A DNA stretch of 64,000 bases, from contig JANSXA010000009.1 in NCBI GenBank assembly GCA_024743175.1, positions 124,001 through 188,000 on the forward strand. Reading direction: 5' to 3'. The notes below the pieces were generated by a model, which was not told where the DNA came from, did no database searches, and worked only from the letters and a program-made list of their open reading frames with translations. A program made the position numbers and the translations under genes. Numbering within the stretch: the first letter of the stretch is position 1; every line of letters starts with the position of its first letter. Below are positions 1 to 64,000 of the stretch, in pieces. Origin of the DNA: Pseudomonadaceae bacterium. GTDB lineage: Bacteria; Pseudomonadota; Gammaproteobacteria; Pseudomonadales; Azotimanducaceae.

Positions 1-422
1 CCCACCAGGGATTGCCAGAAATATTTCCATCGAGCCACGAGACCCGCACTATTCTTGCGCGCAATCTTCAGATAGTCATCTGCCCAGCCGATAACACCAA
101 AAGCCGCGGTTACAGACAGTACTACCCAGATATGCCGCGAAGTCAGATCGCCCCATAGAAGTGTCGTTACGAGAATCACAATCAGAATCAGCGCACCACC
201 CATCGTCGGCGTTCCCGCTTTACTCAGGTGAGACTGGGGCCCGTCTTCGCGCACTGTCTGACCCATCTGCAGGTCCGTCAGCTTAGCGATCACATAAGGC
301 CCGATCAGCAACGAGGTGAACAGTGCAGTCATCACGCTGACCATGGTCCGAAAAGTCAGATACTGAAAGACCGAGAACGCGCGAATGAACTCTGAAAGAT
401 AATCTGTAAGCCATAACAGCAT
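1..422 (-). CDS. mraY: MraY, phospho-N-acetylmuramoyl-pentapeptide transferase (partial, N-terminal 140 residues)
   Basis: MraY transfers phospho-MurNAc-pentapeptide from UDP to undecaprenyl phosphate at the inner membrane, making lipid I. Only the N-terminal part is here; the gene runs off the left edge. The translation begins [20 protein letters not shown] and continues with the family's hydrophilic stretch (GTPTMGG) and the paired catalytic aspartates in [11 protein letters not shown]. The ATG overlaps the murE stop by one base (TGATG), so the two are translationally coupled. In most gammaproteobacteria murF lies between murE and mraY; here it does not. The identity is clear from these motifs. 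Confidence 0.93.
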
Positions 423-1885
423 CAGCTTCTCCCCGCTGTTTTCGACAGCGCATCCGACGCCACAAGCCGATCATCAAAAGCGTATTTCACACCTGCAATG
501 TCCTGTTCCGGTTCGTGACCTTTGCCGGCAATAAGTACCGTGTCACCTGCACCAGCCATCGCAACAGCTGCGTAAATGGCGTTACGCCGATCTGGCTCAC
601 ACACAACCCGATCGCTCCGCTCTGAAACAACGCCTGCCATCATGTCGGCAATAATCTGCAGAGGGTCTTCGCTGCGGGGATTGTCCGCAGTGAACCAGCT
701 GCGATCGCTGCTATCTGCGGCCACTGCACCCATCATTGACCGCTTACCGCTATCCCGGTCTCCACCACACCCGACAACACAGTAAAGTTGCGCTTCGCAG
801 GTCTGCCTCAAAGCGTGCAGCACCTTCTCCAACGCATCCGGCGTGTGTGCGTAATCAACAACCACCGTAGGCTGGTTGGGCTGCCCTGAAACAACTTCCA
901 TGCGACCCGGCACGCCTGCCATCTCGGTCACCGCGTCGATGATTTTCGACAAAGGATATTCAAGGGCGGCCAGTGTGGCCATCGCTAGCGTGACGTTTGC
1001 AACAGCAAAGTCAGCAAGTACAGGCAGCACCGCCTCACAATCACCCAGAGGTGTCTGCCATTTCACCCGCAGCCCTTGCGCATGCCGTTCATGTTTCCAG
1101 CGCCAGTCACCCGCCTGACCCACTCGCACCACCGGGCAGGAGCAGAGCTGCGTCAGCTCCTGCCCAAACTCATCGTCGACGTTGATGATCGCCGCCCGCA
1201 AGGACCACTGGGTAAACAGCTTCGCTTTTGCTTCAGCGTAGGCAGCCATGCTGCCGTGGTAATCGAGGTGGTCGCGACTCAGGTTGGTAAACAGGGCAAT
1301 ATCGAATTGGACCGCTGATGCGCGGTTCTGATCCAGTGCGTGTGAACTGACCTCCATGCACACACCCTGCAGACCCGCCTGACGCATATCCGACAGCTGC
1401 CGCTGCAATGCAACCGAGTTGCCAGTTGTCATTCCTTCATCAACCAGGGAATCCAATGACCCCCAGCCCAGGGTCCCACAATAACCCATGGGTGTACCCA
1501 GACGGCTCGTTAGATCGGCTATGTGGTAGGCCACAGATGTTTTTCCGTTGGTGCCGGTGACGCCGATACAGGTCATTTGAGCACTGGGATGACGATAAAA
1601 CCGGGCGGCAAGCTCACCTCGACGCTGAGCCAGATCAACAACCTCGCAAACACAGGAGTCCGGCTCAGCCTGACTGAGCCTGGTTTGTTTCGCTGCCGCT
1701 GAGTCTATCAAAAGTGCCTGCGCACCACGCGCAACCGCATCGCGACAATGTCGGAGCAGAACTTCCTCGTCAGATGCCACCGCAATATAGCCAAAACCAG
1801 GCTGCACCTGTTGTGTGTGCTCAGCCAATCCGGTCAGCTCCAGGGCAGGTACGGTGTCGTCATCAAGAAGTGCGCGCAGATTCAC
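422..1885 (-). CDS. murE: UDP-MurNAc-tripeptide ligase MurE (meso-diaminopimelate adding)
   Basis: Cytoplasmic Mur ligase that adds the third amino acid to UDP-MurNAc-L-Ala-D-Glu using ATP. The 487-residue length is normal. The ATP-binding loop GTNGKT lies at residues 111-116, the conserved SSHALDQ segment follows, and the AEAKAKLF segment carries the lysine expected to be carbamylated. The DNPR motif near residue 400 is the signature for meso-diaminopimelate over lysine. The start overlaps the ftsI stop (ATGA type) and the stop overlaps the mraY start, so it sits in the dcw operon. No MurF-like domain is fused to it. Confidence 0.96.
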
Positions 1886-3573
1886 CCTGCCGCCTTAACG
1901 CGACCTGAGTCACGTGCAGCCATCCGTTGATCGGGCAGGACGCCGAGTAAACGCAGAGATCTGGCGGCAACTCGAGAGAACACGGGTGCAGCTACTGCTC
2001 CACCGCCGGATAACCCGGCCTTGGGCTCGTTGACCACAACCACCATCACGAGCTTCGGATCGCTCACCGGTACAACCCCTGCAAACCACGCCACGTGGCG
2101 TTCATCATTGTAGCCCTGCGGGCCGACAATCCTGGCAGTGCCGGTTTTGCCCGCAACACGATAACCTCTGACCGCCGCTGTCGTCGCAGTGCCACCCTCA
2201 GTTGTTACACCTTCCATCATTGCCAGCACTTCACGGGCTATGCGACGATCAAAGACACGTTCGCGGCCAGGATTTCTGCCCCGATCGGTTTGTGCAATGA
2301 CGGAAAGAGGCAGCTTTTCCCCAAGCGTTGCAAGCGTCAGGTAAGCATGTGCCAACTGCAGAGGCGTCAGGGACAAACCATAGCCATATGCCAGGCTGGC
2401 CCGAACTACCGGGTAACGCAGTTGCGCACTGGCCAGATAACCCATGGTTTCACCTGGCAAACCGGTGCCCAGAAAATCACCGACACCAGCACGCCGGATG
2501 ACATCAAACACCGCCTGCTCCTCCAGATCCAAAGCGATCTTGGCAAAAGCCACCTGACTGGATTTCTGCAATGCTTCCGCCAGAGTTATAGCGCCGCGAT
2601 TCACCGGATCCTGAACCAGCTTTTTACCGATATGGAAAAAGCCCGGCGCCGTCTCAATCTCTGAGCGACCGCTGTAGCGACCTGTTTCCAGTGCAGCCAG
2701 AGCCGTGAAAGGCTTCATCGTTGAACCAGGTTCGTAAGCGTCTGTAATCGCCCGGTTACGCATCCCGGATAGCTGCTCGCGAATATCATTCGGGTTGTAC
2801 GAAGGCTGATTTACAATGGCGAGGATCTCGCCACTTGCAACATCCAGCATCACCAGAGAACCGGATTTTGCCTGGTGACTGGTCACCGCTGATTTCAGCT
2901 CCCGGTAGGCAAGAAACTGCAGACGCAGATCAATGCTTAAATTGAGGTCCTGGCCATACTCCGGGGCTCCGTTGTAAGACAGGTCCCGGATATTTGTACC
3001 CTGACGGTCTCGCAGTACGACCTTGCTGCCGTGTTCGCCCTTCAGCACCTCCTGAAAAGCGTACTCACTGCCTTCAATACCCTCATCATCGATATTCGTG
3101 ACGCCAACAATATGCGCTGTGGTTTCTGCCGCAGGATAATAGCGCCGGTATTCCGGCTGCAGGTAAATGTGATTGAGACGCGCGTTACGCACCTGTTCAG
3201 CCACCGCCCAGGACACCCGTCGCTTGAGGTAAACAAATTCTTTATCACGATGCGTGCGCATGCGCTCTGTCAGGCGCGCTGCAGGCACATCAATCAGACC
3301 CGCAAGTTCAGCCAGCGCATCAGCATCCAGCTGGGCTTTGCTGGGGTCAGTCCAGACCGCAAAAACGGGTGTGCTGACCGCCAGCGGTTCACCTTGCCGA
3401 TCGTAGATCACACCACGCATAGCGGGGATTGTTTCCGTTCGGATAGATCGGGCATCACCCTGTTCCTGGAGAAAATCGCGGTCGCTGACACCCAGGTAGA
3501 CAACACGGACGCAGAGCCCGACAACTGCAGAAAGAAACAGAACCAGCAACGTGTAGTGACGCCAGGCGGTCAT
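1882..3573 (-). CDS. ftsI: Septal peptidoglycan transpeptidase FtsI (PBP3)
   Basis: Class B penicillin-binding protein that cross-links septal peptidoglycan in the FtsWI complex. It has 563 residues: a single N-terminal membrane segment (about 8-28), a pedestal domain with the MRGVIYDRQGEPLA motif, and a transpeptidase domain. The nucleophile motif STMK is at 284-287 and KTGT is near residue 475. The second motif, normally SxN (SSN in E. coli), reads SSQ at 338-340; the codon at 2554-2556 is CAG on the minus strand. The rest of the domain, including PVVRASLAYGYGLSLTPLQLA, is well conserved. It overlaps ftsL upstream and murE downstream by four bases each. Confidence 0.96.
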   Translation of the reverse strand: MTAWRHYTLLVLFLSAVVGLCVRVVYLGVSDRDFLQEQGDARSIRTETIPAMRGVIYDRQGEPLAVSTPVFAVWTDPSKAQLDADALAELAGLIDVPAARLTERMRTHRDKEFVYLKRRVSWAVAEQVRNARLNHIYLQPEYRRYYPAAETTAHIVGVTNIDDEGIEGSEYAFQEVLKGEHGSKVVLRDRQGTNIRDLSYNGAPEYGQDLNLSIDLRLQFLAYRELKSAVTSHQAKSGSLVMLDVASGEILAIVNQPSYNPNDIREQLSGMRNRAITDAYEPGSTMKPFTALAALETGRYSGRSEIETAPGFFHIGKKLVQDPVNRGAITLAEALQKSSQVAFAKIALDLEEQAVFDVIRRAGVGDFLGTGLPGETMGYLASAQLRYPVVRASLAYGYGLSLTPLQLAHAYLTLATLGEKLPLSVIAQTDRGRNPGRERVFDRRIAREVLAMMEGVTTEGGTATTAAVRGYRVAGKTGTARIVGPQGYNDERHVAWFAGVVPVSDPKLVMVVVVNEPKAGLSGGGAVAAPVFSRVAARSLRLLGVLPDQRMAARDSGRVKAAG

Positions 3574-3881
3574 TCGAGAATCTCACCCAGCTGCTCAGGA
3601 AACTCCATGCCCAGCTGTGTTTGCGCAACCACTTCGATGTTCTGCATGCTACCGAGGGTACCGCGCTCCAGCATCAGCCGGCTGTGCTCTTCCAGCAAGC
3701 GATCCTGCTCCCGCTGCACTTGCGTAAGACTGCCATACAGACTGCGCATCTCATGAGCAGCCGCAACCGTGCGCAAGCCACTGAAAACGATCATGCCAAG
3801 CAGCGCGGCAAACACCGCACACCATGCCATGGCGACCAGATTCAAAGGCTGTGGATTGGACTTGGCGCGATTTTTAGCCAT
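3570..3881 (-). CDS. ftsL: Cell division protein FtsL
   Basis: Small bitopic divisome protein that with FtsB and FtsQ activates FtsWI. The chosen ATG at 3881 gives 103 residues beginning MAKNRAKSNPQPLNL; the frame stays open further upstream, but that would put over 40 bases inside rsmH. One membrane helix (about residues 14-33) is followed by a periplasmic coiled coil with heptad-like spacing (LTQVQREQDRLLEEHSRLMLERG). The start overlaps the rsmH stop by 8 bases and the stop overlaps ftsI by 4. FtsL sequences diverge fast, so the call rests on topology, coiled coil and position. Confidence 0.9.
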   Translation of the reverse strand: MAKNRAKSNPQPLNLVAMAWCAVFAALLGMIVFSGLRTVAAAHEMRSLYGSLTQVQREQDRLLEEHSRLMLERGTLGSMQNIEVVAQTQLGMEFPEQLGEILE

Positions 3882-4845
3882 GCTGCGCCTTCTTTTCAAT
3901 AACCCGCAGGGTGGCACTGCGTGCACGTGGGTTGTGCTTCAATTCAAGCGCGCCAGCGCGGATGGGTCCGGCGATATCTGTGGCAGCGGTTGTCATTTGT
4001 GTGTGACGCAGCGGTACACGACGTGGCATAGCAGGGGGTCGCGTCCAGCTTCTGAAGGTGTGTTTTACAACGCGATCTTCGAGGGAATGAAAACTGATCA
4101 CCGCCAGACGCCCGCCTTCGGCCAGCAGCTCAAACGCAGCCGCCAAACCAACCTCCAACTCAGAAAATTCCTGGTTAACATGAACACGAACGGCCTGAAA
4201 AGTCTGTGTAGCCGGGTGCTTCTTCACGGGGCCACGTTGCGGTACAGCCTGAGCAACCGTGTCTGCCAGCGCCTGGGTGGTTGTCAGCGGTCGCGCCCGG
4301 ACAATTGCACGCGCGATTCGACCAGCAAACCGTTCTTCGCCATAGTTTCTCAACACCTCAACAATTTCACGTTCTTCGGCATGGTTGAGCCACTGCGCAG
4401 CGGTTTCGCCAGAGCTGGAATCCATGCGCATATCCAGCGGTCCATCGTGGCGAAAGCTGAAACCTCGCGCACCCTCATCAAGCTGGGGTGAGGACACACC
4501 CAGATCCAGCAATATGCCCTGCACACCGGCAAAGTCCTGCTGCGCAAGCGTAGCTGCCAGCTCCGAAAAGCGGGCGTGACAAACAGATACACGCAAATCT
4601 TTCTGCGCTAACTGTTGCGCAACAGCAATAGCATCAGGATCCCGATCAATGACCAGCAGCCGGGCATCTCCAGGCAAACGCGCAAGCAGCGCTCGACTGT
4701 GCCCACCCCTGCCGAAGGTTGCGTCAACAAATTTTGCGCCGTGCAAATCGGCCTCAGGTGGAATCAACGTCTTCAGAACTTCGTCCAGCAAAACAGGTAT
4801 GTGATCTGACGCCGCAGCAGCCACATCAGGGGTGTCCGCAGCCAC
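3874..4845 (-). CDS. rsmH: 16S rRNA m4C1402 methyltransferase RsmH (MraW)
   Basis: SAM-dependent enzyme that N4-methylates C1402 in the 16S rRNA decoding centre. The 323 residues include the HIPVLLDEVL start motif, the SAM-binding FVDATFGRGGHSRALL segment, and the ISFHSLEDRVVKHTF segment near residue 240 that is diagnostic of the family. The N-terminus has an unusual alanine-rich extension (MAADTPDVAAAAS) before the conserved HIPVLL. It is directly adjacent to mraZ (stop of mraZ at 4845) and runs into ftsL. RsmI, encoded at about 6 kb in this window, adds the 2'-O-methyl to the same nucleotide. Confidence 0.96.
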   Translation of the reverse strand: MAADTPDVAAAASDHIPVLLDEVLKTLIPPEADLHGAKFVDATFGRGGHSRALLARLPGDARLLVIDRDPDAIAVAQQLAQKDLRVSVCHARFSELAATLAQQDFAGVQGILLDLGVSSPQLDEGARGFSFRHDGPLDMRMDSSSGETAAQWLNHAEEREIVEVLRNYGEERFAGRIARAIVRARPLTTTQALADTVAQAVPQRGPVKKHPATQTFQAVRVHVNQEFSELEVGLAAAFELLAEGGRLAVISFHSLEDRVVKHTFRSWTRPPAMPRRVPLRHTQMTTAATDIAGPIRAGALELKHNPRARSATLRVIEKKAQHG

Positions 4846-5303
4846 TAGACTGACAACCCGGTGAATGCATCTCCGTCTTTAATCAGGTCTGTGGCATCTT
4901 CAGCCAGCCAGCCCTGCATACTTTCTTTCCACTGGTCTTCCGACCAGATTTCGATCTTATTGCCCTGACCAACCAGTACTAACTTCTTGCTCAGACCTGC
5001 ATAATCACGCAACAGGGCTGGCAGCAGTATTCGGCCATTGGCATCAAGTTCCAGGTCTGTCGCATGGCCAATCAGCAAACGCTGCAGTAATCGCGCTTGC
5101 GGATTGATGTTGGACAGATTTTCGAGCTTACGCTGCACAACTTCCCATTCAGGCAGCGGGTATAGGAGGAGACAGGATTCACGCATATCGATGGTAACCA
5201 CAACTTTGCCGTCACAGGCGAGCACGACGGTTTCGCGATTCCTTGACGGAAGCGCCATCCGGCCCTTGCTATCGAGCGTTGCATTGTTAATACCGCGAAA
5301 CAC
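4845..5303 (-). CDS. mraZ: Transcriptional regulator MraZ
   Basis: Ring-forming SpoVT/AbrB-type DNA-binding protein that represses the dcw operon. Two tandem AbrB-like halves are visible: LDSKGRMALPSRNRE and, about 60 residues later, LDANGRILLPALLRDYA. I place the start at GTG 5303, giving VFRGINNATLDSKGR, which aligns with the MFRG start of the family. An in-frame GTG at 5339 would add 12 residues, but it falls inside the predicted MraZ operator. Neither start has a good ribosome binding site. First gene of the operon; autoregulation is likely because a sigma70 promoter and three TGGGN-type repeats lie just upstream. Confidence 0.92.
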   Translation of the reverse strand: MFRGINNATLDSKGRMALPSRNRETVVLACDGKVVVTIDMRESCLLLYPLPEWEVVQRKLENLSNINPQARLLQRLLIGHATDLELDANGRILLPALLRDYAGLSKKLVLVGQGNKIEIWSEDQWKESMQGWLAEDATDLIKDGDAFTGLSV

Positions 5304-5320
5304 TGGTCTTTGAAGCGGGT

Positions 5321-5350
5321 GAAACCCACTTTTCTCCACTTTTACCCAAC
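5321..5350 (-). promoter_or_regulatory. MraZ operator: three direct repeats with 10-bp period
   Basis: On the minus strand three ten-base units follow one another: GTTGGGTAAA, AGTGGAGAAA and AGTGGGTTTC. They fit the known E. coli MraZ target of TGGGN repeats separated by 5 bases; the middle copy reads TGGAG. The array begins about where transcription should start from the promoter at 5358-5385, so bound MraZ would block initiation or clearance. It also argues that the GTG inside it (5339) is not the translation start. Confidence 0.75.
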
Positions 5351-5357
5351 TAGCGAC

Positions 5358-5385
5358 ACTATAGGCGCGCGCGATGCAGAGTCAA
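5358..5385 (-). promoter_or_regulatory. Sigma70 promoter of the dcw operon
   Basis: On the minus strand TTGACT (5385-5380) and TATAGT (5363-5358) are separated by 16 bases, close to consensus. Predicted start of transcription is near 5351, at the edge of the MraZ operator. The stretch from here to the 3' end of rnpB (5386-5546) shows no gene. Confidence 0.7.
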
Positions 5386-5546
5386 GCCGTGGATTTGGCG
5401 TAACTGTCGGAAAAATAAAGGATTTTTGGCTATTTTCAGCCGTCTGAAGCCAGCTTTTATAATTGATGCTGGCACCTAGCGCGGGTATCTCGAATCTACA
5501 TTAAGTAACTGAGTTTTTAGAAATAAAAACTAAGCTTTTAATAACT

Positions 5547-5911
<365 letters not shown>

Positions 5912-5995
5912 GCGCGCACCTTAAGCCTTCGCCATGCGCGGCACAAGTAAATACCAACCCCTCACACGCAACGTTCTTCATCCTGCCTCAGCAGA

Positions 5996-6829
5996 TCATT
6001 TCGCCGCCAGCGTGAGCGCAAGCTCATACATTTCACTTTTGCGTGCGCCGCAGATGCTCGCAGCAACTTTTGCAGCCTTGGCCGCAGGCAGCTCGGTTAA
6101 CAAAGCAGTTAACACCTTGACGTGATCATGGTTCTGCTCGACGCCGGCAACCGCTTCAATGATGCAGGTAAACTCACCTTTTGGCTGCTCACCTAAAGCC
6201 CGCATCACCTCTTCGGGACTACCTACCAGAACTGTTTCGTACTGTTTCGTCAGTTCGCGTCCAAGCATAACCCGGCGTTCACAAAGCAGAGCTATGTCCG
6301 CCAGGCAGGCGAGTATCCGATGCGGGGCTTCGAGAAACACCAGGGCATGCGATTGTGCAAGGTAGCCTTGCAGGGCTCGTTGACGGTTGTTTGATTTGGC
6401 CGGTAAAAAGCCAACGTAGAGGAATGGTTGACAAGGTAACGGACACACCGACAGAGCGGTAGTGATGGAACAGGCGCCTGGGATAGGGACGATTCTGATG
6501 CCCGCTGCGTGGGCAGCGCCAACCAAAAGATAGCCAGGGTCGTTAACCAGCGGGGTGCCCGCATCGGACACAATCGCTATGTCTGTCCCGGCCTGTAAGC
6601 GCGAAACCAGCTTGGGCAGCATCTGCTGTTCGTTATGCTCATGCAGGCTTACCAGCTCTGGCACATGATGGTCGATGTGATCTAACAGCCCGCGCGTGCG
6701 TCTGGTATCCTCTGCAGCCACAATCTGCACGGATTTGAGCACTTTTTCTGCTCGACGGGTGAGATCTCCAAGATGTCCAATGGGTGTAGCCACAACGTAA
6801 AGGACGCCAGCTTCAGGTAGCGCAGTCAT
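5996..6829 (-). CDS. rsmI: 16S rRNA 2'-O-ribose C1402 methyltransferase RsmI
   Basis: Tetrapyrrole-methylase-fold enzyme that 2'-O-methylates C1402 of 16S rRNA, complementing RsmH. The start at 6829 (MTALPEAGVLYVVATPIGHL) gives 277 residues, close to the family length; the frame is open upstream but that part is unlike any RsmI. Diagnostic motifs are ATPIGHLGDLTRRA, AAEDTRRTRGLL, SDAGTPLVNDPGYLLV and the ARELTKQYE-like GRELTKQYETVL. The ATG shares bases with the start of divergent lpoA (CATG at 6827-6830), so its promoter must lie within lpoA. Confidence 0.95.
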   Translation of the reverse strand: MTALPEAGVLYVVATPIGHLGDLTRRAEKVLKSVQIVAAEDTRRTRGLLDHIDHHVPELVSLHEHNEQQMLPKLVSRLQAGTDIAIVSDAGTPLVNDPGYLLVGAAHAAGIRIVPIPGACSITTALSVCPLPCQPFLYVGFLPAKSNNRQRALQGYLAQSHALVFLEAPHRILACLADIALLCERRVMLGRELTKQYETVLVGSPEEVMRALGEQPKGEFTCIIEAVAGVEQNHDHVKVLTALLTELPAAKAAKVAASICGARKSEMYELALTLAAK

Positions 6830-8576
6830 GTATATCCGTTTAATCGCCGTTTTCATCCTCATTCTGACAATCTCTGGGTGCCAAAGCACCACAAACCAGA
6901 CCCAACCGGTGGATAATCTGGCTGAGCGCAACGCATCAAGCCTTATCGCCCGAGCGATGGCCAGCAAAAATCCCGTCGAAGCCGCCATATATCGTATCCA
7001 GGCTGCTGAAGCGTTTGCCTATCAGGAAACTTACAGCCTTGTCATCGATGCGTTAGCACCCGTCAATCTCGCCCTGCTCACCAGTCAGGACGCTGATCAG
7101 GCTCGACGTCTGCGCGCAGAGGCCTGGCTGAACCTGGGCGATGTGCAGGCCGCAGAAGCTGCCCTGAGTGGTCTGTCGAACTGGCAACCCCAGGATCAGT
7201 TGATTCTTGCCGAAATCTGCGAAAATCTGAGTAACTTCCGTTGCGCAGCCGACGGCTATATCCAGGCTTCCATTGCGTTGGGTCTTGACGCTCCAGAGCT
7301 ACCCGCTGATATCCATGATCGAATCTGGCAGATGCTCAGCCGTGCCCAGAGCGCCCCTGGAGCCTTTACTCATCGCTATCATCACGGCTGGTGGTTGCTG
7401 CAACAAAGTATTCGTGATGCCGGCTCAATCACAGGCCAGATGCAGGCCTGGCAGGCCTGGCAGAATCGCTACCCCAGCCATCCGGCAAACCTGCGACCAC
7501 CCCAGGCGCTGGCACAACTGAGCAGTTATCAGCTCCCCAAGATAGCCTTTCTGCTGCCCCTATCCGGTCAGTTCGGCAGCGCAGGACAGGCAGTAAGAGA
7601 CGGATTGATCGCGGCGTATCTGGCTGATACCGGCCGCAGCAAACCTACTATCCGCTTTTACGATACTGGTGCAAAATCCGCCGCACAGCTGTATGAAGAC
7701 GCCCTGGCAGGCGGTGCGGACGTATTGGTCGGCCCGCTGCTGCGCGACGAAGTCGCAGAATTTGCCCAGGCAACCGCAAACTCCCAGATTCCAAGGCTTG
7801 TGCTGAATTACCTGACGCCGCCGGGCACCCCTATGCGCATATCAGATTCCACAACGCCGCTGTTTCAGCTGGGCATCGCCATCGAAGATGAAGCAGAAAC
7901 CCTGGTCAATCACATTCTTCTGTCCGGATATGAAAACACCCTGGTTATCCACAGCAATGAACGCTGGGCGCGACGCGCGCTCAACGCCTACATCGACAGC
8001 TGGCCACATGAGATGAGCCAGGCTTCGTTTACAGACATCCAGAACCTCACCAGTTCCGTTGGCGAAGCCATGCAGGTCGCCGCCAGCGAATCGCGCCGTA
8101 CGAGCATAGCCAATGTGCTCGGCAAACCGCTTGAATTCCTGCCTCGTGCCCGTGGTGATCTCGATGCAATTGTTGCGTTCACCAACCAGGTTGAAGCTCA
8201 AGCCCTGGTGCCGGCATTACGTTTTCACTTTGCTGATGACCTACCTGTGTTTGCCACCTCTCAAACGGCGAGGGGTGATAAATATAGCGTTCTGGATGGC
8301 TTCGAGCTGACCGAAATGCCGCTGTTCACGACACCCAACGAGGCTCAAAGGTCTTTGATAGACGCCTACGCCTTACAGAGCAATCCATTGGCAGAACTAT
8401 TTGCCTTGGGCTTTGATGCGTTCAGGGTGGCAACCTGGCTGCCGCTGCTCGATGTGCAGAGCCAGATAGCACTACCAGGCGCAAGCGGCAATTTGTGGCT
8501 GGAGCCAGGCGGCAGGTTCCGTCGTGATCTCACGCTGAACAGGATCAGCGCGACTGGCGAAAGAATCAGCCGCTGA
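6828..8576 (+). CDS. lpoA: Penicillin-binding protein activator LpoA (YraM)
   Basis: Outer-membrane lipoprotein that reaches through the periplasm to activate PBP1a. The signal peptide MYIRLIAVFILILTISGC ends in a lipobox (cleavage before Cys18). An N-terminal helical TPR-like region covers roughly residues 30-230. The C-terminal half is a periplasmic-binding-protein fold beginning at IAFLLPLSGQFGSAGQAVRD, the hallmark of the LppC family. At 582 residues it is shorter than E. coli LpoA (678). It is followed by yraN after 17 bases, the same order as in E. coli. Confidence 0.9.
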   Translation: MYIRLIAVFILILTISGCQSTTNQTQPVDNLAERNASSLIARAMASKNPVEAAIYRIQAAEAFAYQETYSLVIDALAPVNLALLTSQDADQARRLRAEAWLNLGDVQAAEAALSGLSNWQPQDQLILAEICENLSNFRCAADGYIQASIALGLDAPELPADIHDRIWQMLSRAQSAPGAFTHRYHHGWWLLQQSIRDAGSITGQMQAWQAWQNRYPSHPANLRPPQALAQLSSYQLPKIAFLLPLSGQFGSAGQAVRDGLIAAYLADTGRSKPTIRFYDTGAKSAAQLYEDALAGGADVLVGPLLRDEVAEFAQATANSQIPRLVLNYLTPPGTPMRISDSTTPLFQLGIAIEDEAETLVNHILLSGYENTLVIHSNERWARRALNAYIDSWPHEMSQASFTDIQNLTSSVGEAMQVAASESRRTSIANVLGKPLEFLPRARGDLDAIVAFTNQVEAQALVPALRFHFADDLPVFATSQTARGDKYSVLDGFELTEMPLFTTPNEAQRSLIDAYALQSNPLAELFALGFDAFRVATWLPLLDVQSQIALPGASGNLWLEPGGRFRRDLTLNRISATGERISR

Positions 8577-8593
8577 CCACAACCCATCCCTGC

Positions 8594-8965
8594 ATGTTAA
8601 GGAAAGACAAAGGGTCTCGCGGCGAACAGACCGCCTTGGAGTACCTTCTTGAAAACCAGTTGACGCTGGTTGAACGGAACTACAGCTGTCGATCAGGTGA
8701 GATCGATTTGATCATGATCGATCGATCGACTGCAGCTGAAAGCCTTGTATTTCTTGAGGTTCGATACCGCAGCACCCAACAGTTTGGCGGAGCTGCCGCA
8801 AGTGTTGATCCGGCCAAGCAGAAAAAACTCATCCTTACCGCCCGGCACTTTTTGAAAACACACCGTCAGTTTACTTCGCGGCCCGCGCGGTTTGACGTCG
8901 TCGCGCTCAGCGGAAACCCCGAGCAGCCGGACCTCTGCTGGATCAGGCAGGCGTTTCAGGCATGA
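8594..8965 (+). CDS. yraN: UPF0102 family protein YraN
   Basis: Conserved 123-residue protein of unknown exact role with a restriction-endonuclease-like fold. Visible motifs are GSRGEQTALEYL at the N-terminus and the putative nuclease core GEIDLIMID followed by LVFLEVRYR, where acidic residues could bind metal. The position between lpoA and dolP matches E. coli, except that the SIS-domain gene diaA, usually next, is missing. Confidence 0.88.
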   Translation: MLRKDKGSRGEQTALEYLLENQLTLVERNYSCRSGEIDLIMIDRSTAAESLVFLEVRYRSTQQFGGAAASVDPAKQKKLILTARHFLKTHRQFTSRPARFDVVALSGNPEQPDLCWIRQAFQA

Positions 8966-9051
8966 CAAAACCCTTTATACAACCGACGATGCATTGACGC
9001 AGGGCCGGTTGCACCGCCACACTAACCCTTTCCAACTGATGCATTGCAACC

Positions 9052-9591
9052 ATGGCTAAAACTGCTCAATTAACCCTGCTGCTGGTTACCTTCTTAACCC
9101 TAATGGGCTGCGTTAACGATCCCAGCAAACGCACGACGGGGACATTTATCGATGATGCGGTCCTGGAACCGCTTATCAAGAACGAGATTTTCAAATCGAA
9201 TCCTGATTTCAAGGGCTCACATATTGTTGTGGTCTCTTACAACGGTCTTGTTTTACTGGCGGGTCAGGTCGCCACGGCCGAACTCAAGGAACAGGCGGCA
9301 ACAGTTGCTCAAGAAGTTAACCGTGTACGCAAGGTACACAATGAATTAAGTATCGGTGGACCGATTTCACTTGTCGCACGGTCGAACGACGTCTGGCTCA
9401 CGGCCAAAGTGAAATCGCGCCTGGTGGCATCCAAGGAAGCCAAGGGGTTGAAGGTTAAGGTGGTTACTGAAAACGGCGTTGTCTACCTGATGGGCCTGGT
9501 AACAAGAGCGCAGGCCGATGCTGTAGTGAACGTCACGGCCAACGTCTATGGCGTACAGAAGATTGTCAAAGTGTTTGAATACTTAGACTAA
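9052..9591 (+). CDS. dolP: Outer-membrane BON-domain lipoprotein DolP (YraP)
   Basis: Lipoprotein that binds anionic phospholipid in the outer membrane and supports envelope integrity and the BAM machinery. The signal peptide ends in a lipobox (LTLMGC, Cys20). Two BON domains follow: about residues 37-100 (IKNEIFKSNPDFKG to VRKVHNELSIG) and about 108-179 (LTAKVKSRLVASKEAKG to YGVQKIVKVFEYLD). At 179 residues it is near the 191 of E. coli. Its last 9 bases overlap the end of convergent sspB. Confidence 0.9.
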   Translation: MAKTAQLTLLLVTFLTLMGCVNDPSKRTTGTFIDDAVLEPLIKNEIFKSNPDFKGSHIVVVSYNGLVLLAGQVATAELKEQAATVAQEVNRVRKVHNELSIGGPISLVARSNDVWLTAKVKSRLVASKEAKGLKVKVVTENGVVYLMGLVTRAQADAVVNVTANVYGVQKIVKVFEYLD

Positions 9592-9981
9592 CCGCAATCC
9601 TGGCTTGTTATCCGGCGGCGCGTCAGAGTTGTTGCGCCTCTGATCTGCCTCAGTCGGGCCTACCGTCAGCGCTTCCTCTTCCGGAAAAACCATACCTTCG
9701 CGTGTGTCTTTTGCGTAGATTGCCCGAATCGAATTCATTGGCAGATACAGCTCAAAGTGCTGGCCACTGAAACGTCCACTACACATTACAAATGCATCGT
9801 CCATAACCAGATCGCGTACTGCGTTGGGACTCATGTTCAGAACAATCTGACCATCCTGCACATGAGCCTCAGGAACACTGACACCTTCAACGGTGGCATC
9901 TACCAGCAGATAGGGAATCTCATCGCTATCGATGATCCACTCGTACAGTGCCCGCAATAGATATGGGCGCTGAGGTTTCAC
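9583..9981 (-). CDS. sspB: ClpXP adaptor SspB
   Basis: Adaptor that delivers ssrA-tagged proteins and RseA to ClpXP. It has a folded N-terminal domain of about 105 residues (PYLLRALYEWIIDSDEIPYL, NMSPNAVRDLVMDD, YLPMNSIRAIYAKDTREGM), an acidic and polar linker, and a C-terminal tail GLRLV equivalent to the LRVVK motif that docks on ClpX. It overlaps the sspA stop by four bases, so sspA-sspB is one operon. The 3' end overlaps dolP by 9 bases in convergent orientation. Confidence 0.94.
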   Translation of the reverse strand: MKPQRPYLLRALYEWIIDSDEIPYLLVDATVEGVSVPEAHVQDGQIVLNMSPNAVRDLVMDDAFVMCSGRFSGQHFELYLPMNSIRAIYAKDTREGMVFPEEEALTVGPTEADQRRNNSDAPPDNKPGLRLV

Positions 9982-10610
9982 TCCTGCATCTCAATTTCAG
10001 TTTCAGTCAGGCTTGCTCGGAACGCATCCCTTTCAAACATCGTCTGCATATACTTGTGCAGCGGACGCGTGGATTTCTCCGGCAAGGTAATATCAACTTC
10101 TTTAAGACGCCACAGAATGGGTGCAACACAGCAATCAACGAGGGAGAATTCTTCATTCATGAAATAAGGTTTTTCACCAAAGATTGGCGCTATGGCGATA
10201 ATGCTCTCTCGCAGCTCTTTGCGCGCTTTTGACAAAAGTGTTTCGCGGCCTTTGCCAGCCATCAGCAGATCCAGTTTGGCACTCCACTCTTTTTCTACAC
10301 GGGTAATCCACAGACGCGAAAGCGCACGCTGCACAGGATAAACCGGTAACAGAGGGGGATGAGGGAAACGTTCGTCCAGGTATTCCATAATGACATTGGC
10401 TTCATACAAAACCAGATCCCTGTCCAGAAGTGTTGGCAGAGAGTTATAGGGATTAATTTCCGCCAGATCTTCAGGCTTTTTCGCTGGATCGATATCAACA
10501 ATATCGCAAGTTACGCCTTTTTCAGCCAGCACCATCCGCACTCGATGTGAGTACTGATCTCGGGCATCGGAAAAAAGGGTCATAGACGATCGTTTGGTAA
10601 CAATGCTCAT
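9978..10610 (-). CDS. sspA: Stringent starvation protein SspA
   Basis: RNA-polymerase-associated protein with a glutathione S-transferase fold, involved in stationary-phase and stress transcription. The 210 residues show the thioredoxin-like half (MTLFSDARDQYSHRVRMVLAEKG, NPYNSLPTLLDRDLVLYEA, IMEYLDERFPHPPL) and the helical half. The Cys of catalytic GSTs is replaced (DARDQYSHR), as is usual for SspA. It is co-transcribed with sspB and separated from petC upstream by two hairpins. Confidence 0.94.
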   Translation of the reverse strand: MSIVTKRSSMTLFSDARDQYSHRVRMVLAEKGVTCDIVDIDPAKKPEDLAEINPYNSLPTLLDRDLVLYEANVIMEYLDERFPHPPLLPVYPVQRALSRLWITRVEKEWSAKLDLLMAGKGRETLLSKARKELRESIIAIAPIFGEKPYFMNEEFSLVDCCVAPILWRLKEVDITLPEKSTRPLHKYMQTMFERDAFRASLTETEIEMQE

Positions 10611-10648
10611 TAGGGATTTTCGCCTCGGCGGGTTTTATACATAAGGAA

Positions 10649-10703
10649 GCGCCAGCTGGTTAAGCTGGCGCCCATAGACGAGTGATGTGTTGTTCACATC
10701 ACT
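10649..10703 (-). terminator. Tandem hairpins between petC and sspA, likely terminator
   Basis: Two perfect 9-bp hairpins lie downstream of petC on the minus strand. The first (10703-10681) has arms AGTGATGTG/CACATCACT around a 5-base loop. The second (10671-10649) has arms GCGCCAGCT/AGCTGGCGC around TAACC and is followed by the imperfect U-tract TTCCTTAT. The second is the better terminator; both probably insulate petABC from sspAB. Confidence 0.6.
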
Positions 10704-10714
10704 TGTAGAGATGA

Positions 10715-11500
10715 TCAGTGTATGTCTTTCCAATATTCACGATTGAGCAGATAGGTAAAGCAGCCCAGAATCACCAGGAAGAGCAACACGAAAATACCCA
10801 GCCGGTGTCTTTCCAACCGAGTAGGTTCAGCGACGTAATATAAGAAGTTGCTCAGGTCATAGATGGCGGCATCAAAGGCTTCGGGTGTATATAGACCACT
10901 GCCCGCTTCGTGCACCAGTTCGCCACACTTTTCTTCCGTGATAGCTTTACCGGGTACCAGTGGGTCCCTCATTTCACCACCGTTTGGCGCAATCTTAGGA
11001 ACCTGCACGCAGCCTTCGGTGACAACCCCTTGAAGATCTGCAAGGACATTGGGCATGCCCACGTTAGGAAACACCTTGTTGTTCGCGCCCATCGGCCGAC
11101 TGTCGTCCTGATAAAAAGTGCCGAGATAGTTATACAACCATTCGGGGCCACGCACCTTGGCAACCATGGTTAAGTCCGGTGGCGCGGCACCAAACCAGGC
11201 CTTGGCTTTCTCCGGGTCCATCGCGGTAGTAATCAACTCGCCAATCTTCTGGTCTGTAAAGATTAGTTTTTCCAGCGCCAGTTCGTGAGGGATACCAAGG
11301 AAATCCACGGTTCTTTCGTAACGCTGGAATTTGAGGCTATGGCAACCAATGCAGTAGTTCATGTACAAGCGCATGCCGTTCTGCAGCGAAGGCTTGTTTT
11401 CCAGATCAGGATCAAAGGGTTTCATGTCCCAATTTATCTCAGTTGCACTCCACACCGTAGCCGGCAGGCAAAGCAGCAATAGCAAAAATAATTTTCTCAT
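10715..11500 (-). CDS. petC: Cytochrome c1 of ubiquinol:cytochrome c reductase (bc1 complex)
   Basis: Membrane-anchored c-type cytochrome of respiratory complex III. The 261 residues have a cleavable signal (MRKLFLLLLLCLPATVWSA), the haem c motif CIGCH near residue 51, a candidate axial methionine in the RPMGANNK or VGMPNVL region, and one C-terminal membrane anchor (HRLGIFVLLFLVILGCFTYL). It is last in petABC, with its ATG overlapping the petB stop (TGATG). The length fits a stand-alone cytochrome c1, not the petBC fusion found in some bacteria. Confidence 0.95.
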   Translation of the reverse strand: MRKLFLLLLLCLPATVWSATEINWDMKPFDPDLENKPSLQNGMRLYMNYCIGCHSLKFQRYERTVDFLGIPHELALEKLIFTDQKIGELITTAMDPEKAKAWFGAAPPDLTMVAKVRGPEWLYNYLGTFYQDDSRPMGANNKVFPNVGMPNVLADLQGVVTEGCVQVPKIAPNGGEMRDPLVPGKAITEEKCGELVHEAGSGLYTPEAFDAAIYDLSNFLYYVAEPTRLERHRLGIFVLLFLVILGCFTYLLNREYWKDIH

Positions 11501-12762
11501 CAGAGCGTCACCCTATCCGGTTCCGGCTTGGTCTTCTCAGCCTTCGTGTACCAGGGCATCAACATGAAATACATGAAGTACGTGATGGTGAAAACCTGTG
11601 CAGCAATTGTGCGACCTTCAGTGGGTCCTTTTGTGCCGAGGTATCCCAGCACAAAGAAACTCACCACCAGCAGACCTAGCATGAACTTCGACCAGATACC
11701 TTTATAACGCATAGATTTAACCGGGCTACGATCCAACCATGGCAGCACTGCTGGAATAATGATGGCACCCGCCATGACCACAAAACCCCAGAACTTGGCC
11801 GGTAAGCCAAACAGAGGGTAAGTTGCCGCACGCAGCATTGAGTAAAATGGCGTGTAGTACCAGACCGGCGCGATGTGTTCCGGCGTTTTCAATGGGTCCG
11901 CCATCTCAAAGTTGGGTTTCTCGAGGAAGTAACCCCACCCTTCAGGTGCAAAAAAGACAAACCCGAGGAAGAAGATGAGGAAAATAACTATGGCGTGAAC
12001 ATCGTGCACGGTGTAGTAAGGGTGGAACGCGATCCCGTCCAGCGGAATACCGTTATCGTCCTTCTTCTTCTTGATCTCAATACCGTCAGGGTTGTTCGAA
12101 CCCACATGATGAAGAGCCACCAGATGGACAAACACCAGGATGACCAGTACCAGCGGTAAGGCAATCACGTGCAACGCAAAAAAGCGGTTCAAGGTGGCTT
12201 CTGACATCAGGAAGTCACCGCGCACCCATTCCATCAGATCCGGACCAACATAGGGAATTGCCCCTACCAGAGAGACAATCACCTGCGCACCCCAGTAAGA
12301 CATGTTGCCCCAAGGCAGCAGGTAGCCGAAGAAACCTTCAGCCATCAGCGCAATAAAAATTGCCATCCCGATCAGCCACAACAATTCTCGTGGTCCGCGA
12401 TACGAGCCATACATCAGCGCCCGATACATGTGCAGATACACGACAATAAAAAAGAATGATGCACCGGTAGAATGCAGATAACGCATTAACCACCCGTATT
12501 CGACATCACGCATGATGTACTCAACCGAGGCAAACGCACCGGTGCCGGAGGGCACATAGTTCATCGTCAGCCAGATGCCGGTAACAATCTGATTCACCAG
12601 CATGAGAATCGACAGGACGCCGAAAACATAAAAAACGTTGAAGTTTTTCGGCGCGTAGTAGCGCGACATATGGTATTCGAAGGTTTCCGTTGCGGGGAAC
12701 CGTGCATCGATCCATTCCATGGAACTGGTAAACCAGTTGTTTTCTTTTTTTGATTCAGCCAT
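11500..12762 (-). CDS. petB: Cytochrome b of the bc1 complex
   Basis: Quinol-oxidising membrane subunit of complex III. The 420 residues carry the long bc1-type cytochrome b with about eight membrane spans. Visible landmarks are the Qo-site PEWGYFLEK-like APEGWGYFLEK near 270, histidines in RYLHSTGASFFF and FALHVIALPL for the two b haems, and HHVGSNNPDGIEI. It overlaps petA (TAATG) and petC (TGATG) by one base each, so the three subunits are translationally coupled. Confidence 0.96.
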   Translation of the reverse strand: MAESKKENNWFTSSMEWIDARFPATETFEYHMSRYYAPKNFNVFYVFGVLSILMLVNQIVTGIWLTMNYVPSGTGAFASVEYIMRDVEYGWLMRYLHSTGASFFFIVVYLHMYRALMYGSYRGPRELLWLIGMAIFIALMAEGFFGYLLPWGNMSYWGAQVIVSLVGAIPYVGPDLMEWVRGDFLMSEATLNRFFALHVIALPLVLVILVFVHLVALHHVGSNNPDGIEIKKKKDDNGIPLDGIAFHPYYTVHDVHAIVIFLIFFLGFVFFAPEGWGYFLEKPNFEMADPLKTPEHIAPVWYYTPFYSMLRAATYPLFGLPAKFWGFVVMAGAIIIPAVLPWLDRSPVKSMRYKGIWSKFMLGLLVVSFFVLGYLGTKGPTEGRTIAAQVFTITYFMYFMLMPWYTKAEKTKPEPDRVTL

Positions 12763-13406
12763 TACGCAGCACCCTCTTCGCCAATCACAACGCTGGTATC
12801 ACTCTCGAATCGATAGGGAGGGACAGGCAGATTATCCGGAGCTGGCACGCCGGTCGCGACACGACCCGCGAGGTCAAAAGTAGAACCGTGACACGGACAG
12901 AAAAAACCGCCCTGGCTGTCGTTCTCTGCAAACACTTCCGACTCAACATACTTGGGTGAACAACCCAGGTGTGTACAGATACCTACGTAGATACCAATCT
13001 CGGGACGCATGGAGCGCGTTGGATTTTTTGCAAAATCCGGTTGCTGTTCTGGATTCTCCGAATCTGGATCGGCAAGGTCCTGGCCCTGGTTTTCTAACGC
13101 GGAAATAGAGTCCGGCGTCCGATAGACCACAAAAATAGGTTTGCCGCGCCAGGCCACAATCGGGCTCATCATGTCACCGGGTTGCAACTTACTGAAATCA
13201 ATTTTGACCGGCGCGCCCAATGCCCGCGCTTTCGCGCTCGGGCTCCAATAACTCAGAAAGGGGACTGCAGCTCCAACGACACCTACGCCAGCTACGGCTG
13301 AGGTGGCTCCAATGAGGAAATAGCGCCGACTTGAATTGACCTTGCTCTGTTCGTCTGACCCTGCCAACGCGGCAGAGCTTTCATGACTGAGATCGTCACT
13401 GCTCAA
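12762..13406 (-). CDS. petA: Rieske iron-sulfur subunit of the bc1 complex
   Basis: Carries the 2Fe-2S cluster that takes electrons from quinol to cytochrome c1. The cluster ligands are in CTHLGC and CPCHG, and the flanking residues form the usual loops. A twin-arginine motif (SSRRYFLIG) precedes the single membrane helix, so export by Tat is expected. No ATG fits; I choose TTG at 13406 because GGAG lies 8 bases upstream and the 214-residue product fits the family. An in-frame TTG at 13481 would add 25 residues without a ribosome binding site. The 228 bases upstream to rpsI show no confident promoter. Confidence 0.94.
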
Positions 13407-13600
13407 GGCTTGTGCTCCAAAAAAGTATTTACGATAAAGGTCTTTGGATCCGGTGTTTTTTGCGCATCTTTTTATTAGCAAGGCCGGGACCAGAGAACTG
13501 GCCAGGCCTGTGGCGATGTGGTTTTAACAACCGGTTGCAAACCTCGATAGTGTACCACACGCCTCGGGGATCCGCGTGTTTTCTCTGCGTCAAATTGCGG

Positions 13601-13623
13601 AAAAAGCGCCTTGAAAAGGCGCT
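13601..13623 (-). terminator. Rho-independent terminator of rplM-rpsI
   Basis: On the minus strand the arms AGCGCCTT and AAGGCGCT enclose a three-base loop, followed by a run of T. It lies 12 bases after the rpsI stop, so it ends the ribosomal protein operon before petA. Confidence 0.85.
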
Positions 13624-13634
13624 GTAATAACGAT

Positions 13635-14024
13635 TTAGCGCTTCGAGAACTGAGGACGCTTACGCGCTTTACGCAGACCGACTTTCTTGCGCTCTACTTC
13701 CCTTGCGTCGCGGGTGAGAAAACCAGCAGCACGCATTGGTGCGCGCAGGGTTTCGTCATAATCAACCAGTGCACGAGCAATGCCATGACGGATCGCGCCG
13801 GCCTGACCGGAACTGCCACCACCGCTTACAGTGATTTTCAGATCGAGCTTATCCGAGAGCGATGCCACTTCAAGCGGTTGTCGAACCACCATGCGAGACG
13901 TTTCGCGGCCGAAAAAATCATCCAGGGATTTGGCGTTAACCGTAATGTTACCGGTGCCGGATCCGATGAATACGCGAGCTGCCGCAGTCTTGCGACGACC
14001 TGTACCGTAGTTTGTGTTAGCCAT
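13635..14024 (-). CDS. rpsI: 30S ribosomal protein S9
   Basis: Small-subunit protein whose C-terminal tail contacts the P-site tRNA. The 129 residues include [15 protein letters not shown] at the N-terminus, [19 protein letters not shown] in the middle, and the basic tail ending [12 protein letters not shown]. The start is ATG at 14024, with GGAG 9 bases upstream. It follows rplM by 14 bases and is closed by a hairpin terminator. Confidence 0.97.
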
Positions 14025-14038
14025 CAACTGCGCTCCAA

Positions 14039-14470
14039 CTAATTAAGCTCAAGAACTGCGGGCTGTTGAGCTGCATGGGGGTGCTCAGTGCCGGCATATA
14101 CTTTTAATTTTCTAAACATTGCGCGGCCCAGGGGGTTGCGTGGCAACATGCCTTTAACCGCTTTCTCAATGATCCGCTCAGGGTGTGTTGCCCGCATGTC
14201 GGCAACCGTTGTGCCGCGAATACCGCCTGGGTATCCACTGTGCCGCCAATATACTTTGCCCTGTTCTTTGTTCCCTGTGACATGCACTTTGTCTGCGTTA
14301 ATAACGATGATGAAATCGCCCGTGTCTACATGAGGGGTATACTCGGGCTTGTGCTTCCCGCGCAAACGACGCGCAACCTCGGTTGCGAGACGACCCAAGG
14401 TCTTGTTCTCTGCGTCTACTACCCACCATGAGCGCTGCACATCCTGCTCACGCATGCTTACCGTTGTCAT
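14039..14470 (-). CDS. rplM: 50S ribosomal protein L13
   Basis: Large-subunit protein; 143 residues, the usual length. Family segments are [35 protein letters not shown] (residues about 15-49) and [27 protein letters not shown]. It is the first gene of the rplM-rpsI pair and has a leader of about 110 bases downstream of a good promoter. In E. coli, L13 represses this operon by binding its mRNA leader, and the same is plausible here. Confidence 0.97.
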
Positions 14471-14589
14471 TTCTAGCCTCTTTTAACTGTCCGCTTTCTT
14501 CGCGCTACTGAGCTGCTTCATTCGCCTGCGTTTTACCTGGCGTGTTCAAACAACACTGCACGTGCAGGGGCCCTAATTTTGGGACGCGA

Positions 14590-14618
14590 ATCATAGAGGA
14601 GCCTCTTGGGGTTTACAA
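14590..14618 (-). promoter_or_regulatory. Sigma70 promoter of rplM-rpsI
   Basis: On the minus strand TTGTAA (14618-14613) and TATGAT (14595-14590) are exactly 17 bases apart. Transcription would start near 14583, leaving a leader of about 110 bases before the rplM ATG. The element sits just past the zapE stop codon (14629). Confidence 0.7.
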
Positions 14619-14628
14619 CCGCCTTTTG

Positions 14629-15744
14629 CTAGCCTGCTGAGGCTACTCCGGCCCGGTGAGAACCCGCGAGGTAATCATGGGACTGCATTTCCAACAGCCG
14701 GCTCTGCGTGCGCTCGAACTCAAAGCGCAGCCGCTCACCCTGATACAGCTCTGTAATCGGCACTGCGGCACTGATAATCAGCTTCACACCATGGTCGTAG
14801 AACTCGTCGACCAGGCTGATGAACCTGCGCGCAGCACTTTCCTGGTGCACCGCGAGCTGGGGAACGTTACTGAGCAGAACGGCATGGTAGATCATCGCCA
14901 GCTCGATGTAGTCATTCTGACTGCGCGGGCCTTCACAGAGGGCTGGAAAATCGAACCAGACGACGTCATCTGCAACAAAACGCGCCTGCAGCACGCGACC
15001 TTCAATCTGCAGATCTACGTCTGCTTGTGCGGTATCTGGCGCCAGAGCAGCAAAGCTCTGCGCTAATCCGCGTTCCGCCGCTGTATCCAGCGGATAGTGG
15101 TAGATTTCCGCTTGCTCAAGCGCACGCAGGCGGAAATCTATGCCGTCAGACATATGTTCAACCCGGGTGTGGGCATAAAGCAGATCAATGGCTGGTAGAA
15201 AACGGCGACGCTGCAGGCCATTTTCATACAGGTGGCTGGGTTCAACATTCGACGTCGCTACCAGTGTGACACCGTGTTCAAGTAGCGCATCCAGAACCTC
15301 TGCAAGGATCATGGCGTCGCCGATGTCAGAGACAAAAAACTCATCAAAACAGAGCACATCGCCTTCCCCGGCGATGTCTGCTGCAACTTTGCGCAAGGGG
15401 TCCGAATGACCACTCCACTGCGTCAGGCCCTGATGGACCCGGCGCATAAAGCGATGAAAGTGCATACGCATGCGCCGCTCCGGGGGCAGACAGTCGTAGA
15501 ACAGGTCCATCAGCATGGTTTTGCCCCGACCGACACCACCCCAGACATACAAACCCTTCTGCGGCTGCGCAGTTTTCTTGCGCCAGCGGGACAGCCAACC
15601 GGCCCGGGAGGACGGCGGGTTAGCCATCAGGCGCTGAAAAAGCTCATCAAGCAGCCGTACAACTTGCGCTTGGGCGGCGTCTTCTTGAAACTCCCCGTTC
15701 GCTATAGCTTTTTCATATTTTGACAGCGGCGAATATGTGTCCAT
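14629..15744 (-). CDS. zapE: Cell division AAA-type ATPase ZapE (AFG1 family)
   Basis: Peripheral ATPase that affects Z-ring stability under stress. The 371-residue protein has Walker A GGVGRGKTML near residue 70, a Walker B-like VLCFDEFFVSDIGDAM near 130, and the family segments HFHRFMRRVH and TSNVEP. Divergent from degS; the 118 bases between them show no clear promoter. In E. coli and Pseudomonas zapE is also next to rplM-rpsI and degS/algW. Confidence 0.93.
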   Translation of the reverse strand: MDTYSPLSKYEKAIANGEFQEDAAQAQVVRLLDELFQRLMANPPSSRAGWLSRWRKKTAQPQKGLYVWGGVGRGKTMLMDLFYDCLPPERRMRMHFHRFMRRVHQGLTQWSGHSDPLRKVAADIAGEGDVLCFDEFFVSDIGDAMILAEVLDALLEHGVTLVATSNVEPSHLYENGLQRRRFLPAIDLLYAHTRVEHMSDGIDFRLRALEQAEIYHYPLDTAAERGLAQSFAALAPDTAQADVDLQIEGRVLQARFVADDVVWFDFPALCEGPRSQNDYIELAMIYHAVLLSNVPQLAVHQESAARRFISLVDEFYDHGVKLIISAAVPITELYQGERLRFEFERTQSRLLEMQSHDYLAGSHRAGVASAG

Positions 15745-15862
15745 ACCTCAACCCAGCGTTAAAGCGCTTTTGCAGCGCGGCGCAGGTTAACGACAGGCAA
15801 CCACAGACGCAACAAAGGTCGAAGGGTGCGGGCATTTACGTATGACAATCAGCAGATAGGCC

Positions 15863-16912
15863 ATGACCCAGTTAACCCGATTCATATTTGTACCTGCGCT
15901 CATTGGCGCGCTGGTCGGTCTGGCCATAATCATCCTGAACAGTACCGCGGACGACAACCGTCCCGGCTATGCCAATGCCGTCTCCCGTGCAGCACCGGCG
16001 GTTGTGAACATTTTTTCAACCAAAATCACGCAACGCAGCCCGCTCTGTCGGATTCCCGCTTACCGAGCTCTGTGTGAGGCTTTTCCAGGACAGCAGCAGC
16101 TGCAGAATTCATTGGGTTCAGGTGTCATCGTGCGGGCTGACGGTTATGTGCTGACCAACCAGCATGTGGTGGAAGGCGCCGACGAGATCATTGTCATGTT
16201 TGCCAACAATCAGACAACAACCGCCGAGGTCATCGGCACCGACAGCCACACTGATCTTGCGGTTATCAAAGTTGCAGCCACCGGTTTGCCGGTGATCGCA
16301 GAACTGGGTGACGAGCAGCCGCGGGTTGGCGACGTTGCGTTGGCCATTGGCAACCCATTCGGCCTGGGTCACAGTGTTTCGCAAGGCATCATCAGCGCCT
16401 TTTCCCGCACCTTGATCACCAACAGCCCCTACGACGATTTTATTCAGACGGATGCTGCCATCAGCCCGGGCAATTCTGGCGGCGCCCTGGTTGATCACGA
16501 AGGTCGATTACTGGGTATTAACACCATGATCTACTCCCAGTCAGGCGGATCAGAAGGTATTGGCTTTGCTATTCCGGCGAATATTGCGTTGTCGGTGATG
16601 GAGCAGATTGTTCAATCCGGACGGGTTATCCGCGGCTGGCTGGGTGTGAATCTACGTCCTCAACCGATGCCCGGCGGACCTTCAGGTTTGCTGGTCATTG
16701 GCGTTAATCCAGGCGGCCCCGCATTCAACGCTGGACTGCGACCCGGTGACCACGTGCTGTCTATCAACCAGATTCCGGCAAGCAACCTTTACACCGTCAC
16801 TGATGTGATCGCCAACGCAAAACCCGGCAGCGAACTCAATATTGAAGTGATGCGCGAGCAGCAGCGATTCCGCGCTACTGCCGTTGCAGGCGAGCTGCCA
16901 GATTCGATTTAG
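15863..16912 (+). CDS. degS: Periplasmic serine protease DegS/AlgW
   Basis: Inner-membrane-anchored protease that starts the sigmaE response by cleaving the anti-sigma factor after sensing misfolded outer-membrane proteins. One N-terminal membrane anchor (about 7-26), a trypsin-like domain with catalytic His101, Asp131 and Ser205 (PGNSGGAL), and one PDZ domain from about 255. A single PDZ distinguishes it from DegP/DegQ. Odd: a short insertion near residues 60-75 contains two cysteines ([14 protein letters not shown]), possibly a disulphide. The stop overlaps the hisD end in convergent orientation. Confidence 0.93.
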
Positions 16913-18240
16913 TCAGACGAACTGCCGTCCGTATCCAACCAGCTGTTTCCCGCACGCGCTGCAGCCGCTAAAGCATGCGCCTGCAGACCTTCACCGATAG
17001 CCAGCGGTACCGCGATATCAGCAAGTTGAGCCGCACCTTCAGCTGACATGTGGATGACAGAGCTGCGTTTCACAAAATCGTATACACCCAACGGCGAGGC
17101 AAACCGCGCAGTGCCGAAGGTAGGCAGCACATGTGATGGCCCCGCCACATAATCGCCAAACGTTTCCGCGGTATAGGCACCACAGAAAATGGCGCCGGCA
17201 TGGATCAGCCGTTCAACCAGAGGTTCAGGATCCGCCACCAGCAGTTCGAGATGCTCTGGTGCAATCTTATTGGCCAGCGCGATGGCTTCATCCATATCTA
17301 CGGTTTTTATCAGCGCTCCGCGCTGTTTCAAACTGGCGGCAATGATTTCCTGGCGACGCATTTTCGGCAACAAAGCTGCCATAGACTCGGCTACCGCGTC
17401 GATGTAGGCGCTGTCAGGTGACAGCAGGATACTCTGCGCAGCGGCATCATGTTCAGCCTGGGAAAACAGATCCAGCGCCGCCCACTCAGGATCAGTTGAT
17501 CCATCAGCAATGACCAACACTTCGCTCGGGCCGGCAATCACATCAATACCGACATGGCCAAACACCTGACGTTTGGCTTCTGCAACAAACGCATTACCCG
17601 GGCCGACAATCTTATCTACCTTTGGCACCGTATCGGTACCATAAGCGAGTGCGCCAATGGCCTGAGCGCCTCCCACGGTGAACACCTGATCTGCCCCGGC
17701 TTCAGCAAGTGCTGCCAGCACCAGATCATTTCGCGCTCCTTGAGGTGTGGGCACAGTGACAATCAATTCACCCACGCCGGCAACCTTTGCCGGAATCAGC
17801 GTCATCAGAACACTTGATGGGTAACTGGCCTTGCCCCCCGGGACATACACACCTACCCGCTCCAGGGGCGTGATTTTCTGTCCAAGGCGGTTACCGAGGT
17901 CATCAACATAGGACCATGATTGTTCAACCTGGTGTTGATGATAGCTGGCGATGCGTTGTGCTGCTTGTTGCAGCGCCAGTAGATCCGCAGGTGGGACCCT
18001 TGATCTTGCCGCCTGCAGCTCATCGTCACTTATGCGCAGTTGCTCAACATCTGAAAACGAAAGCTGATCAAACTTGTTACTCAGCGCAAGCAGCGCCTTG
18101 TCACCTTCGACCCTGATAGCATGGAGGATGTCTTTGACCGTTTGCTCAACACCGTCGTCGCTGCTCGTATCCCATTGCAACAGGTTATCAAGCTGTCTGG
18201 AGAAACCCGCGTCGGTTGTATTCAGGCGCGCAATATTCAT
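16909..18240 (-). CDS. hisD: Histidinol dehydrogenase
   Basis: Zinc enzyme for the last two oxidations of histidine biosynthesis. The 443 residues include the [17 protein letters not shown] and [34 protein letters not shown] blocks, and [11 protein letters not shown]; catalytic and zinc-binding residues lie in the QAEHDAAAQ and APEHLELL regions. It overlaps hisG by four bases. hisC, which follows hisD in Pseudomonas, is absent; degS ends here instead. Confidence 0.96.
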
Positions 18241-18866
18241 GACGCCACGACGGCTTCGAGTTGCTGGATCAGCTCATTTACTTCGTCAAACTTGGTTTTC
18301 ATGGAAGCCCGATTTACGATCAGGCGGGTGCTGATGTCACATATGGTTGCGCGGGCTTCAAGCCCGTTGGCTACCAGGGTGTTGCCGGTGTCTACAATAT
18401 CCACGATGGTGTCTGACAAGTTAAGTAACGGGGCGATTTCCATCGCCCCTGACAACTTGATCAGCGATACCTGGCGTTCCTGCTGGCGGTAGTAGTCTTT
18501 GGTGATGTTGATGAACTTTGTCGCAACCCGGAGCACGCCTGCAGGTTCAGGCACACCGACGGGACCGGCGGTCATCATGCGGCATTTACCGATACCCAGA
18601 TCGAGCATCTCATAAAAACCCATCGCACCTCCGTACTCGAGGATCGTGTCTTTGCCCGTGATCCCGATATCGGCAACGCCGTGTTCAACATAGGTCGGCA
18701 CATCTGCACTGCGCGCAATAATAATCTGGTGCCCACCCGTACGAGTTTCGAATATCAGCTTACGTGAGGCGTCTGGATCTTCGTCCGGCGCTATATCACA
18801 TGCTGCCAGCAGTGGCAGGCATTCTTTGAAGATGCGCCCTTTGTTGAGTGCAATGATTAATCCCAT
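18237..18866 (-). CDS. hisG: ATP phosphoribosyltransferase, short form
   Basis: First enzyme of histidine biosynthesis. At 209 residues it is the short HisG that lacks the C-terminal regulatory domain, so it should need HisZ, which is not in this window. Motifs are [16 protein letters not shown] at the N-terminus, [12 protein letters not shown], and the PRPP-binding stretch [16 protein letters not shown] near residue 160. It lies 19 bases after murA and overlaps hisD. Confidence 0.95.
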
Positions 18867-18884
18867 AACGGCCTCAAATTTGTT

Positions 18885-20385
<1,501 letters not shown>

Positions 20386-20396
20386 AGGAATATTTC

Positions 20397-20687
20397 TTAA
20401 CTGGTTTCTAGTACTCGGGTTAATCCGGAGAACGCGATGATGTTATGCAGATCTTTGGACAGGCGGGAAAACTCAATCGTCTTGCCAGCAAGCGTAGCAT
20501 GTCGATGCCAGCAGATCATAAGCGCAACCACAATACTGTTCGCCTGCTCCAGGCCCTCAAAATCCACGTTGAACGGACCGTCCTGCCTGTCGATGATTTC
20601 CAGGCCTAATGCTTTTACGCGCTCAGCTTCGTTCAGGTCAACCTCATCGCCTGATAATCCAAACTCCGGAGATAAATCTACTGGCAT
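20397..20687 (-). CDS. mlaB: MlaB, STAS-domain subunit of the Mla transporter
   Basis: Cytoplasmic STAS protein that stabilises the MlaF ATPase. The 96 residues have the STAS pattern: hydrophobic strand VDFEGLEQANSIVVALMICW followed by the helix-loop IEFSRLSKDLHNIIAFSGL. STAS proteins are weakly conserved, so the call relies on the pattern and on position after mlaC. It ends 12 bases before ibaG. Confidence 0.87.
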   Translation of the reverse strand: MPVDLSPEFGLSGDEVDLNEAERVKALGLEIIDRQDGPFNVDFEGLEQANSIVVALMICWHRHATLAGKTIEFSRLSKDLHNIIAFSGLTRVLETS

Positions 20688-20711
20688 GTTTACACTACCG
20701 TTCTGTTTAAG

Positions 20712-21440
20712 CTATGCGCTTTCATCTTCCTGCTCCGCCTCGACAAAATCACTCCAGGACGCAATCACAGCATCAAGATCGCCATCGTATTGCGGGTCTT
20801 TCATCGCAGAGGTGAATTGCGATTTATAATTGAGGCCGATATTCACGCCTTCAACAACCAGATTCTGCACTCTCCAGAGACGATCCTGTTTGCCTCTACG
20901 CATGCGGTAAACGACCACATAGGTTTTGCCTTCGTAGGTAATTTCCTGGGTGACATTTGCAAGGTCGGGGTTGCTGCTGGGTTTACGTGGCGGCAAAACC
21001 TTAGCCTCACCATCACCGAACTCAAGCATAGCCAGAGCGTAAGTACGCACCAGGCTCCACTTGAAAGATTCGGAAAAGGTTTCCAGTTGTTCAGGGCTAG
21101 CCTTGCGTGCATATGGACCCATTACGTTCCGTGAAAAACGTTTGAAATCGATCATTGGGCGCAACAGTGCTTCACCCTCAGCATAAAACCGCTCAGAGTC
21201 CGCTTCAGCGTATTCGCGTCCACGCTCGACAAAATCCAGAACTTCAATCGTGGCAAGCTCCACTGCCTGCTCAGCAGTTTCTGAAGCAAGCGCCTGAGTA
21301 ATAGCAACCAGACCAGCGTCTGCCACTGCAGTAGTTGGCACCGCCGCGTCAGATTCCGCCTGCTGCGCCGCAGCCTGCTGTACTGGCGTCAGCCCTGCCA
21401 GGGCTAACGATAATGTTAAGAGAAAAGTCTGCCTATACAT
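20712..21440 (-). CDS. mlaC: MlaC, periplasmic phospholipid-binding protein
   Basis: Ferries phospholipid between the outer-membrane MlaA complex and MlaFEDB. The 242 residues start with a signal peptide (cleavage near AAAQQ). Family segments are FYAEGEALLRPMIDFKRFSRNVMG, LVRTYALAMLEFGD and KTYVVVYRMRRGKQDRLWRVQNLVVEGVNIGLNYKSQF. The C-terminus is acidic (EAEQEDESA). Two bases separate it from mlaD. Confidence 0.93.
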   Translation of the reverse strand: MYRQTFLLTLSLALAGLTPVQQAAAQQAESDAAVPTTAVADAGLVAITQALASETAEQAVELATIEVLDFVERGREYAEADSERFYAEGEALLRPMIDFKRFSRNVMGPYARKASPEQLETFSESFKWSLVRTYALAMLEFGDGEAKVLPPRKPSSNPDLANVTQEITYEGKTYVVVYRMRRGKQDRLWRVQNLVVEGVNIGLNYKSQFTSAMKDPQYDGDLDAVIASWSDFVEAEQEDESA

Positions 21441-21442
21441 GA

Positions 21443-21898
21443 TTACTTCCCGATATTAGTCAAAAATTCGCCAATTAGATTTTCCAGCACCAGCGCACCC
21501 TGGGTTTCTACAATTTCATCACCCGGGCCAAGCGTTTCTTCGTCAGATCCTGGTAACAAACCAACGTAACGAGCCCCAACAACACCGTCTGTCAAAATCT
21601 TCGCACCGGTATCTATCGTGAGATTGCCCGGTTCGCCCATGATCTCAAGGGTGACAATGGCGTCTCCCCATTGCATATCCACGTCAATACCTCTGACGCG
21701 ACCAACCGTTACACCCGCCATGCTCACTCTTGCCCGCTCCCGCAAACCTGCCACGTCATCAAAGCGTGCCTGAATTGTGTAACTGGTTCGTTCTCCCAGC
21801 TCACCAACGCCACTGACCTGGACCGCCAGAAAAACGAGCCCGATGACTCCAGCAAGCACAAAGCCACCAACGCTGATTTCAATGGTTCTCATGCGCAT
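21443..21898 (-). CDS. mlaD: MlaD, MCE-domain subunit of the Mla transporter
   Basis: Hexameric inner-membrane-anchored MCE protein through which lipid passes. It has an N-terminal membrane helix (TIEISVGGFVLAGVIGLVFLAV) and one MCE domain beginning YTIQARFDDVAGLRERARVSMAGVTVGRV, then the helix VLENLIGEFLTNIGK. The length (151) is usual. Its ATG overlaps the mlaE stop by one base. Confidence 0.94.
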   Translation of the reverse strand: MRMRTIEISVGGFVLAGVIGLVFLAVQVSGVGELGERTSYTIQARFDDVAGLRERARVSMAGVTVGRVRGIDVDMQWGDAIVTLEIMGEPGNLTIDTGAKILTDGVVGARYVGLLPGSDEETLGPGDEIVETQGALVLENLIGEFLTNIGK

Positions 21899-22677
21899 TA
21901 GAAGTCTCCGTAAAATACCAGGGTTAATAGAAAATCTGTCGCCAGCACGAGTACCGACGAAATAACAACAGTTTGTGTCGTGGCCATCGACATACCTTCA
22001 GCAGTGGGCGGCGCATCATAACCCTGGAACACGGCAACCCAGGTTACCAGCAGCGCAAATACCAGGCTTTTCACCATACCTTTGCCGAGGTCCTCCCACA
22101 GCTCAACGCCGTCCTGCATGCCGGACCAGAAACCACCAGGGTCTGCACCCAGCCAGTTCACAGCCACAACAACCCCCCCATAAACGGCAACCATACTGAA
22201 TATCGCCGTCAGCAGCGGCAGGCTGATTAATCCCGCCCAGATACGCGGTGCAATAATACGCCGCAGCGGGTCTACACCCATCATTTCCATAATGGAAAGC
22301 TGCTCGGTGGTTTTCATCAAACCGATTTCTGCAGTCAACGCGGAACCGGCACGACCTGCAAAAAGCAATGCGGTGACTACCGGACCCAACTCTCGAAGCA
22401 GCACCAGTGCCAGACCCACACCCGTTGCATCCTGCGCACCAAAGCGAGCGAGCTGGGTATAAAACTGCAGAGACAGAACCGCGCCTATGGAAAAGGCTGA
22501 AAGCACAATAATGATCAGCGACATAAAGCCGACGTTATAGATCTGCTTCACAACCAGCGCCACGTCGCCCCAACGCGGTAACCCGGCCATCGCCCGATAC
22601 CAAAGCAGACTGGCACGTCCCAGGGCAGACAGAAAATCCAGAAAGCGAACACCTATCGAGCGAAGCAGATCACTCAC
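21898..22677 (-). CDS. mlaE: MlaE, permease of the Mla transporter
   Basis: Integral membrane subunit of the phospholipid ABC transporter. The 259 residues have five or so membrane spans and the family motif RELGPVVTALLFAGRAGSALTAEIGLMKTTEQLSIMEMMGVDPLRRIIAPRIWAG. It follows mlaF by three bases and overlaps mlaD. Confidence 0.95.
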   Translation of the reverse strand: MSDLLRSIGVRFLDFLSALGRASLLWYRAMAGLPRWGDVALVVKQIYNVGFMSLIIIVLSAFSIGAVLSLQFYTQLARFGAQDATGVGLALVLLRELGPVVTALLFAGRAGSALTAEIGLMKTTEQLSIMEMMGVDPLRRIIAPRIWAGLISLPLLTAIFSMVAVYGGVVVAVNWLGADPGGFWSGMQDGVELWEDLGKGMVKSLVFALLVTWVAVFQGYDAPPTAEGMSMATTQTVVISSVLVLATDFLLTLVFYGDF

Positions 22678-22680
22678 AAC

Positions 22681-23481
22681 TTAGCCTTCGCCCAATAGAT
22701 CAAAGGCAAGATCATCGGCCGGGTAATGAAAAGGTACCGGACCGTCTCTGTCCCCATGCATAAACTGTTTAACCATAGGAGTGGAACCCGCACGCAACTC
22801 TTCCGGCGAGCCCGCGCCTATAACTTTTCCCTCTGCAATAATGTAAATCTGGTCGGCGATGCTGACCGTTTCATGTATGTCGTGGGAGACCAGCAGACTG
22901 GTGATTCCCAATGCGCCGTTAAGCTGACGAATCAGATCGACCAGCATGCCCATGGCTATAGGATCCTGGCCGGTGAACGGCTCGTCGTACATCATCAGAT
23001 CCGGGTCTAAAGCAATCGCGCGCGCCAGGGCAACGCGTCTGGCCATCCCACCGGACAGCTCTGATGGCGCAAGATCCCGCGCGCCGCGTAACCCGACCGC
23101 ATTGAGTTTCATCAGCACCAGATCGCGAATCAGCTCTTCGGACAGGTTTGTGTGAACACGCATTGGAAATGCCACATTTTCGAATACTGACAAGTCAGTG
23201 AACAAAGCTGAACTCTGAAACAGCATACCCAGATTACGGCGAAACGCCTGCAATTCATCATGGCTCATCTGACACAGGTCTTTGCCGTTAACCAGTACCA
23301 CGCCATCATCCGGTTTCAGCTGGCCACCAATAATGCGCAGCAGGGTGGTTTTACCCGTGCCGCTGGGACCCATTATCGCTGTTACTTTACCTCGCGGCAC
23401 ATCCAGGGACATGTTGTCGAAAATCATGCGCTCGCCACGAAAGAACGTCAGATTTTTGATTTCGATCAGATTGTCCATCAT
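22681..23481 (-). CDS. mlaF: MlaF, ATPase of the Mla transporter
   Basis: ATP-binding subunit that powers phospholipid transport. Walker A GPSGTGKTT near residue 39, Q-loop MLFQSSALF, signature LSGGMARR near 142, Walker B LMMYDEPF, switch His in LVSHDIHET. The C-terminal extension after residue 240 (HGDRDGPVPFHYPADDL) is typical of MlaF. It heads the mlaFEDCB-ibaG-murA-hisGD set; its promoter should lie in 23482-23798. Confidence 0.95.
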   Translation of the reverse strand: MMDNLIEIKNLTFFRGERMIFDNMSLDVPRGKVTAIMGPSGTGKTTLLRIIGGQLKPDDGVVLVNGKDLCQMSHDELQAFRRNLGMLFQSSALFTDLSVFENVAFPMRVHTNLSEELIRDLVLMKLNAVGLRGARDLAPSELSGGMARRVALARAIALDPDLMMYDEPFTGQDPIAMGMLVDLIRQLNGALGITSLLVSHDIHETVSIADQIYIIAEGKVIGAGSPEELRAGSTPMVKQFMHGDRDGPVPFHYPADDLAFDLLGEG

Positions 23482-23798
23482 TCATTCACACACTTTATAA
23501 CTGTGACCCGCCCTTATCCGATATAAAGGCTGTACCCTGAAAAACGTGATAACAGGCCGCTACAAACGCCTGCCGCAAGCGCCAGGTCAGACTGCCCGGC
23601 GCGAGATTATAACACCGCAACTGAACGAACCCTTAAGACCGTTTCGCGAAATTGGTCTAATTTGGTCAGACCAAATACAGGATATTTCCCGCGCAACAAA
23701 CAGAGCCGCCGACATAACAGGTGTTGGAACCAGGACGCGATACGACTAAAGTGCGGTACCTTGATCATTTACTGTTGTAATCAGACCATCACAATCCT
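23482..23798. other. Divergent intergenic region between mlaF and yrbG
   Basis: These 317 bases hold no gene that I can support. They must contain the promoters of mlaF (minus) and yrbG (plus). The only clear element is the perfect palindrome at 23660-23676, listed separately. An AT-rich TATAAA near 23493-23500 on the minus strand could be a -10 for mlaF but has no convincing -35. Confidence 0.6.
23660..23676. promoter_or_regulatory. Perfect palindrome, FadR/PdhR-like (GntR) operator candidate
   Basis: The 17-base sequence ATTTGGTC-A-GACCAAAT is a perfect inverted repeat. It fits the TGGTnnnACCA core bound by GntR-FCD regulators such as FadR, PdhR and GlcC. A second half-site, ATTGGTC, lies immediately upstream at 23651-23657. 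A possible plus-strand promoter (TTGGTC, 17 bases, ATACAG) would overlap it. Which regulator binds cannot be told from the window. Confidence 0.45.
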
Positions 23799-24761
23799 AT
23801 GTGGGTTCCCCTTCTACTACTGATCCTGGGCTTCATTGCCCTCGTCTGGAGCGCAGACCGATTTCTGTCCGGAGCAGCCGCGTGTGCTCGCAATCTGGGC
23901 GTATCCAAGATGCTCATCGGGTTAACAGTGGTGTCCGTAGGTACCTCAGCACCTGAAATCCTGGTTGCCATATTCGCAGCACTCGACGGTAACCCTCTTC
24001 TTGCTGTTGGCAACGCGATCGGTTCTAACATCGCAAACATCGGCCTGGTACTTGGTATTACGGCGATGATCGCGCCGCTGCCATTCTCCAAACAGGTGCG
24101 ACAGACTGAATTACCCTGGTTGCTGGGCGCCACCCTGCTGGCCATGTTTTTGTTGTTCGATCGAGAACTGTCATTTTTGGACGGAGTTATTCTGCTTCTG
24201 GCTTTGACCGCTATTCTGTGGCGGTTGGTGGCTAATCAGAGTCATCCAAGTCAGGAGATCTCCCCCTCCATAGCTGAAGAACTCGACGAATTACCCGACA
24301 TGACCAATCTGCAGGCGGTTGCCTGGTTGGTGGTTGGTCTGCTGGTGCTTCTCGTATCAGCCCAGGTGCTGGTACATGCCGCCACCACCATCGCCACGCG
24401 TCTGGGCGTTAGCGACATGATTATCGGGTTAACCATTGTTGCCGTCGGTACCAGCCTGCCTGAACTTGCGGCGACAATTGGTTCCGCTGTTAAAGGTCAC
24501 CCGGATATTGCAATCGGCAACGTTGTCGGTTCAAACATTCTCAACATTCTCGCGGTGCTGGCAGTCCCCGGGCTGGTCAGTGGCGCGGTGATAGAACCTG
24601 GAGCACTGTGGCGGGACGGCGGTATGATGCTCGCACTGACTGTGATGCTGGCACTGTTTGCCTACGGCATCAATTCACGCGCTGTGATCACACGTTTTGA
24701 AGGTATGGTGATGCTTGCCGGGTGGATCGGCTACAACCTTCTACTTGTGCAGCAGGCTTAG
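23799..24761 (+). CDS. yrbG: Calcium/sodium antiporter of the CaCA family (YrbG)
   Basis: Inner-membrane K+-independent Na+/Ca2+ exchanger-like protein; its physiological role is unclear. The 320 residues contain about ten membrane spans and two inverted alpha-repeats: GTSAPEILVAIF with GNAIGSNIANI, and GTSLPELAATIG with GNVVGSNILNI. These GTSxPE and GNxxGSN motifs bind cation. It is followed after 3 bases by kdsC; kdsD, usually between them, is missing. Confidence 0.92.
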   Translation: MWVPLLLLILGFIALVWSADRFLSGAAACARNLGVSKMLIGLTVVSVGTSAPEILVAIFAALDGNPLLAVGNAIGSNIANIGLVLGITAMIAPLPFSKQVRQTELPWLLGATLLAMFLLFDRELSFLDGVILLLALTAILWRLVANQSHPSQEISPSIAEELDELPDMTNLQAVAWLVVGLLVLLVSAQVLVHAATTIATRLGVSDMIIGLTIVAVGTSLPELAATIGSAVKGHPDIAIGNVVGSNILNILAVLAVPGLVSGAVIEPGALWRDGGMMLALTVMLALFAYGINSRAVITRFEGMVMLAGWIGYNLLLVQQA

Positions 24762-24764
24762 CAC

Positions 24765-25280
24765 ATGGACCTGAACCCCGCGTTGACTCAACTTGCCAGC
24801 ACCGTGCGAGGTATTATTTTTGATGTTGATGGCGTGCTCACCAACGGCCAGATCACCTACAGCGATGACGGGCACGAATATAAAACGTTCCATGTCCAGG
24901 ATGGCGCCAGTATCAAACTTCTGCAGCGACACAACATTGCGGTTGGCATCATTACCGGCCGCCGCTCCCCAACGGTTGCGCGCCGCGCTCGAGAACTGGA
25001 TATCAGCTATCTGATCCAGGGTGCACAATCTAAAGCTCTCGCCGTAGATACACTGATTGAGCAAGGGTTTCCTGCTGCAGGCAACGCAGCGGTAGGGGAC
25101 GACATTCAGGATGTTGACGTTTTCAACCACCCCAGTGTTGCCTTCTCAATCAGCGTGCCGAACGGCCATCCAGTAGCCCGCGCTCAGGCACACTGGATAA
25201 CCCAACGCAGCGGTGGCACTGGCGTCGCGGTCGAGATCGCTGAGCTGTTGCTGCGCGCGCAAGACACCTGGCCTTTTTAA
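24765..25280 (+). CDS. kdsC: 3-deoxy-D-manno-octulosonate 8-phosphate phosphatase KdsC
   Basis: HAD-family phosphatase that releases Kdo for lipopolysaccharide synthesis. The 171 residues carry the nucleophile motif FDVDGVLTNG (DVD near residue 19), HVQDGASIKLL, IITGRRS, and the C-terminal GDDIQDVDVF metal site. This is the C0-type KdsC without a cap domain. One base separates its stop from the lptC start. Confidence 0.95.
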   Translation: MDLNPALTQLASTVRGIIFDVDGVLTNGQITYSDDGHEYKTFHVQDGASIKLLQRHNIAVGIITGRRSPTVARRARELDISYLIQGAQSKALAVDTLIEQGFPAAGNAAVGDDIQDVDVFNHPSVAFSISVPNGHPVARAQAHWITQRSGGTGVAVEIAELLLRAQDTWPF

Positions 25281-25281
25281 G

Positions 25282-25905
25282 ATGTGGCGCTGGGCAGGCA
25301 TCACCTTCGGTGTAGTGCTCGTTGCAGGTTTATTGTGGCAACTGTTCGGACAAAGCAGCACCGATCGGGCTGAAGATCCCAGCCAGATGGATACACTGAT
25401 CGAAAGTGAACCCGACATTTATGGCCACGGCGTGACGTTCACTCAACTGCGCAACGACGGCAGTTTGCAGTATGAGCTTAACGCCAGCGCTATCCGTCAG
25501 TTCCAGGACAACGGCTTGACGAGCATGGTCAGTCCATCTTTGAAAGTGCACAATTCGGAACAGCCACCGTGGGATATTCGCTCCAATCACGGTTACATTC
25601 GAGGCGCGCAGGGTGAAGGTGAAAACAGGGAGGAAGTAGTTTACCTGCGTGAAGATGTTTTGCTGGAACAGAACAATCCCGAACGCGGTTTTATCACCAT
25701 GCGCAGCGAAGCCATGTACTTCTACCCCGACCGGCAATACGCTGAAACCGACCAAGGTGTTATGATCGATACACAGGTCGGCCGCACTCGCGCAGCGGGC
25801 ATGCAGGCTTATCTGGACACAGGTTTGCTGAACTTAATGTCTAACAAAACGCAACGGGTACACACCATTGTTTTACCAGAACAATTTAAAAAATCCGCGG
25901 GTTAA
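25282..25905 (+). CDS. lptC: LptC, lipopolysaccharide export bridge subunit
   Basis: Bitopic inner-membrane protein that receives LPS from LptBFG and passes it to LptA. ATG at 25282, one base after kdsC, gives 207 residues beginning MWRWAGITFGVVLVAGLLW, which supplies the N-terminal helix. The periplasmic jellyroll starts at IYGHGVTFTQLRNDGSLQYEL and ends near TQRVHTIV. The stop lies 38 bases inside the chosen lptA start. Confidence 0.93.
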   Translation: MWRWAGITFGVVLVAGLLWQLFGQSSTDRAEDPSQMDTLIESEPDIYGHGVTFTQLRNDGSLQYELNASAIRQFQDNGLTSMVSPSLKVHNSEQPPWDIRSNHGYIRGAQGEGENREEVVYLREDVLLEQNNPERGFITMRSEAMYFYPDRQYAETDQGVMIDTQVGRTRAAGMQAYLDTGLLNLMSNKTQRVHTIVLPEQFKKSAG

Positions 25906-26422
25906 ACCGAGCGCAGCTCGCAAACTGCGCCAGTGTGTGACGCTCTGCACGGGTCTGCTGGTTACCCCGTTTGTATGGGGGCTGGCATCTGACGCAGACC
26001 AGCCCATCCATATCGAGGGTGATGATGCGCAAATTGATCAGGCCAATGAAACCATCACCTACATTGGTTCTGTGGAAGTCGTGCAAGGCACCTTGCGTGT
26101 TAAGGGTGACAAAATGGTTGTCAAAATCAGCGGCGATCAGGTTCAACAGATCACCACAGTAGGCTCTCCCGCCCGTTACCGACAGCAGTTGGAGGACGAT
26201 AAAGGTGAGGTAAATGCCCATGCGGACAGCATTATCTACCACACTGCCCAGGAGCGCGTTTATCTCAATGGCAAGGCCACACTGGCCCAACAGGGAAACG
26301 AGCTGCAGGGTGAATCCATCAGGTACGACATCGTTAAAGGCAAAGTGGACGCAAGTGCCGGGGACAAACCCGGGCGTGTGAAAATGACGGTGCAACCTGC
26401 TACCCGACCCGCTGAACAATAG
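25868..26422 (+). CDS. lptA: LptA, periplasmic lipopolysaccharide bridge protein
   Basis: Forms the periplasmic beta-jellyroll bridge that carries LPS to LptDE. It has a signal peptide ([20 protein letters not shown]) and the OstA core ([29 protein letters not shown] to [24 protein letters not shown]). No ATG fits. TTG at 25868 gives a basic N-region before the signal (184 residues); GTG at 25937 would leave none. The true start is uncertain by up to 23 residues. Confidence 0.92.
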
Positions 26423-26447
26423 TGCTACTGCCAGCGACATCAAGAGT

Positions 26448-27191
26448 TTGAGCCAGATCCACCCTTCCGATACTTTGCGCGCCGATGCACTGCGTAAGGA
26501 ATACCGCACAAAAATTGCTGTGGAAGATGTTTCCATCCGCGTCGCCAGCGGCGAAATCGTCGGCCTGCTGGGTCCTAACGGGGCGGGTAAAACCACCTGT
26601 TTTTATATGGTGGTCGGGCTGATCAAAGCCGACAGCGGTGGCATCTATCTGAATGAAACCGAGTTAACCGACGCACCCGTGCACCAACGCGCCAAGGCAG
26701 GCATAGGCTATCTACCGCAGGAAGCCAGCGTCTTCCGCACACTCACCACCACAGAGAACATCCGCGCCATCCTGGAGCTGCGAAAGGATCTGAACCGTAC
26801 TGAGCGCAATGCCCTGCTTGAACAGTTGATGGATGAATTTAATCTGCAGGGTGTTGCCACATCCCTGGGTCAAAGTCTGTCTGGTGGTGAACGCCGCCGC
26901 CTGGAAATCGCCCGGGCGCTGGCCAGCGAACCACGATTCATGCTGCTGGATGAGCCTTTTGCCGGTGTCGATCCGATTTCCGTCGGTGACATCAAGAAGG
27001 AAATTCGCCATCTTCGTGAACGGGGTATCGGCGTACTGATTACCGATCATAACGTCAAAGAAACTCTGGATATCTGCGATCGCGCTTATATTGTCCACCA
27101 GGGTCGCATCATCGCTGACGGTGATGCAGCCGCCATTCTTGCCAATCAAACGGTGCGCGAAGTTTACCTGGGTGAAGGGTTTTCCATCTAA
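26448..27191 (+). CDS. lptB: LptB, ATPase of the lipopolysaccharide exporter
   Basis: Cytoplasmic ATPase of LptB2FG. Walker [10 protein letters not shown] near residue 43, Q-loop LPQEASVF, signature LSGGERRR near 146, Walker [14 protein letters not shown], switch His in [10 protein letters not shown]. These match E. coli LptB nearly residue for residue. No ATG is available; TTG at 26448 with AAGAG just upstream is the likely start (247 residues). It follows lptA by 25 bases. Confidence 0.95.
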
Positions 27192-27335
27192 GGGCAATTT
27201 CTGCAGCGGTCTATCATCAAAAAAAGAGCCTTCCAATCCGCCGCGTGTTAAATTGGCACGGTTTTTAATATTTGCCCTGGTCTACACTGAAGAACTCGGA
27301 CCTGGCATGAAAAGTTACTTATTCAACAGGATTGG

Positions 27336-28862
27336 ATGAAACAGACACTTTCCTTGAAGCTGGGCCAACAGCTCACCATGACGCCACAACTGCAACAGGC
27401 CATACGCCTGCTGCAGTTGTCTGCGCTGGACCTGCAGCAGGAAATCCAGAACACGTTGGAAGAAAATCCAATGTTGGAACTGGCTGACGAAGCCGCAGAG
27501 GGCAACGAGACCAACGATAACGACCAGTCCCTGGAATCCACCCTGGAATCAACGGAAAGTGAATCGCAGCAGGCATCTGACAATGCGTTGGACACCACGG
27601 TGGGCGCAGAAAGTGATGTTGCTGATGTTAACCAGGAATTTGATGCCCCCATTGGCGAGGAAATGCCCGTAGATTCGAGTTGGGAAGATGTCTATCCGAC
27701 CGGCAGCAGCCTTCCGGCAGGTGACAGCGATTATGACCCGATGGCCAATCGCAGCGCAGATCAGACGCTCACGGACCATTTGCAGTGGCAGCTGAACCTC
27801 ACCCCCATGGCCGCTTCAGATCGAACCATCGCCCTGGCCATCATCGACTCCATTGATGCCAACGGCATGTTGACTGCAACTACGGAAGATCTTTGCGAAG
27901 CGTTAAATACCCAGCGCGAAAGCGACCAGGATGAAATCGAACATGATGATGTCTGCGCTGTTCTGCAGCGCATACAGGACTTCGATCCGATTGGCGTTGG
28001 TGCCAGAGATCTCCAGGAGTGCCTGCTGTTACAACTTGTCCAGCTTCCCGCGGAGACGCCCTGGCTGAGTGAAGCCAAAAGTCTGATCACCGATTATCTT
28101 GACCTGCTCGGCAGCAAAGACTTCACAACTCTAAAACGTAAGTCACGTCTGACAGAGAGCGAACTGGCCTGTGCCATGGCCTTGATCCGCACATTGAATC
28201 CACGCCCAGGCACTGCAATTGCCGAAGAGAGCGCAGACTACATCGTACCCGATGTGGTTGTGAGAAAATTTGAAGGCCGCTGGCTGGTGGAGTTGAACGG
28301 TGAGGCGACGCCGCAGATCCGGATTAATCCGGTGTATGAAAATCTCGCCAAGCAGGTCGCCAGCAGCAATGATAAAACTTATATACGTGACAACCTGCAG
28401 GAGGCACGCTGGTTCTTGAAAAGCCTGCAGACCCGTCATGATACGCTGCTGCGGGTTGCCAGCAAAATTGTTGAAGTCCAGCGCGGCTTCCTCGAATACG
28501 GCGCTGAAGCCATGAAACCATTGATTCTTGCCGACATTGCCGAGGCAGTTGACCTTCACGAATCCACTATTTCAAGAGTGACCAGCCGTAAGTACATGTC
28601 CACGCCCCGGGGTGTTTACGAGTTGAAGTATTTCTTTTCATCCCATGTGGGCACCAGCAGCGGTGGCGAAGTTTCAAGTACTGCAATCCGTGCTCTGATC
28701 GAAAAACTGACCGGTGACGAAGATCCAAGAAAACCATTGAGCGATAGCAAAATAGCGGCAATACTGAAAGATCAGAACATCAATGTTGCCCGACGCACGG
28801 TAGCCAAATATCGAGAATCAATGTCGATCCCCCCTTCAAATGAACGCAAGCAGCTGGTCTGA
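27336..28862 (+). CDS. rpoN: RNA polymerase sigma-54 factor RpoN
   Basis: Alternative sigma factor needing activator ATPases. The N-terminal glutamine-rich activator-interacting region (LKLGQQLTMTPQLQQAIRLLQLS), an acidic linker (about residues 50-130), the core-binding region, the helix-turn-helix and the RpoN box ARRTVAKYRE at about 485-494 are all present in 508 residues. The ATG lies 144 bases after lptB. Usual neighbours hpf, ptsN, rapZ and ptsO follow. Confidence 0.97.
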   Translation: MKQTLSLKLGQQLTMTPQLQQAIRLLQLSALDLQQEIQNTLEENPMLELADEAAEGNETNDNDQSLESTLESTESESQQASDNALDTTVGAESDVADVNQEFDAPIGEEMPVDSSWEDVYPTGSSLPAGDSDYDPMANRSADQTLTDHLQWQLNLTPMAASDRTIALAIIDSIDANGMLTATTEDLCEALNTQRESDQDEIEHDDVCAVLQRIQDFDPIGVGARDLQECLLLQLVQLPAETPWLSEAKSLITDYLDLLGSKDFTTLKRKSRLTESELACAMALIRTLNPRPGTAIAEESADYIVPDVVVRKFEGRWLVELNGEATPQIRINPVYENLAKQVASSNDKTYIRDNLQEARWFLKSLQTRHDTLLRVASKIVEVQRGFLEYGAEAMKPLILADIAEAVDLHESTISRVTSRKYMSTPRGVYELKYFFSSHVGTSSGGEVSSTAIRALIEKLTGDEDPRKPLSDSKIAAILKDQNINVARRTVAKYRESMSIPPSNERKQLV

Positions 28863-28956
28863 GTCGCGAAAAAGCGCTTTGGGCACAGTCATCGATATAC
28901 AAACTCATTTATTTTTTTTACGCTGAACACCCGTCGAGTTCTCACAAGGAGTCATT

Positions 28957-29286
28957 ATGCAACTGAGCATCACAGGACATCACGTCGATCTTACTGAATC
29001 CCTACACTCCTACGTTGAATCCAAGTTCGAAAAACTTAACCGGCATAGCGACCAGATCACTCAGGTGCATGTGGTCCTGAACGTTGAAAAACACATGCAA
29101 CAGGCTGAAGCCACCGCCCATGTTCCCGGTGCTGAACTTTTTGCCAACGCGGATTCAGACGATATGTATACCGCTATCGATCAAATGGTGGATAAGCTCG
29201 ACCGTCAGGTGATCAAACACAAAGAAAAAACCACTGCCCGTCACAACGGCAGCCACGACCGCAGTTCGCACCACGAACAACTTTGA
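28957..29286 (+). CDS. hpf: Ribosome hibernation promoting factor, short form
   Basis: Binds the small subunit in stationary phase and, with Rmf, produces inactive 100S ribosomes. The 109 residues carry the family fold (MQLSITGHHVDLTESLHSYV, AEATAHVPGAELFA, DMYTAIDQMVDKLDRQVIKHKEK). It has no long C-terminal domain, so it is the short form. A strong AAGGAG lies 8 bases before the ATG. Confidence 0.95.
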   Translation: MQLSITGHHVDLTESLHSYVESKFEKLNRHSDQITQVHVVLNVEKHMQQAEATAHVPGAELFANADSDDMYTAIDQMVDKLDRQVIKHKEKTTARHNGSHDRSSHHEQL

Positions 29287-29332
29287 TCCAGGCTTGCAAC
29301 AGCCGGCTCGAGCGTATGTTAAAGGCGCCTAA

Positions 29333-29809
29333 ATGTCCGATATCAGCGCGTTAATCAACGCCGACAACGTCCATTGCCACGTCGATGCAAGCAGCCGTAA
29401 AAGAGTGCTGCAGCTGGCAGCGGAACTGATCGGCGACGCAACGCTTCCCGCAGACACTTTGTTCGACGCTCTGATGGCGCGCGAGCGCCTGGGTAGCACC
29501 GGACTTGGCGATGGCATCGCAATCCCTCATTGCCGCAGCGATTGTGACGCCATGCGCGTTGGCTTTATTTCTCTCGCCACACCCATCGACTACGAAGCCA
29601 GCGACGGCGAAGATGTGGACCTGCTGTTTATACTGGTCGTACCCGAAGATGAGCAGCATGCCCACCTGCACGCGCTTGCACAGCTGGCAGAAGTTTTCTC
29701 CGATGCGCAAAACCGAACCGACCTGCGTTCGTGTACATCGGATGCCGCGTTGCTGAAACAAATGCAGACTTGCCTCGCCAATCAGGTACCTGACTCCAGA
29801 ACAGCGTGA
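29333..29809 (+). CDS. ptsN: PTS nitrogen regulatory protein EIIA-Ntr
   Basis: Phosphocarrier that regulates potassium, nitrogen and sigma54-linked functions. The phosphorylated histidine is His66 in GIAIPHCR; LGSTGLGDG precedes it as usual. It is 158 residues long. Its stop overlaps the rapZ GTG start (GTGA), so they are coupled. Confidence 0.95.
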   Translation: MSDISALINADNVHCHVDASSRKRVLQLAAELIGDATLPADTLFDALMARERLGSTGLGDGIAIPHCRSDCDAMRVGFISLATPIDYEASDGEDVDLLFILVVPEDEQHAHLHALAQLAEVFSDAQNRTDLRSCTSDAALLKQMQTCLANQVPDSRTA

Positions 29810-30660
29810 AACTTATCATCATCAGTGGCCGCTCCGGCTCCGGCAAATCCACTGTGCTCAACGCCCTGGAAGACGCCGGGTTCAATTGCATCGACAACTT
29901 CCCGGTTATGCTGCTGCAATCGCTGGTCCACAACACGCTCAGAGATAAAACCCAGAAAAATACACCGTTAGCCGTTTGCATCGATGCCCGCAGTCGAGAC
30001 CTGGAACGTTTTCCTGAGATCCTTCTTTCAATTGACCGCATGGATGTGGATTGTGAGGTGATCTACCTGGACGCCCGTAGTCCAACTCTGGTCAAGCGTT
30101 TCAGTGAGACCCGACGCCGACACCCGTTGACCAACGCAAGCACAGACCTGCGCCAGGCCATTGATGCAGAAGCTGAAGTCCTGGAGAGTATTGCTGACCT
30201 GGCCGACCTCAACATCGACAGCACACAACTGTCCAGCCAGGCATTACGCGAACTGGTCAGCAGCCGGGTGGTGGCTCGCAGCAGCCGCGGACTCAGCCTG
30301 CTGTTCAGGTCATTCGGATTTAAGTATGGCGTGCCGGTTGATGCAGACATGGTTTTCGACCTGCGCTGTCTGCCAAACCCACACTGGGTAGAAAACCTGC
30401 GCCCCCTGACTGGCAGAGACCCTGCGGTAGTTAAATACCTGCAGGCAGAACCCATGGTCACCGAAATGTTCGACGACATTGCCAACTACCTGACAACCTG
30501 GATTCCCAGGTTCGAAGCCAATGCGCGGGTTTACATGACAGTGGCGCTCGGCTGCACCGGCGGACAACATCGCAGTGTTTATTTGAGCGAGCGCCTTGGC
30601 AATCATTTCAAACAGAACATCGATAACGTTTTAATTCGTCATCGCGAACTGCAGAAATAA
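29806..30660 (+). CDS. rapZ: RNase adapter protein RapZ
   Basis: Binds the GlmZ/GlmY small RNAs and directs RNase E to control GlcN6P synthase; in many gammaproteobacteria it also binds UDP-GlcNAc or GlcN6P. Walker A GRSGSGKST is at residues 8-16 and the C-terminal RNA-binding part contains LGCTGGQHRSVYLSERL near 245-265. It is 284 residues long. GTG start overlapping ptsN. Confidence 0.95.
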   Translation: MKLIIISGRSGSGKSTVLNALEDAGFNCIDNFPVMLLQSLVHNTLRDKTQKNTPLAVCIDARSRDLERFPEILLSIDRMDVDCEVIYLDARSPTLVKRFSETRRRHPLTNASTDLRQAIDAEAEVLESIADLADLNIDSTQLSSQALRELVSSRVVARSSRGLSLLFRSFGFKYGVPVDADMVFDLRCLPNPHWVENLRPLTGRDPAVVKYLQAEPMVTEMFDDIANYLTTWIPRFEANARVYMTVALGCTGGQHRSVYLSERLGNHFKQNIDNVLIRHRELQK

Positions 30661-30691
30661 GGTCCACATCAGCACTACAGGGAAATGCTAG

Positions 30692-30719
30692 TTGCTTCAG
30701 GCGCGGTGATCGCTACACT
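30692..30719 (+). promoter_or_regulatory. Possible sigma70 promoter of ptsO
   Basis: TTGCTT (30692-30697) and TACACT (30714-30719) are 16 bases apart, in the 89-base gap between rapZ and ptsO. It could let ptsO-mgtE be expressed apart from rpoN. Match to consensus is moderate. Confidence 0.4.
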
Positions 30720-30749
30720 CCAACTCCAATTCGACAGCGTGACCGGGCA

Positions 30750-31028
30750 ATGCGCACAACACAGTTAACCCTCATCAACCCACTGGGCCTGCATGCGCGC
30801 GCTGCGTCGAAATTTGTCGACGAAGCGAAAAGCTACGGCAGCAAAATCACCCTGGTGAAAGAGGACAAAGAGGTAGACGGCAAGAGCATCATGAGTCTGT
30901 TGCTGCTGGGCGCACCCGTTGGCAGTGTGCTTGAGCTGATTGTCGAAGGAGATGACGAGGATGCTGCAACAGATGGGTTGAGCAACCTGGTTGAAGCCGG
31001 ATTTCACGAGCTGGATGACCCAGATTAG
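30750..31028 (+). CDS. ptsO: PTS phosphocarrier protein NPr
   Basis: HPr-like protein that passes phosphate from EI-Ntr to EIIA-Ntr. His15 in LGLHARAA is the phosphorylation site, and KSIMSLLLLGA holds the conserved serine region. The 92-residue length and clustering with ptsN and rapZ mark it as NPr rather than sugar HPr. Confidence 0.94.
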   Translation: MRTTQLTLINPLGLHARAASKFVDEAKSYGSKITLVKEDKEVDGKSIMSLLLLGAPVGSVLELIVEGDDEDAATDGLSNLVEAGFHELDDPD

Positions 31029-31039
31029 TCAGATCTGAC

Positions 31040-32392
31040 ATGGCAACCGAACCCGCACCCAATGTTGAACTTCCCAGTACGCCCTCAACGAGTACTGAAT
31101 TCGGCACGATCGAAGAAACCCGAATTTTACTGAGCTCTCTGCGCCCTGCTGAGATCAGTAATCTGATCGCATCAAAAACGCCTAAGGTTCGGCAGGTCTT
31201 ATGGGAGCTGTTAGACGAAGAGACGCGCAATCAGACTCTGCAACACCTGTCTGAAGATATACGCGCTGAATTTCTTGTCGACATGGATACCGCACAGCTG
31301 GTGGCGGTGGCGGACGAACTTGACACTGATGATTTTGCGGACATCCTGCAGCAGCTGCCGCAAACCATCACCGATCAGGTTCTTGAATCTCTGGACGCCG
31401 TCGACCGCGCTCGGGTTGAGGCTGTGTTGTCTTACCCTGAGGACAGCGCCGGCGGCCTGATGAACACAGACACGATCACTGTGCGACCCAGGCATGCACT
31501 TGAGATGGTCTTCCGCTACCTGCGCATGCGTAAGGATCTGCCAGAAGCTACTGACGCACTTATTGTAGTTAATTCACAGGACGAATACGTCGGCATGCTG
31601 CCGTTTGGCAAGCTGCTGACGTCAGATCCTACGGTTACCGTGCGAGAAGTGATGAACAGTGCGGCCACCGCTATTCATGTCGATACACCGGATACTGAAG
31701 TTGCAAAAATATTCTCTGAACAGGATTTGATTTCCGCACCTGTTATCGACGCAGAGGGCCGCCTGCTTGGTCGTATTACCATTGACGATGTAGTTGATGT
31801 CATCATCGAAGATGCCGATGAGGCGGTACTGGCCCGTGCGGGCCTGGAAATGGACGAAGACACTTTTGCATCCATCGGTAAATCCCTGCGTAGCCGTGCC
31901 ATCTGGCTTGGCATAAACCTCATCACCGCCTTCATCGCTGCCGCGGTGATCAATCTGTTTGAAGAAACTATTGTGAAAGTTGTCGCACTTGCCGTGCTCA
32001 TGCCTATCGTAGCCAGTATGGGCGGGATTGCCGGCACCCAGACTTTGACCTTAGTCATACGCGGCGAATCGTTGGGTCACCTGGGCCGCAGCAATCTGTT
32101 ATGGCTGTTGAACCGGGAGTTTGTGGTGGCGGTGTTGAACGGCTTGTTATGGGCAAGCCTGGTTGCAATAACCGCCGCAGTAGCCTTCAACGACGTGGAG
32201 TTAGGGCTGGTCATTGCCGTTGCTCTGGTGATCACCATTGTCGTTGCCGCAATATCCGGCAGCTTGTTGCCCGGCATCTTACGCCATCTGAAGATAGACC
32301 CGGCTATCGCCGGCGGCGTAGTCCTGACGACAATCACCGATGTCACCGGTTTTTTTGTGTTTCTTGGCCTGGCAACCTGGGTCTACGCTTAG
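31040..32392 (+). CDS. mgtE: Magnesium transporter MgtE
   Basis: Channel-like Mg2+ importer gated by intracellular Mg2+. The 450 residues divide into an N domain of alpha-helical repeats (about 20-140), two CBS domains (about 140-270; MNTDTITVRPRHALE and VREVMNSAATAIHVDTPDTEVAKIF), and five membrane spans. The pore region has MPIVASMGGIAGTQTLTL and TTITDVTGF, whose Asp is the key Mg2+ ligand. It begins 12 bases after ptsO; no Mg2+ riboswitch fits there. Confidence 0.95.
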   Translation: MATEPAPNVELPSTPSTSTEFGTIEETRILLSSLRPAEISNLIASKTPKVRQVLWELLDEETRNQTLQHLSEDIRAEFLVDMDTAQLVAVADELDTDDFADILQQLPQTITDQVLESLDAVDRARVEAVLSYPEDSAGGLMNTDTITVRPRHALEMVFRYLRMRKDLPEATDALIVVNSQDEYVGMLPFGKLLTSDPTVTVREVMNSAATAIHVDTPDTEVAKIFSEQDLISAPVIDAEGRLLGRITIDDVVDVIIEDADEAVLARAGLEMDEDTFASIGKSLRSRAIWLGINLITAFIAAAVINLFEETIVKVVALAVLMPIVASMGGIAGTQTLTLVIRGESLGHLGRSNLLWLLNREFVVAVLNGLLWASLVAITAAVAFNDVELGLVIAVALVITIVVAAISGSLLPGILRHLKIDPAIAGGVVLTTITDVTGFFVFLGLATWVYA

Positions 32393-32424
32393 TTAAATTT
32401 TGTTCAGCCAGGCTGTCAGGATTT

Positions 32425-33762
32425 TCAGGCTGATCCGGCTAACGTCATAGATTCGACCAGCACGCTGGGCGCACGAACGTTGCCACGATAGTCAACATCG
32501 TCCCCGATACCAACAATGGCCCGATAGATATCTTTCAAGTTACCCGCAACAGTTACTTCAGCCACCGGATAGCTGATCTCGCCGTTTTCCACCCAGAAGC
32601 CTGCAGCGCCACGAGAATAGTCCCCGGTCACGCCATTGATTCCCTGTCCCATGAGTTCAGTGACCAGCAGACCGGTACCCATCTGTTTCAACAGTTCAGC
32701 CAGCGGCGTTTGTGGGCCATCAATATCCAGGTTGTATACCCCTCCCGCATTACCTGTAGGAGCAAGCTCCAGTTTGCGCGCCGAGTAACAGGATAAGACA
32801 TAGCTTGCGACACGCCCATCCGCGACAAAACTTTTGCTGCGGGTGGCAACGCCATCACCATCGAAATTAGCGCTGCCAAGGCTGTTGAGTAAGTGCGGCC
32901 GTTCTGTCAGTGAGAGCCACTCCGGCAACACCTGCTGGCCCATCGAGTCGAGCAGGAAAGACGCCTTGCGGTACAACGCGCCACCACTGATTGCGCCAAT
33001 CAGGTGTCCAAACAGACCACTGGCCATATTAGGCGCAAACATCACCGGATAACTGCCGGTCGGCGCATTTTGCGGGGATAAGCGCGCGACAGTTCGTTTA
33101 CCGGCCAGACGACCTACCTGTTCAGCTGAATCAAGCTCATTGGCGTTTCGCGCGGTCGTATACCAGTAATCCCGCTGCATGCCGTTGTCATCTTCGCCAA
33201 TCACGACACAACTCAAACCATGCCGGGTACCCGCATAGGCGCCGATAAAACCGTGGCTGTTACCGTACAAGCGCAACGACTGCTGTGTATTCACCTGCGC
33301 GCCGTCTGAGTTCGTCAGACGCGAGTCCACCGCCAGACCAGCGGCCTCGCACTCCTTTGCCAGTTCTGCGGCCTGCTGGGGTTGCACCTCCCAGGTATGG
33401 AACAGGTCCAGGTCCTGCAGCGTTGTTGGTGACAGTTCCGCATCCGCCAGACCATTACAGGGATCATCTTCAGTGTGAGAAGCGATATTTTTAGCGGCTG
33501 CAACGGTGTCGGCGATCGCGCGCTCACTGCTGTCGGTGGTGCTGGCAGAACCTTTACGTTGCCCGTAGTACAACGTAATGCCAAAACCGCGATCCTGGTT
33601 GAATTCCACGTTCTCCAGTTCACCCTTGCGAACACTTACCGATAACCCGGCATCGACACTGACTGAAACTTCTGCCTGATCAGCGCCTTGTTGTTGCGCT
33701 TCCGTCAGAATATTCTGCACCAACGCGGTAAGCTTGTGTTCTTGTTCTCTTAAATCCACCAC
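32425..33762 (-). CDS. pmbA: Metalloprotease PmbA (TldE)
   Basis: Partner of TldD; the TldD/TldE heterodimer degrades unfolded peptides and, in strains with microcin B17, removes its leader. This 445-residue subunit lacks the HExxxH zinc motif, as usual. Family segments are DAGLSVSVRKGELENVEFN, GFGITLYYG and TGDYSRGAAGFWVENGEISYPVAE near the C-terminus. It starts with GTG. It is convergent with mgtE and divergent from darP. Confidence 0.94.
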   Translation of the reverse strand: MVDLREQEHKLTALVQNILTEAQQQGADQAEVSVSVDAGLSVSVRKGELENVEFNQDRGFGITLYYGQRKGSASTTDSSERAIADTVAAAKNIASHTEDDPCNGLADAELSPTTLQDLDLFHTWEVQPQQAAELAKECEAAGLAVDSRLTNSDGAQVNTQQSLRLYGNSHGFIGAYAGTRHGLSCVVIGEDDNGMQRDYWYTTARNANELDSAEQVGRLAGKRTVARLSPQNAPTGSYPVMFAPNMASGLFGHLIGAISGGALYRKASFLLDSMGQQVLPEWLSLTERPHLLNSLGSANFDGDGVATRSKSFVADGRVASYVLSCYSARKLELAPTGNAGGVYNLDIDGPQTPLAELLKQMGTGLLVTELMGQGINGVTGDYSRGAAGFWVENGEISYPVAEVTVAGNLKDIYRAIVGIGDDVDYRGNVRAPSVLVESMTLAGSA

Positions 33763-33791
33763 TCATCCTAAGCTAAATTGAAACCATCGCC

Positions 33792-34319
33792 GTGTCTGAC
33801 GAAATAAATCAAAACGACAGCCCTTCCGAGTCAACGGAAGAATTGTCTTCCAAAACTGCCCGCAAGCGGGAAGCACAACGCCTGTTGGAATTGGGGCGTC
33901 GCCTGGGCGAACTCAACAAAGAGCAATTCGCCTCGCTCAATCTATCTGCAAAACTGGCTCACGCCATTGAGGAGTATCAGCGATTCCGCAGCCATGGCGC
34001 AAAGAAACGTCAACTCCAGTTTGTCGGCAAGCTGATGCGGCACGAAGACACCACCGCCATCGAAGCACACATCGCCCATCTCGACGGCGAATCTGCGCAG
34101 GCACAATATCAGTTCAGCCAGCTTGAGCAGTGGCGCGAAGCCCTGCTTACCGAGCCTGACAGCTTAACGGAGTTTATCGCGACATTCCCCCTGGTCGACC
34201 GACAGCAGCTGCGCCAGCTGATCAAGAAAGTCCATAGCGCACGCAACGAACCTGACCAGAAAGCTGCATCCCGCAAGCTTTTCCGCTTTCTGCGGGAAAC
34301 CAGTGAGCTGTCCGACTGA
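33792..34319 (+). CDS. darP: Ribosome-associated protein DarP (YjgA)
   Basis: DUF615 protein associated with late 50S assembly. The 175 residues are highly charged and helical: SKTARKREAQRLLELGRRLGEL at the N-terminus, RFRSHGAKKRQLQFVGKLMR in the middle, SARNEPDQKAASRKLFRFLRE at the C-terminus. GTG start. It lies between pmbA and tldD on the opposite strand; in E. coli it is also next to pmbA. Confidence 0.93.
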   Translation: MSDEINQNDSPSESTEELSSKTARKREAQRLLELGRRLGELNKEQFASLNLSAKLAHAIEEYQRFRSHGAKKRQLQFVGKLMRHEDTTAIEAHIAHLDGESAQAQYQFSQLEQWREALLTEPDSLTEFIATFPLVDRQQLRQLIKKVHSARNEPDQKAASRKLFRFLRETSELSD

Positions 34320-34352
34320 ACGAGCACGGCGATCCGCCTTAACAAAGCCAGG

Positions 34353-35795
34353 CTACGCCTGGGTGCCGCCCACAACAATCTCATCAACCTTCAGCGTCGG
34401 CTGTCCAACACCTACAGGCACGGACTGTCCGTCTTTACCACACACGCCTACGCCGGTATCGAGCTCCAGATCGTTACCCACCATAGATACCTTATTCATC
34501 ACGTCAGGCCCGTTACCAATCAAGGTAGCGCCACGAATTGGCGCCGTTACTTTGCCATTCTCAATCAGATAAGCTTCGGTTGCAGAAAACACAAACCGCC
34601 CGGAAGTAATGTCTACAGACCCACCACCAAAGTTCACCGCATAAACACCTTTGTCTACTGAAGCAATAATTTCAGCCGGATCATGCTCGCCGGGCTGCAT
34701 GAAGGTATTGGTCATACGTGGCATGGGCAGGTGCGCATAAGACTGACGTCTGCCGTTGCCGGTGGAGGCTACGTTCATTAAACGGGCGTTCAATTTGTCC
34801 TGCATGTAACCACGCAGAATGCCGTTTTCAATCAGCACTGTAGATTGCGTAGGAGTGCCTTCGTCATCAACCGTCAGCGAGCCGCGCCGGCCCGCCATCG
34901 TGCCATCATCAACAACAGTACATAAGCTCGACGCCACCTGTTGCCCGACGCGGTTGGCAAAAGTAGAACTGCCTTTCCGGTTGAAGTCACCTTCCAGGCC
35001 GTGACCAACAGCTTCATGTAGAAGCACACCTGGCCAGCCCGGGCCAAGCACCACCTGCATCGGTCCCGCCGGTGCGTCTCGCGCATCAAGATTAACCAGC
35101 GCCATACGCACTGCTTCAGACGCCAGATCCTCGGCCCAGCTACCCTGCTGCAGTTCATCCAGCCCGCGACGTCCACCGCCACCGGCATTACCCCGTTCGC
35201 GACGGCCACCTGCCTCGGCGATAACAGAAACATCCAGCCTGACAAGCGGACGCAGATCAGCGCCTAAAGTGCCGTCGCTGGCCATCACCAGCATCACATC
35301 ATGATTCGCTGAAATGCGCACATTAACTTCTTTCACACGCGAATCAGCCCCCCGCGCGGCTCGATCGATCCGTTGTAAAAGTTGTACCTTGGCCACTTCG
35401 TCTAACAAGCTGATCGGATTTGAGGGCGGATACAGTGCGCTTGCAGAAGGTGCCTGGAATGCAGGCGCGGTGCGCGGAGTGCCTTTATCTGCAATTGATT
35501 TTGCCGCGCTCGCTGCACTACCAAGGCCGTCACGCAGGATATCTTCCGCGTAAGCAAAGCCTGTTTTCTCGCCACTCAGTGCGCGTACGCCAATGCCTGC
35601 ATCAACACTGAAGCTGCCATCTTTGACGATGCCATCTTCAAGCCCCCAGGATTCGGATCGCACGCTCTGCAGATAAACTTCCGCATAATCGATGCGGTTT
35701 CCCATCATATCTTCCAGGGTGCGTTCAATATCCTGCTGGCTGATATCACTGTGTCCGAGGATATTTTCTGAGGCCTGCTCAACGACGTCTTGCAT
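34353..35795 (-). CDS. tldD: Metalloprotease TldD
   Basis: Catalytic subunit of the TldD/TldE protease. The zinc motif HEAVGH lies at residues 260-265 ([16 protein letters not shown]) and the C-terminal [15 protein letters not shown] and ILIENGKVT-like [19 protein letters not shown] segments complete the site. It is 480 residues long, full length. Despite the RiPP connection of TldD/PmbA, its setting here beside yhdP and rng is the ordinary housekeeping one. Confidence 0.95.
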
Positions 35796-35829
35796 GGTTG
35801 GGTTTCTCTTCCTGTTTCTGCTGATTTAT

Positions 35830-38800
35830 TTATTCTGAAGGATCAGGCTGTTGCGCCTGTTCTTTACTCTGAGTCGCCTTGCTCTGAGTCTCTTTCATAG
35901 AGCGATCCCAGAGGCTGACAAATTCGACTTCAGGATCATCAAGGGTACCTGTTACGGCAAACTTAGCGGTACTGAACTGTTCAATGGGTTTGCGCAACAT
36001 GCGTTCGCCAAGCACCACTGTGGCACCCACAATCGGGTTTGCCAGCCCCAGATAAAGACCGTACCAGGGTATGCTTTTACTGACCGGTAGCGTCACGATC
36101 AGTTCATTGTTCAGTTGCCCACTGGCTAAGTCAACACGTCCACCCAGTTGAAAATCACCCGAAGAACTCTCAACGGTCAAGCGCTTGGGAAAGGTCAGCT
36201 CGCCCCCCTGCAGACCTACGGTGGCGTCGATCCGATCGAAACTCATGCCTTCACCGACAACATCAGAGAAATCCAGACTGATACGTTTTGCCAACTGGGT
36301 GAAATTAAGCAGGCTCAGAATACGCAACCCGCCTGAGCCGGCTTCCACTTCCACAAAGCGTCCATCACGCGCGTCAAATTCAATTTCACCGTCCGTACCC
36401 AGCAGGTTGATGTTCAGGGGAGATCCTGACCAGGAAACATCTGCTCTGGCTGCGGCCGTGGTTGTACTCAGGCTGGGCGCGTAATCCCATTTAGGTAATG
36501 TCTGTGCCAGATCATCAAGTTTCAGCTTACCGGTGAACGTGGATCGATCTGTCTGCAGATCCCAACTGAGTAGACCTTCTTCGATATGAACACCATTGAC
36601 AGCGGCATCCAGGTTCAGGAACTGAACGCGCTTGTCACCCTCAGGCTGAATCTCGAACTGCCAGCGCCCAAACGGTTCGTCACCCAGCATCAATTGTGCA
36701 ATGTTGATCTTCGCCGCCGGCAACACTTCACCCACAGCCACACTTATCGGGTCAACCTGAGGTGCGCCTATGTGATCCGCGGTTTGCAGATTTGTCTGCG
36801 GAATCTGCAGGAACTCCAAATCGAGATTCAAAACATCCGCAGCGGGCAGTTGCAAAGTACCTCGCACCGCTGGCGCGTTGAAAGCAAACGAAACGTTATC
36901 GCCCTGCTGCTGGGCATCCAACAGGACATCGGCAAACATCAACTCATCGATTAGAAATTCCTGCACCATAAGCTTTGATATTGTCCAATCCAGCGGCAGT
37001 ACCACTGCGGAGTCTCCTTCCGTGGATACCCACTCACTCAATACCAGGCGGGGCATTACCCCTGAAATCGCAATCGCGCGTTGCTCCACCGTTGTCATCG
37101 GCGGGTCAGCATTTATGCCTATCGCACCACGCTCAATACCATCACCATAGTGGAACCAGCCATCCAGAGTTTTGTATCGCAAACTGACACTCTGGTACTT
37201 TTCGAGGAACTGCACATCGATATCAATGGGGGCCACATCCTCGGTCAACTTGCCAAATTCGGCGGGTAACCCAACCTCTAAGCCTTGCAGGTCGCTGCTG
37301 ACAAGAAGTTGTGTCACGCCACCATCCATCGACAGTTTCAGTTCGCTTGAAAAAGAAAAATCCCCGTTAAGGGGTAGCGTGACATCTGTGGCAAGCACGT
37401 TATAGACATCATTGGGCGTGGCTGTACCCGCTACGTCAAAGCTCAACGATTGCGGTGTATGTCGGATCGTAAAGCTGGCAGGCTGCCTGAAAATTGCACC
37501 GCTCAGATCCCCAGTCAGGTTATGCGGTAGAGAAAACTGGCCTTGCCCCTGGAGCTTGCGCAACACTAAACGGTAGTCAGGCATGGCCAGATCCACCTGG
37601 CCCAATTCATAGTTTAAATCCACGACCAGCGGCGGCGCCTGCTCAACTCTGATCGGGACAACCAAGGCAGCCGTGAAATCAACACGCCCACTGCCCTGCC
37701 AGGCCGGAGTAATAAAGGGGAGGTTTGTCTGCAACGGACTGCCACGAACAAAGGCCAACATGTTGGTTGCGTCTCCGGTTATATCCACGGTGCCGGAAGC
37801 GTAGGTTGCATTGTTATGCAGTGTTACTTCAGCGGCGCGGACCTGGAGACTTTCACTGGCGCCCTGTTGCAGTTTGATATGAACGTCCGTGCCTGCCACA
37901 TAGACACGCCCGGTTGCGTCATACACGGCTGGCCAGCTGGGTTCGTACTGAACACGCAGGCCGCTGAAGTCGGCGGTGAGTTCATTTCGACGCGCAAGCT
38001 CTCCTGGCTCAACCTTTATTTGACCATGGTAGGCGTACTGCGCATTCGACAACCGCCCAGCCTGCAATCCGGTCTGCATCCATTCGTCCAACGCCGGCGG
38101 AATATTGTCCGGCACAAAGGTTCTGGCTCGTCTGACTGAGGTCTGATCTGCTGATATCTGCAAACTCAACCGCTGTTCCGATGCCGTCTGCGGACGTGTT
38201 ATTGCAAAACCTCCTACAGCAACGGTATCTCCCACGCGGGTCTTTATATGCGTGCCCTGCACACCCAGATAGCCGCGACCCAGCCAGATTTTGATAATGC
38301 CCTGAGCAGAAGCCAGATCCCAACCTGTTGCGTACAGATCGGGAAACTGCAGATACACATCCTCACCACTGACCTGGATGGCATGCCCATTAGCGTATCC
38401 CCATACTCGAGCCTGTGCGTTGCGCAGAGTCGGCACACCTTTAAAACCCTGCACAGAAAGCTCGTTCAGGGAAGCGCCATAGCCAAGGCCGGCGTCTGAC
38501 TCATAAAAAAGATTAATATTGTTCGCTTTACCTCGAACTGCAAGCCCATCAATCCAGGTCACAAGACGTTCAAAGCCAGCAAAATGGGAAATAACAAATC
38601 TGCTGACCTCGCCTAAATCCACCTGATCAATCCAGAGCTGCAAACGCGGCGAATTGACTTGTGATTTCAGGAGTTCTGTGGCGACAGACAAAGCCGTATC
38701 GTCCTTGCCTGGATACTGACTCTGTCCAAAAACGGGGCTGAGCTGGAGTTGATCCGAACCGGCTTGCAGCGCCAGCGCCGAACTGCTGAATCTCAAACGT

Positions 38801-39654
38801 TCAGCATTACGATCCGCTGCAAACTGAACATGCCCGGAAAGGCTTTGACCATCAGCAGATAATGACAAGCCATCAAACGCCAGATCCAGGGCGCCGTCGC
38901 CTTTGCCAAGCTGCTCAGACCACACGCCTTGTGACACCTCAAGCACAAAATCTGATAAACCTGTCAGGGCAACCGGCAGCTCAAGCGAGCCGCTTAGCGT
39001 CGCTGTCATGTCGCCCTGCGCCAGCACTGTTTCCGTCTGCCAGAAGGCCAGCTGCAGACGCTGAGTTGCTGCCGCTGCGTTCCACACGGCTATTTGAGCA
39101 AAATGGACTCCCTCGCGGTTGATCATTTTGAGATCTGCCTGCATGCGCGCAACCTCTCCAACCCGCGGGTGCAGCAACACATCCAGGCGTCCCGCAAGAT
39201 GATCCGAGTGGCGCAGCAATCCGTCTAAACTGAATTGTAAAGGTTGCTCACCCATACCGCGTAAACGCCAGCCCTGCGCCGCCTGCTCAAGATGGACCTC
39301 AGCACCAGCGACAACCAGAGTATGGGGAACCCAGGTGCTGCGAAACATGCTCTCCAGAACATCAAGCTCCAGCTCCATGCGAGCTATCTGACCCGCGGGG
39401 AAAACCACGCTCTCAACCGAGATCCTGGGATTAAGCCCGCGCCAGTCGCCGCGCAACCCCGCCACTGAAATGTTCTGTGTCTGCAACACCGCATTCAGCT
39501 CGTCTTCAAATACATGCACAACGGCCATAGTGAAGCGGCCACCCGCCTGCAGGATCGCCATCAGAACCACAGCAAACGTGACGAAGACAAACAACGGTCG
39601 TAACACCACGCGAGAAAACCGTTGGGGAAACGAAGGTTTGAGTTGATTGGGCAT
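35830..39654 (-). CDS. yhdP: YhdP, AsmA-like inter-membrane lipid transport protein
   Basis: Very large inner-membrane-anchored protein (1274 residues) thought to bridge the periplasm and move phospholipid to the outer membrane with TamB and YdbH. One N-terminal membrane helix (about 16-36), then a long run of beta-rich repeats with the DUF3971 central domain and an AsmA-like C-terminal part (VEAGSGGLRILSLLNFTQLAKRISLDFSDVVGEGMSFDRIDA). The tail is hydrophilic. It starts 22 bases after rng. Confidence 0.93.
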   Translation of the reverse strand: MPNQLKPSFPQRFSRVVLRPLFVFVTFAVVLMAILQAGGRFTMAVVHVFEDELNAVLQTQNISVAGLRGDWRGLNPRISVESVVFPAGQIARMELELDVLESMFRSTWVPHTLVVAGAEVHLEQAAQGWRLRGMGEQPLQFSLDGLLRHSDHLAGRLDVLLHPRVGEVARMQADLKMINREGVHFAQIAVWNAAAATQRLQLAFWQTETVLAQGDMTATLSGSLELPVALTGLSDFVLEVSQGVWSEQLGKGDGALDLAFDGLSLSADGQSLSGHVQFAADRNAERLRFSSSALALQAGSDQLQLSPVFGQSQYPGKDDTALSVATELLKSQVNSPRLQLWIDQVDLGEVSRFVISHFAGFERLVTWIDGLAVRGKANNINLFYESDAGLGYGASLNELSVQGFKGVPTLRNAQARVWGYANGHAIQVSGEDVYLQFPDLYATGWDLASAQGIIKIWLGRGYLGVQGTHIKTRVGDTVAVGGFAITRPQTASEQRLSLQISADQTSVRRARTFVPDNIPPALDEWMQTGLQAGRLSNAQYAYHGQIKVEPGELARRNELTADFSGLRVQYEPSWPAVYDATGRVYVAGTDVHIKLQQGASESLQVRAAEVTLHNNATYASGTVDITGDATNMLAFVRGSPLQTNLPFITPAWQGSGRVDFTAALVVPIRVEQAPPLVVDLNYELGQVDLAMPDYRLVLRKLQGQGQFSLPHNLTGDLSGAIFRQPASFTIRHTPQSLSFDVAGTATPNDVYNVLATDVTLPLNGDFSFSSELKLSMDGGVTQLLVSSDLQGLEVGLPAEFGKLTEDVAPIDIDVQFLEKYQSVSLRYKTLDGWFHYGDGIERGAIGINADPPMTTVEQRAIAISGVMPRLVLSEWVSTEGDSAVVLPLDWTISKLMVQEFLIDELMFADVLLDAQQQGDNVSFAFNAPAVRGTLQLPAADVLNLDLEFLQIPQTNLQTADHIGAPQVDPISVAVGEVLPAAKINIAQLMLGDEPFGRWQFEIQPEGDKRVQFLNLDAAVNGVHIEEGLLSWDLQTDRSTFTGKLKLDDLAQTLPKWDYAPSLSTTTAAARADVSWSGSPLNINLLGTDGEIEFDARDGRFVEVEAGSGGLRILSLLNFTQLAKRISLDFSDVVGEGMSFDRIDATVGLQGGELTFPKRLTVESSSGDFQLGGRVDLASGQLNNELIVTLPVSKSIPWYGLYLGLANPIVGATVVLGERMLRKPIEQFSTAKFAVTGTLDDPEVEFVSLWDRSMKETQSKATQSKEQAQQPDPSE

Positions 39655-39675
39655 TAAAGTGCTACGCAGCTGGAT

Positions 39676-41181
39676 CTAGCGGGCGACGTTCTGCACCAGC
39701 ACTATGTCAAACTGTCCTTCCGGATAGCTGGGCTCTACCTGAATACGAATCTCGCGTTGAATGTTTTCGGACAGCGTCGCCAGGTATTGGGCATCTTCAT
39801 CCAATAAGCGATCTACCACAGCTTCTGTGGCGCGTATCAGATAATCTCCTTCCGGTGTCTTGTGACGACAACGCGCCTGATAGTCCTGGGACAGCGCGCG
39901 AAAAACTTCTACACAGGTGGATTCAGGGGTGCGGACCAGGCCGTATCCTTCACACTGACTGCAAGGCGCGCACATGCTCTGGGCCAGGGATTCACGGGTA
40001 CGTTTGCGACTCATCTGCACCAGTCCAAGCGAGGAAAAACCTTCAATGCGCGTGCGTGCGGGATCAGCTTCCACGGCTTTCTCCAAAGCTCGAAGCACCT
40101 GACGCTGATGTTCTTCATCTTCCATATCAATGAAGTCAATAACAACAATGCCACCCAGATTACGCAGCCGCAGCTGCCTCGGAATCGCCGCTGCCGCCTC
40201 AAGATTGGCTCTGAACACTGTTTCTTCCAGGCTGTGCCCACCCAGAAAACCGCCGGTATTCACATCCACACTGATCATCGCTTCAGTTTGTTCGATGACA
40301 ATGCTGCCACCGGATTTGAGACAGTGTTTTGGTTCCAGCGCTCTGGACAACTCATCTTCCACACCATGACGTTCAAACAGCGGGCGCTTCTCCAGATAAC
40401 AATGCAATCGCTCTGCATAGCCTGGAATAAACTCATCAACGTAACTTCGGATTCGCGCAAAAGTTTGCGCATCATCAATCAGGATGCTTTGTGTTCGGGC
40501 ACTGGCGAGATCGCGAATCATGCGCGTATGCAAAGGTAACTCTTCGTAAGCCAGCGAGGGTGCCTGAGCGCCTTTCAACCGCTCTGTAATGCGCAGCCAG
40601 ATCCTCTGTAACAGACGCAGATCTGACGCCAGCTGCGTCTCGTCCGCCGCATCCGCCGCGGTGCGGGCAATCACGCCACCACCGATATCGTAGGTTTGCT
40701 TGACGCCTGTCAGTATGTTTCTGAGGCGCTCGCGCTCGTTCTCGTCGTCGATGCGCTGGGAGATGCCGATATGGTTTTCGTTAGGCATCAGAACCAGATA
40801 CTTGGAAGCCAGCGCCAGTTGAGTGGACAACCTCGCACCTTTATTCGCGATCGGGTCTTTTTCAATCTGCACCAGCACTGATTGACCTTCATGCAGCAGG
40901 TCACGAATATCCGGCTTGGCTGTCGGCTCTTCGTTCTGCGCTGTAAATATCCGCGGGCTGTCTATGTCTCTGGCGTGCAGAAATCCCGGACGCGCCAGGC
41001 CAACATCAACAAACGCAGCCTGCATACCCGGCACAATCCGCTCTACCTTGCCCAGGTAAATGTTACCTGTGACGCTGTAGCCGGCTGAACGGGCGATATG
41101 GATTTCCTGCAACAGACCGTGTGCAACCAGGGCTACTCTTGTTTCAAACGGGCTGACATTAATCAGTAATTCTTCTGCCAT
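39676..41181 (-). CDS. rng: Ribonuclease G
   Basis: Endoribonuclease that matures the 5' end of 16S rRNA. The 501 residues contain an N-terminal S1 domain (GNIYLGKVERIVPGMQAAFVDVG near residue 40), the RNase E/G catalytic core with DVNTGGFLG near residue 300 and VVIDFIDMEDEEH, and the zinc-link CAPCSQCEG. It lacks the long C-terminal scaffold of RNase E. Its start overlaps the maf 3' end by 23 bases. Confidence 0.95.
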   Translation of the reverse strand: MAEELLINVSPFETRVALVAHGLLQEIHIARSAGYSVTGNIYLGKVERIVPGMQAAFVDVGLARPGFLHARDIDSPRIFTAQNEEPTAKPDIRDLLHEGQSVLVQIEKDPIANKGARLSTQLALASKYLVLMPNENHIGISQRIDDENERERLRNILTGVKQTYDIGGGVIARTAADAADETQLASDLRLLQRIWLRITERLKGAQAPSLAYEELPLHTRMIRDLASARTQSILIDDAQTFARIRSYVDEFIPGYAERLHCYLEKRPLFERHGVEDELSRALEPKHCLKSGGSIVIEQTEAMISVDVNTGGFLGGHSLEETVFRANLEAAAAIPRQLRLRNLGGIVVIDFIDMEDEEHQRQVLRALEKAVEADPARTRIEGFSSLGLVQMSRKRTRESLAQSMCAPCSQCEGYGLVRTPESTCVEVFRALSQDYQARCRHKTPEGDYLIRATEAVVDRLLDEDAQYLATLSENIQREIRIQVEPSYPEGQFDIVLVQNVAR

Positions 41182-41770
41182 CTTTCCGCATACTCCAGGT
41201 GTCGATGTTGAACGCCCGTAACAAATATTCCATGCGCTCTATTGGCAAACCCACCACCGCGCTGTAGCTGCCTTGCAACCGCTGCACAAATATACCCCCA
41301 ATGCCCTGAATACCATAACCACCCGCCTTATCTGCAGGCTCTCCGGTATACCAGTAGCGTTGCGCCGTAGCAGCGCTGATTTCAGCAAATTGCACAACTG
41401 CGCCAACGACTTCACACAAGGTCTGCACACCATCACACACGGCGACACCGGTTAACACCTCATGGCGACGTCCGGACAGACGCAGAAGCATATCTACACC
41501 TTCGGTTAGACCACGGGGTTTGCCAAGAATTTCATCGTCGATGGTCACTATCGTGTCTGCACCGATGCTTACCGCACCAGGCTCAACCCCCGCTTCGGCT
41601 TTTTTCTTTGCCAACCGCGCCACATAAGCAGCAGGTTCCTCACCCGGCAGCACGGATTCATCCACGTCGGTGGCCCGCACAGTGAAGGTCAGGCCCATCT
41701 GTTCAAGCAGCTGTGCTCTGCGCGGAGACGCCGACGCTAGAATTAATGGCCTGTTTACCTGCGCACGCAC
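41159..41770 (-). CDS. maf: Maf-family nucleotide pyrophosphatase
   Basis: House-cleaning pyrophosphatase acting on dTTP/UTP or modified nucleotides (YhdE-like by position). The 203 residues have LILASASPRRAQLLEQMGL at the N-terminus and SIGADTIVTIDDEILGKP near 70. GTG at 41770 is chosen: it follows the mreD stop by two bases, has GGAA upstream, and puts the SASPRR motif at the usual distance. Longer readings run into mreD. Confidence 0.92.
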   Translation of the reverse strand: MRAQVNRPLILASASPRRAQLLEQMGLTFTVRATDVDESVLPGEEPAAYVARLAKKKAEAGVEPGAVSIGADTIVTIDDEILGKPRGLTEGVDMLLRLSGRRHEVLTGVAVCDGVQTLCEVVGAVVQFAEISAATAQRYWYTGEPADKAGGYGIQGIGGIFVQRLQGSYSAVVGLPIERMEYLLRAFNIDTWSMRKDGRRITD

Positions 41771-41772
41771 AG

Positions 41773-42267
41773 CTATTCCACGCGAATGCCGGTGCGAATA
41801 CGCAGCAGCAGCAGGAATAAGAAGGGCCACAGACACATGGTCACAAGTGGCGAAGTCAACACAGACCAGCCCCAGGCACGCTCACTGGCAAGACCTATGG
41901 CAAAGACACGCAAAAACTCAGCGCTCAGGGCAAGCACAAACACCAGCAAAGCCTGCTGCAGAACCGAGTACATGCGCAGCCGTTCAAAAAAACGCCAGGC
42001 GACATAAGTAACAGAAGCAAGCACAAAGCCATTCAGACCCAGCGGTTCCGCATACAGCACATCAACCAGCAGTCCCAGGATCCAGACCGCTATCAAGCCA
42101 ACACGATGAGGCAACTCAATCGCCCAGAAAAACAGCACCAGCAGCAGCCAGTTCGGCCGCAGCCACCCCAACCAGGCTGGCGCCCATTCAGGCAGGTGGA
42201 AAACACCAAGAACCAAAGCCGCTAACAGGCTCAGACCAATAACCCATCCGCCGTTGCCCGGATTCAC
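41773..42267 (-). CDS. mreD: Rod shape-determining protein MreD
   Basis: Small membrane protein of the elongasome. The 164 residues form five or so membrane spans with the family motif GLLVDVLYAEPLGLNGFVLASVTYV. It overlaps the mreC stop by four bases. Sequence alone would be a moderate call; position between mreC and maf makes it firm. Confidence 0.92.
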   Translation of the reverse strand: MNPGNGGWVIGLSLLAALVLGVFHLPEWAPAWLGWLRPNWLLLVLFFWAIELPHRVGLIAVWILGLLVDVLYAEPLGLNGFVLASVTYVAWRFFERLRMYSVLQQALLVFVLALSAEFLRVFAIGLASERAWGWSVLTSPLVTMCLWPFLFLLLLRIRTGIRVE

Positions 42268-43178
42268 GGTGTTGGCTCCTGTGACTGGTATTGCTGCTGG
42301 TCTGATAGCTGCTCGCGTGGCGGGGTCTGTTCCTGTTGCGCAGCGGGGTCCTGTTGTTGATTCGGACCAAACACCACCAGTACATGACGCGAGCGATCCA
42401 GCGCCGCGGTTGGTCGCAACAGCACCTGAGCATAGGCTGAGGTGGCTTCAACCACGACAGACACAACGGTGCCCACGGGATATCCGGGCGGGAAACGCCC
42501 GCCTAAGCCGGAGGTTTCAAGCAGATCTCCTTCAACGATATCTGCTGTGACAGAGACATTTTCCAACACCAGAGCGTCTACTTCCCCGGTGCCACCGGCT
42601 ATGCCGCGCACGCCGTTTCGATTAACCCGCACTGGTACAGCATGATCGGGGTCATTCACCAGCAGAACGCGACTGGTGAAACGACCCACCTCAATGACCT
42701 GGCCGAACAGACCTTGCGCGTCTAACACAGCCAGACCGGGTTTCACGCCAGCGTTTGAGCCTTTATCGATGATTATCTGGAAGGTGTTGGTATCGGGGAT
42801 GATGCCAACCAGTTCCGCGATCAACACATCGTAGGGCAAACGGCCTTGAGAGCCCAGCAGGCCGCGCAACCGGTCATTCTCTGACTTCAGCGCGACGTAC
42901 TGTTGCGATATCTGCGACAGCTCCAGAATCTGTCTTTCCAGCTGCTGATTGCGCACCAGCAGTTGATCCTGGGTAGCCACCACATCACCTATAGCGCCAC
43001 TGAGCAGGTAGGGAGACTCGGCAAGCAGATAAACAGGACTGACCACACTGGAAATAAAGCCGCGCACTGGGTCAAGCACGCGGGTAGAGGATTCGATCAC
43101 AATGAGCAGGGCAGACAGCAGCCCGAGGCCAAACAGGAGGTAGCCTGCGGCAGAATTGCGGACAAACAGCGCCTTAAT
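42264..43178 (-). CDS. mreC: Rod shape-determining protein MreC (apparent ATT start)
   Basis: Bitopic elongasome protein linking MreB to PBP2 and RodA. The core is clear: membrane helix, coiled coil (LVRNQQLERQILELSQISQQYVALKSENDRL), then the beta-rich domain with VGIIPDTNTFQIIIDKGSNAGVKPGLAVL. No ATG, GTG or TTG lies between the in-frame stop and GTG 43100, which would remove most of the membrane helix. ATT at 43178-43176 gives KALFVRNS right after the start, like the MKP(I/L)F(x)R start of the family, with GAGAGGG (43192-43186) seven bases upstream. That yields 304 residues. The C-terminus is glutamine rich. Confidence 0.9.
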   Translation of the reverse strand: MKALFVRNSAAGYLLFGLGLLSALLIVIESSTRVLDPVRGFISSVVSPVYLLAESPYLLSGAIGDVVATQDQLLVRNQQLERQILELSQISQQYVALKSENDRLRGLLGSQGRLPYDVLIAELVGIIPDTNTFQIIIDKGSNAGVKPGLAVLDAQGLFGQVIEVGRFTSRVLLVNDPDHAVPVRVNRNGVRGIAGGTGEVDALVLENVSVTADIVEGDLLETSGLGGRFPPGYPVGTVVSVVVEATSAYAQVLLRPTAALDRSRHVLVVFGPNQQQDPAAQQEQTPPREQLSDQQQYQSQEPTP

Positions 43179-43252
43179 GGTATGACCCTCTCATTGCCCA
43201 CACGACCACGGGTCGTACAACTGTTATTCGTCGTACGACGCTGATGCGAGGT

Positions 43253-44293
<1,041 letters not shown>

Positions 44294-44421
44294 CTAAGTG
44301 GGACTCAACCTGAAAGCGCAATTCTATGCATTCCCAACTAGAAAAGCACGGCCTCAAGCCTGGAAATATCGAGATGCGTGGCATAAGGTTCGCGCCGCGG
44401 TTGAACGAGCGAGACAAGAGC

Positions 44422-44712
44422 ATGGATAACGAAGACAAAATCAATATTCCACATCTGGCTATGCTGGCGCGCCTGTCCCTGGATGAAGCGGCAACCCAGC
44501 GTGCTGAACATGAACTGCACAACATAATCGACATGATCGATCAGATGCAGGCAGTGGATACCAGTGACGTTATTCCAATGGCTCACCCACTGGATGCTGA
44601 GCAGCGCTTACGCAGCGACCAGGTGACCGAACAGGTCGACCGGGAACGTTTTCAACGCAACGCGCCAGCAACCGCAGAGGGCTACTATCTCGTCCCGAGG
44701 GTGGTGGAATGA
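44422..44712 (+). CDS. gatC: Asp/Glu-tRNA amidotransferase subunit C
   Basis: Small subunit that holds GatA and GatB together. ATG at 44422 with AAGAG upstream gives 96 residues beginning [20 protein letters not shown], matching family length; the open frame upstream has no similarity. [14 protein letters not shown] and [10 protein letters not shown] at the C-terminus are typical. Overlaps gatA by four bases. Confidence 0.94.
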
Positions 44713-46187
44713 GTCTGCATCCGTTTGTTACCGTCACTGAGTTACGGCAGGGACTGGCCACCGGCGAGTACAGCGCGGTAGAACTCACACAGTATTTCCT
44801 CGACCAGATCAATCGGCACCAGCCGACCAGCAACGCCTTTATCACCGTGGACGAACAGGGCAGCCTGAAAGCTGCCGCCGCAGCTGATGCACAGATTGCT
44901 CAGGGCAAGGCCGGTGCGCTGACCGGTATTCCCATGGCGCACAAAGATGTGTTCTGCACAAACAACGTTCTGACCACGTGTGGTTCACGCATGCTGGAGA
45001 ATTTTGTTGCCCCTTACGATGCCACCGTTGTACACAACCTGCAGAGCGCAGGCATGGTATGTCTGGGCAAGACCAACATGGACGAGTTTGCCATGGGGTC
45101 GTCAAACGAAAACAGCGCATTCGGACCGGTGGCCAACCCCTGGCATGCAGAGCATGTACCGGGCGGTTCTTCCGGCGGATCCGCAGCAGCCGTTGGCAGC
45201 GGCCAGGTTCCCGTTGCGACAGGAACCGACACTGGTGGTTCAATTCGCCAGCCCGCCGCTTTCTGTGGCATCACCGGGTTAAAGCCAACCTATGGGCGGG
45301 TTTCCCGCTATGGCATGGTTGCATTTGCGTCCAGCCTGGATCAGGGCGGACTGTTTGCGCGCACAGCACAGGACATTGCCCTGGTGTTGGGCAGTATGGC
45401 CGGTTTCGATGCAAAAGATTCAACCAGCGCACAGCGCCATGACAGCTGGCTCGAACAGATTGCCCAACAGGGTATTCCGCAAACGCCTGCAAAGCTTAAA
45501 ATTGGGCTGCCTGCTGAATATTTTCAGGCCATGAGCGACACGCAGCAGCTGGACGACGTGCGCAACACCCTGGAACAACTCGGGCACACCTGCGTAGAGG
45601 TCGCGCTGCCGAATACGCAGATGGCGATTCCCGCCTACTACGTTGTCGCCGGTGCAGAAGCGTCGACTAACTTGTCACGCTATGATGGTGTGCGTTTCGG
45701 CCATCGCTGTGAAAATCCGGAATCTCTGGAAGACCTGTATCAGCGCTCGCGCAGCGAAGGTTTTGGTGAGGAGGTCAAACGTCGTATTCTGACCGGCACC
45801 TATGCACTGTCTGTCGGCTACTTTGACGCCTACTATCTGCAGGCACAGAAGATCCGCCGCCTGATATCTGACGACTTCAGCAACGCCTTCAGTCAGGTAG
45901 ACCTGTTGCTGACACCCACAGCGCCAGGTCCAGCGTTTGCCGCCGGTGCATTGAAGCAGGACCCGGTGGCCATGTATCAGCAGGATAAATTCACCGTACC
46001 TGCCAGCCTTGCGGGCCTGCCAGCCCTGTCCATGCCCTGCGGTTTCAAACAGGGGCTGCCACTCGGTGCGCAGCTGATTGGCCCCGCCTTTCGAGAAGAT
46101 CTGATACTGGGGTTGGCCAGAGATTTCCAGCAGGCCACTGACTGGCATCAACACACCCCTGCAGCTGCCGCAGGAGACCGCACATAA
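44709..46187 (+). CDS. gatA: Asp/Glu-tRNA amidotransferase subunit A
   Basis: Amidase subunit that releases ammonia from glutamine. The catalytic Ser-cis-Ser-Lys triad is visible: Lys in MAHKDVF, serines in [10 protein letters not shown] and [12 protein letters not shown]. It is 492 residues long. The stop and the gatB ATG overlap by one base (TAATG). Presence of GatCAB means Gln-tRNA and/or Asn-tRNA are probably made by transamidation. Confidence 0.96.
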
Positions 46188-47614
46188 TGAATTGGGAAGC
46201 AGTCATCGGCCTGGAGATTCACGTCCAGCTGGCAACAAAAAGCAAGATTTTTTCTGGCGCATCAACAGAATATGGTGCTGAGCCGAATGCACAGGCCTGC
46301 GCGGTTGACCTTGGTCTGCCAGGTGTATTGCCTGTGCTCAACGAAGCTGCCGTCGCGATGGCGGTCAAATTTGGCCTGGCCATTGGTGCACAGATCAATC
46401 TGCATTCGGTTTTCGACCGCAAAAATTATTTTTATCCAGACCTGCCCAAGGGTTACCAGATCAGCCAGTTTGAAACACCGATAGTGGGAGCTGGTGAAGT
46501 TAATCTGCTGCTTGAAGGCGGACAGCAGCGCCGCATTGGCGTCACCCGCGCGCATCTTGAAGAAGACGCGGGCAAATCGGTACACGACCTGTTTCCGGGC
46601 CAGACCGGTATTGATCTGAACCGTACCGGGACCCCTCTGCTGGAGGTGGTGTCGGAACCGGACATGCGCAGTGCAGCTGAAGCCGTGGCTTACTTCAAAA
46701 AAATCCACGCGCTGGCCCGCTATCTGAAAATCTGCGACGGCAATCTGGCAGAAGGCAGTATGCGCTGCGATGCCAACGTTTCCATACGTCCCGTTGGACA
46801 GGACAGCTTTGGCGAACGTACGGAAATCAAAAACATCAACTCTTTCCGCTTCGTCGAACGCGCCATCAATCACGAGATACAGCGCCAGATTGATGTGCTC
46901 GAACACGGCGGAAAAATCGAGCGTGAAACGCGCCTGTACGACCCGGATAAAGATGAAACCCGCTCCATGCGCGGCAAAGAACTCAGCGCCGACTATCGCT
47001 ACTTCCCGGATCCAGACCTCCTGCCATTAGTCTTTACCGAGGCTTTTGTTGAAGATATCCGGGCGCAGCTTCCGGAGCTGCCGGAAGCGCGTCAGCAGCG
47101 TTATTGCGAGGCTCTGGCGCTTTCATCCTACGATGCCGCATGGTTGAGCAACGACCCGGATGTCGCCAATTTCTTCGATGCAACCGTAGCCGTCTGCAGC
47201 AACGCTAAACAGAGTGCGAACTGGATCATGGGCGAACTGGCCGCTGTATTAAACAAAGCTGATCTCGATATCACCGCGAGTCCGGTTTCGCCCCAACAGC
47301 TGGGTCAACTCATTACGCGCCTTGACGATGGGACTCTGTCTTCGAAAACCGCAAAAACACTGTTTGACGCGTTGCGCACAGATGACGCTGAAGTTGACGT
47401 TCTGATCGAAACATTAAACCTCAAACAAATGAGTGACAGCGGTGAACTGGAAAGCATAGTTGACCAGGTCATGGCAGATAATCCTGCACAGCTGGAACAG
47501 CTGCGCGGCGGCAAAGATAAGTTGTTAGGTTTTTTTGTTGGGCAGGTGATGAAACTGACTCAGGGTAAAGCCAACCCGCAACAGGTCAACGAGATTATCC
47601 GCAGCAAACTTTGA
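46187..47614 (+). CDS. gatB: Asp/Glu-tRNA amidotransferase subunit B
   Basis: Kinase and tRNA-binding subunit that activates the misacylated Glu or Asp on tRNA. The 475 residues begin [15 protein letters not shown], with [43 protein letters not shown] and the C-terminal YqeY-like tail ([37 protein letters not shown]). Convergent with the CBS gene, 13 bases away. Confidence 0.96.
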
Positions 47615-47627
47615 AACTCAGCACAGC

Positions 47628-48032
47628 TTACTTTTTGTGCTGCAGCATCTCTTCCGCCGCGCGTAACACGTCGCGACGACTGATCTGCCCAACCAGCCGA
47701 CCATTGCTGACTACCGGGTAACGCCTGCGGCCTTCCTTTATGAAACGTTCAGCCAAGGTATAAATATCCGTATCCGGCGACACCACTTCCGCAGGTGAAT
47801 GCATGAAATCACCAACAATGCCCACAGATTCATCATAATAACTGTCCTGCACAATAACCTGCATGATATCGACTTCGGACAGCACACCCACCAGGTTGCC
47901 AACCTCGTCGACAACCGGTGCGCCGGAAATTTTTTCTTTTAACAACACAGCCATGGCCGATACCACGTTTGTATCCGCTTGAAACGTAACCAGTCGGGTA
48001 GACATGTATTCTCTTACTTTGAGCGATCTCAC
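47628..48032 (-). CDS. CBS-domain pair protein
   Basis: Stand-alone tandem CBS protein of 134 residues: first CBS from about VREYMSTRLVTFQADTNVVSAMAVL to VLSEVDIMQVI, second from DFMHSPAEVVSPDTDIYTLAERF to RRDVLRAAEEML. Such modules bind adenine nucleotides and regulate a partner that cannot be identified here. GTG start at 48032 has a good AAGGGG six bases upstream. Convergent with gatB. The 199 bases to the next gene hold no other recognisable feature apart from AT-rich promoter-like sequence. Confidence 0.85.
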   Translation of the reverse strand: MRSLKVREYMSTRLVTFQADTNVVSAMAVLLKEKISGAPVVDEVGNLVGVLSEVDIMQVIVQDSYYDESVGIVGDFMHSPAEVVSPDTDIYTLAERFIKEGRRRYPVVSNGRLVGQISRRDVLRAAEEMLQHKK

Positions 48033-48231
48033 TGATTCCCCTTCAACTTCAGATGCTTACCCCTTCACCCTGCACAACCCCGGGGGCTCTGTAAACGTAT
48101 ATATCTAGAACCAAGAGCTATTAAAAAAAATTCTTTAAAAACAGAAGTGGTCAATTCAGCGGAGTAGCGTGCTCACCCACGCAATAGTAAGCTCTATGTG
48201 TTGATTTAGACCAAAAATAAGGGGGGACACC

Positions 48232-48651
48232 TTGAGCGAACAGCCATTACCCGCGGTACCTTTTCTGAAGATACCTGAAGGCGGAGATCCATATCTTGAA
48301 GGCCACAAATGCGGTCATTGCGGCGCTACATTTTTAGGTGAACGCAACGTGTGTTCAAAATGTGGAGCACGTGACCAGATGCAGACCGTGAAATTACCCA
48401 ACAGTGGAAAACTGTATTCCTATTCGATTGTGCACCGTTCATTCCCGGGTATCGAAGTCCCGTACATCAGCGCCATTGTTGACCTGGATGACGGCACCGC
48501 GATCAAAGGCAACCTGATCGGCGTAGAACCGGATCCCGCCAATATCGAATTCGACATGCCCGTCGACGTTGTGTTCGATGATGCACTGGGCCGCAAAGAT
48601 CGCGACGGTAATGCCTATCTGGCGTACTTCTTCCAACCTAAAGCTAGCTGA
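48232..48651 (+). CDS. DUF35 zinc-ribbon/OB-fold protein, partner of a thiolase-like enzyme
   Basis: Proteins of this type bind and activate SCP2-type thiolases or aldolases acting on acyl-CoA. The 139 residues have a rubredoxin-like zinc ribbon near the N-terminus (CGHCG and CSKCG) followed by an OB fold (GKLYSYSIVHRSFPGIEVPYISAIVDLDDG). TTG start with AAGGGGGG eight bases upstream. It precedes the thiolase by 12 bases, so they should form a complex, as ChsH2-Ltp2 do in steroid breakdown. Substrate unknown. Confidence 0.82.
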   Translation: MSEQPLPAVPFLKIPEGGDPYLEGHKCGHCGATFLGERNVCSKCGARDQMQTVKLPNSGKLYSYSIVHRSFPGIEVPYISAIVDLDDGTAIKGNLIGVEPDPANIEFDMPVDVVFDDALGRKDRDGNAYLAYFFQPKAS

Positions 48652-48663
48652 CAGGAGATTCTA

Positions 48664-49806
48664 ATGACAGACGTATACGTAGTTGGCGTAGACATGATCA
48701 AGTTCGGTCGTTTCCCGGACAAAACCGTACCGCAGATTGGCGCTCAGGCAGCCCTTATGGCACTGGACGATTGCGGCCTTACTATTCAGGACATGCAGGC
48801 CCTGTATTCCGGTAACCTCGGACAGGCTTCCGGCATGGTCGGACAGCGAATTCTGCAGGAAATCGGCCAGACCGGTATTCCTGTAGTCAACGTGGCAAAC
48901 GCCTGCGCTACCGGCGCAACCGCTTTCCGCGAAGGCTGGGCTTCTATCAAAGCAGGTCTGTACGACTGCGTTCTGACAGTCGGCGTAGAACAGATGGGTA
49001 AAGGCCTGCTCGGCGGCGCAGGTGGCGCTACCGGCATTTCAAAAGAAGGCCTGTTAGGGTCCGGCACCATGCCAGCGGTATTTGCAGAAGCGGGCATGGA
49101 ACATTCACGGAAATATGGCACCACTTTTGAGCAGTTCGCCAAAGTGTCGGTGAAAAATCACCACCACTCGACTTTGAACCCGAAAGCGATGTATCAGATC
49201 GAAACACCGCTGGAAACAGTGATGAACGCTGAAATGATTTCCTACCCCAACACCAAACTGATGTGCTCAGTTAACGTCGACGGTTCTGCTGCCGCTGTGT
49301 TGTGTTCGGAGAAAAAAGTCAAAGAGCTGGGCCTGATGGGCCGCGCTGTGAAAGTGCGCGCGTCAGTCATGGCATCAGACCCCTGGCAGGAACGCGACCT
49401 CGTTATGCCGGACGTGAATTCCTGCACCCGCCGAGCGGTCGCTGAGGCGTACGAAATGGCAGGCATCGGCCCGGAAGATATTAACCTGGTGGAGCTGCAC
49501 GATTGTTTTGCAACGGCGGAAATCCTGCACTACGAGAACCTCGGATTGTGTGGCGACGGTGAAGCCGGGCGCATGATTGACGAAGGCGAAGTTGCCCTGG
49601 GCGGCAGAATTCCAGTCAACGTTTCTGGCGGCTTGCTCTCTAAAGGGCACCCGCTGGGCGCAACCGGCATTGCCAACATCTATGAAGTCAGCACACATCT
49701 GCGCGGCGAAGCAGGAGCACGTCAGGTTGAAGGTGCGCGCTTTGGTATGACCCACGTGATTGGCCTGGGTTCCGCCTGTGGCATTCACATTCTAGAAAAA
49801 GCTTAA
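48664..49806 (+). CDS. SCP2/sterol-carrier-type thiolase or lipid-transfer aldolase
   Basis: Thiolase-fold protein of 380 residues. The active-site Cys lies in NVANACATGATAF, His in VELHDCFATAEILHYE, and GGLLSKGHPLGATGIANIYE is the C-terminal motif. The pattern (VELHDCF rather than the usual degradative thiolase motifs) places it in the SCPx/Ltp group, some of which are thiolases and some retro-aldolases. Pairing with a DUF35 protein favours acyl-CoA aldolase or thiolase action on branched or sterol-like side chains. The substrate cannot be set from sequence. Confidence 0.85.
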   Translation: MTDVYVVGVDMIKFGRFPDKTVPQIGAQAALMALDDCGLTIQDMQALYSGNLGQASGMVGQRILQEIGQTGIPVVNVANACATGATAFREGWASIKAGLYDCVLTVGVEQMGKGLLGGAGGATGISKEGLLGSGTMPAVFAEAGMEHSRKYGTTFEQFAKVSVKNHHHSTLNPKAMYQIETPLETVMNAEMISYPNTKLMCSVNVDGSAAAVLCSEKKVKELGLMGRAVKVRASVMASDPWQERDLVMPDVNSCTRRAVAEAYEMAGIGPEDINLVELHDCFATAEILHYENLGLCGDGEAGRMIDEGEVALGGRIPVNVSGGLLSKGHPLGATGIANIYEVSTHLRGEAGARQVEGARFGMTHVIGLGSACGIHILEKA

Positions 49807-49825
49807 GCGTCCGCTTTGCTGAACT

Positions 49826-49860
49826 AACGCCGGGCGTGATGATCACGTCCGGCGTTTTGT
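49826..49860 (+). terminator. Rho-independent terminator after the thiolase gene
   Basis: AACGCCGG and CCGGCGTT form the base of a long stem continued by CGTGA/TCACG with one wobble pair and a three-base loop, followed by TTTTGTT. It starts 20 bases after the thiolase stop, and overlaps nothing coding if the next gene starts at 49895. Confidence 0.85.
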
Positions 49861-49894
49861 TATGCACACACCGCTAATCAACGAGAACATCCGC

Positions 49895-50383
49895 ATGCGT
49901 ATTGGTGTGGTCAGCGATACCCACAACAATTTGAAGAACGTGGCTAAGATAGTTGAACTGTTCAACGCCGCAGATGTTGATCACGTTATCCATACGGGTG
50001 ACATCACTCAGGCCAAAACCATCAGTGTTTTTGCCCACTTGAATGCGCCCATGTCTGGCGTCTTTGGTAACAATGACCAGGAGCGTGACTCCCTGGAAGC
50101 GGCCATCGTCGAACAGGGTTTTGATTTTCACGAACCACCTTTCACGCCGGTCTGGGCCGGGCGCCAGTTAATAGTTGTACATGACCCACTGGAATTTGAA
50201 GGACACCTGCATCAGGATCACGAGCTTGCACTGCACGGCCACACGCACCTGTATCGGCACGAACAGTGGGGAAAACAGACGACAATTTTTAATCCCGGTG
50301 AATGTGCAGGACACATGCAGGGTTACAACGCTATCGGCATTGTCGACCTGACTACCCTGCAGACTGAGTTGCTGCGTTTTTAA
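49895..50383 (+). CDS. Metallophosphoesterase, YfcE/MJ0936 family
   Basis: Small phosphodiesterase with the calcineurin-like metal site: SDTHNN near residue 7, HTGDI, GNND, and HGHTHLYRH. Such enzymes cleave artificial phosphodiesters; the natural substrate is unknown. ATG at 49895 (162 residues, MRIGVVSDTHNN) is preferred to ATG at 49862, which sits in the T-tract of the preceding terminator. The 3' end overlaps the convergent exporter gene by about 30 bases. Confidence 0.86.
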   Translation: MRIGVVSDTHNNLKNVAKIVELFNAADVDHVIHTGDITQAKTISVFAHLNAPMSGVFGNNDQERDSLEAAIVEQGFDFHEPPFTPVWAGRQLIVVHDPLEFEGHLHQDHELALHGHTHLYRHEQWGKQTTIFNPGECAGHMQGYNAIGIVDLTTLQTELLRF

Positions 50384-52466
50384 TCTCGAGCGGGTGCAAC
50401 TGCCCGTCGCGCAGCTCGTACACCCGATCCGCCGCCGCAGCAAACCCCCAGTCATGGGTGACCACAATACGGCTGCAGGTGAGACTGCCGACCAGCGCCT
50501 GAATATGCCTGACACTGTCCTGGTCGAGGTTGGCAGTGCACTCATCCAGAAACAGGTAGTCTGGCTCGCGATACAGCGCGCGTGCCAGCACCAGCCGCTG
50601 CATCTGTCCGGTGGATAAGCCACTACTGAGTTCACCAATCGGGCTGAGATACTGCAGCGGCATCTGCTCAACAACTTCGCGCATCCCCACCATTTCAAGA
50701 CAAGCCAGCACACGCGGTAAGTCAGGTGCTTGAAACAGAGTAATATTTTCCAGAATTGTGCCACTGAAAAAAGTATCCCCCTGCATGACACAGGCACTGA
50801 GGCCGCGCAGGGATTGAACGACTGCACCTTGCACAGGCCGATGGCCCATCAGAACCTGACCCGCAGACGGAGCCACAAAGCCCATCAGCAATTTCAGCAA
50901 TGTCGTTTTTCCGGTGCCTGAATCGCCAACAATGGCAATCCATTGCCCCGGTGAAATCTTAAGATTCGCCTGCTGCAGTAACCAGGGACCGACTTCACTG
51001 TGGCGGAAGGACACAGCATTGAGGGACAGATCGCGCACTTCCCGGTTATCCATCGACGTTGCAACCGCAGCAGTCTCCGCAGCCTGCATCTCAGGTTGCG
51101 CAAACCAGATATCCGCAAGCCGATCAAGATGGGTTGTCATGGCCCGCAGGTTCAGCCACTGGTCAACAAGACTGCGCAGCCGCTCGGTGAAATGGCTGCG
51201 ATAACTTAAAAATGCAAACAACATGCCGACGGTTAAGCTACCTGCAAGCACAGCGTGAGCTGCCAGATAAATCACCGCAATCAACTCTGCGCCAGCCACA
51301 AATATTGCGCCTGTACCGAGACCCAGCTGCGTCTGTTGCAGACCCAGAGCCTGCTGCAGGGTTTTTGCATGCAGGTTCTGCCACTGGGACAAACGCGTGC
51401 TTTCCTGTTGGTACGCTTTGACGTTGAAGATAGACCGGACACTTTCAATCAGGTGCGATTGCTCCTGCGCCTGTGCCACCACAACGCCAAGGGTCTGCTG
51501 ACGCAACCGCCCTACGGCCAGCATCTGTAACAGTAGAAAGATAGTGTGTGTAGCTACAACAACCGTTGCTATCACCGGGTGATAAACAAAAAGTACAACC
51601 AGACTGAGCAGCACCATGACTGCATCCACAAGCATTACAGCCAGGCCCTGGGTAAAAAGCTCGCGTACAGGTTGCAACGACGCAAACCGGGACACCACAT
51701 CACCTACATGGCGGGATTCAAACCAGTCGTTAGGGAGCCGCAGCAGGTGTTGCAACAGATAGCCACCCAGATAGAACGACAGCGTAAATCCCAACCGCAG
51801 ACTCACCAGACCGCGCAGCAAATGTACACCCACGCGTAACAACAGCAACAGACCAAAACCCATACACAACACACTGATCAGCGCCTTGTCACCGCTGAGC
51901 AGAGCATCATCCACTGTCCACTGCACATGCCAGGGCCCCAGCAGTACAAGTACCTGCAATGCCAGCGTCAGTAAGCCCAACAGATAAAGCTGGCCGCGGC
52001 CACGTTGCAATGACCCCCACAGCTGCTTCAACCCCAGACGCGCAGGCGCAGGTTGTGCAGCCATACCCTCAACATCTGGCCAGAGTTCCAGCGCCACGCC
52101 GGTAAATTTTTCACTTATTTCCTGCCAGGAACAGGTTAATCGCCCCAGATTCGGATCGTGGATCACGCATCCTCTGGTGCGAACCGCAACAAGCACTACA
52201 AAGTGATCCATCTGCCAATGCAGGATTGCAGGACGTTTCAGCTGCTTCAGCCCGTCCGGTTCGCAGCGGATACCTCGCGCCTGCAAACCCAGCTGCACAG
52301 CCATCACTCTGATCGATTGCAGCGACAACACCTGCGAGGAGCCCGCAAACTGATGGCGCAATCTGTACAGATCAATGTCTGAGTTGTAGACGTGTGCAAC
52401 CATGGCGAGGCATGCCAGACCACACTCGTTGCGCGTATCCTGCAGGTACACTGGCGGCGTTTTCAT
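50352..52466 (-). CDS. Peptidase-containing bacteriocin ABC exporter (CvaB/RaxB type)
   Basis: Exporter that cleaves double-glycine leaders and pumps the mature peptide out. The 704 residues have an N-terminal C39 peptidase with Gln9, Cys15 (RNECGLACLAMVAHVY), His88 (DHFVVLV) and Asp104 (HDPNLG), so it should be active. Six membrane spans cover about 160-430, then an ATPase with GDSGTGKTT, signature LSTGQ (variant of LSGGQ) and Walker B YLFLDECTANLD. ATG at 52466 overlaps the adaptor stop (ATGA). No precursor peptide lies next to it; the best candidate is at 63352-63585. Confidence 0.92.
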   Translation of the reverse strand: MKTPPVYLQDTRNECGLACLAMVAHVYNSDIDLYRLRHQFAGSSQVLSLQSIRVMAVQLGLQARGIRCEPDGLKQLKRPAILHWQMDHFVVLVAVRTRGCVIHDPNLGRLTCSWQEISEKFTGVALELWPDVEGMAAQPAPARLGLKQLWGSLQRGRGQLYLLGLLTLALQVLVLLGPWHVQWTVDDALLSGDKALISVLCMGFGLLLLLRVGVHLLRGLVSLRLGFTLSFYLGGYLLQHLLRLPNDWFESRHVGDVVSRFASLQPVRELFTQGLAVMLVDAVMVLLSLVVLFVYHPVIATVVVATHTIFLLLQMLAVGRLRQQTLGVVVAQAQEQSHLIESVRSIFNVKAYQQESTRLSQWQNLHAKTLQQALGLQQTQLGLGTGAIFVAGAELIAVIYLAAHAVLAGSLTVGMLFAFLSYRSHFTERLRSLVDQWLNLRAMTTHLDRLADIWFAQPEMQAAETAAVATSMDNREVRDLSLNAVSFRHSEVGPWLLQQANLKISPGQWIAIVGDSGTGKTTLLKLLMGFVAPSAGQVLMGHRPVQGAVVQSLRGLSACVMQGDTFFSGTILENITLFQAPDLPRVLACLEMVGMREVVEQMPLQYLSPIGELSSGLSTGQMQRLVLARALYREPDYLFLDECTANLDQDSVRHIQALVGSLTCSRIVVTHDWGFAAAADRVYELRDGQLHPLEIKNAATQSAG

Positions 52467-53689
52467 AAACGCTGCCAGGCTGCCACCAGCGGCTGCAGCA
52501 GCCAACGCCAGAGTGGCTGCTCCTGAAGTACGATATCAGCTTCAACCGACATTCCAGCCGGCAGCGTATCTATTGCGTCAGGCATTACCTGCACGTCAAC
52601 CCAGGCCCGGTAAATTGGTTGGACCGCATCCGTTACACTGCTGATCTGACGCACAACGCCAATGCCAGCACCAAAACGCTGATAGGGAAAGCCACTGAAG
52701 CGCAGACGCACAGACATACCCGGGGTTACGCGCCCGGCCGCAGTGGAAGGCAGTGCAAGCAGCACCTGATATATTGAATCAGTTTCCCGTACCAGGGTGA
52801 GAACCGATTTGCCAGCGCTGATCTGCTCACCCGCCTGCACCTGCAGATCATCAACTCTGCCCGCAACCGATGCTTTCACCAGCCTGAAATCTTTGCGCTG
52901 CACAGCAGCCAGCTGTTGTTCCAGCTGTAAAACCTCCATGTCGTATTCGGCTTGATGCAACAGCGATCTCTGCTGCTGTAGCGCGATACGCGTTTCCAGA
53001 TCCAGGGCATCTGCTGCGAGCGAGCTTGCAGCCCGACGCGCCAACAGCAGCGTTTCCTCCGCACGAAAGTGCTGCTGGTGACTTTGATCAAGATCACTCT
53101 CACTCAACCAGCCTTGTTGTGCGAGATGCTGTGCTTTCTGCAATTGTCGGCTGGATAGCTCAAGCTGGCGCAACAACATGCGCTTCTGACGACGTGCGCT
53201 GGCTTGTTGTACCTGGTTCGCAACCATCGCGTCTTTTAGTCGACGCTCTTCCAACACCTGTGTTTTGACATATTCCGCACGGGTAGCACGAAGACTGCGC
53301 AATTGTGCCTGTATAGAACGTGCTGCAGTCAGGTTGGCGGAACGTCCACTGAGGTCATGCACAGCCCGGTTCAGGCTGAACAACCGTGCATCCTGCGAAA
53401 CACTATCACCGTTGGCAACCAGCATCTGTGCAACGATCCCGGCTTCCGGCGCGGTAACCACAACGGGTTTCTGCAGCGGTTGAACCTTACCGCCTATGGC
53501 AATTTTTTCAGCGTAGTTAAGCTGAGATAAGAAAAACAGGGCGAGGCATAAGCCCATACCCGTGGCGATAGAGAGCGATGTCAGCCAGGGATGCTGCCAG
53601 GGCAGAATAGTGCCTGCACCCTGTGCCTCGGGTAGCAGAACTATATTACGGAAAAGGCTTGGCTTTGGATCTGGGACCACAAGACACAT
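52463..53689 (-). CDS. HlyD/CvaA-type membrane fusion protein
   Basis: Periplasmic adaptor linking the exporter to an outer-membrane channel such as TolC. The 408 residues have a short cytoplasmic tail (PSLFRNIVLLPEAQG), one membrane helix (about 34-55), a lipoyl half (PVVVTAPEAGIVAQMLVANGDSV), a long coiled-coil hairpin (about 105-260), the second lipoyl half (ASVAGRVDDLQVQAGEQISAGKSVLTLV) and a beta-barrel. The pattern is that of CvaA. ATG at 53689 has no clear ribosome binding site. No TolC gene is in the window. Confidence 0.9.
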   Translation of the reverse strand: MCLVVPDPKPSLFRNIVLLPEAQGAGTILPWQHPWLTSLSIATGMGLCLALFFLSQLNYAEKIAIGGKVQPLQKPVVVTAPEAGIVAQMLVANGDSVSQDARLFSLNRAVHDLSGRSANLTAARSIQAQLRSLRATRAEYVKTQVLEERRLKDAMVANQVQQASARRQKRMLLRQLELSSRQLQKAQHLAQQGWLSESDLDQSHQQHFRAEETLLLARRAASSLAADALDLETRIALQQQRSLLHQAEYDMEVLQLEQQLAAVQRKDFRLVKASVAGRVDDLQVQAGEQISAGKSVLTLVRETDSIYQVLLALPSTAAGRVTPGMSVRLRFSGFPYQRFGAGIGVVRQISSVTDAVQPIYRAWVDVQVMPDAIDTLPAGMSVEADIVLQEQPLWRWLLQPLVAAWQRL

Positions 53690-53764
53690 ACGGCAATTGT
53701 GAAGTTGCCAGCATGTGTCAGGTCACTCAAACAAGATGTAAGCCCGCAGAGGCCATTGACCGGG

Positions 53765-54511
53765 TCAGATCGCCTGTAACCCTGCCAGGAATTCGCTGAT
53801 ACGCTCGGCATTTTTGCCCAGGTCAGACTGCCCGACCCGGGAGACACTGCGTACGTCTACAATGCTGCCGCTACCTTCCGGGCGCACCCGCACAACAACA
53901 TCATCCTTGAAGCCAAACCAGAAGGTTGTATCGGTTGCTTCTACACGGCCGGCGGCTGCATTGGTATCAACAATCTCAAGGCCCATACCTTCAAGCACTG
54001 TCACCGCTCGATTCAGCACTTCGCCCGGCGCTACTTCCGTAATCAAAGACTGGACCTGTGGATAAGCTTCGCGCTGTTGTGCTGCTAACTCATCAGCATT
54101 GTACTCAAGCGGATTTGTACCCGCTCCGCGCAGCGCAACAATTTTGTCGAATGCCGGCGGGTCCTGTGTGTCCGTGGAGATGTTGTGGATCGGCGGTACT
54201 GACTGCGCCTTCATAAACTGAGACCCCATCAGTGCCAGAATGACGACGCTGATGGCGACACCAACCAGAACCGCACTACGCTCGGATGGCAGCTTTTTCG
54301 ATACGCTGACCACAAAGGCGATGATGCCAAGAAAAAATACCGCGGCCGCCAGAACGGTGCCCACCGCCAGAAGCATGAAACCACCTTGGAACCCCCAGAT
54401 GCCCAGCTTCGCGCCTAGTGCACCAAGCGGCAGACAGACCAGGCCGATGACAGCACCGACCAGCAAAGCACTCGCCCACCATTTACGCCCGTTGGCTGTT
54501 GTTTCGTTCAT
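53765..54511 (-). CDS. DUF1499 membrane protein
   Basis: Function unknown. The 248 residues have three predicted membrane helices in the first 95 residues (WWASALLVGAVIGLVCLPLG, GGFMLLAVGTVLAAAVFFLGIIAFVV, SAVLVGVAISVVILALMG) and a C-terminal DUF1499 domain (PAFDKIVALRGAGTNPLEYN, VEATDTTFWFGFKDDVVVRVRPEGSGSIVDVRSVSRVGQSDLGKNAERI). It is between the SDR gene and the exporter on the same strand, but the 75-base gap to the adaptor leaves room for separate expression. Confidence 0.85.
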   Translation of the reverse strand: MNETTANGRKWWASALLVGAVIGLVCLPLGALGAKLGIWGFQGGFMLLAVGTVLAAAVFFLGIIAFVVSVSKKLPSERSAVLVGVAISVVILALMGSQFMKAQSVPPIHNISTDTQDPPAFDKIVALRGAGTNPLEYNADELAAQQREAYPQVQSLITEVAPGEVLNRAVTVLEGMGLEIVDTNAAAGRVEATDTTFWFGFKDDVVVRVRPEGSGSIVDVRSVSRVGQSDLGKNAERISEFLAGLQAI

Positions 54512-54534
54512 GTTCTCTCCAATAGTTCTAATTG

Positions 54535-55311
54535 TTAGGTAATGGTCGAACCGCCGTCGACCACAATGTTCTGACCGGTAGTGAAGGAACCCGCAGCCGA
54601 CGCCAGATAGACTGCAGAGCCGGCAATCTCCTGAGGTTCACCAATGCGTCGCAGGGGATCGCCCTTGGTGCGTTCCTGCAGGATCTCCGGATTCTCCCAC
54701 AAAGCGCGCGCAAAGTCGGTCCTTACCAGGCCGGGTGAAATCGCATTTACGGTAATGTTATGTGGTCCAAGCTCAACCGCCAGATTGCGTACCAGCTGCA
54801 GATCAGCAGCTTTAGATATGCAGTATGCTCCCAATACAGGGCTGCCTTTCAGACCGCCAACGCTGGACACGATGATAATAGAACCAGAACCGCGCTTTAT
54901 CATTTCAGGCGCAACCATCTGCGCAAGCCAATGATTCGACTGGATGTTCACACTGAGAATTTTTTCAAAGGCGTCATCAGGTAGATCCGCCATTGAGCCG
55001 TAGAAGGGATTAACCGCGGCATTACAGACCAGCACGTCAATCCTGCCCAGCTGCGAGCGGGTTTCGTCGACTAATCGCTGTAATTCTTCTTTGCGACCCA
55101 CATTGGCCGGGATCACAATGGCGCCGCCAGGCTGCCCTTCAAGCTCTTCATTAATGGCATCAGCCACTTCCTGACAGACATCCGCCTTACGGCTGGAAAT
55201 CACCACCTGAGCACCCTGCCGTGCCATCTCTTCTGCAATCGCGCGACCAATGCCTTTACTGGAACCGGTGATCAACGCCACCTTGCCGGTCAGATCAAAA
55301 AGCCCTGCCAT
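54535..55311 (-). CDS. Short-chain dehydrogenase/reductase
   Basis: NAD(P)-dependent oxidoreductase of the classical SDR family. The cofactor motif TGSSKGIGRAIAE lies near residue 14, NAAV near 90, catalytic Ser in IVSSVGG and YCISK near residue 155, and ISPGLVRTDFA follows. The C-terminal YLASAAGSFTTGQNIVVDGG is standard. ATG at 55311 (MAGLFDLTGKVALIT) gives 258 residues; an ATG five codons earlier is possible. The substrate is not evident. Confidence 0.9.
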   Translation of the reverse strand: MAGLFDLTGKVALITGSSKGIGRAIAEEMARQGAQVVISSRKADVCQEVADAINEELEGQPGGAIVIPANVGRKEELQRLVDETRSQLGRIDVLVCNAAVNPFYGSMADLPDDAFEKILSVNIQSNHWLAQMVAPEMIKRGSGSIIIVSSVGGLKGSPVLGAYCISKAADLQLVRNLAVELGPHNITVNAISPGLVRTDFARALWENPEILQERTKGDPLRRIGEPQEIAGSAVYLASAAGSFTTGQNIVVDGGSTIT

Positions 55312-55382
55312 ATCTGTTTTCCCCATAGCTGAAATCTTCAGCCGGCAAGGTAAACAGAAAGCTTCAGCAAATGGAAGCCAGC

Positions 55383-55697
55383 TTAGATGTGCACCTTACG
55401 CTGGACGCGTTCGCGGCTCTGGGGACGCCGCATGGGACGCTCATCCAGAGCGACCAGTTCAAGCTTGTGCGCAGCAATGGGTGCACCGTTGGCACGCTCT
55501 GCTTCGCGGGTTTTCTGAAAGTGTGCCAGCTCGGTTTTTTCCAAGATGAAACGTTTGATTTCAGCCTGAGCGTTTACCTCACTGCGAAACGGTCCCTGGT
55601 CGCCTTCGCGTGTCGCAAAGTACCAGGATCCATTCATATGGAAGACCCGGTCAGAGCTGCGGAAGTGGCATTTTTTTTCGTGGTCGTCTTGTCTCAC
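55383..55697 (-). CDS. DUF6316 small protein
   Basis: Protein of 104 residues, function unknown. The central segment, with FRSSDRVFHMNGSWYFATRE and GPFRSEVNAQAEIKRFILE, matches the pattern of small cytoplasmic proteins annotated DUF6316 in marine gammaproteobacteria. The C-terminal part is rich in arginine and probably disordered. GTG start at 55697 with AGAG upstream. Divergent from glyS; they share the 210-base region containing the TGTAAGC palindrome. Confidence 0.65.
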   Translation of the reverse strand: MRQDDHEKKCHFRSSDRVFHMNGSWYFATREGDQGPFRSEVNAQAEIKRFILEKTELAHFQKTREAERANGAPIAAHKLELVALDERPMRRPQSRERVQRKVHI

Positions 55698-55823
55698 GGT
55701 ACTCTCTGATGGTTTGTTTGCGGGTCATGATTCGATCGTTCAGATGCCGAATCTGTGCCCTTCTATCTACCTCGTATTAGAGCAACTATGCCGCCGGGTC
55801 GCTGTGGCGCAGATGTTCACAGA

Positions 55824-55841
55824 TGTAAGCTGATGCTTACA
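55824..55841. promoter_or_regulatory. Perfect inverted repeat TGTAAGC-N4-GCTTACA
   Basis: Seven-base arms flank TGAT, giving an 18-base palindrome between the DUF6316 gene and glyS. No T-run follows, so it looks like an operator for a dimeric regulator and not a terminator. It ends 7 bases before the possible glyS -35. Confidence 0.45.
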
Positions 55842-55847
55842 GCCGGC

Positions 55848-55875
55848 TTAAAAGCGGTCACATTTCAGTTATAGT
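55848..55875 (+). promoter_or_regulatory. Possible glyS promoter
   Basis: TTAAAA (55848-55853) and TATAGT (55870-55875) are 16 bases apart. The -10 is good, the -35 weak. Transcription would start near 55882, leaving a leader of about 26 bases before the glyS GTG; too short for a T-box or glycine riboswitch. Confidence 0.4.
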
Positions 55876-55907
55876 TCGCGCCCGAGCAATATTGAGAAAG
55901 ACCTGCT

Positions 55908-57281
55908 GTGACCGCAAAATCTATGGACGAACTGGTATCGCTGGCTAAACGCCGCGGCTTTATTTTTCAATCCAGCGACATATACGGTGGTTTGCAGGGT
56001 GTATACGACTATGGGCCACTCGGGGTTGAGTTGAAAAACAACCTGAAAGCCGCGTGGTGGCGGGCCATGGTTTACGAACGTGACGACGTGGAAGGCCTTG
56101 ATGCGGCGATTCTGACTAATCCTTTAACGCTCAAATATTCCGGCCACGAGGCGACATTTACCGACCCCATGGTGGATTGCCGCAACTGCAAAAGCCGCTG
56201 GCGGGCAGACCACCTGGAAGGCTCGGCGTGTCCGGGATGCGGTTCCGAAGATCTGACTGAACCCCGACCTTTTAATCTGATGTTTAAAACACAGCTGGGA
56301 CCGGTGGACGACGGCAGTTCATTTGCCTATCTGCGACCGGAAACAGCCCAGGCTATTTTCACTAATTTCAAAAACGTCATGGATGCCACATCACCCAAAC
56401 TGCCGTTTGGAATAGCGCAGATCGGCAAAGCTTTCCGCAACGAAATCACGCCGCGCAACTTTATTTTCAGGGTGCGTGAGTTTGAGCAGATGGAACTGGA
56501 GTTTTTTGTGCGTCCTGGTGAAGACGAGCAGTGGCACGACACCTGGGTAGCCGAACGCCTCAAGTGGTGGGGACAACAGGGCGTAAACGAAAATAATCTG
56601 GAGCTCTACCACGTACCTGCGGATGAACTTGCCCACTACAGCAAAGCCACGGTTGATGTCATGTATCGCTTTCCCCACGGTCTCGAAGAACTGGAAGGCA
56701 TTGCCAACCGTACCGATTTTGATCTGGGCTCGCACAGCAAGAACCAGGATGACCTGAACCTGCACGCCGCAGCAACACCGAACAAAGAGTCCAACTCGCG
56801 ACTTGCCGTGCAGAATCTGGAAACCAAGTCCTGGGAGGTGCCCTTTGTCATTGAACCTTCCGCCGGGGTTGATAGAGGGGTACTTGCCGTGATGAATGAA
56901 GCCTACCGTGTCGAAACCCTTGAGAATGGTTCCGAGCGTACGGTTATGGCGTTTAAGCCACACCTGGCGCCTATCAAAGTGGCCATTCTGCCGCTGAAGC
57001 GCAATCACGACGGCATTGTGACCAAAGCCAAAGGTCTGAAGCGGGAACTACAGGCGCTGGGTCTGGGCCGGATTCTTTATGAAGACACCGGCAACATCGG
57101 TAAAGGCTATCGTCGTCACGATGAAGTGGGCACACCCATGTGTGTCACCGTCGATTTCCAGACCATCGAGGAAGACGACACTGTTACGGTCCGCGATCGT
57201 GACACCATGAGTCAGGAACGAATTGCGTGTGCAGATCTGGCCGCGTATGTGCGCAACAGAATAAGCGAGGCTGAGGTATGA
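55908..57281 (+). CDS. glyS: Glycyl-tRNA synthetase, homodimeric (archaeal/eukaryotic-type)
   Basis: Charges tRNA-Gly with glycine. The 457-residue single-chain enzyme begins [34 protein letters not shown], with class II motifs [25 protein letters not shown] and a C-terminal anticodon-binding domain ([13 protein letters not shown] to [14 protein letters not shown]). A Cys-rich insert ([13 protein letters not shown]) is present near residues 85-110. Most gammaproteobacteria use the unrelated alpha2-beta2 GlyQS. GTG at 55908 or ATG at 55923 could be the start. The stop overlaps the following ACT-domain gene by four bases. Confidence 0.93.
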
Positions 57282-57802
57282 GTCGGGCGGTAATCTCAAC
57301 CATCGGGCATGACCGCCCTGGCCTTGTCAGTGATATTACCGCGCTGGCCAGCGCGCTTGAACTGAACATTGAAGACAGCCGCATGACCGTGTTGGGTGGC
57401 GAGTTTGCGGTGCTCATGGCGTTGCAGGGAGAGCCGGAAAAACTGGCTGAATTCAAACAACAGCTTGAAACCCTATGCGCTGGCAACAACCTGGCCCACA
57501 TTTACCGCGACACAGAAACCAGACAGCCTGACCAGTCCGTGCGCCCCTATGTTGCAACAGTGATGGCACTGGACCACCCGGGTATTGTTTACGCCGTTGC
57601 ACAATTTTTCTCCGCGCGACAGATCAATATTCGTGACATGCATACCGACACCCGGCCTGCGGCTCATACGGGCACGCCTATTTTCAACGTCAGTCTGGTC
57701 GCCGAAGTACCGGCAGACGTAAAAGTGCACAGCCTGAAAGCACAGTTTGAGGCGTTCTGCGAAGAAGCCGACCTGGACGGCCAACTGGAGGCTCAGCGCT
57801 GA
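57278..57802 (+). CDS. gcvR: Two-ACT-domain protein similar to GcvR
   Basis: GcvR in E. coli binds glycine and keeps the activator GcvA from inducing the glycine cleavage system. The 174 residues hold two ACT domains: [32 protein letters not shown] (about 5-36) and [27 protein letters not shown] (about 96-122). It is coupled to glyS by ATGA overlap, which fits a role in sensing glycine. No GcvA-type regulator is in the window, so the GcvR assignment is by similarity only. Confidence 0.75.
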
Positions 57803-57828
57803 GCACGCGATACTTAATCAGAGGATCT

Positions 57829-59214
57829 CTAGAGCTGTCGCTCAACCGGCAGCCAGGAAAACACCAGTGCTATGAGAGTTTTTGTCCACTTTGCCTTAGG
57901 TTCCCGCACCCTGCGTTGACTGACATGCGCCCAGAACAGCGCACCTTCATCGGTCAAGCCCAGGCACCAACTGTTTTGTGGTGAAGCCACCTGCTGAATT
58001 TCATCAGCCAGCTGGGATGCCACCTGCTGACTGTAAACGACAACGCCGATTTCCGTATTGATAAACGCAGATCGCGGATCAAGATTGTAAGATCCGACAA
58101 AGGCGACCTGTCTATCTAACGCCGCCACTTTGCTGTGCAGACCTGTGGCGGTCTGAGCCGCTTCACTCAGCTCAAACGCCTCACCCAGATGTGCATCAAC
58201 ACGCAGTTCAAACAGCTTCACACCACAGCCCAGCAGCGCATGTCGGTAACGCCTGTATCCGGCATGAGACAATCCGGTATCGTTTGACGCCAGCGAGTTT
58301 GTTACAACCTGAACTTCTACCCCGCGCTGCACCTGTTGAGCCAGACGTTCGACACCATCACCTGATGGTACAAAATAGCCATTCTCGACCAGGATCTGGG
58401 ATTGCGCCTGAGCAGATAATCCAAACAACTTCTGTCGTACCGGTGAGACATAGTCGCCGCTGGGTTCCAGTTTAGACGGCGTATCCGCGAGCACCTCCAC
58501 CGGACAACGGGTCATTCTTTGCGCAAGCTGATCAAATTCCTCGTCTAGAGGTAACTCATCAGCGAGCTCAAAAACGCGTTTATCCCAGGTGGGTAAATCT
58601 GCCAGCAGGTCGGACATGACCAACGGTTTGATACGATGCTTGTGCAGTTCCTGTAAAGGTATGGACCAGCGGCTGTTCCAGAAATCATCAAAGCTGGAGC
58701 AGATGTCCTCAACCGCAGACCCTTCTACCAGCAGGTCTATGTCTCTGAAATTGAACTCTGGATGAGCACCAAAATACTCATTCGACAGATTACGTCCACC
58801 GACAATTGCCCTATTGCCGTCTACCGCAAAAACTTTGTTATGCATTCGGTGGTTAAGACGACTGGCGCCAGACAAAACTTCTGCAATACTGCGTATCGGC
58901 GAATATCTGAATCGATAACGGAAGGGGTTAAACGCACGGATTTCAACATTATCGTAAGCGTTCAGGGCTAACACCCTGCGGTCGTAACCGATGAAATGTA
59001 TATCATCAACAAGCAAACGAACGTGCACGCCACGTTGCGCGGCAAGCAGCAGCTGTTTAATGACGGCAATGCCGACACCATCCCCCGCCCAGATGTAATA
59101 CTGCACGTCAATGCACCGCTCGGCGCGTGCGGCCATGGCCAGGCGTACAAGTAACGCCTGGCGCTCTTCAGCCAGCAATAAAACGCGGGAATCTTTTAGA
59201 TTGGGATCCTGCAC
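57829..59214 (-). CDS. clsC: Cardiolipin synthase C-like phospholipase D protein
   Basis: Transfers a phosphatidyl group to make cardiolipin. The two HKD motifs are complete: HNKVFAVDGNRAIVGGRN near residue 126 and HSKVAALDRQVAFVGSYNLDPRS near 362. The layout (RLNHRMHNK, SYFVP-like VENGYFVPSGDGV, and the C-terminal WLPVERQL resembling E. coli ClsC WLPVEWLL) points to ClsC over ClsA/B; it lacks N-terminal membrane helices. It is 461 residues long. Start is GTG at 59214; an in-frame stop (that of the upstream gene) rules out much extension. Confidence 0.87.
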   Translation of the reverse strand: MQDPNLKDSRVLLLAEERQALLVRLAMAARAERCIDVQYYIWAGDGVGIAVIKQLLLAAQRGVHVRLLVDDIHFIGYDRRVLALNAYDNVEIRAFNPFRYRFRYSPIRSIAEVLSGASRLNHRMHNKVFAVDGNRAIVGGRNLSNEYFGAHPEFNFRDIDLLVEGSAVEDICSSFDDFWNSRWSIPLQELHKHRIKPLVMSDLLADLPTWDKRVFELADELPLDEEFDQLAQRMTRCPVEVLADTPSKLEPSGDYVSPVRQKLFGLSAQAQSQILVENGYFVPSGDGVERLAQQVQRGVEVQVVTNSLASNDTGLSHAGYRRYRHALLGCGVKLFELRVDAHLGEAFELSEAAQTATGLHSKVAALDRQVAFVGSYNLDPRSAFINTEIGVVVYSQQVASQLADEIQQVASPQNSWCLGLTDEGALFWAHVSQRRVREPKAKWTKTLIALVFSWLPVERQL

Positions 59215-59253
59215 ATCACAGCGCTGACTGGCGCCAGCGCTCGACGTTGCTGC

Positions 59254-59658
59254 CTAGTGCGTAATCACTCGAGGCAGCTCTTTAGCCTGGCTGACCCAAC
59301 CACTGACCGTTGCTGCAGAGGGTAGTGAACGGACAAGTTTCTTCTCTTCGTTTACTTCGGCCATTTTTGCCGCCAGGTTTTCAGCATTACGCTGTGCCAG
59401 CTCGGGTACGGTATCTACGCCGGCCGCTTCCAACAACTCTGCATATTCACCACCTACGCCTTTAACCCGGCACAGGTCTGCGTGATTAACAAACTTAAGG
59501 ATCAGGACTGAGCTCATTCCTGAGGCTTCAATGATCGCATTGCGACCGGCTTTGCTCGCGCCTTTTTCCAGCAGCTCTTCACAGCTGTTCACGCCCGCTG
59601 CTGCCAGCTTCTCTGCATACGCTGGTCCTATACCTTCGATAACAGTTATATCGGTCAT
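59254..59658 (-). CDS. Helix-hairpin-helix repeat protein (DUF4332-like)
   Basis: The 134-residue protein holds two HhH repeats: TVIEGIGPAYAEKLAAAGV near residue 5 and CRVKGVGGEYAELLEAAGV near residue 62. These bind DNA non-specifically in other proteins; a role in nucleic acid or protein binding is likely but unproven. ATG at 59658 has AAGGA eight bases upstream. It precedes clsC by 39 bases on the same strand. Confidence 0.8.
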   Translation of the reverse strand: MTDITVIEGIGPAYAEKLAAAGVNSCEELLEKGASKAGRNAIIEASGMSSVLILKFVNHADLCRVKGVGGEYAELLEAAGVDTVPELAQRNAENLAAKMAEVNEEKKLVRSLPSAATVSGWVSQAKELPRVITH

Positions 59659-59834
59659 TATGATGTTCCTTATTGTCTTTCGTTCAGATGCACGCGGCCG
59701 CGACATCTACTTTTTATTTAGCAAGCCTAAGGCCTGCTGAGCGCTCTTTGCAACTTCAAGGCAACTTCACTGCTGCCCCATCGCCAGTGTAAAACGTCTG
59801 CACCAGGCGACTGTAAAAAGCGCGTAACAATCGC

Positions 59835-61352
59835 CTACTTCAACAGAGATCCAAGAATACCGCGCACCAGGCGCGATCCCAGGGAGCGTCCAACACTGCG
59901 CAATGTACTTTTTACAAAGGCTTCACCTGCGCTCTGCCGACGCGAGCCGCCCGAGCGCTGCCGTTGTTTACGCGCTTGCCGTTCTGCTTCTTTCTGAGCT
60001 GCCTGCTCCTGCTTTTCTTTGGCCTCTTCAGCAGCTTCGCGTTCCGCACGCTGGGCAGCCGCTTCAGTTCGCGCGGCCAGCAGCTCAAAAGCAGAGTCAC
60101 GATCGATTTCCGTTTCATAACGGCCAGACATGGGTGAGTCAGCGATGGCTTTTGCCCGCGTGACATCATCTATCGGACCAATCTGGGCCTGCGGCGGCGG
60201 TACCGTGCCAGCCACAACCGAGGTTGGCGCGCCATCTTCGTTGAGACTGGACACCAACGCCTCACCAAGTCCGAGGTTGGTAATGGTACCCACCACATCG
60301 ACACCGGTGTCGTTACGAAAACCTGCTGCAACCGCACGAATGGCACGCTGATCTTTAGGGGTAAAGGCACGCAAGGCGTGCTGAATTTTCATACCCATCT
60401 GTCCAAGCACATTTTCAGGCACATCCAGGGGGGACTGGGTAATCAGATAAATGCCGACAGCTTTTGAACGGATCAGGCGGAACACCTGTTCAACTTTTTC
60501 TAACAGCCCTTTTGGCATGTCTTTGAACAACAGGTGAGCTTCGTCAAAAAACAGCACTATTTTGGGCTGCTCAAGATCTCCAGCTTCCGGCAGTTCTTCA
60601 AACAGTTCTGACAGCAACCACAGCAGAAACGCCGCATACAATTTCGGCGACTCGCGCACCAGCTGTTCGGCATCCAGCAGACTGACAACCCCAATGCCGG
60701 AAAAATCCTTCTGCATCAGATCTTTCAGGGCAATCGCCGGCTCACCAAACAACAGCTCGCCACCCTGCGCTTCCAGCACCAGCAGACGCCGCTGTATTGC
60801 GCCGACAGACGCAGATGAGATATTGCCATACTCACCGCGCAACGCTTTGGCGTTGTCACTCATAAACGCGAGCAGACTGCGCAGGTCTTTCAGATCCAGC
60901 AGCAGCAGGCCTTCATCGTCGGCAATTGCAAAACAGGCGTAAAGAATACCTGTTTGGGTTTCGTTCAAATCCAGCAGCGCAGCCAGAATATCCGGACCCA
61001 TCTCTGAAATAGTGGTGCGTACAGGGTGTCCGCGCTCACCAAAAATATCCCAGAACAGAGTCGGGTGGGGACTGGCTTTATAGTCAGACAAACCCAGCAG
61101 GTTGACCCGTCGATCAATCTCTTTGTGTGGGCGACCGGGCTGTGAGATGCCGGACAGGTCACCTTTCACATCGACAGCAAAAACTGGTACACCAGCCCGC
61201 GCAAACCCTTCCGCCAGAACCTGCAGCGTCACGGTTTTACCGGTACCCGTTGCACCGGCAATCAAGCCATGGCGATTACTCATATCCATGCGCTGTTCTG
61301 CGCGCATGGTGCCGTCACCTGCCAGCAGGATGTTTTTCGACTCTGTTGTCAT
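59835..61352 (-). CDS. yjgR: DUF853 HerA/VirD4-like ATPase YjgR
   Basis: Predicted RecA/HerA-fold ATPase of unknown role. The P-loop AGATGTGKTVT is at residues 33-42, Walker B VLFFDEAHLLF near 245, and LITQSPLDVPENVLGQMG follows. The last 80 residues form a charged helix rich in Ala, Glu, Gln and Arg. ATG at 61352 gives MTTESKNILLAGDG, the usual start; the frame is open upstream into pap but without similarity. It starts 68 bases after the pap stop. Confidence 0.9.
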   Translation of the reverse strand: MTTESKNILLAGDGTMRAEQRMDMSNRHGLIAGATGTGKTVTLQVLAEGFARAGVPVFAVDVKGDLSGISQPGRPHKEIDRRVNLLGLSDYKASPHPTLFWDIFGERGHPVRTTISEMGPDILAALLDLNETQTGILYACFAIADDEGLLLLDLKDLRSLLAFMSDNAKALRGEYGNISSASVGAIQRRLLVLEAQGGELLFGEPAIALKDLMQKDFSGIGVVSLLDAEQLVRESPKLYAAFLLWLLSELFEELPEAGDLEQPKIVLFFDEAHLLFKDMPKGLLEKVEQVFRLIRSKAVGIYLITQSPLDVPENVLGQMGMKIQHALRAFTPKDQRAIRAVAAGFRNDTGVDVVGTITNLGLGEALVSSLNEDGAPTSVVAGTVPPPQAQIGPIDDVTRAKAIADSPMSGRYETEIDRDSAFELLAARTEAAAQRAEREAAEEAKEKQEQAAQKEAERQARKQRQRSGGSRRQSAGEAFVKSTLRSVGRSLGSRLVRGILGSLLK

Positions 61353-61419
61353 TCGAGGCTCTTTGAAGGTTCCTAAGGAAAAAATTATACCGTGATACAG
61401 CGCCTCTGGCCGCCGCAAC

Positions 61420-62979
61420 TTAAGATTTTGATTTCTTCTGCTTCCTGCCGTTTTTTTTATCACCACCTTCATCTGCAGCCGCATCAACGTCATCCAGGCG
61501 TTGCTGCAACGCAGCTGTCACCGTCCGCAACACCTGCAAACGCGCGTGACGCTTGTCGTTAGCTGCGATCAGGTGCCAGGGGGCATAAGGCGTATTGGTG
61601 CGGGCCACCATGTCATCCGCAGCCAGCTGATATTCATCCCACTTTTCGCGGTTTCGATAGTCTTCCTCGGTGAGCTTGTACTTTTTGTAAGGCGTCAGCG
61701 CTCGGGCTTCAAAACGCTGAAGCTGCTCGTCAGCATCTATCTGCAACCAGAATTTACACACCACCATGCCCGCGTCAAACAGGCTTTCTTCAAACTCATT
61801 AATTTCCTCATAAGCACGGCTCCACTCAAATTCCGTAGCAAAGCCTTCCACCCGCTCCACCAGCACCCGCCCATACCAGCTGCGATCAAAAACCACATCA
61901 TGCCCTGGCTTAGGAATTCGGGTCCAGAAGCGCCACAGATAATGATGTGCTTTTTCCGCCTCATTTGGAGCGCCGATAGCAATCACCCGCACATACTCAA
62001 CAGGCAGGGCTCTGACAAGCCGGCGAATGGCACCACCCTTGCCCGCCGCATCAACACCTTCGAACACAAACACGCAGGAGACACCGGCCTGCTGAGCTTT
62101 ATGCGCCAGTTGATTGAGATTTGACTGCAAAGATTGCAGGTCGGACGAATAAGTATCCTGGTCCGCGGACAGGGTCAGATCAATCTGCCCCAGCAAAGAC
62201 TGCGGACTCAGATTCGACACCGGCGGCGTTAAGCTGGGCGCGAGATCCGGTTGTTCCAGACGCGCTGCAAGCGCGTCAGCGATATGTCGGCCAACCGTCA
62301 ACGTGGCGTAATACTGATCAGTGCTTTCAATAATCGACCAGGGAGCGGCGAGCGTGTGAGTGCGACGTACCAGGGCTTCTATCTGCTGGAATAATTCGTC
62401 TGACTGCTGCAGCAATTCCCAATCGTGCTGGGCAAAGTCCCAATGCTTTTCCGGGTCCTGCTCAGCTGCCTTGAGGCGTTTCTGCAGTATATCGTCAGGC
62501 AGATGCAGCCAGTACTTCAGGACCAGAGTGCCATCGTCCACCAGCTGCTGTTCAAATCGACTGATGTGTTCAGCGGCACGTTCAAACTGAGCCTTGGTCC
62601 ATTCTTCCTGCAGCCCGACGCGCAGAAACGAGGTCGGCCAGCCGCCCAGATACACTCCGATCTGGCCATCAGCGGGCAGGCGACGCCAGTATCGACCCAG
62701 CACGGGACGCTCCGCGTCTTCATTGTGTTCTGCGCCGAACGTGATGTGGTTCTGCATGTAACGCGCGTCCATCCAATCATGCAGCGTGCGAAACAGATTG
62801 ACTGCACCGGGACGGTCGTCCCCGGCAATTAACAGGACAACTGAAAAATTCTCGTGGCGCAGGTCAAACTGGGCATTCAACAGATCAACCCGCAAAGCCT
62901 CAATCTGCGCATCGAACACATCTTTACTGATCGTATTGCCTATTTCAGCGGCGGCAAAGAGACCTGACGATTCGTTCAC
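61420..62979 (-). CDS. pap: Polyphosphate:AMP phosphotransferase (class II PPK2)
   Basis: Makes ADP from AMP with polyphosphate. Two fused PPK2 domains in 519 residues: the first (about 25-240) has a degenerate P-loop (LLIAGDDRPGAVN), the second (about 275-500) has the proper GVDAAGKGGAIRRLV and Walker B-like DVVFDRSWYGRVLVERVEGF. The tail is rich in lysine. GTG start at 62979 after an in-frame upstream region with no better start. The combination of a dead N-terminal and a live C-terminal domain is typical for PAP. Confidence 0.92.
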   Translation of the reverse strand: MNESSGLFAAAEIGNTISKDVFDAQIEALRVDLLNAQFDLRHENFSVVLLIAGDDRPGAVNLFRTLHDWMDARYMQNHITFGAEHNEDAERPVLGRYWRRLPADGQIGVYLGGWPTSFLRVGLQEEWTKAQFERAAEHISRFEQQLVDDGTLVLKYWLHLPDDILQKRLKAAEQDPEKHWDFAQHDWELLQQSDELFQQIEALVRRTHTLAAPWSIIESTDQYYATLTVGRHIADALAARLEQPDLAPSLTPPVSNLSPQSLLGQIDLTLSADQDTYSSDLQSLQSNLNQLAHKAQQAGVSCVFVFEGVDAAGKGGAIRRLVRALPVEYVRVIAIGAPNEAEKAHHYLWRFWTRIPKPGHDVVFDRSWYGRVLVERVEGFATEFEWSRAYEEINEFEESLFDAGMVVCKFWLQIDADEQLQRFEARALTPYKKYKLTEEDYRNREKWDEYQLAADDMVARTNTPYAPWHLIAANDKRHARLQVLRTVTAALQQRLDDVDAAADEGGDKKNGRKQKKSKS

Positions 62980-63049
62980 TGAAACCCACTACCCGTAACC
63001 CTCGAGGGAGCTGAGTATGCGGGAAAAACACCGGTGGCTGAAGTAGACC

Positions 63050-63289
63050 TTAGTCAGCGCTTGTGTTTTCTGCGCGCCTGGAAAGCATCAGCAGATGTTC
63101 ATGAAACAGACCAGCTACGATGGCGGCAAATCCGCTGATAGCAATAACCACGTGAAGTTTTTCATCCACTATGGCGCCGGTCATATTACCCAGCACAACC
63201 AGCGCAGTGACAACAATCAGTGAAGACAGAACAATTCGGCTCACTTTACTTTTTATCAGAGTGGGCATGGCTGTATACAACTGAGGCAT
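63050..63289 (-). CDS. Small two-helix membrane protein, candidate bacteriocin immunity protein
   Basis: The 79-residue product has two membrane helices (about 17-40 and 46-68) joined by DEKLHV, with charged ends, and no family I recognise. ATG at 63289 has a good GGGAG seven bases upstream. It lies 62 bases after the double-glycine peptide gene, on the same strand and beyond a strong terminator, so it would be expressed by read-through at a lower level. That arrangement and topology suit an immunity protein, but no sequence motif proves it. The two-helix form also fits many unrelated small proteins. Confidence 0.6.
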   Translation of the reverse strand: MPQLYTAMPTLIKSKVSRIVLSSLIVVTALVVLGNMTGAIVDEKLHVVIAISGFAAIVAGLFHEHLLMLSRRAENTSAD

Positions 63290-63315
63290 CTTTTTCTCCC
63301 GTTGAAAAAAGCGAA

Positions 63316-63340
63316 ATAAAAAAGGAGGCCGAAGCCTCCT
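63316..63340 (-). terminator. UUCG-loop terminator after the double-glycine peptide gene
   Basis: On the minus strand arms AGGAGGC and GCCTCCT enclose TTCG and are followed by TTTTTATTT. It begins 12 bases after the peptide stop and ends 27 bases before the next ATG; too little space remains for a promoter, so the downstream gene must depend on read-through. Confidence 0.9.
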
Positions 63341-63351
63341 GAAGGGGGAAA

Positions 63352-63585
63352 TTACTGACAGGATTGAGCAGGGTCTTCGTTCAGCGCGTGATAAATCGCA
63401 ACACCGGCGGAGACAATGCCACCCAGGGCCAAAGCACCAGCAACCAATGGCGTTGCGGCGACGCCAGCGGCGAGCGTCATGCCAAGCGCTGTGCTTGTCG
63501 CGACTCCCCATTCGGTGGAGACCCCACCGTTGACTGTTTCGAGCTGATCAAGATCCAGTTCATAGAACGTTTTTGAGTTGTGCAT
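63352..63585 (-). CDS. Double-glycine-leader peptide, putative bacteriocin/microcin precursor
   Basis: The 77-residue product has a leader ending YELDLDQLETVNGG (residues 8-21), matching the ELxxxELxxVxGG pattern cut by C39 peptidases. The predicted mature peptide of 56 residues starts VSTEWG, has a long Ala/Gly-rich hydrophobic stretch with small-residue spacing (LAAGVAATPLVAGALALGG), and ends NEDPAQSCQ with a single Cys. I recognise no known bacteriocin. ATG at 63585 is chosen since it puts the leader at standard length; a TTG at 63696 would add 37 unrelated residues. The exporter at 50352-53689 is the obvious processing partner. Confidence 0.8.
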   Translation of the reverse strand: MHNSKTFYELDLDQLETVNGGVSTEWGVATSTALGMTLAAGVAATPLVAGALALGGIVSAGVAIYHALNEDPAQSCQ

Positions 63586-63660
63586 TTTAATTGCATCCAA
63601 GTTGAGAATCGGTATTGATTGACAAACAGAATGCTTGAGGATCTGAACGCAAGGCAAGTC

Positions 63661-63673
63661 AATCAGGCTGATT
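63661..63673. promoter_or_regulatory. Palindrome AATCAG-G-CTGATT upstream of the peptide gene
   Basis: A perfect 13-base inverted repeat with core ATCAG-S-CTGAT, 75 bases before the peptide ATG. It overlaps a TTGACT on the minus strand (63662-63657) that could be a -35, but no good -10 is found at the right distance. The same core recurs at 63696-63710. Confidence 0.5.
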
Positions 63674-63695
63674 TCCAGTGCTTTTCCACACTGCA

Positions 63696-63710
63696 ATATC
63701 AGCCTGATAT
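63696..63710. promoter_or_regulatory. Palindrome ATATCAG-C-CTGATAT, second copy
   Basis: A perfect 15-base inverted repeat sharing the ATCAG-S-CTGAT core of the copy at 63661-63673; the centres are 36 bases apart. Two copies at this distance suggest cooperative binding of a dimeric repressor or activator controlling the peptide gene. Confidence 0.5.
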
Positions 63711-63731
63711 CAGATGTAGTGAATTGACTTG

Positions 63732-64000
63732 TCAGCGTGCCAGTTGAATCGATTTGTTAGTATCAGACAAGACCGGTGTGGCGGCACCAACATTACCCCA
63801 TCCCGCAAGCGACGCGGTGACTTGCTCACGCACCAGCCTGTCCGGCAGAGCAAAAGAGCCGGTTCTGTTCACTGCTATCACCTCACCGGCAGTATTGCGC
63901 AGCACCAGCGCCTGATGCGCATCGTTATCCCAGCGATAAACAACCTGATCAGCTTGCGGGGCGACCTCGAGGTGTACGCCCGCCTGCACCGTCGTATCAG
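63732..64000 (-). CDS. C-terminal part of an unidentified protein (runs off the right edge)
   Basis: The last 89 residues of a protein whose start is outside the window; the frame is open through base 64000 on the minus strand. Visible text is hydrophilic beta-rich sequence (QADQVVYRWDNDAHQALVLRN, GEVIAVNRTGSFALPDRL, SLAGWGNVGA) with no motif I can name. It ends 146 bases upstream of the peptide gene on the same strand. A GTG near 63989 is probably internal. It could be unrelated or part of the bacteriocin locus. Confidence 0.55.
   Translation of the reverse strand, partial: DTTVQAGVHLEVAPQADQVVYRWDNDAHQALVLRNTAGEVIAVNRTGSFALPDRLVREQVTASLAGWGNVGAATPVLSDTNKSIQLAR

Follow-up and report, generated by a model that had tools for sequence, protein, structure and literature searches.

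The gene for a small double-glycine (GG) leader peptide in the window, by which we mean the whole 64-kb stretch of DNA analysed (source genome 4.72 Mb in 18 contigs), is best explained as encoding a class II microcin-like bacteriocin that is accompanied by an immunity partner and its own C39 peptidase exporter, a reading to which we assign a probability of roughly 0.7. The peptide is small, probably carries no modifications and would be a bacteriocin of the class II microcin type. Cleavage would take place after the GG, as expected from the C39 family, and the 56-residue core would exit through the exporter, an HlyD-type adaptor and a TolC-type channel whose gene lies elsewhere. Once outside, the hydrophobic core may act at the inner membrane of susceptible neighbouring cells, and the small membrane protein whose gene comes directly after that of the peptide would protect the producer.

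The open reading frame (ORF), the 21-residue GG leader and the 56-residue core with its one Cys were all found on the minus strand where a preliminary description of this DNA had placed them (Table 1). The leader reads MHNSKTFYELDLDQLETVNGG, and the core ends in the polar tail NEDPAQSCQ. An AF2 model of the peptide consisted of a single helix spanning residues 24–70, predicted with low confidence (mean pLDDT 52.7). When the 64 kb were scanned with a GG-leader motif, which had been written after the peptide had been seen, the peptide ORF was the sole match, and in 40 first-order Markov versions of the window the motif occurred 0.1 times on average and at most once. A looser leader pattern yielded one extra ORF (16118–16372), which was judged unconvincing. 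A chance ORF, or an ordinary hydrophobic membrane peptide that is not exported, would be in keeping with the start of the window gene, where no clear Shine-Dalgarno stretch or other clear ribosome-binding site precedes the ATG, but the low motif rate in the randomised windows and the eight homologues described below, with an invariant GG and the same type of downstream gene, reduce the likelihood of this explanation to almost nothing.

Table 1. Positions of the peptide gene and associated features in the window
Feature	Position	Strand	Basis
Precursor peptide gene, 77 aa + stop	63352..63585	-	ORF call, homologues, alignments
Leader, 21 residues ending ETVNGG	63523..63585	-	GG invariant in 9/9 homologues
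Core, 56 residues, Ala/Gly-rich, net charge -3, hydrophobic stretch, one mid-core Pro	63355..63522	-	
Small membrane protein, candidate immunity protein, 79 aa, two predicted helices	63050..63289	-	directly downstream of peptide gene
Terminator-like hairpin with U-run, attenuator candidate, between peptide and partner genes	63323..63340	-	hairpin scan, 1 found vs 0.7 expected in region shuffles
Conserved upstream element TGATATCAnnnTGATATTGCAnnGTGGA, 28 bp	63685..63712	-	5' end 127 nt upstream of peptide ATG
Peptidase-containing ABC exporter, 717 aa	50352..52505	-	Pfam Peptidase_C39 (107.8 bits), ABC_membrane, ABC_tran
C39 peptidase domain	52074..52451	-	Cys28, His101, Asp117 aligned with those of C39 structures
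Adaptor gene (HlyD-type membrane-fusion protein), overlapping the exporter gene	52463..53689	-	Pfam HlyD_3 54.5 bits

A homologue search of 58 genomes (the own genome and relatives) retrieved the peptide from the own genome and from G003, G006 and G008, which belong to the same genus (E 6e-20 to 2e-17). By a profile search of 206 genomes of the family, at E up to 0.001, the number of genomes with the peptide rose to nine, the window's included, the five further homologues being those of G468, G451, G466, G315 and G171 (E 4.7e-15 to 4.9e-4). Identity to the window peptide amounted to 45–57% for the genus homologues and 29–35% for the other five. Homologues without a GG leader had been named in advance as a finding that would speak against a bacteriocin, and the GG was retained in all nine peptides. 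Over the nine sequences, the invariant columns comprised an L, a V and the GG of the leader and one Gly in the core, and most cores shared a C-terminal pattern, an AG/SG...(A/G/S)(I/V/L)(Y/F/W) stretch followed by a short polar tail. The lone Cys noted in the preliminary description is indeed present in the window peptide, but it is not conserved, being found in that peptide only.

Sampling more broadly, a class-wide set of 369 genomes returned the own genome and two weak matches, G715 and G740, both with GG leaders. G740, a more distant member of the class, encodes two tandem GG-leader peptides with differing cores (L117:1208-1480 and 1492-1665, plus strand). Weak order-wide matches (E 0.003–0.0098) were kept out of the homologue count; on a second look, G326, one such match, gave no score, G279 scored again but lacked a GG leader there, and G407 showed a GG-leader peptide, yet one with a different glycine-rich core. 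Another GG-leader peptide, of 70 aa and with a glycine-rich core, was seen in G009 of the same genus (L033:5066-5278, minus strand), with a different C39 exporter lying a few kb away. Among named genomes, a single-sequence scan gave no relative of the peptide, and a profile scan gave three loci, taken as the three genus homologues (UBA4421, PL25a_bin.22 and IP29b_bin.155); the named matches are metagenome-assembled genomes of uncultured Gammaproteobacteria/Pseudomonadales. Searching plasmids with the peptide produced a single weak match, in Nonomuraea (E 0.6), viral contigs gave none, PADLOC reported nothing for the peptide or the small membrane partner, and a PDB search with the peptide profile returned nothing better than E 0.29. 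PHROGs gave weak matches to phage proteins, tape-measure proteins among them (best E 0.0056), which were taken as an effect of composition.

The strongest support for the bacteriocin reading comes, in our view, from the small membrane protein gene directly downstream, which the preliminary description had overlooked. A small hydrophobic ORF follows the peptide gene on the same strand in all nine loci. For the window protein, an ATG at 63289, preceded by GGGAG, was chosen as the start, the mechanical ORF beginning at 63511 and overlapping the peptide gene; starts were likewise chosen inside longer mechanical ORFs for the partners in G008, G468, G451, G466 and G315. Hydropathy analysis of eight of the nine partners (G171 left out) gave two separate segments in six and one in G003 and G451, and AF2 predicted helices at residues 15–37 and 42–78 of the window protein (mean pLDDT 66.7). 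The genus partner proteins are only 15–18% identical to that of the window, while the corresponding peptides share 45–57%, and it is therefore place and topology that tie the partners together, not sequence. The product is likely an immunity protein and is treated here as a candidate for that role. A conserved membrane protein in this position looks protective, which weighs against a self-directed lysis peptide that is released or activated at high density against part of its own population. Such a peptide would have a parallel in Neisseria gonorrhoeae, where bacteriocin-like peptides are described as mediating autolysis (PMC11798529), but no finding from the window or its relatives points to self-lysis, and we consider it highly improbable.

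The peptide and partner genes are separated by a stem-loop in all nine loci. Compared with 200 dinucleotide shuffles per locus (using the first 100 nt only for G451, G466 and G171), the intergenic fold reached z < -2 in six of the nine, namely G008, G003, G451, G466, G315 and G171, and was not unusual in the window (z -1.29), G006 (-1.37) and G468 (-1.61). The U-run that follows the hairpin in the window copy is absent in G008 and G468. In a class II microcin-like system the hairpin may hold the level of the immunity transcript below that of the peptide transcript; several of the hairpins resemble full terminators, so the two genes may also be separate transcripts. The hairpin is not a main support of the bacteriocin reading. 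A search of positions 62900–64000 against Rfam gave two matches, both far under their gathering scores.

The C39 peptidase exporter reported in the preliminary description was confirmed in the window. Its best PDB match was 4ry2, an ABC-type bacteriocin transporter, and its C39 domain aligned with the double-glycine protease domain 6mpz, with Cys28, His101 and Asp117, which we take to be the catalytic residues, in register. In the exporter CvaB, a Cys and a His are named as catalytic (PMC3335142). The adaptor scored 90.3 bits against TIGR01843, which is below the cut-off of that model, and its gene ends at 53689, about 9.7 kb from the peptide gene. No second C39 domain besides that of the window exporter was detected in the own genome (E 0.001), and the TolC-type OEP domain had eight matches there (G000), outside the exporter locus. 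At its 3' end, the exporter gene overlaps a convergent phosphodiesterase-like gene (49862–50383) by 32 bases (50352–50383), and the same overlap was seen in G006 (L010:3824-3855).

An exporter related to that of the window (38–53% identity) is present in each of the eight other genomes with the peptide. The absence of a conserved exporter from genomes carrying the peptide had been put forward as a second argument against a bacteriocin; with the window counted, a relative was found in nine of nine. The C39 domain itself was seen in eight of them, the G468 exporter lacking this part (residues 293–706 only) because the contig ends, and the exporter match in G315 crosses one TAA. Outside the genus the co-occurrence carries little weight, since 143 of the 206 family genomes have a C39 domain. 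Within the genus, such a domain was present in only eight of 40 genomes, and the four genomes with the peptide were all among these eight; the hand-computed chance of this, which ignores relatedness, is 70/91390, or approximately 8e-4. Twelve C39 matches were obtained in the genus, and ten besides that of the window could be aligned: three, at 46–52% identity to the window exporter, are those of the other peptide carriers, four are at approximately 35% and three at 28–29%, one of the last being the second C39 protein of G008. The C39 fragment G031:C383 gave no alignment match to the window exporter. No genus genome without the peptide was found to have an exporter of the close type.

In an exporter tree of 33 rows, the window exporter grouped with those of G006, G003 and G008 (support 100/99), a group that was extended by G451 (96/96) and G466 (94/96), and the exporters of G315 and G171 were placed elsewhere. 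Those of G435 and G436 formed the sister group of the six (91/96), and no GG peptide was seen in the 14 and 19 kb scanned around them. The outside rows of the tree were the best-scoring C39 loci, not all, and it omitted G468, G009, the second copy of G008, one copy each of G030 and G026, the long-frame loci o56–o58 and a G315 duplicate; the very long branches of rows o70 and o78 probably reflect wrong frames.

Gene order provides a further connection between the peptide and the exporter. In all four genus genomes the order is peptide ... GlyRS ... DUF1499, HlyD, ABC, phosphodiesterase, the glycyl-tRNA synthetase gene standing between the peptide/partner pair and the other four genes. This arrangement is contained in a single contig in the window and G006, and was inferred across contig ends in G003, where the break falls in HlyD, and in G008, where it falls in the SDR gene. 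The intervening genes vary, G003 having no SDR and regulator genes there, and PPK2 being seen in the window and G006. Among the five peptide genomes outside the genus, an exporter relative occurs in all five, with a C39 domain in four, and does not adjoin the peptide, the distance in G466 being approximately 122 kb. The microcin or bacteriocin proposed in the preliminary description thus gains support from a GG leader, an exporter relative and a downstream membrane protein, each present in nine of nine cases, and would have antimicrobial activity.

Upstream of the peptide gene, a conserved element was recognised by comparison of the upstream regions. A pattern based on the copies in the window, G006 and G008 was scanned with up to 3 mismatches. 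It occurred 17 times in 13 of the 206 family genomes, and a reversed control pattern gave 0 in every row. Five of the 17 sites lie upstream of the peptide (window, G006, G008, G451 and G466). Of the remaining 12, eight precede genes for response regulators of the GacA/UvrY type (with three nearly identical copies from a single genus among them), two precede the gene of a shared protein of unknown function, and two have no clear assignment. The shared protein, of 300 and 290 aa at L086 (G019) and L091 (G027), respectively, with the element at 1501, has an N-terminal membrane segment as judged by eye. Domain scans of three of the regulators, including one from the own genome, showed Response_reg and a LuxR-type domain; their best NCBIfam model was UvrY/SirA/GacA, at 254–265 bits and under the cut-off of 280. 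Approached from the regulator side, a close GacA-type gene was found in five of the nine peptide genomes (E 1e-35), and in all five a related element with 2–6 mismatches (8–11 in 25 shuffles) starts 124–132 nt before the match and in the same orientation. In the own genome this copy is located at G000:C15 ~200511 (L102), 124 nt before the regulator gene. At both loci scanned for it, the gene whose end immediately precedes the element and the GacA-type gene encodes an acyl-CoA dehydrogenase (L102:189-1373 and L098:237-1496, both plus strand). Before the peptide gene, a weak copy was seen in G468 (5 mismatches), and no clear element in G315 and G171 (6 and 7 mismatches, at other distances) or G003 (9). 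A consensus scan showed no sigma-70-type promoter at the upstream element, and none of the papers listed in a literature search dealt with this element at gacA-type genes.

The occurrence of one element before both the peptide and GacA-type genes suggests a common regulator, as far as can be judged from sequence. We tentatively extend this to a more ambitious proposal, which we hold to be possible and rather doubtful as a whole: that a new bacteriocin family of uncultured Pseudomonadales has its expression wired, through a shared element of at least 28 bp, to the regulator that controls the gene of a GacA/UvrY-type master regulator, with peptide/immunity and exporter as the two fixed halves of the system flanking the glycyl-tRNA synthetase gene. 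A link to GacA-type genes would also suit a density- or surface-linked programme, in which a non-toxic peptide, acting as a signal or in biofilm or surface functions, is exported on the GG-leader route and the downstream membrane protein serves as a receptor or export helper; GG-motif small proteins acting in biofilm development have been reported in Synechococcus (PMC4997328). A weapon is nevertheless a better fit to the patchy presence of the peptide (nine of 206 family genomes), to the fast divergence of the small membrane partner and to the near matches to bacteriocin models, and by eye no histidine kinase gene directly adjoins the pair in the window. We therefore regard a non-toxic role as quite improbable and retain the class II microcin-like bacteriocin.

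According to PMC9746304, experimental validation had by 2022 been achieved for only 10 class II microcins, most of them from E. coli, and others have been reported since, for example from Serratia (PMC13101503). The peptide/partner pair resembles a new bacterial weapon of a known kind, and the set of peptide, partner and exporter, in nine diverged versions from uncultured Pseudomonadales, offers a test set for peptide/immunity co-evolution. Through the element shared with GacA-type genes, the regulation of such peptides becomes accessible to experiment.

The relationship to described families was assessed with curated models, using Pfam for all nine peptides and the NCBIfam cut-offs for the window peptide only. 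For every one of the nine the top Pfam match was Bacteriocin_IIc or MccV (E 1.2e-5 to 0.097), in all cases below the cut-off. The window peptide had the best Bacteriocin_IIc score of the nine (PF10439; 22.0 bits versus a cut-off of 27.1). MccV (PF17508) gave matches under its cut-off in seven of the nine at E up to 0.1, the best being 26.2 bits for the G466 homologue against a cut-off of 27, and no MccV match was listed for the window peptide itself. With the lactobin A/cerein 7B model (TIGR03949), the window peptide reached 20.9 bits against a cut-off of 21.5. None of the nine peptides passes a curated Pfam model and the window peptide passes no NCBIfam model, and our strong claim is consequently that the peptide would work like a class II microcin, rather than that it formally belongs to a family. 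The earlier remark that no described family was recognised for the core holds in so far as no curated cut-off was reached, but it needs to be qualified by the near-misses to Bacteriocin_IIc and lactobin A/cerein 7B, in both of which the scoring region spans the leader and much of the core. These two families are mainly known from Gram-positive bacteria. A literature search covering titles and the beginnings of abstracts found no published description of this peptide family.

Class II microcins are described as having small inner-membrane immunity proteins (51–216 aa, median 82) encoded beside the peptide gene and cores that are mostly neutral or anionic (PMC10233263). The microcin V system as presented there (CvaC, Cvi, CvaB, CvaA and TolC; PMC10233263) resembles the window genes in its GG leader, its C39-ABC exporter with an HlyD-type adaptor, the location of the TolC gene elsewhere and the small membrane protein adjoining the peptide gene. 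It differs in that the exporter genes of the window are approximately 10 kb away from the peptide gene, with other genes between them, and in that the host does not belong to the Enterobacterales.

A second likeness, compared by description only, is to CdzC/CdzD and CdzI of Caulobacter, for which PMC5380434 gives peptides of 60–151 aa with a G[GAS] leader, a small-residue-rich core and a polar tail, type I export and a small membrane protein. The window peptide agrees with this outline, having 77 aa, a GG, a polar C-terminal tail and an adaptor gene approximately 9.7 kb away. There is, however, one peptide here versus two in Caulobacter, the window core has no GxxxG, and CdzI is given three helices in that account versus two predicted in the candidate immunity protein. 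The agreement in length, leader, polar charged tail, type I exporter within 10 kb and small membrane protein (PMC5380434) raises the alternative of a surface-retained toxin, which would aggregate on the outer membrane of the producer via glycine-zipper helices and kill on contact rather than by diffusing. Loose small-xxx-G-xxx-small patterns were indeed found in all eight peptides scanned, within the true cores (G003 included), and the window core contains small-residue patterns such as ALALGGIVS; in Cdz-like proteins the glycine zipper is expected to be free of interruptions by Pro or charge. Such loose patterns are nevertheless expected in any Ala/Gly-rich peptide and the GxxxG is missing from the window core, which makes retention at the surface unlikely in our judgement.

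For the class II microcin-like reading, a further parallel is provided by McbC/McbI of Moraxella catarrhalis, where, as described in PMC2761928, the gene directly after that of a GG-leader peptide encodes a small immunity protein (McbI, 74 aa) and dedicated secretion genes are present. This likeness is likewise one of description only, and the organisation differs: all four genes are transcriptionally linked in M. catarrhalis (PMC2761928), whereas exporter and peptide are split in the window.
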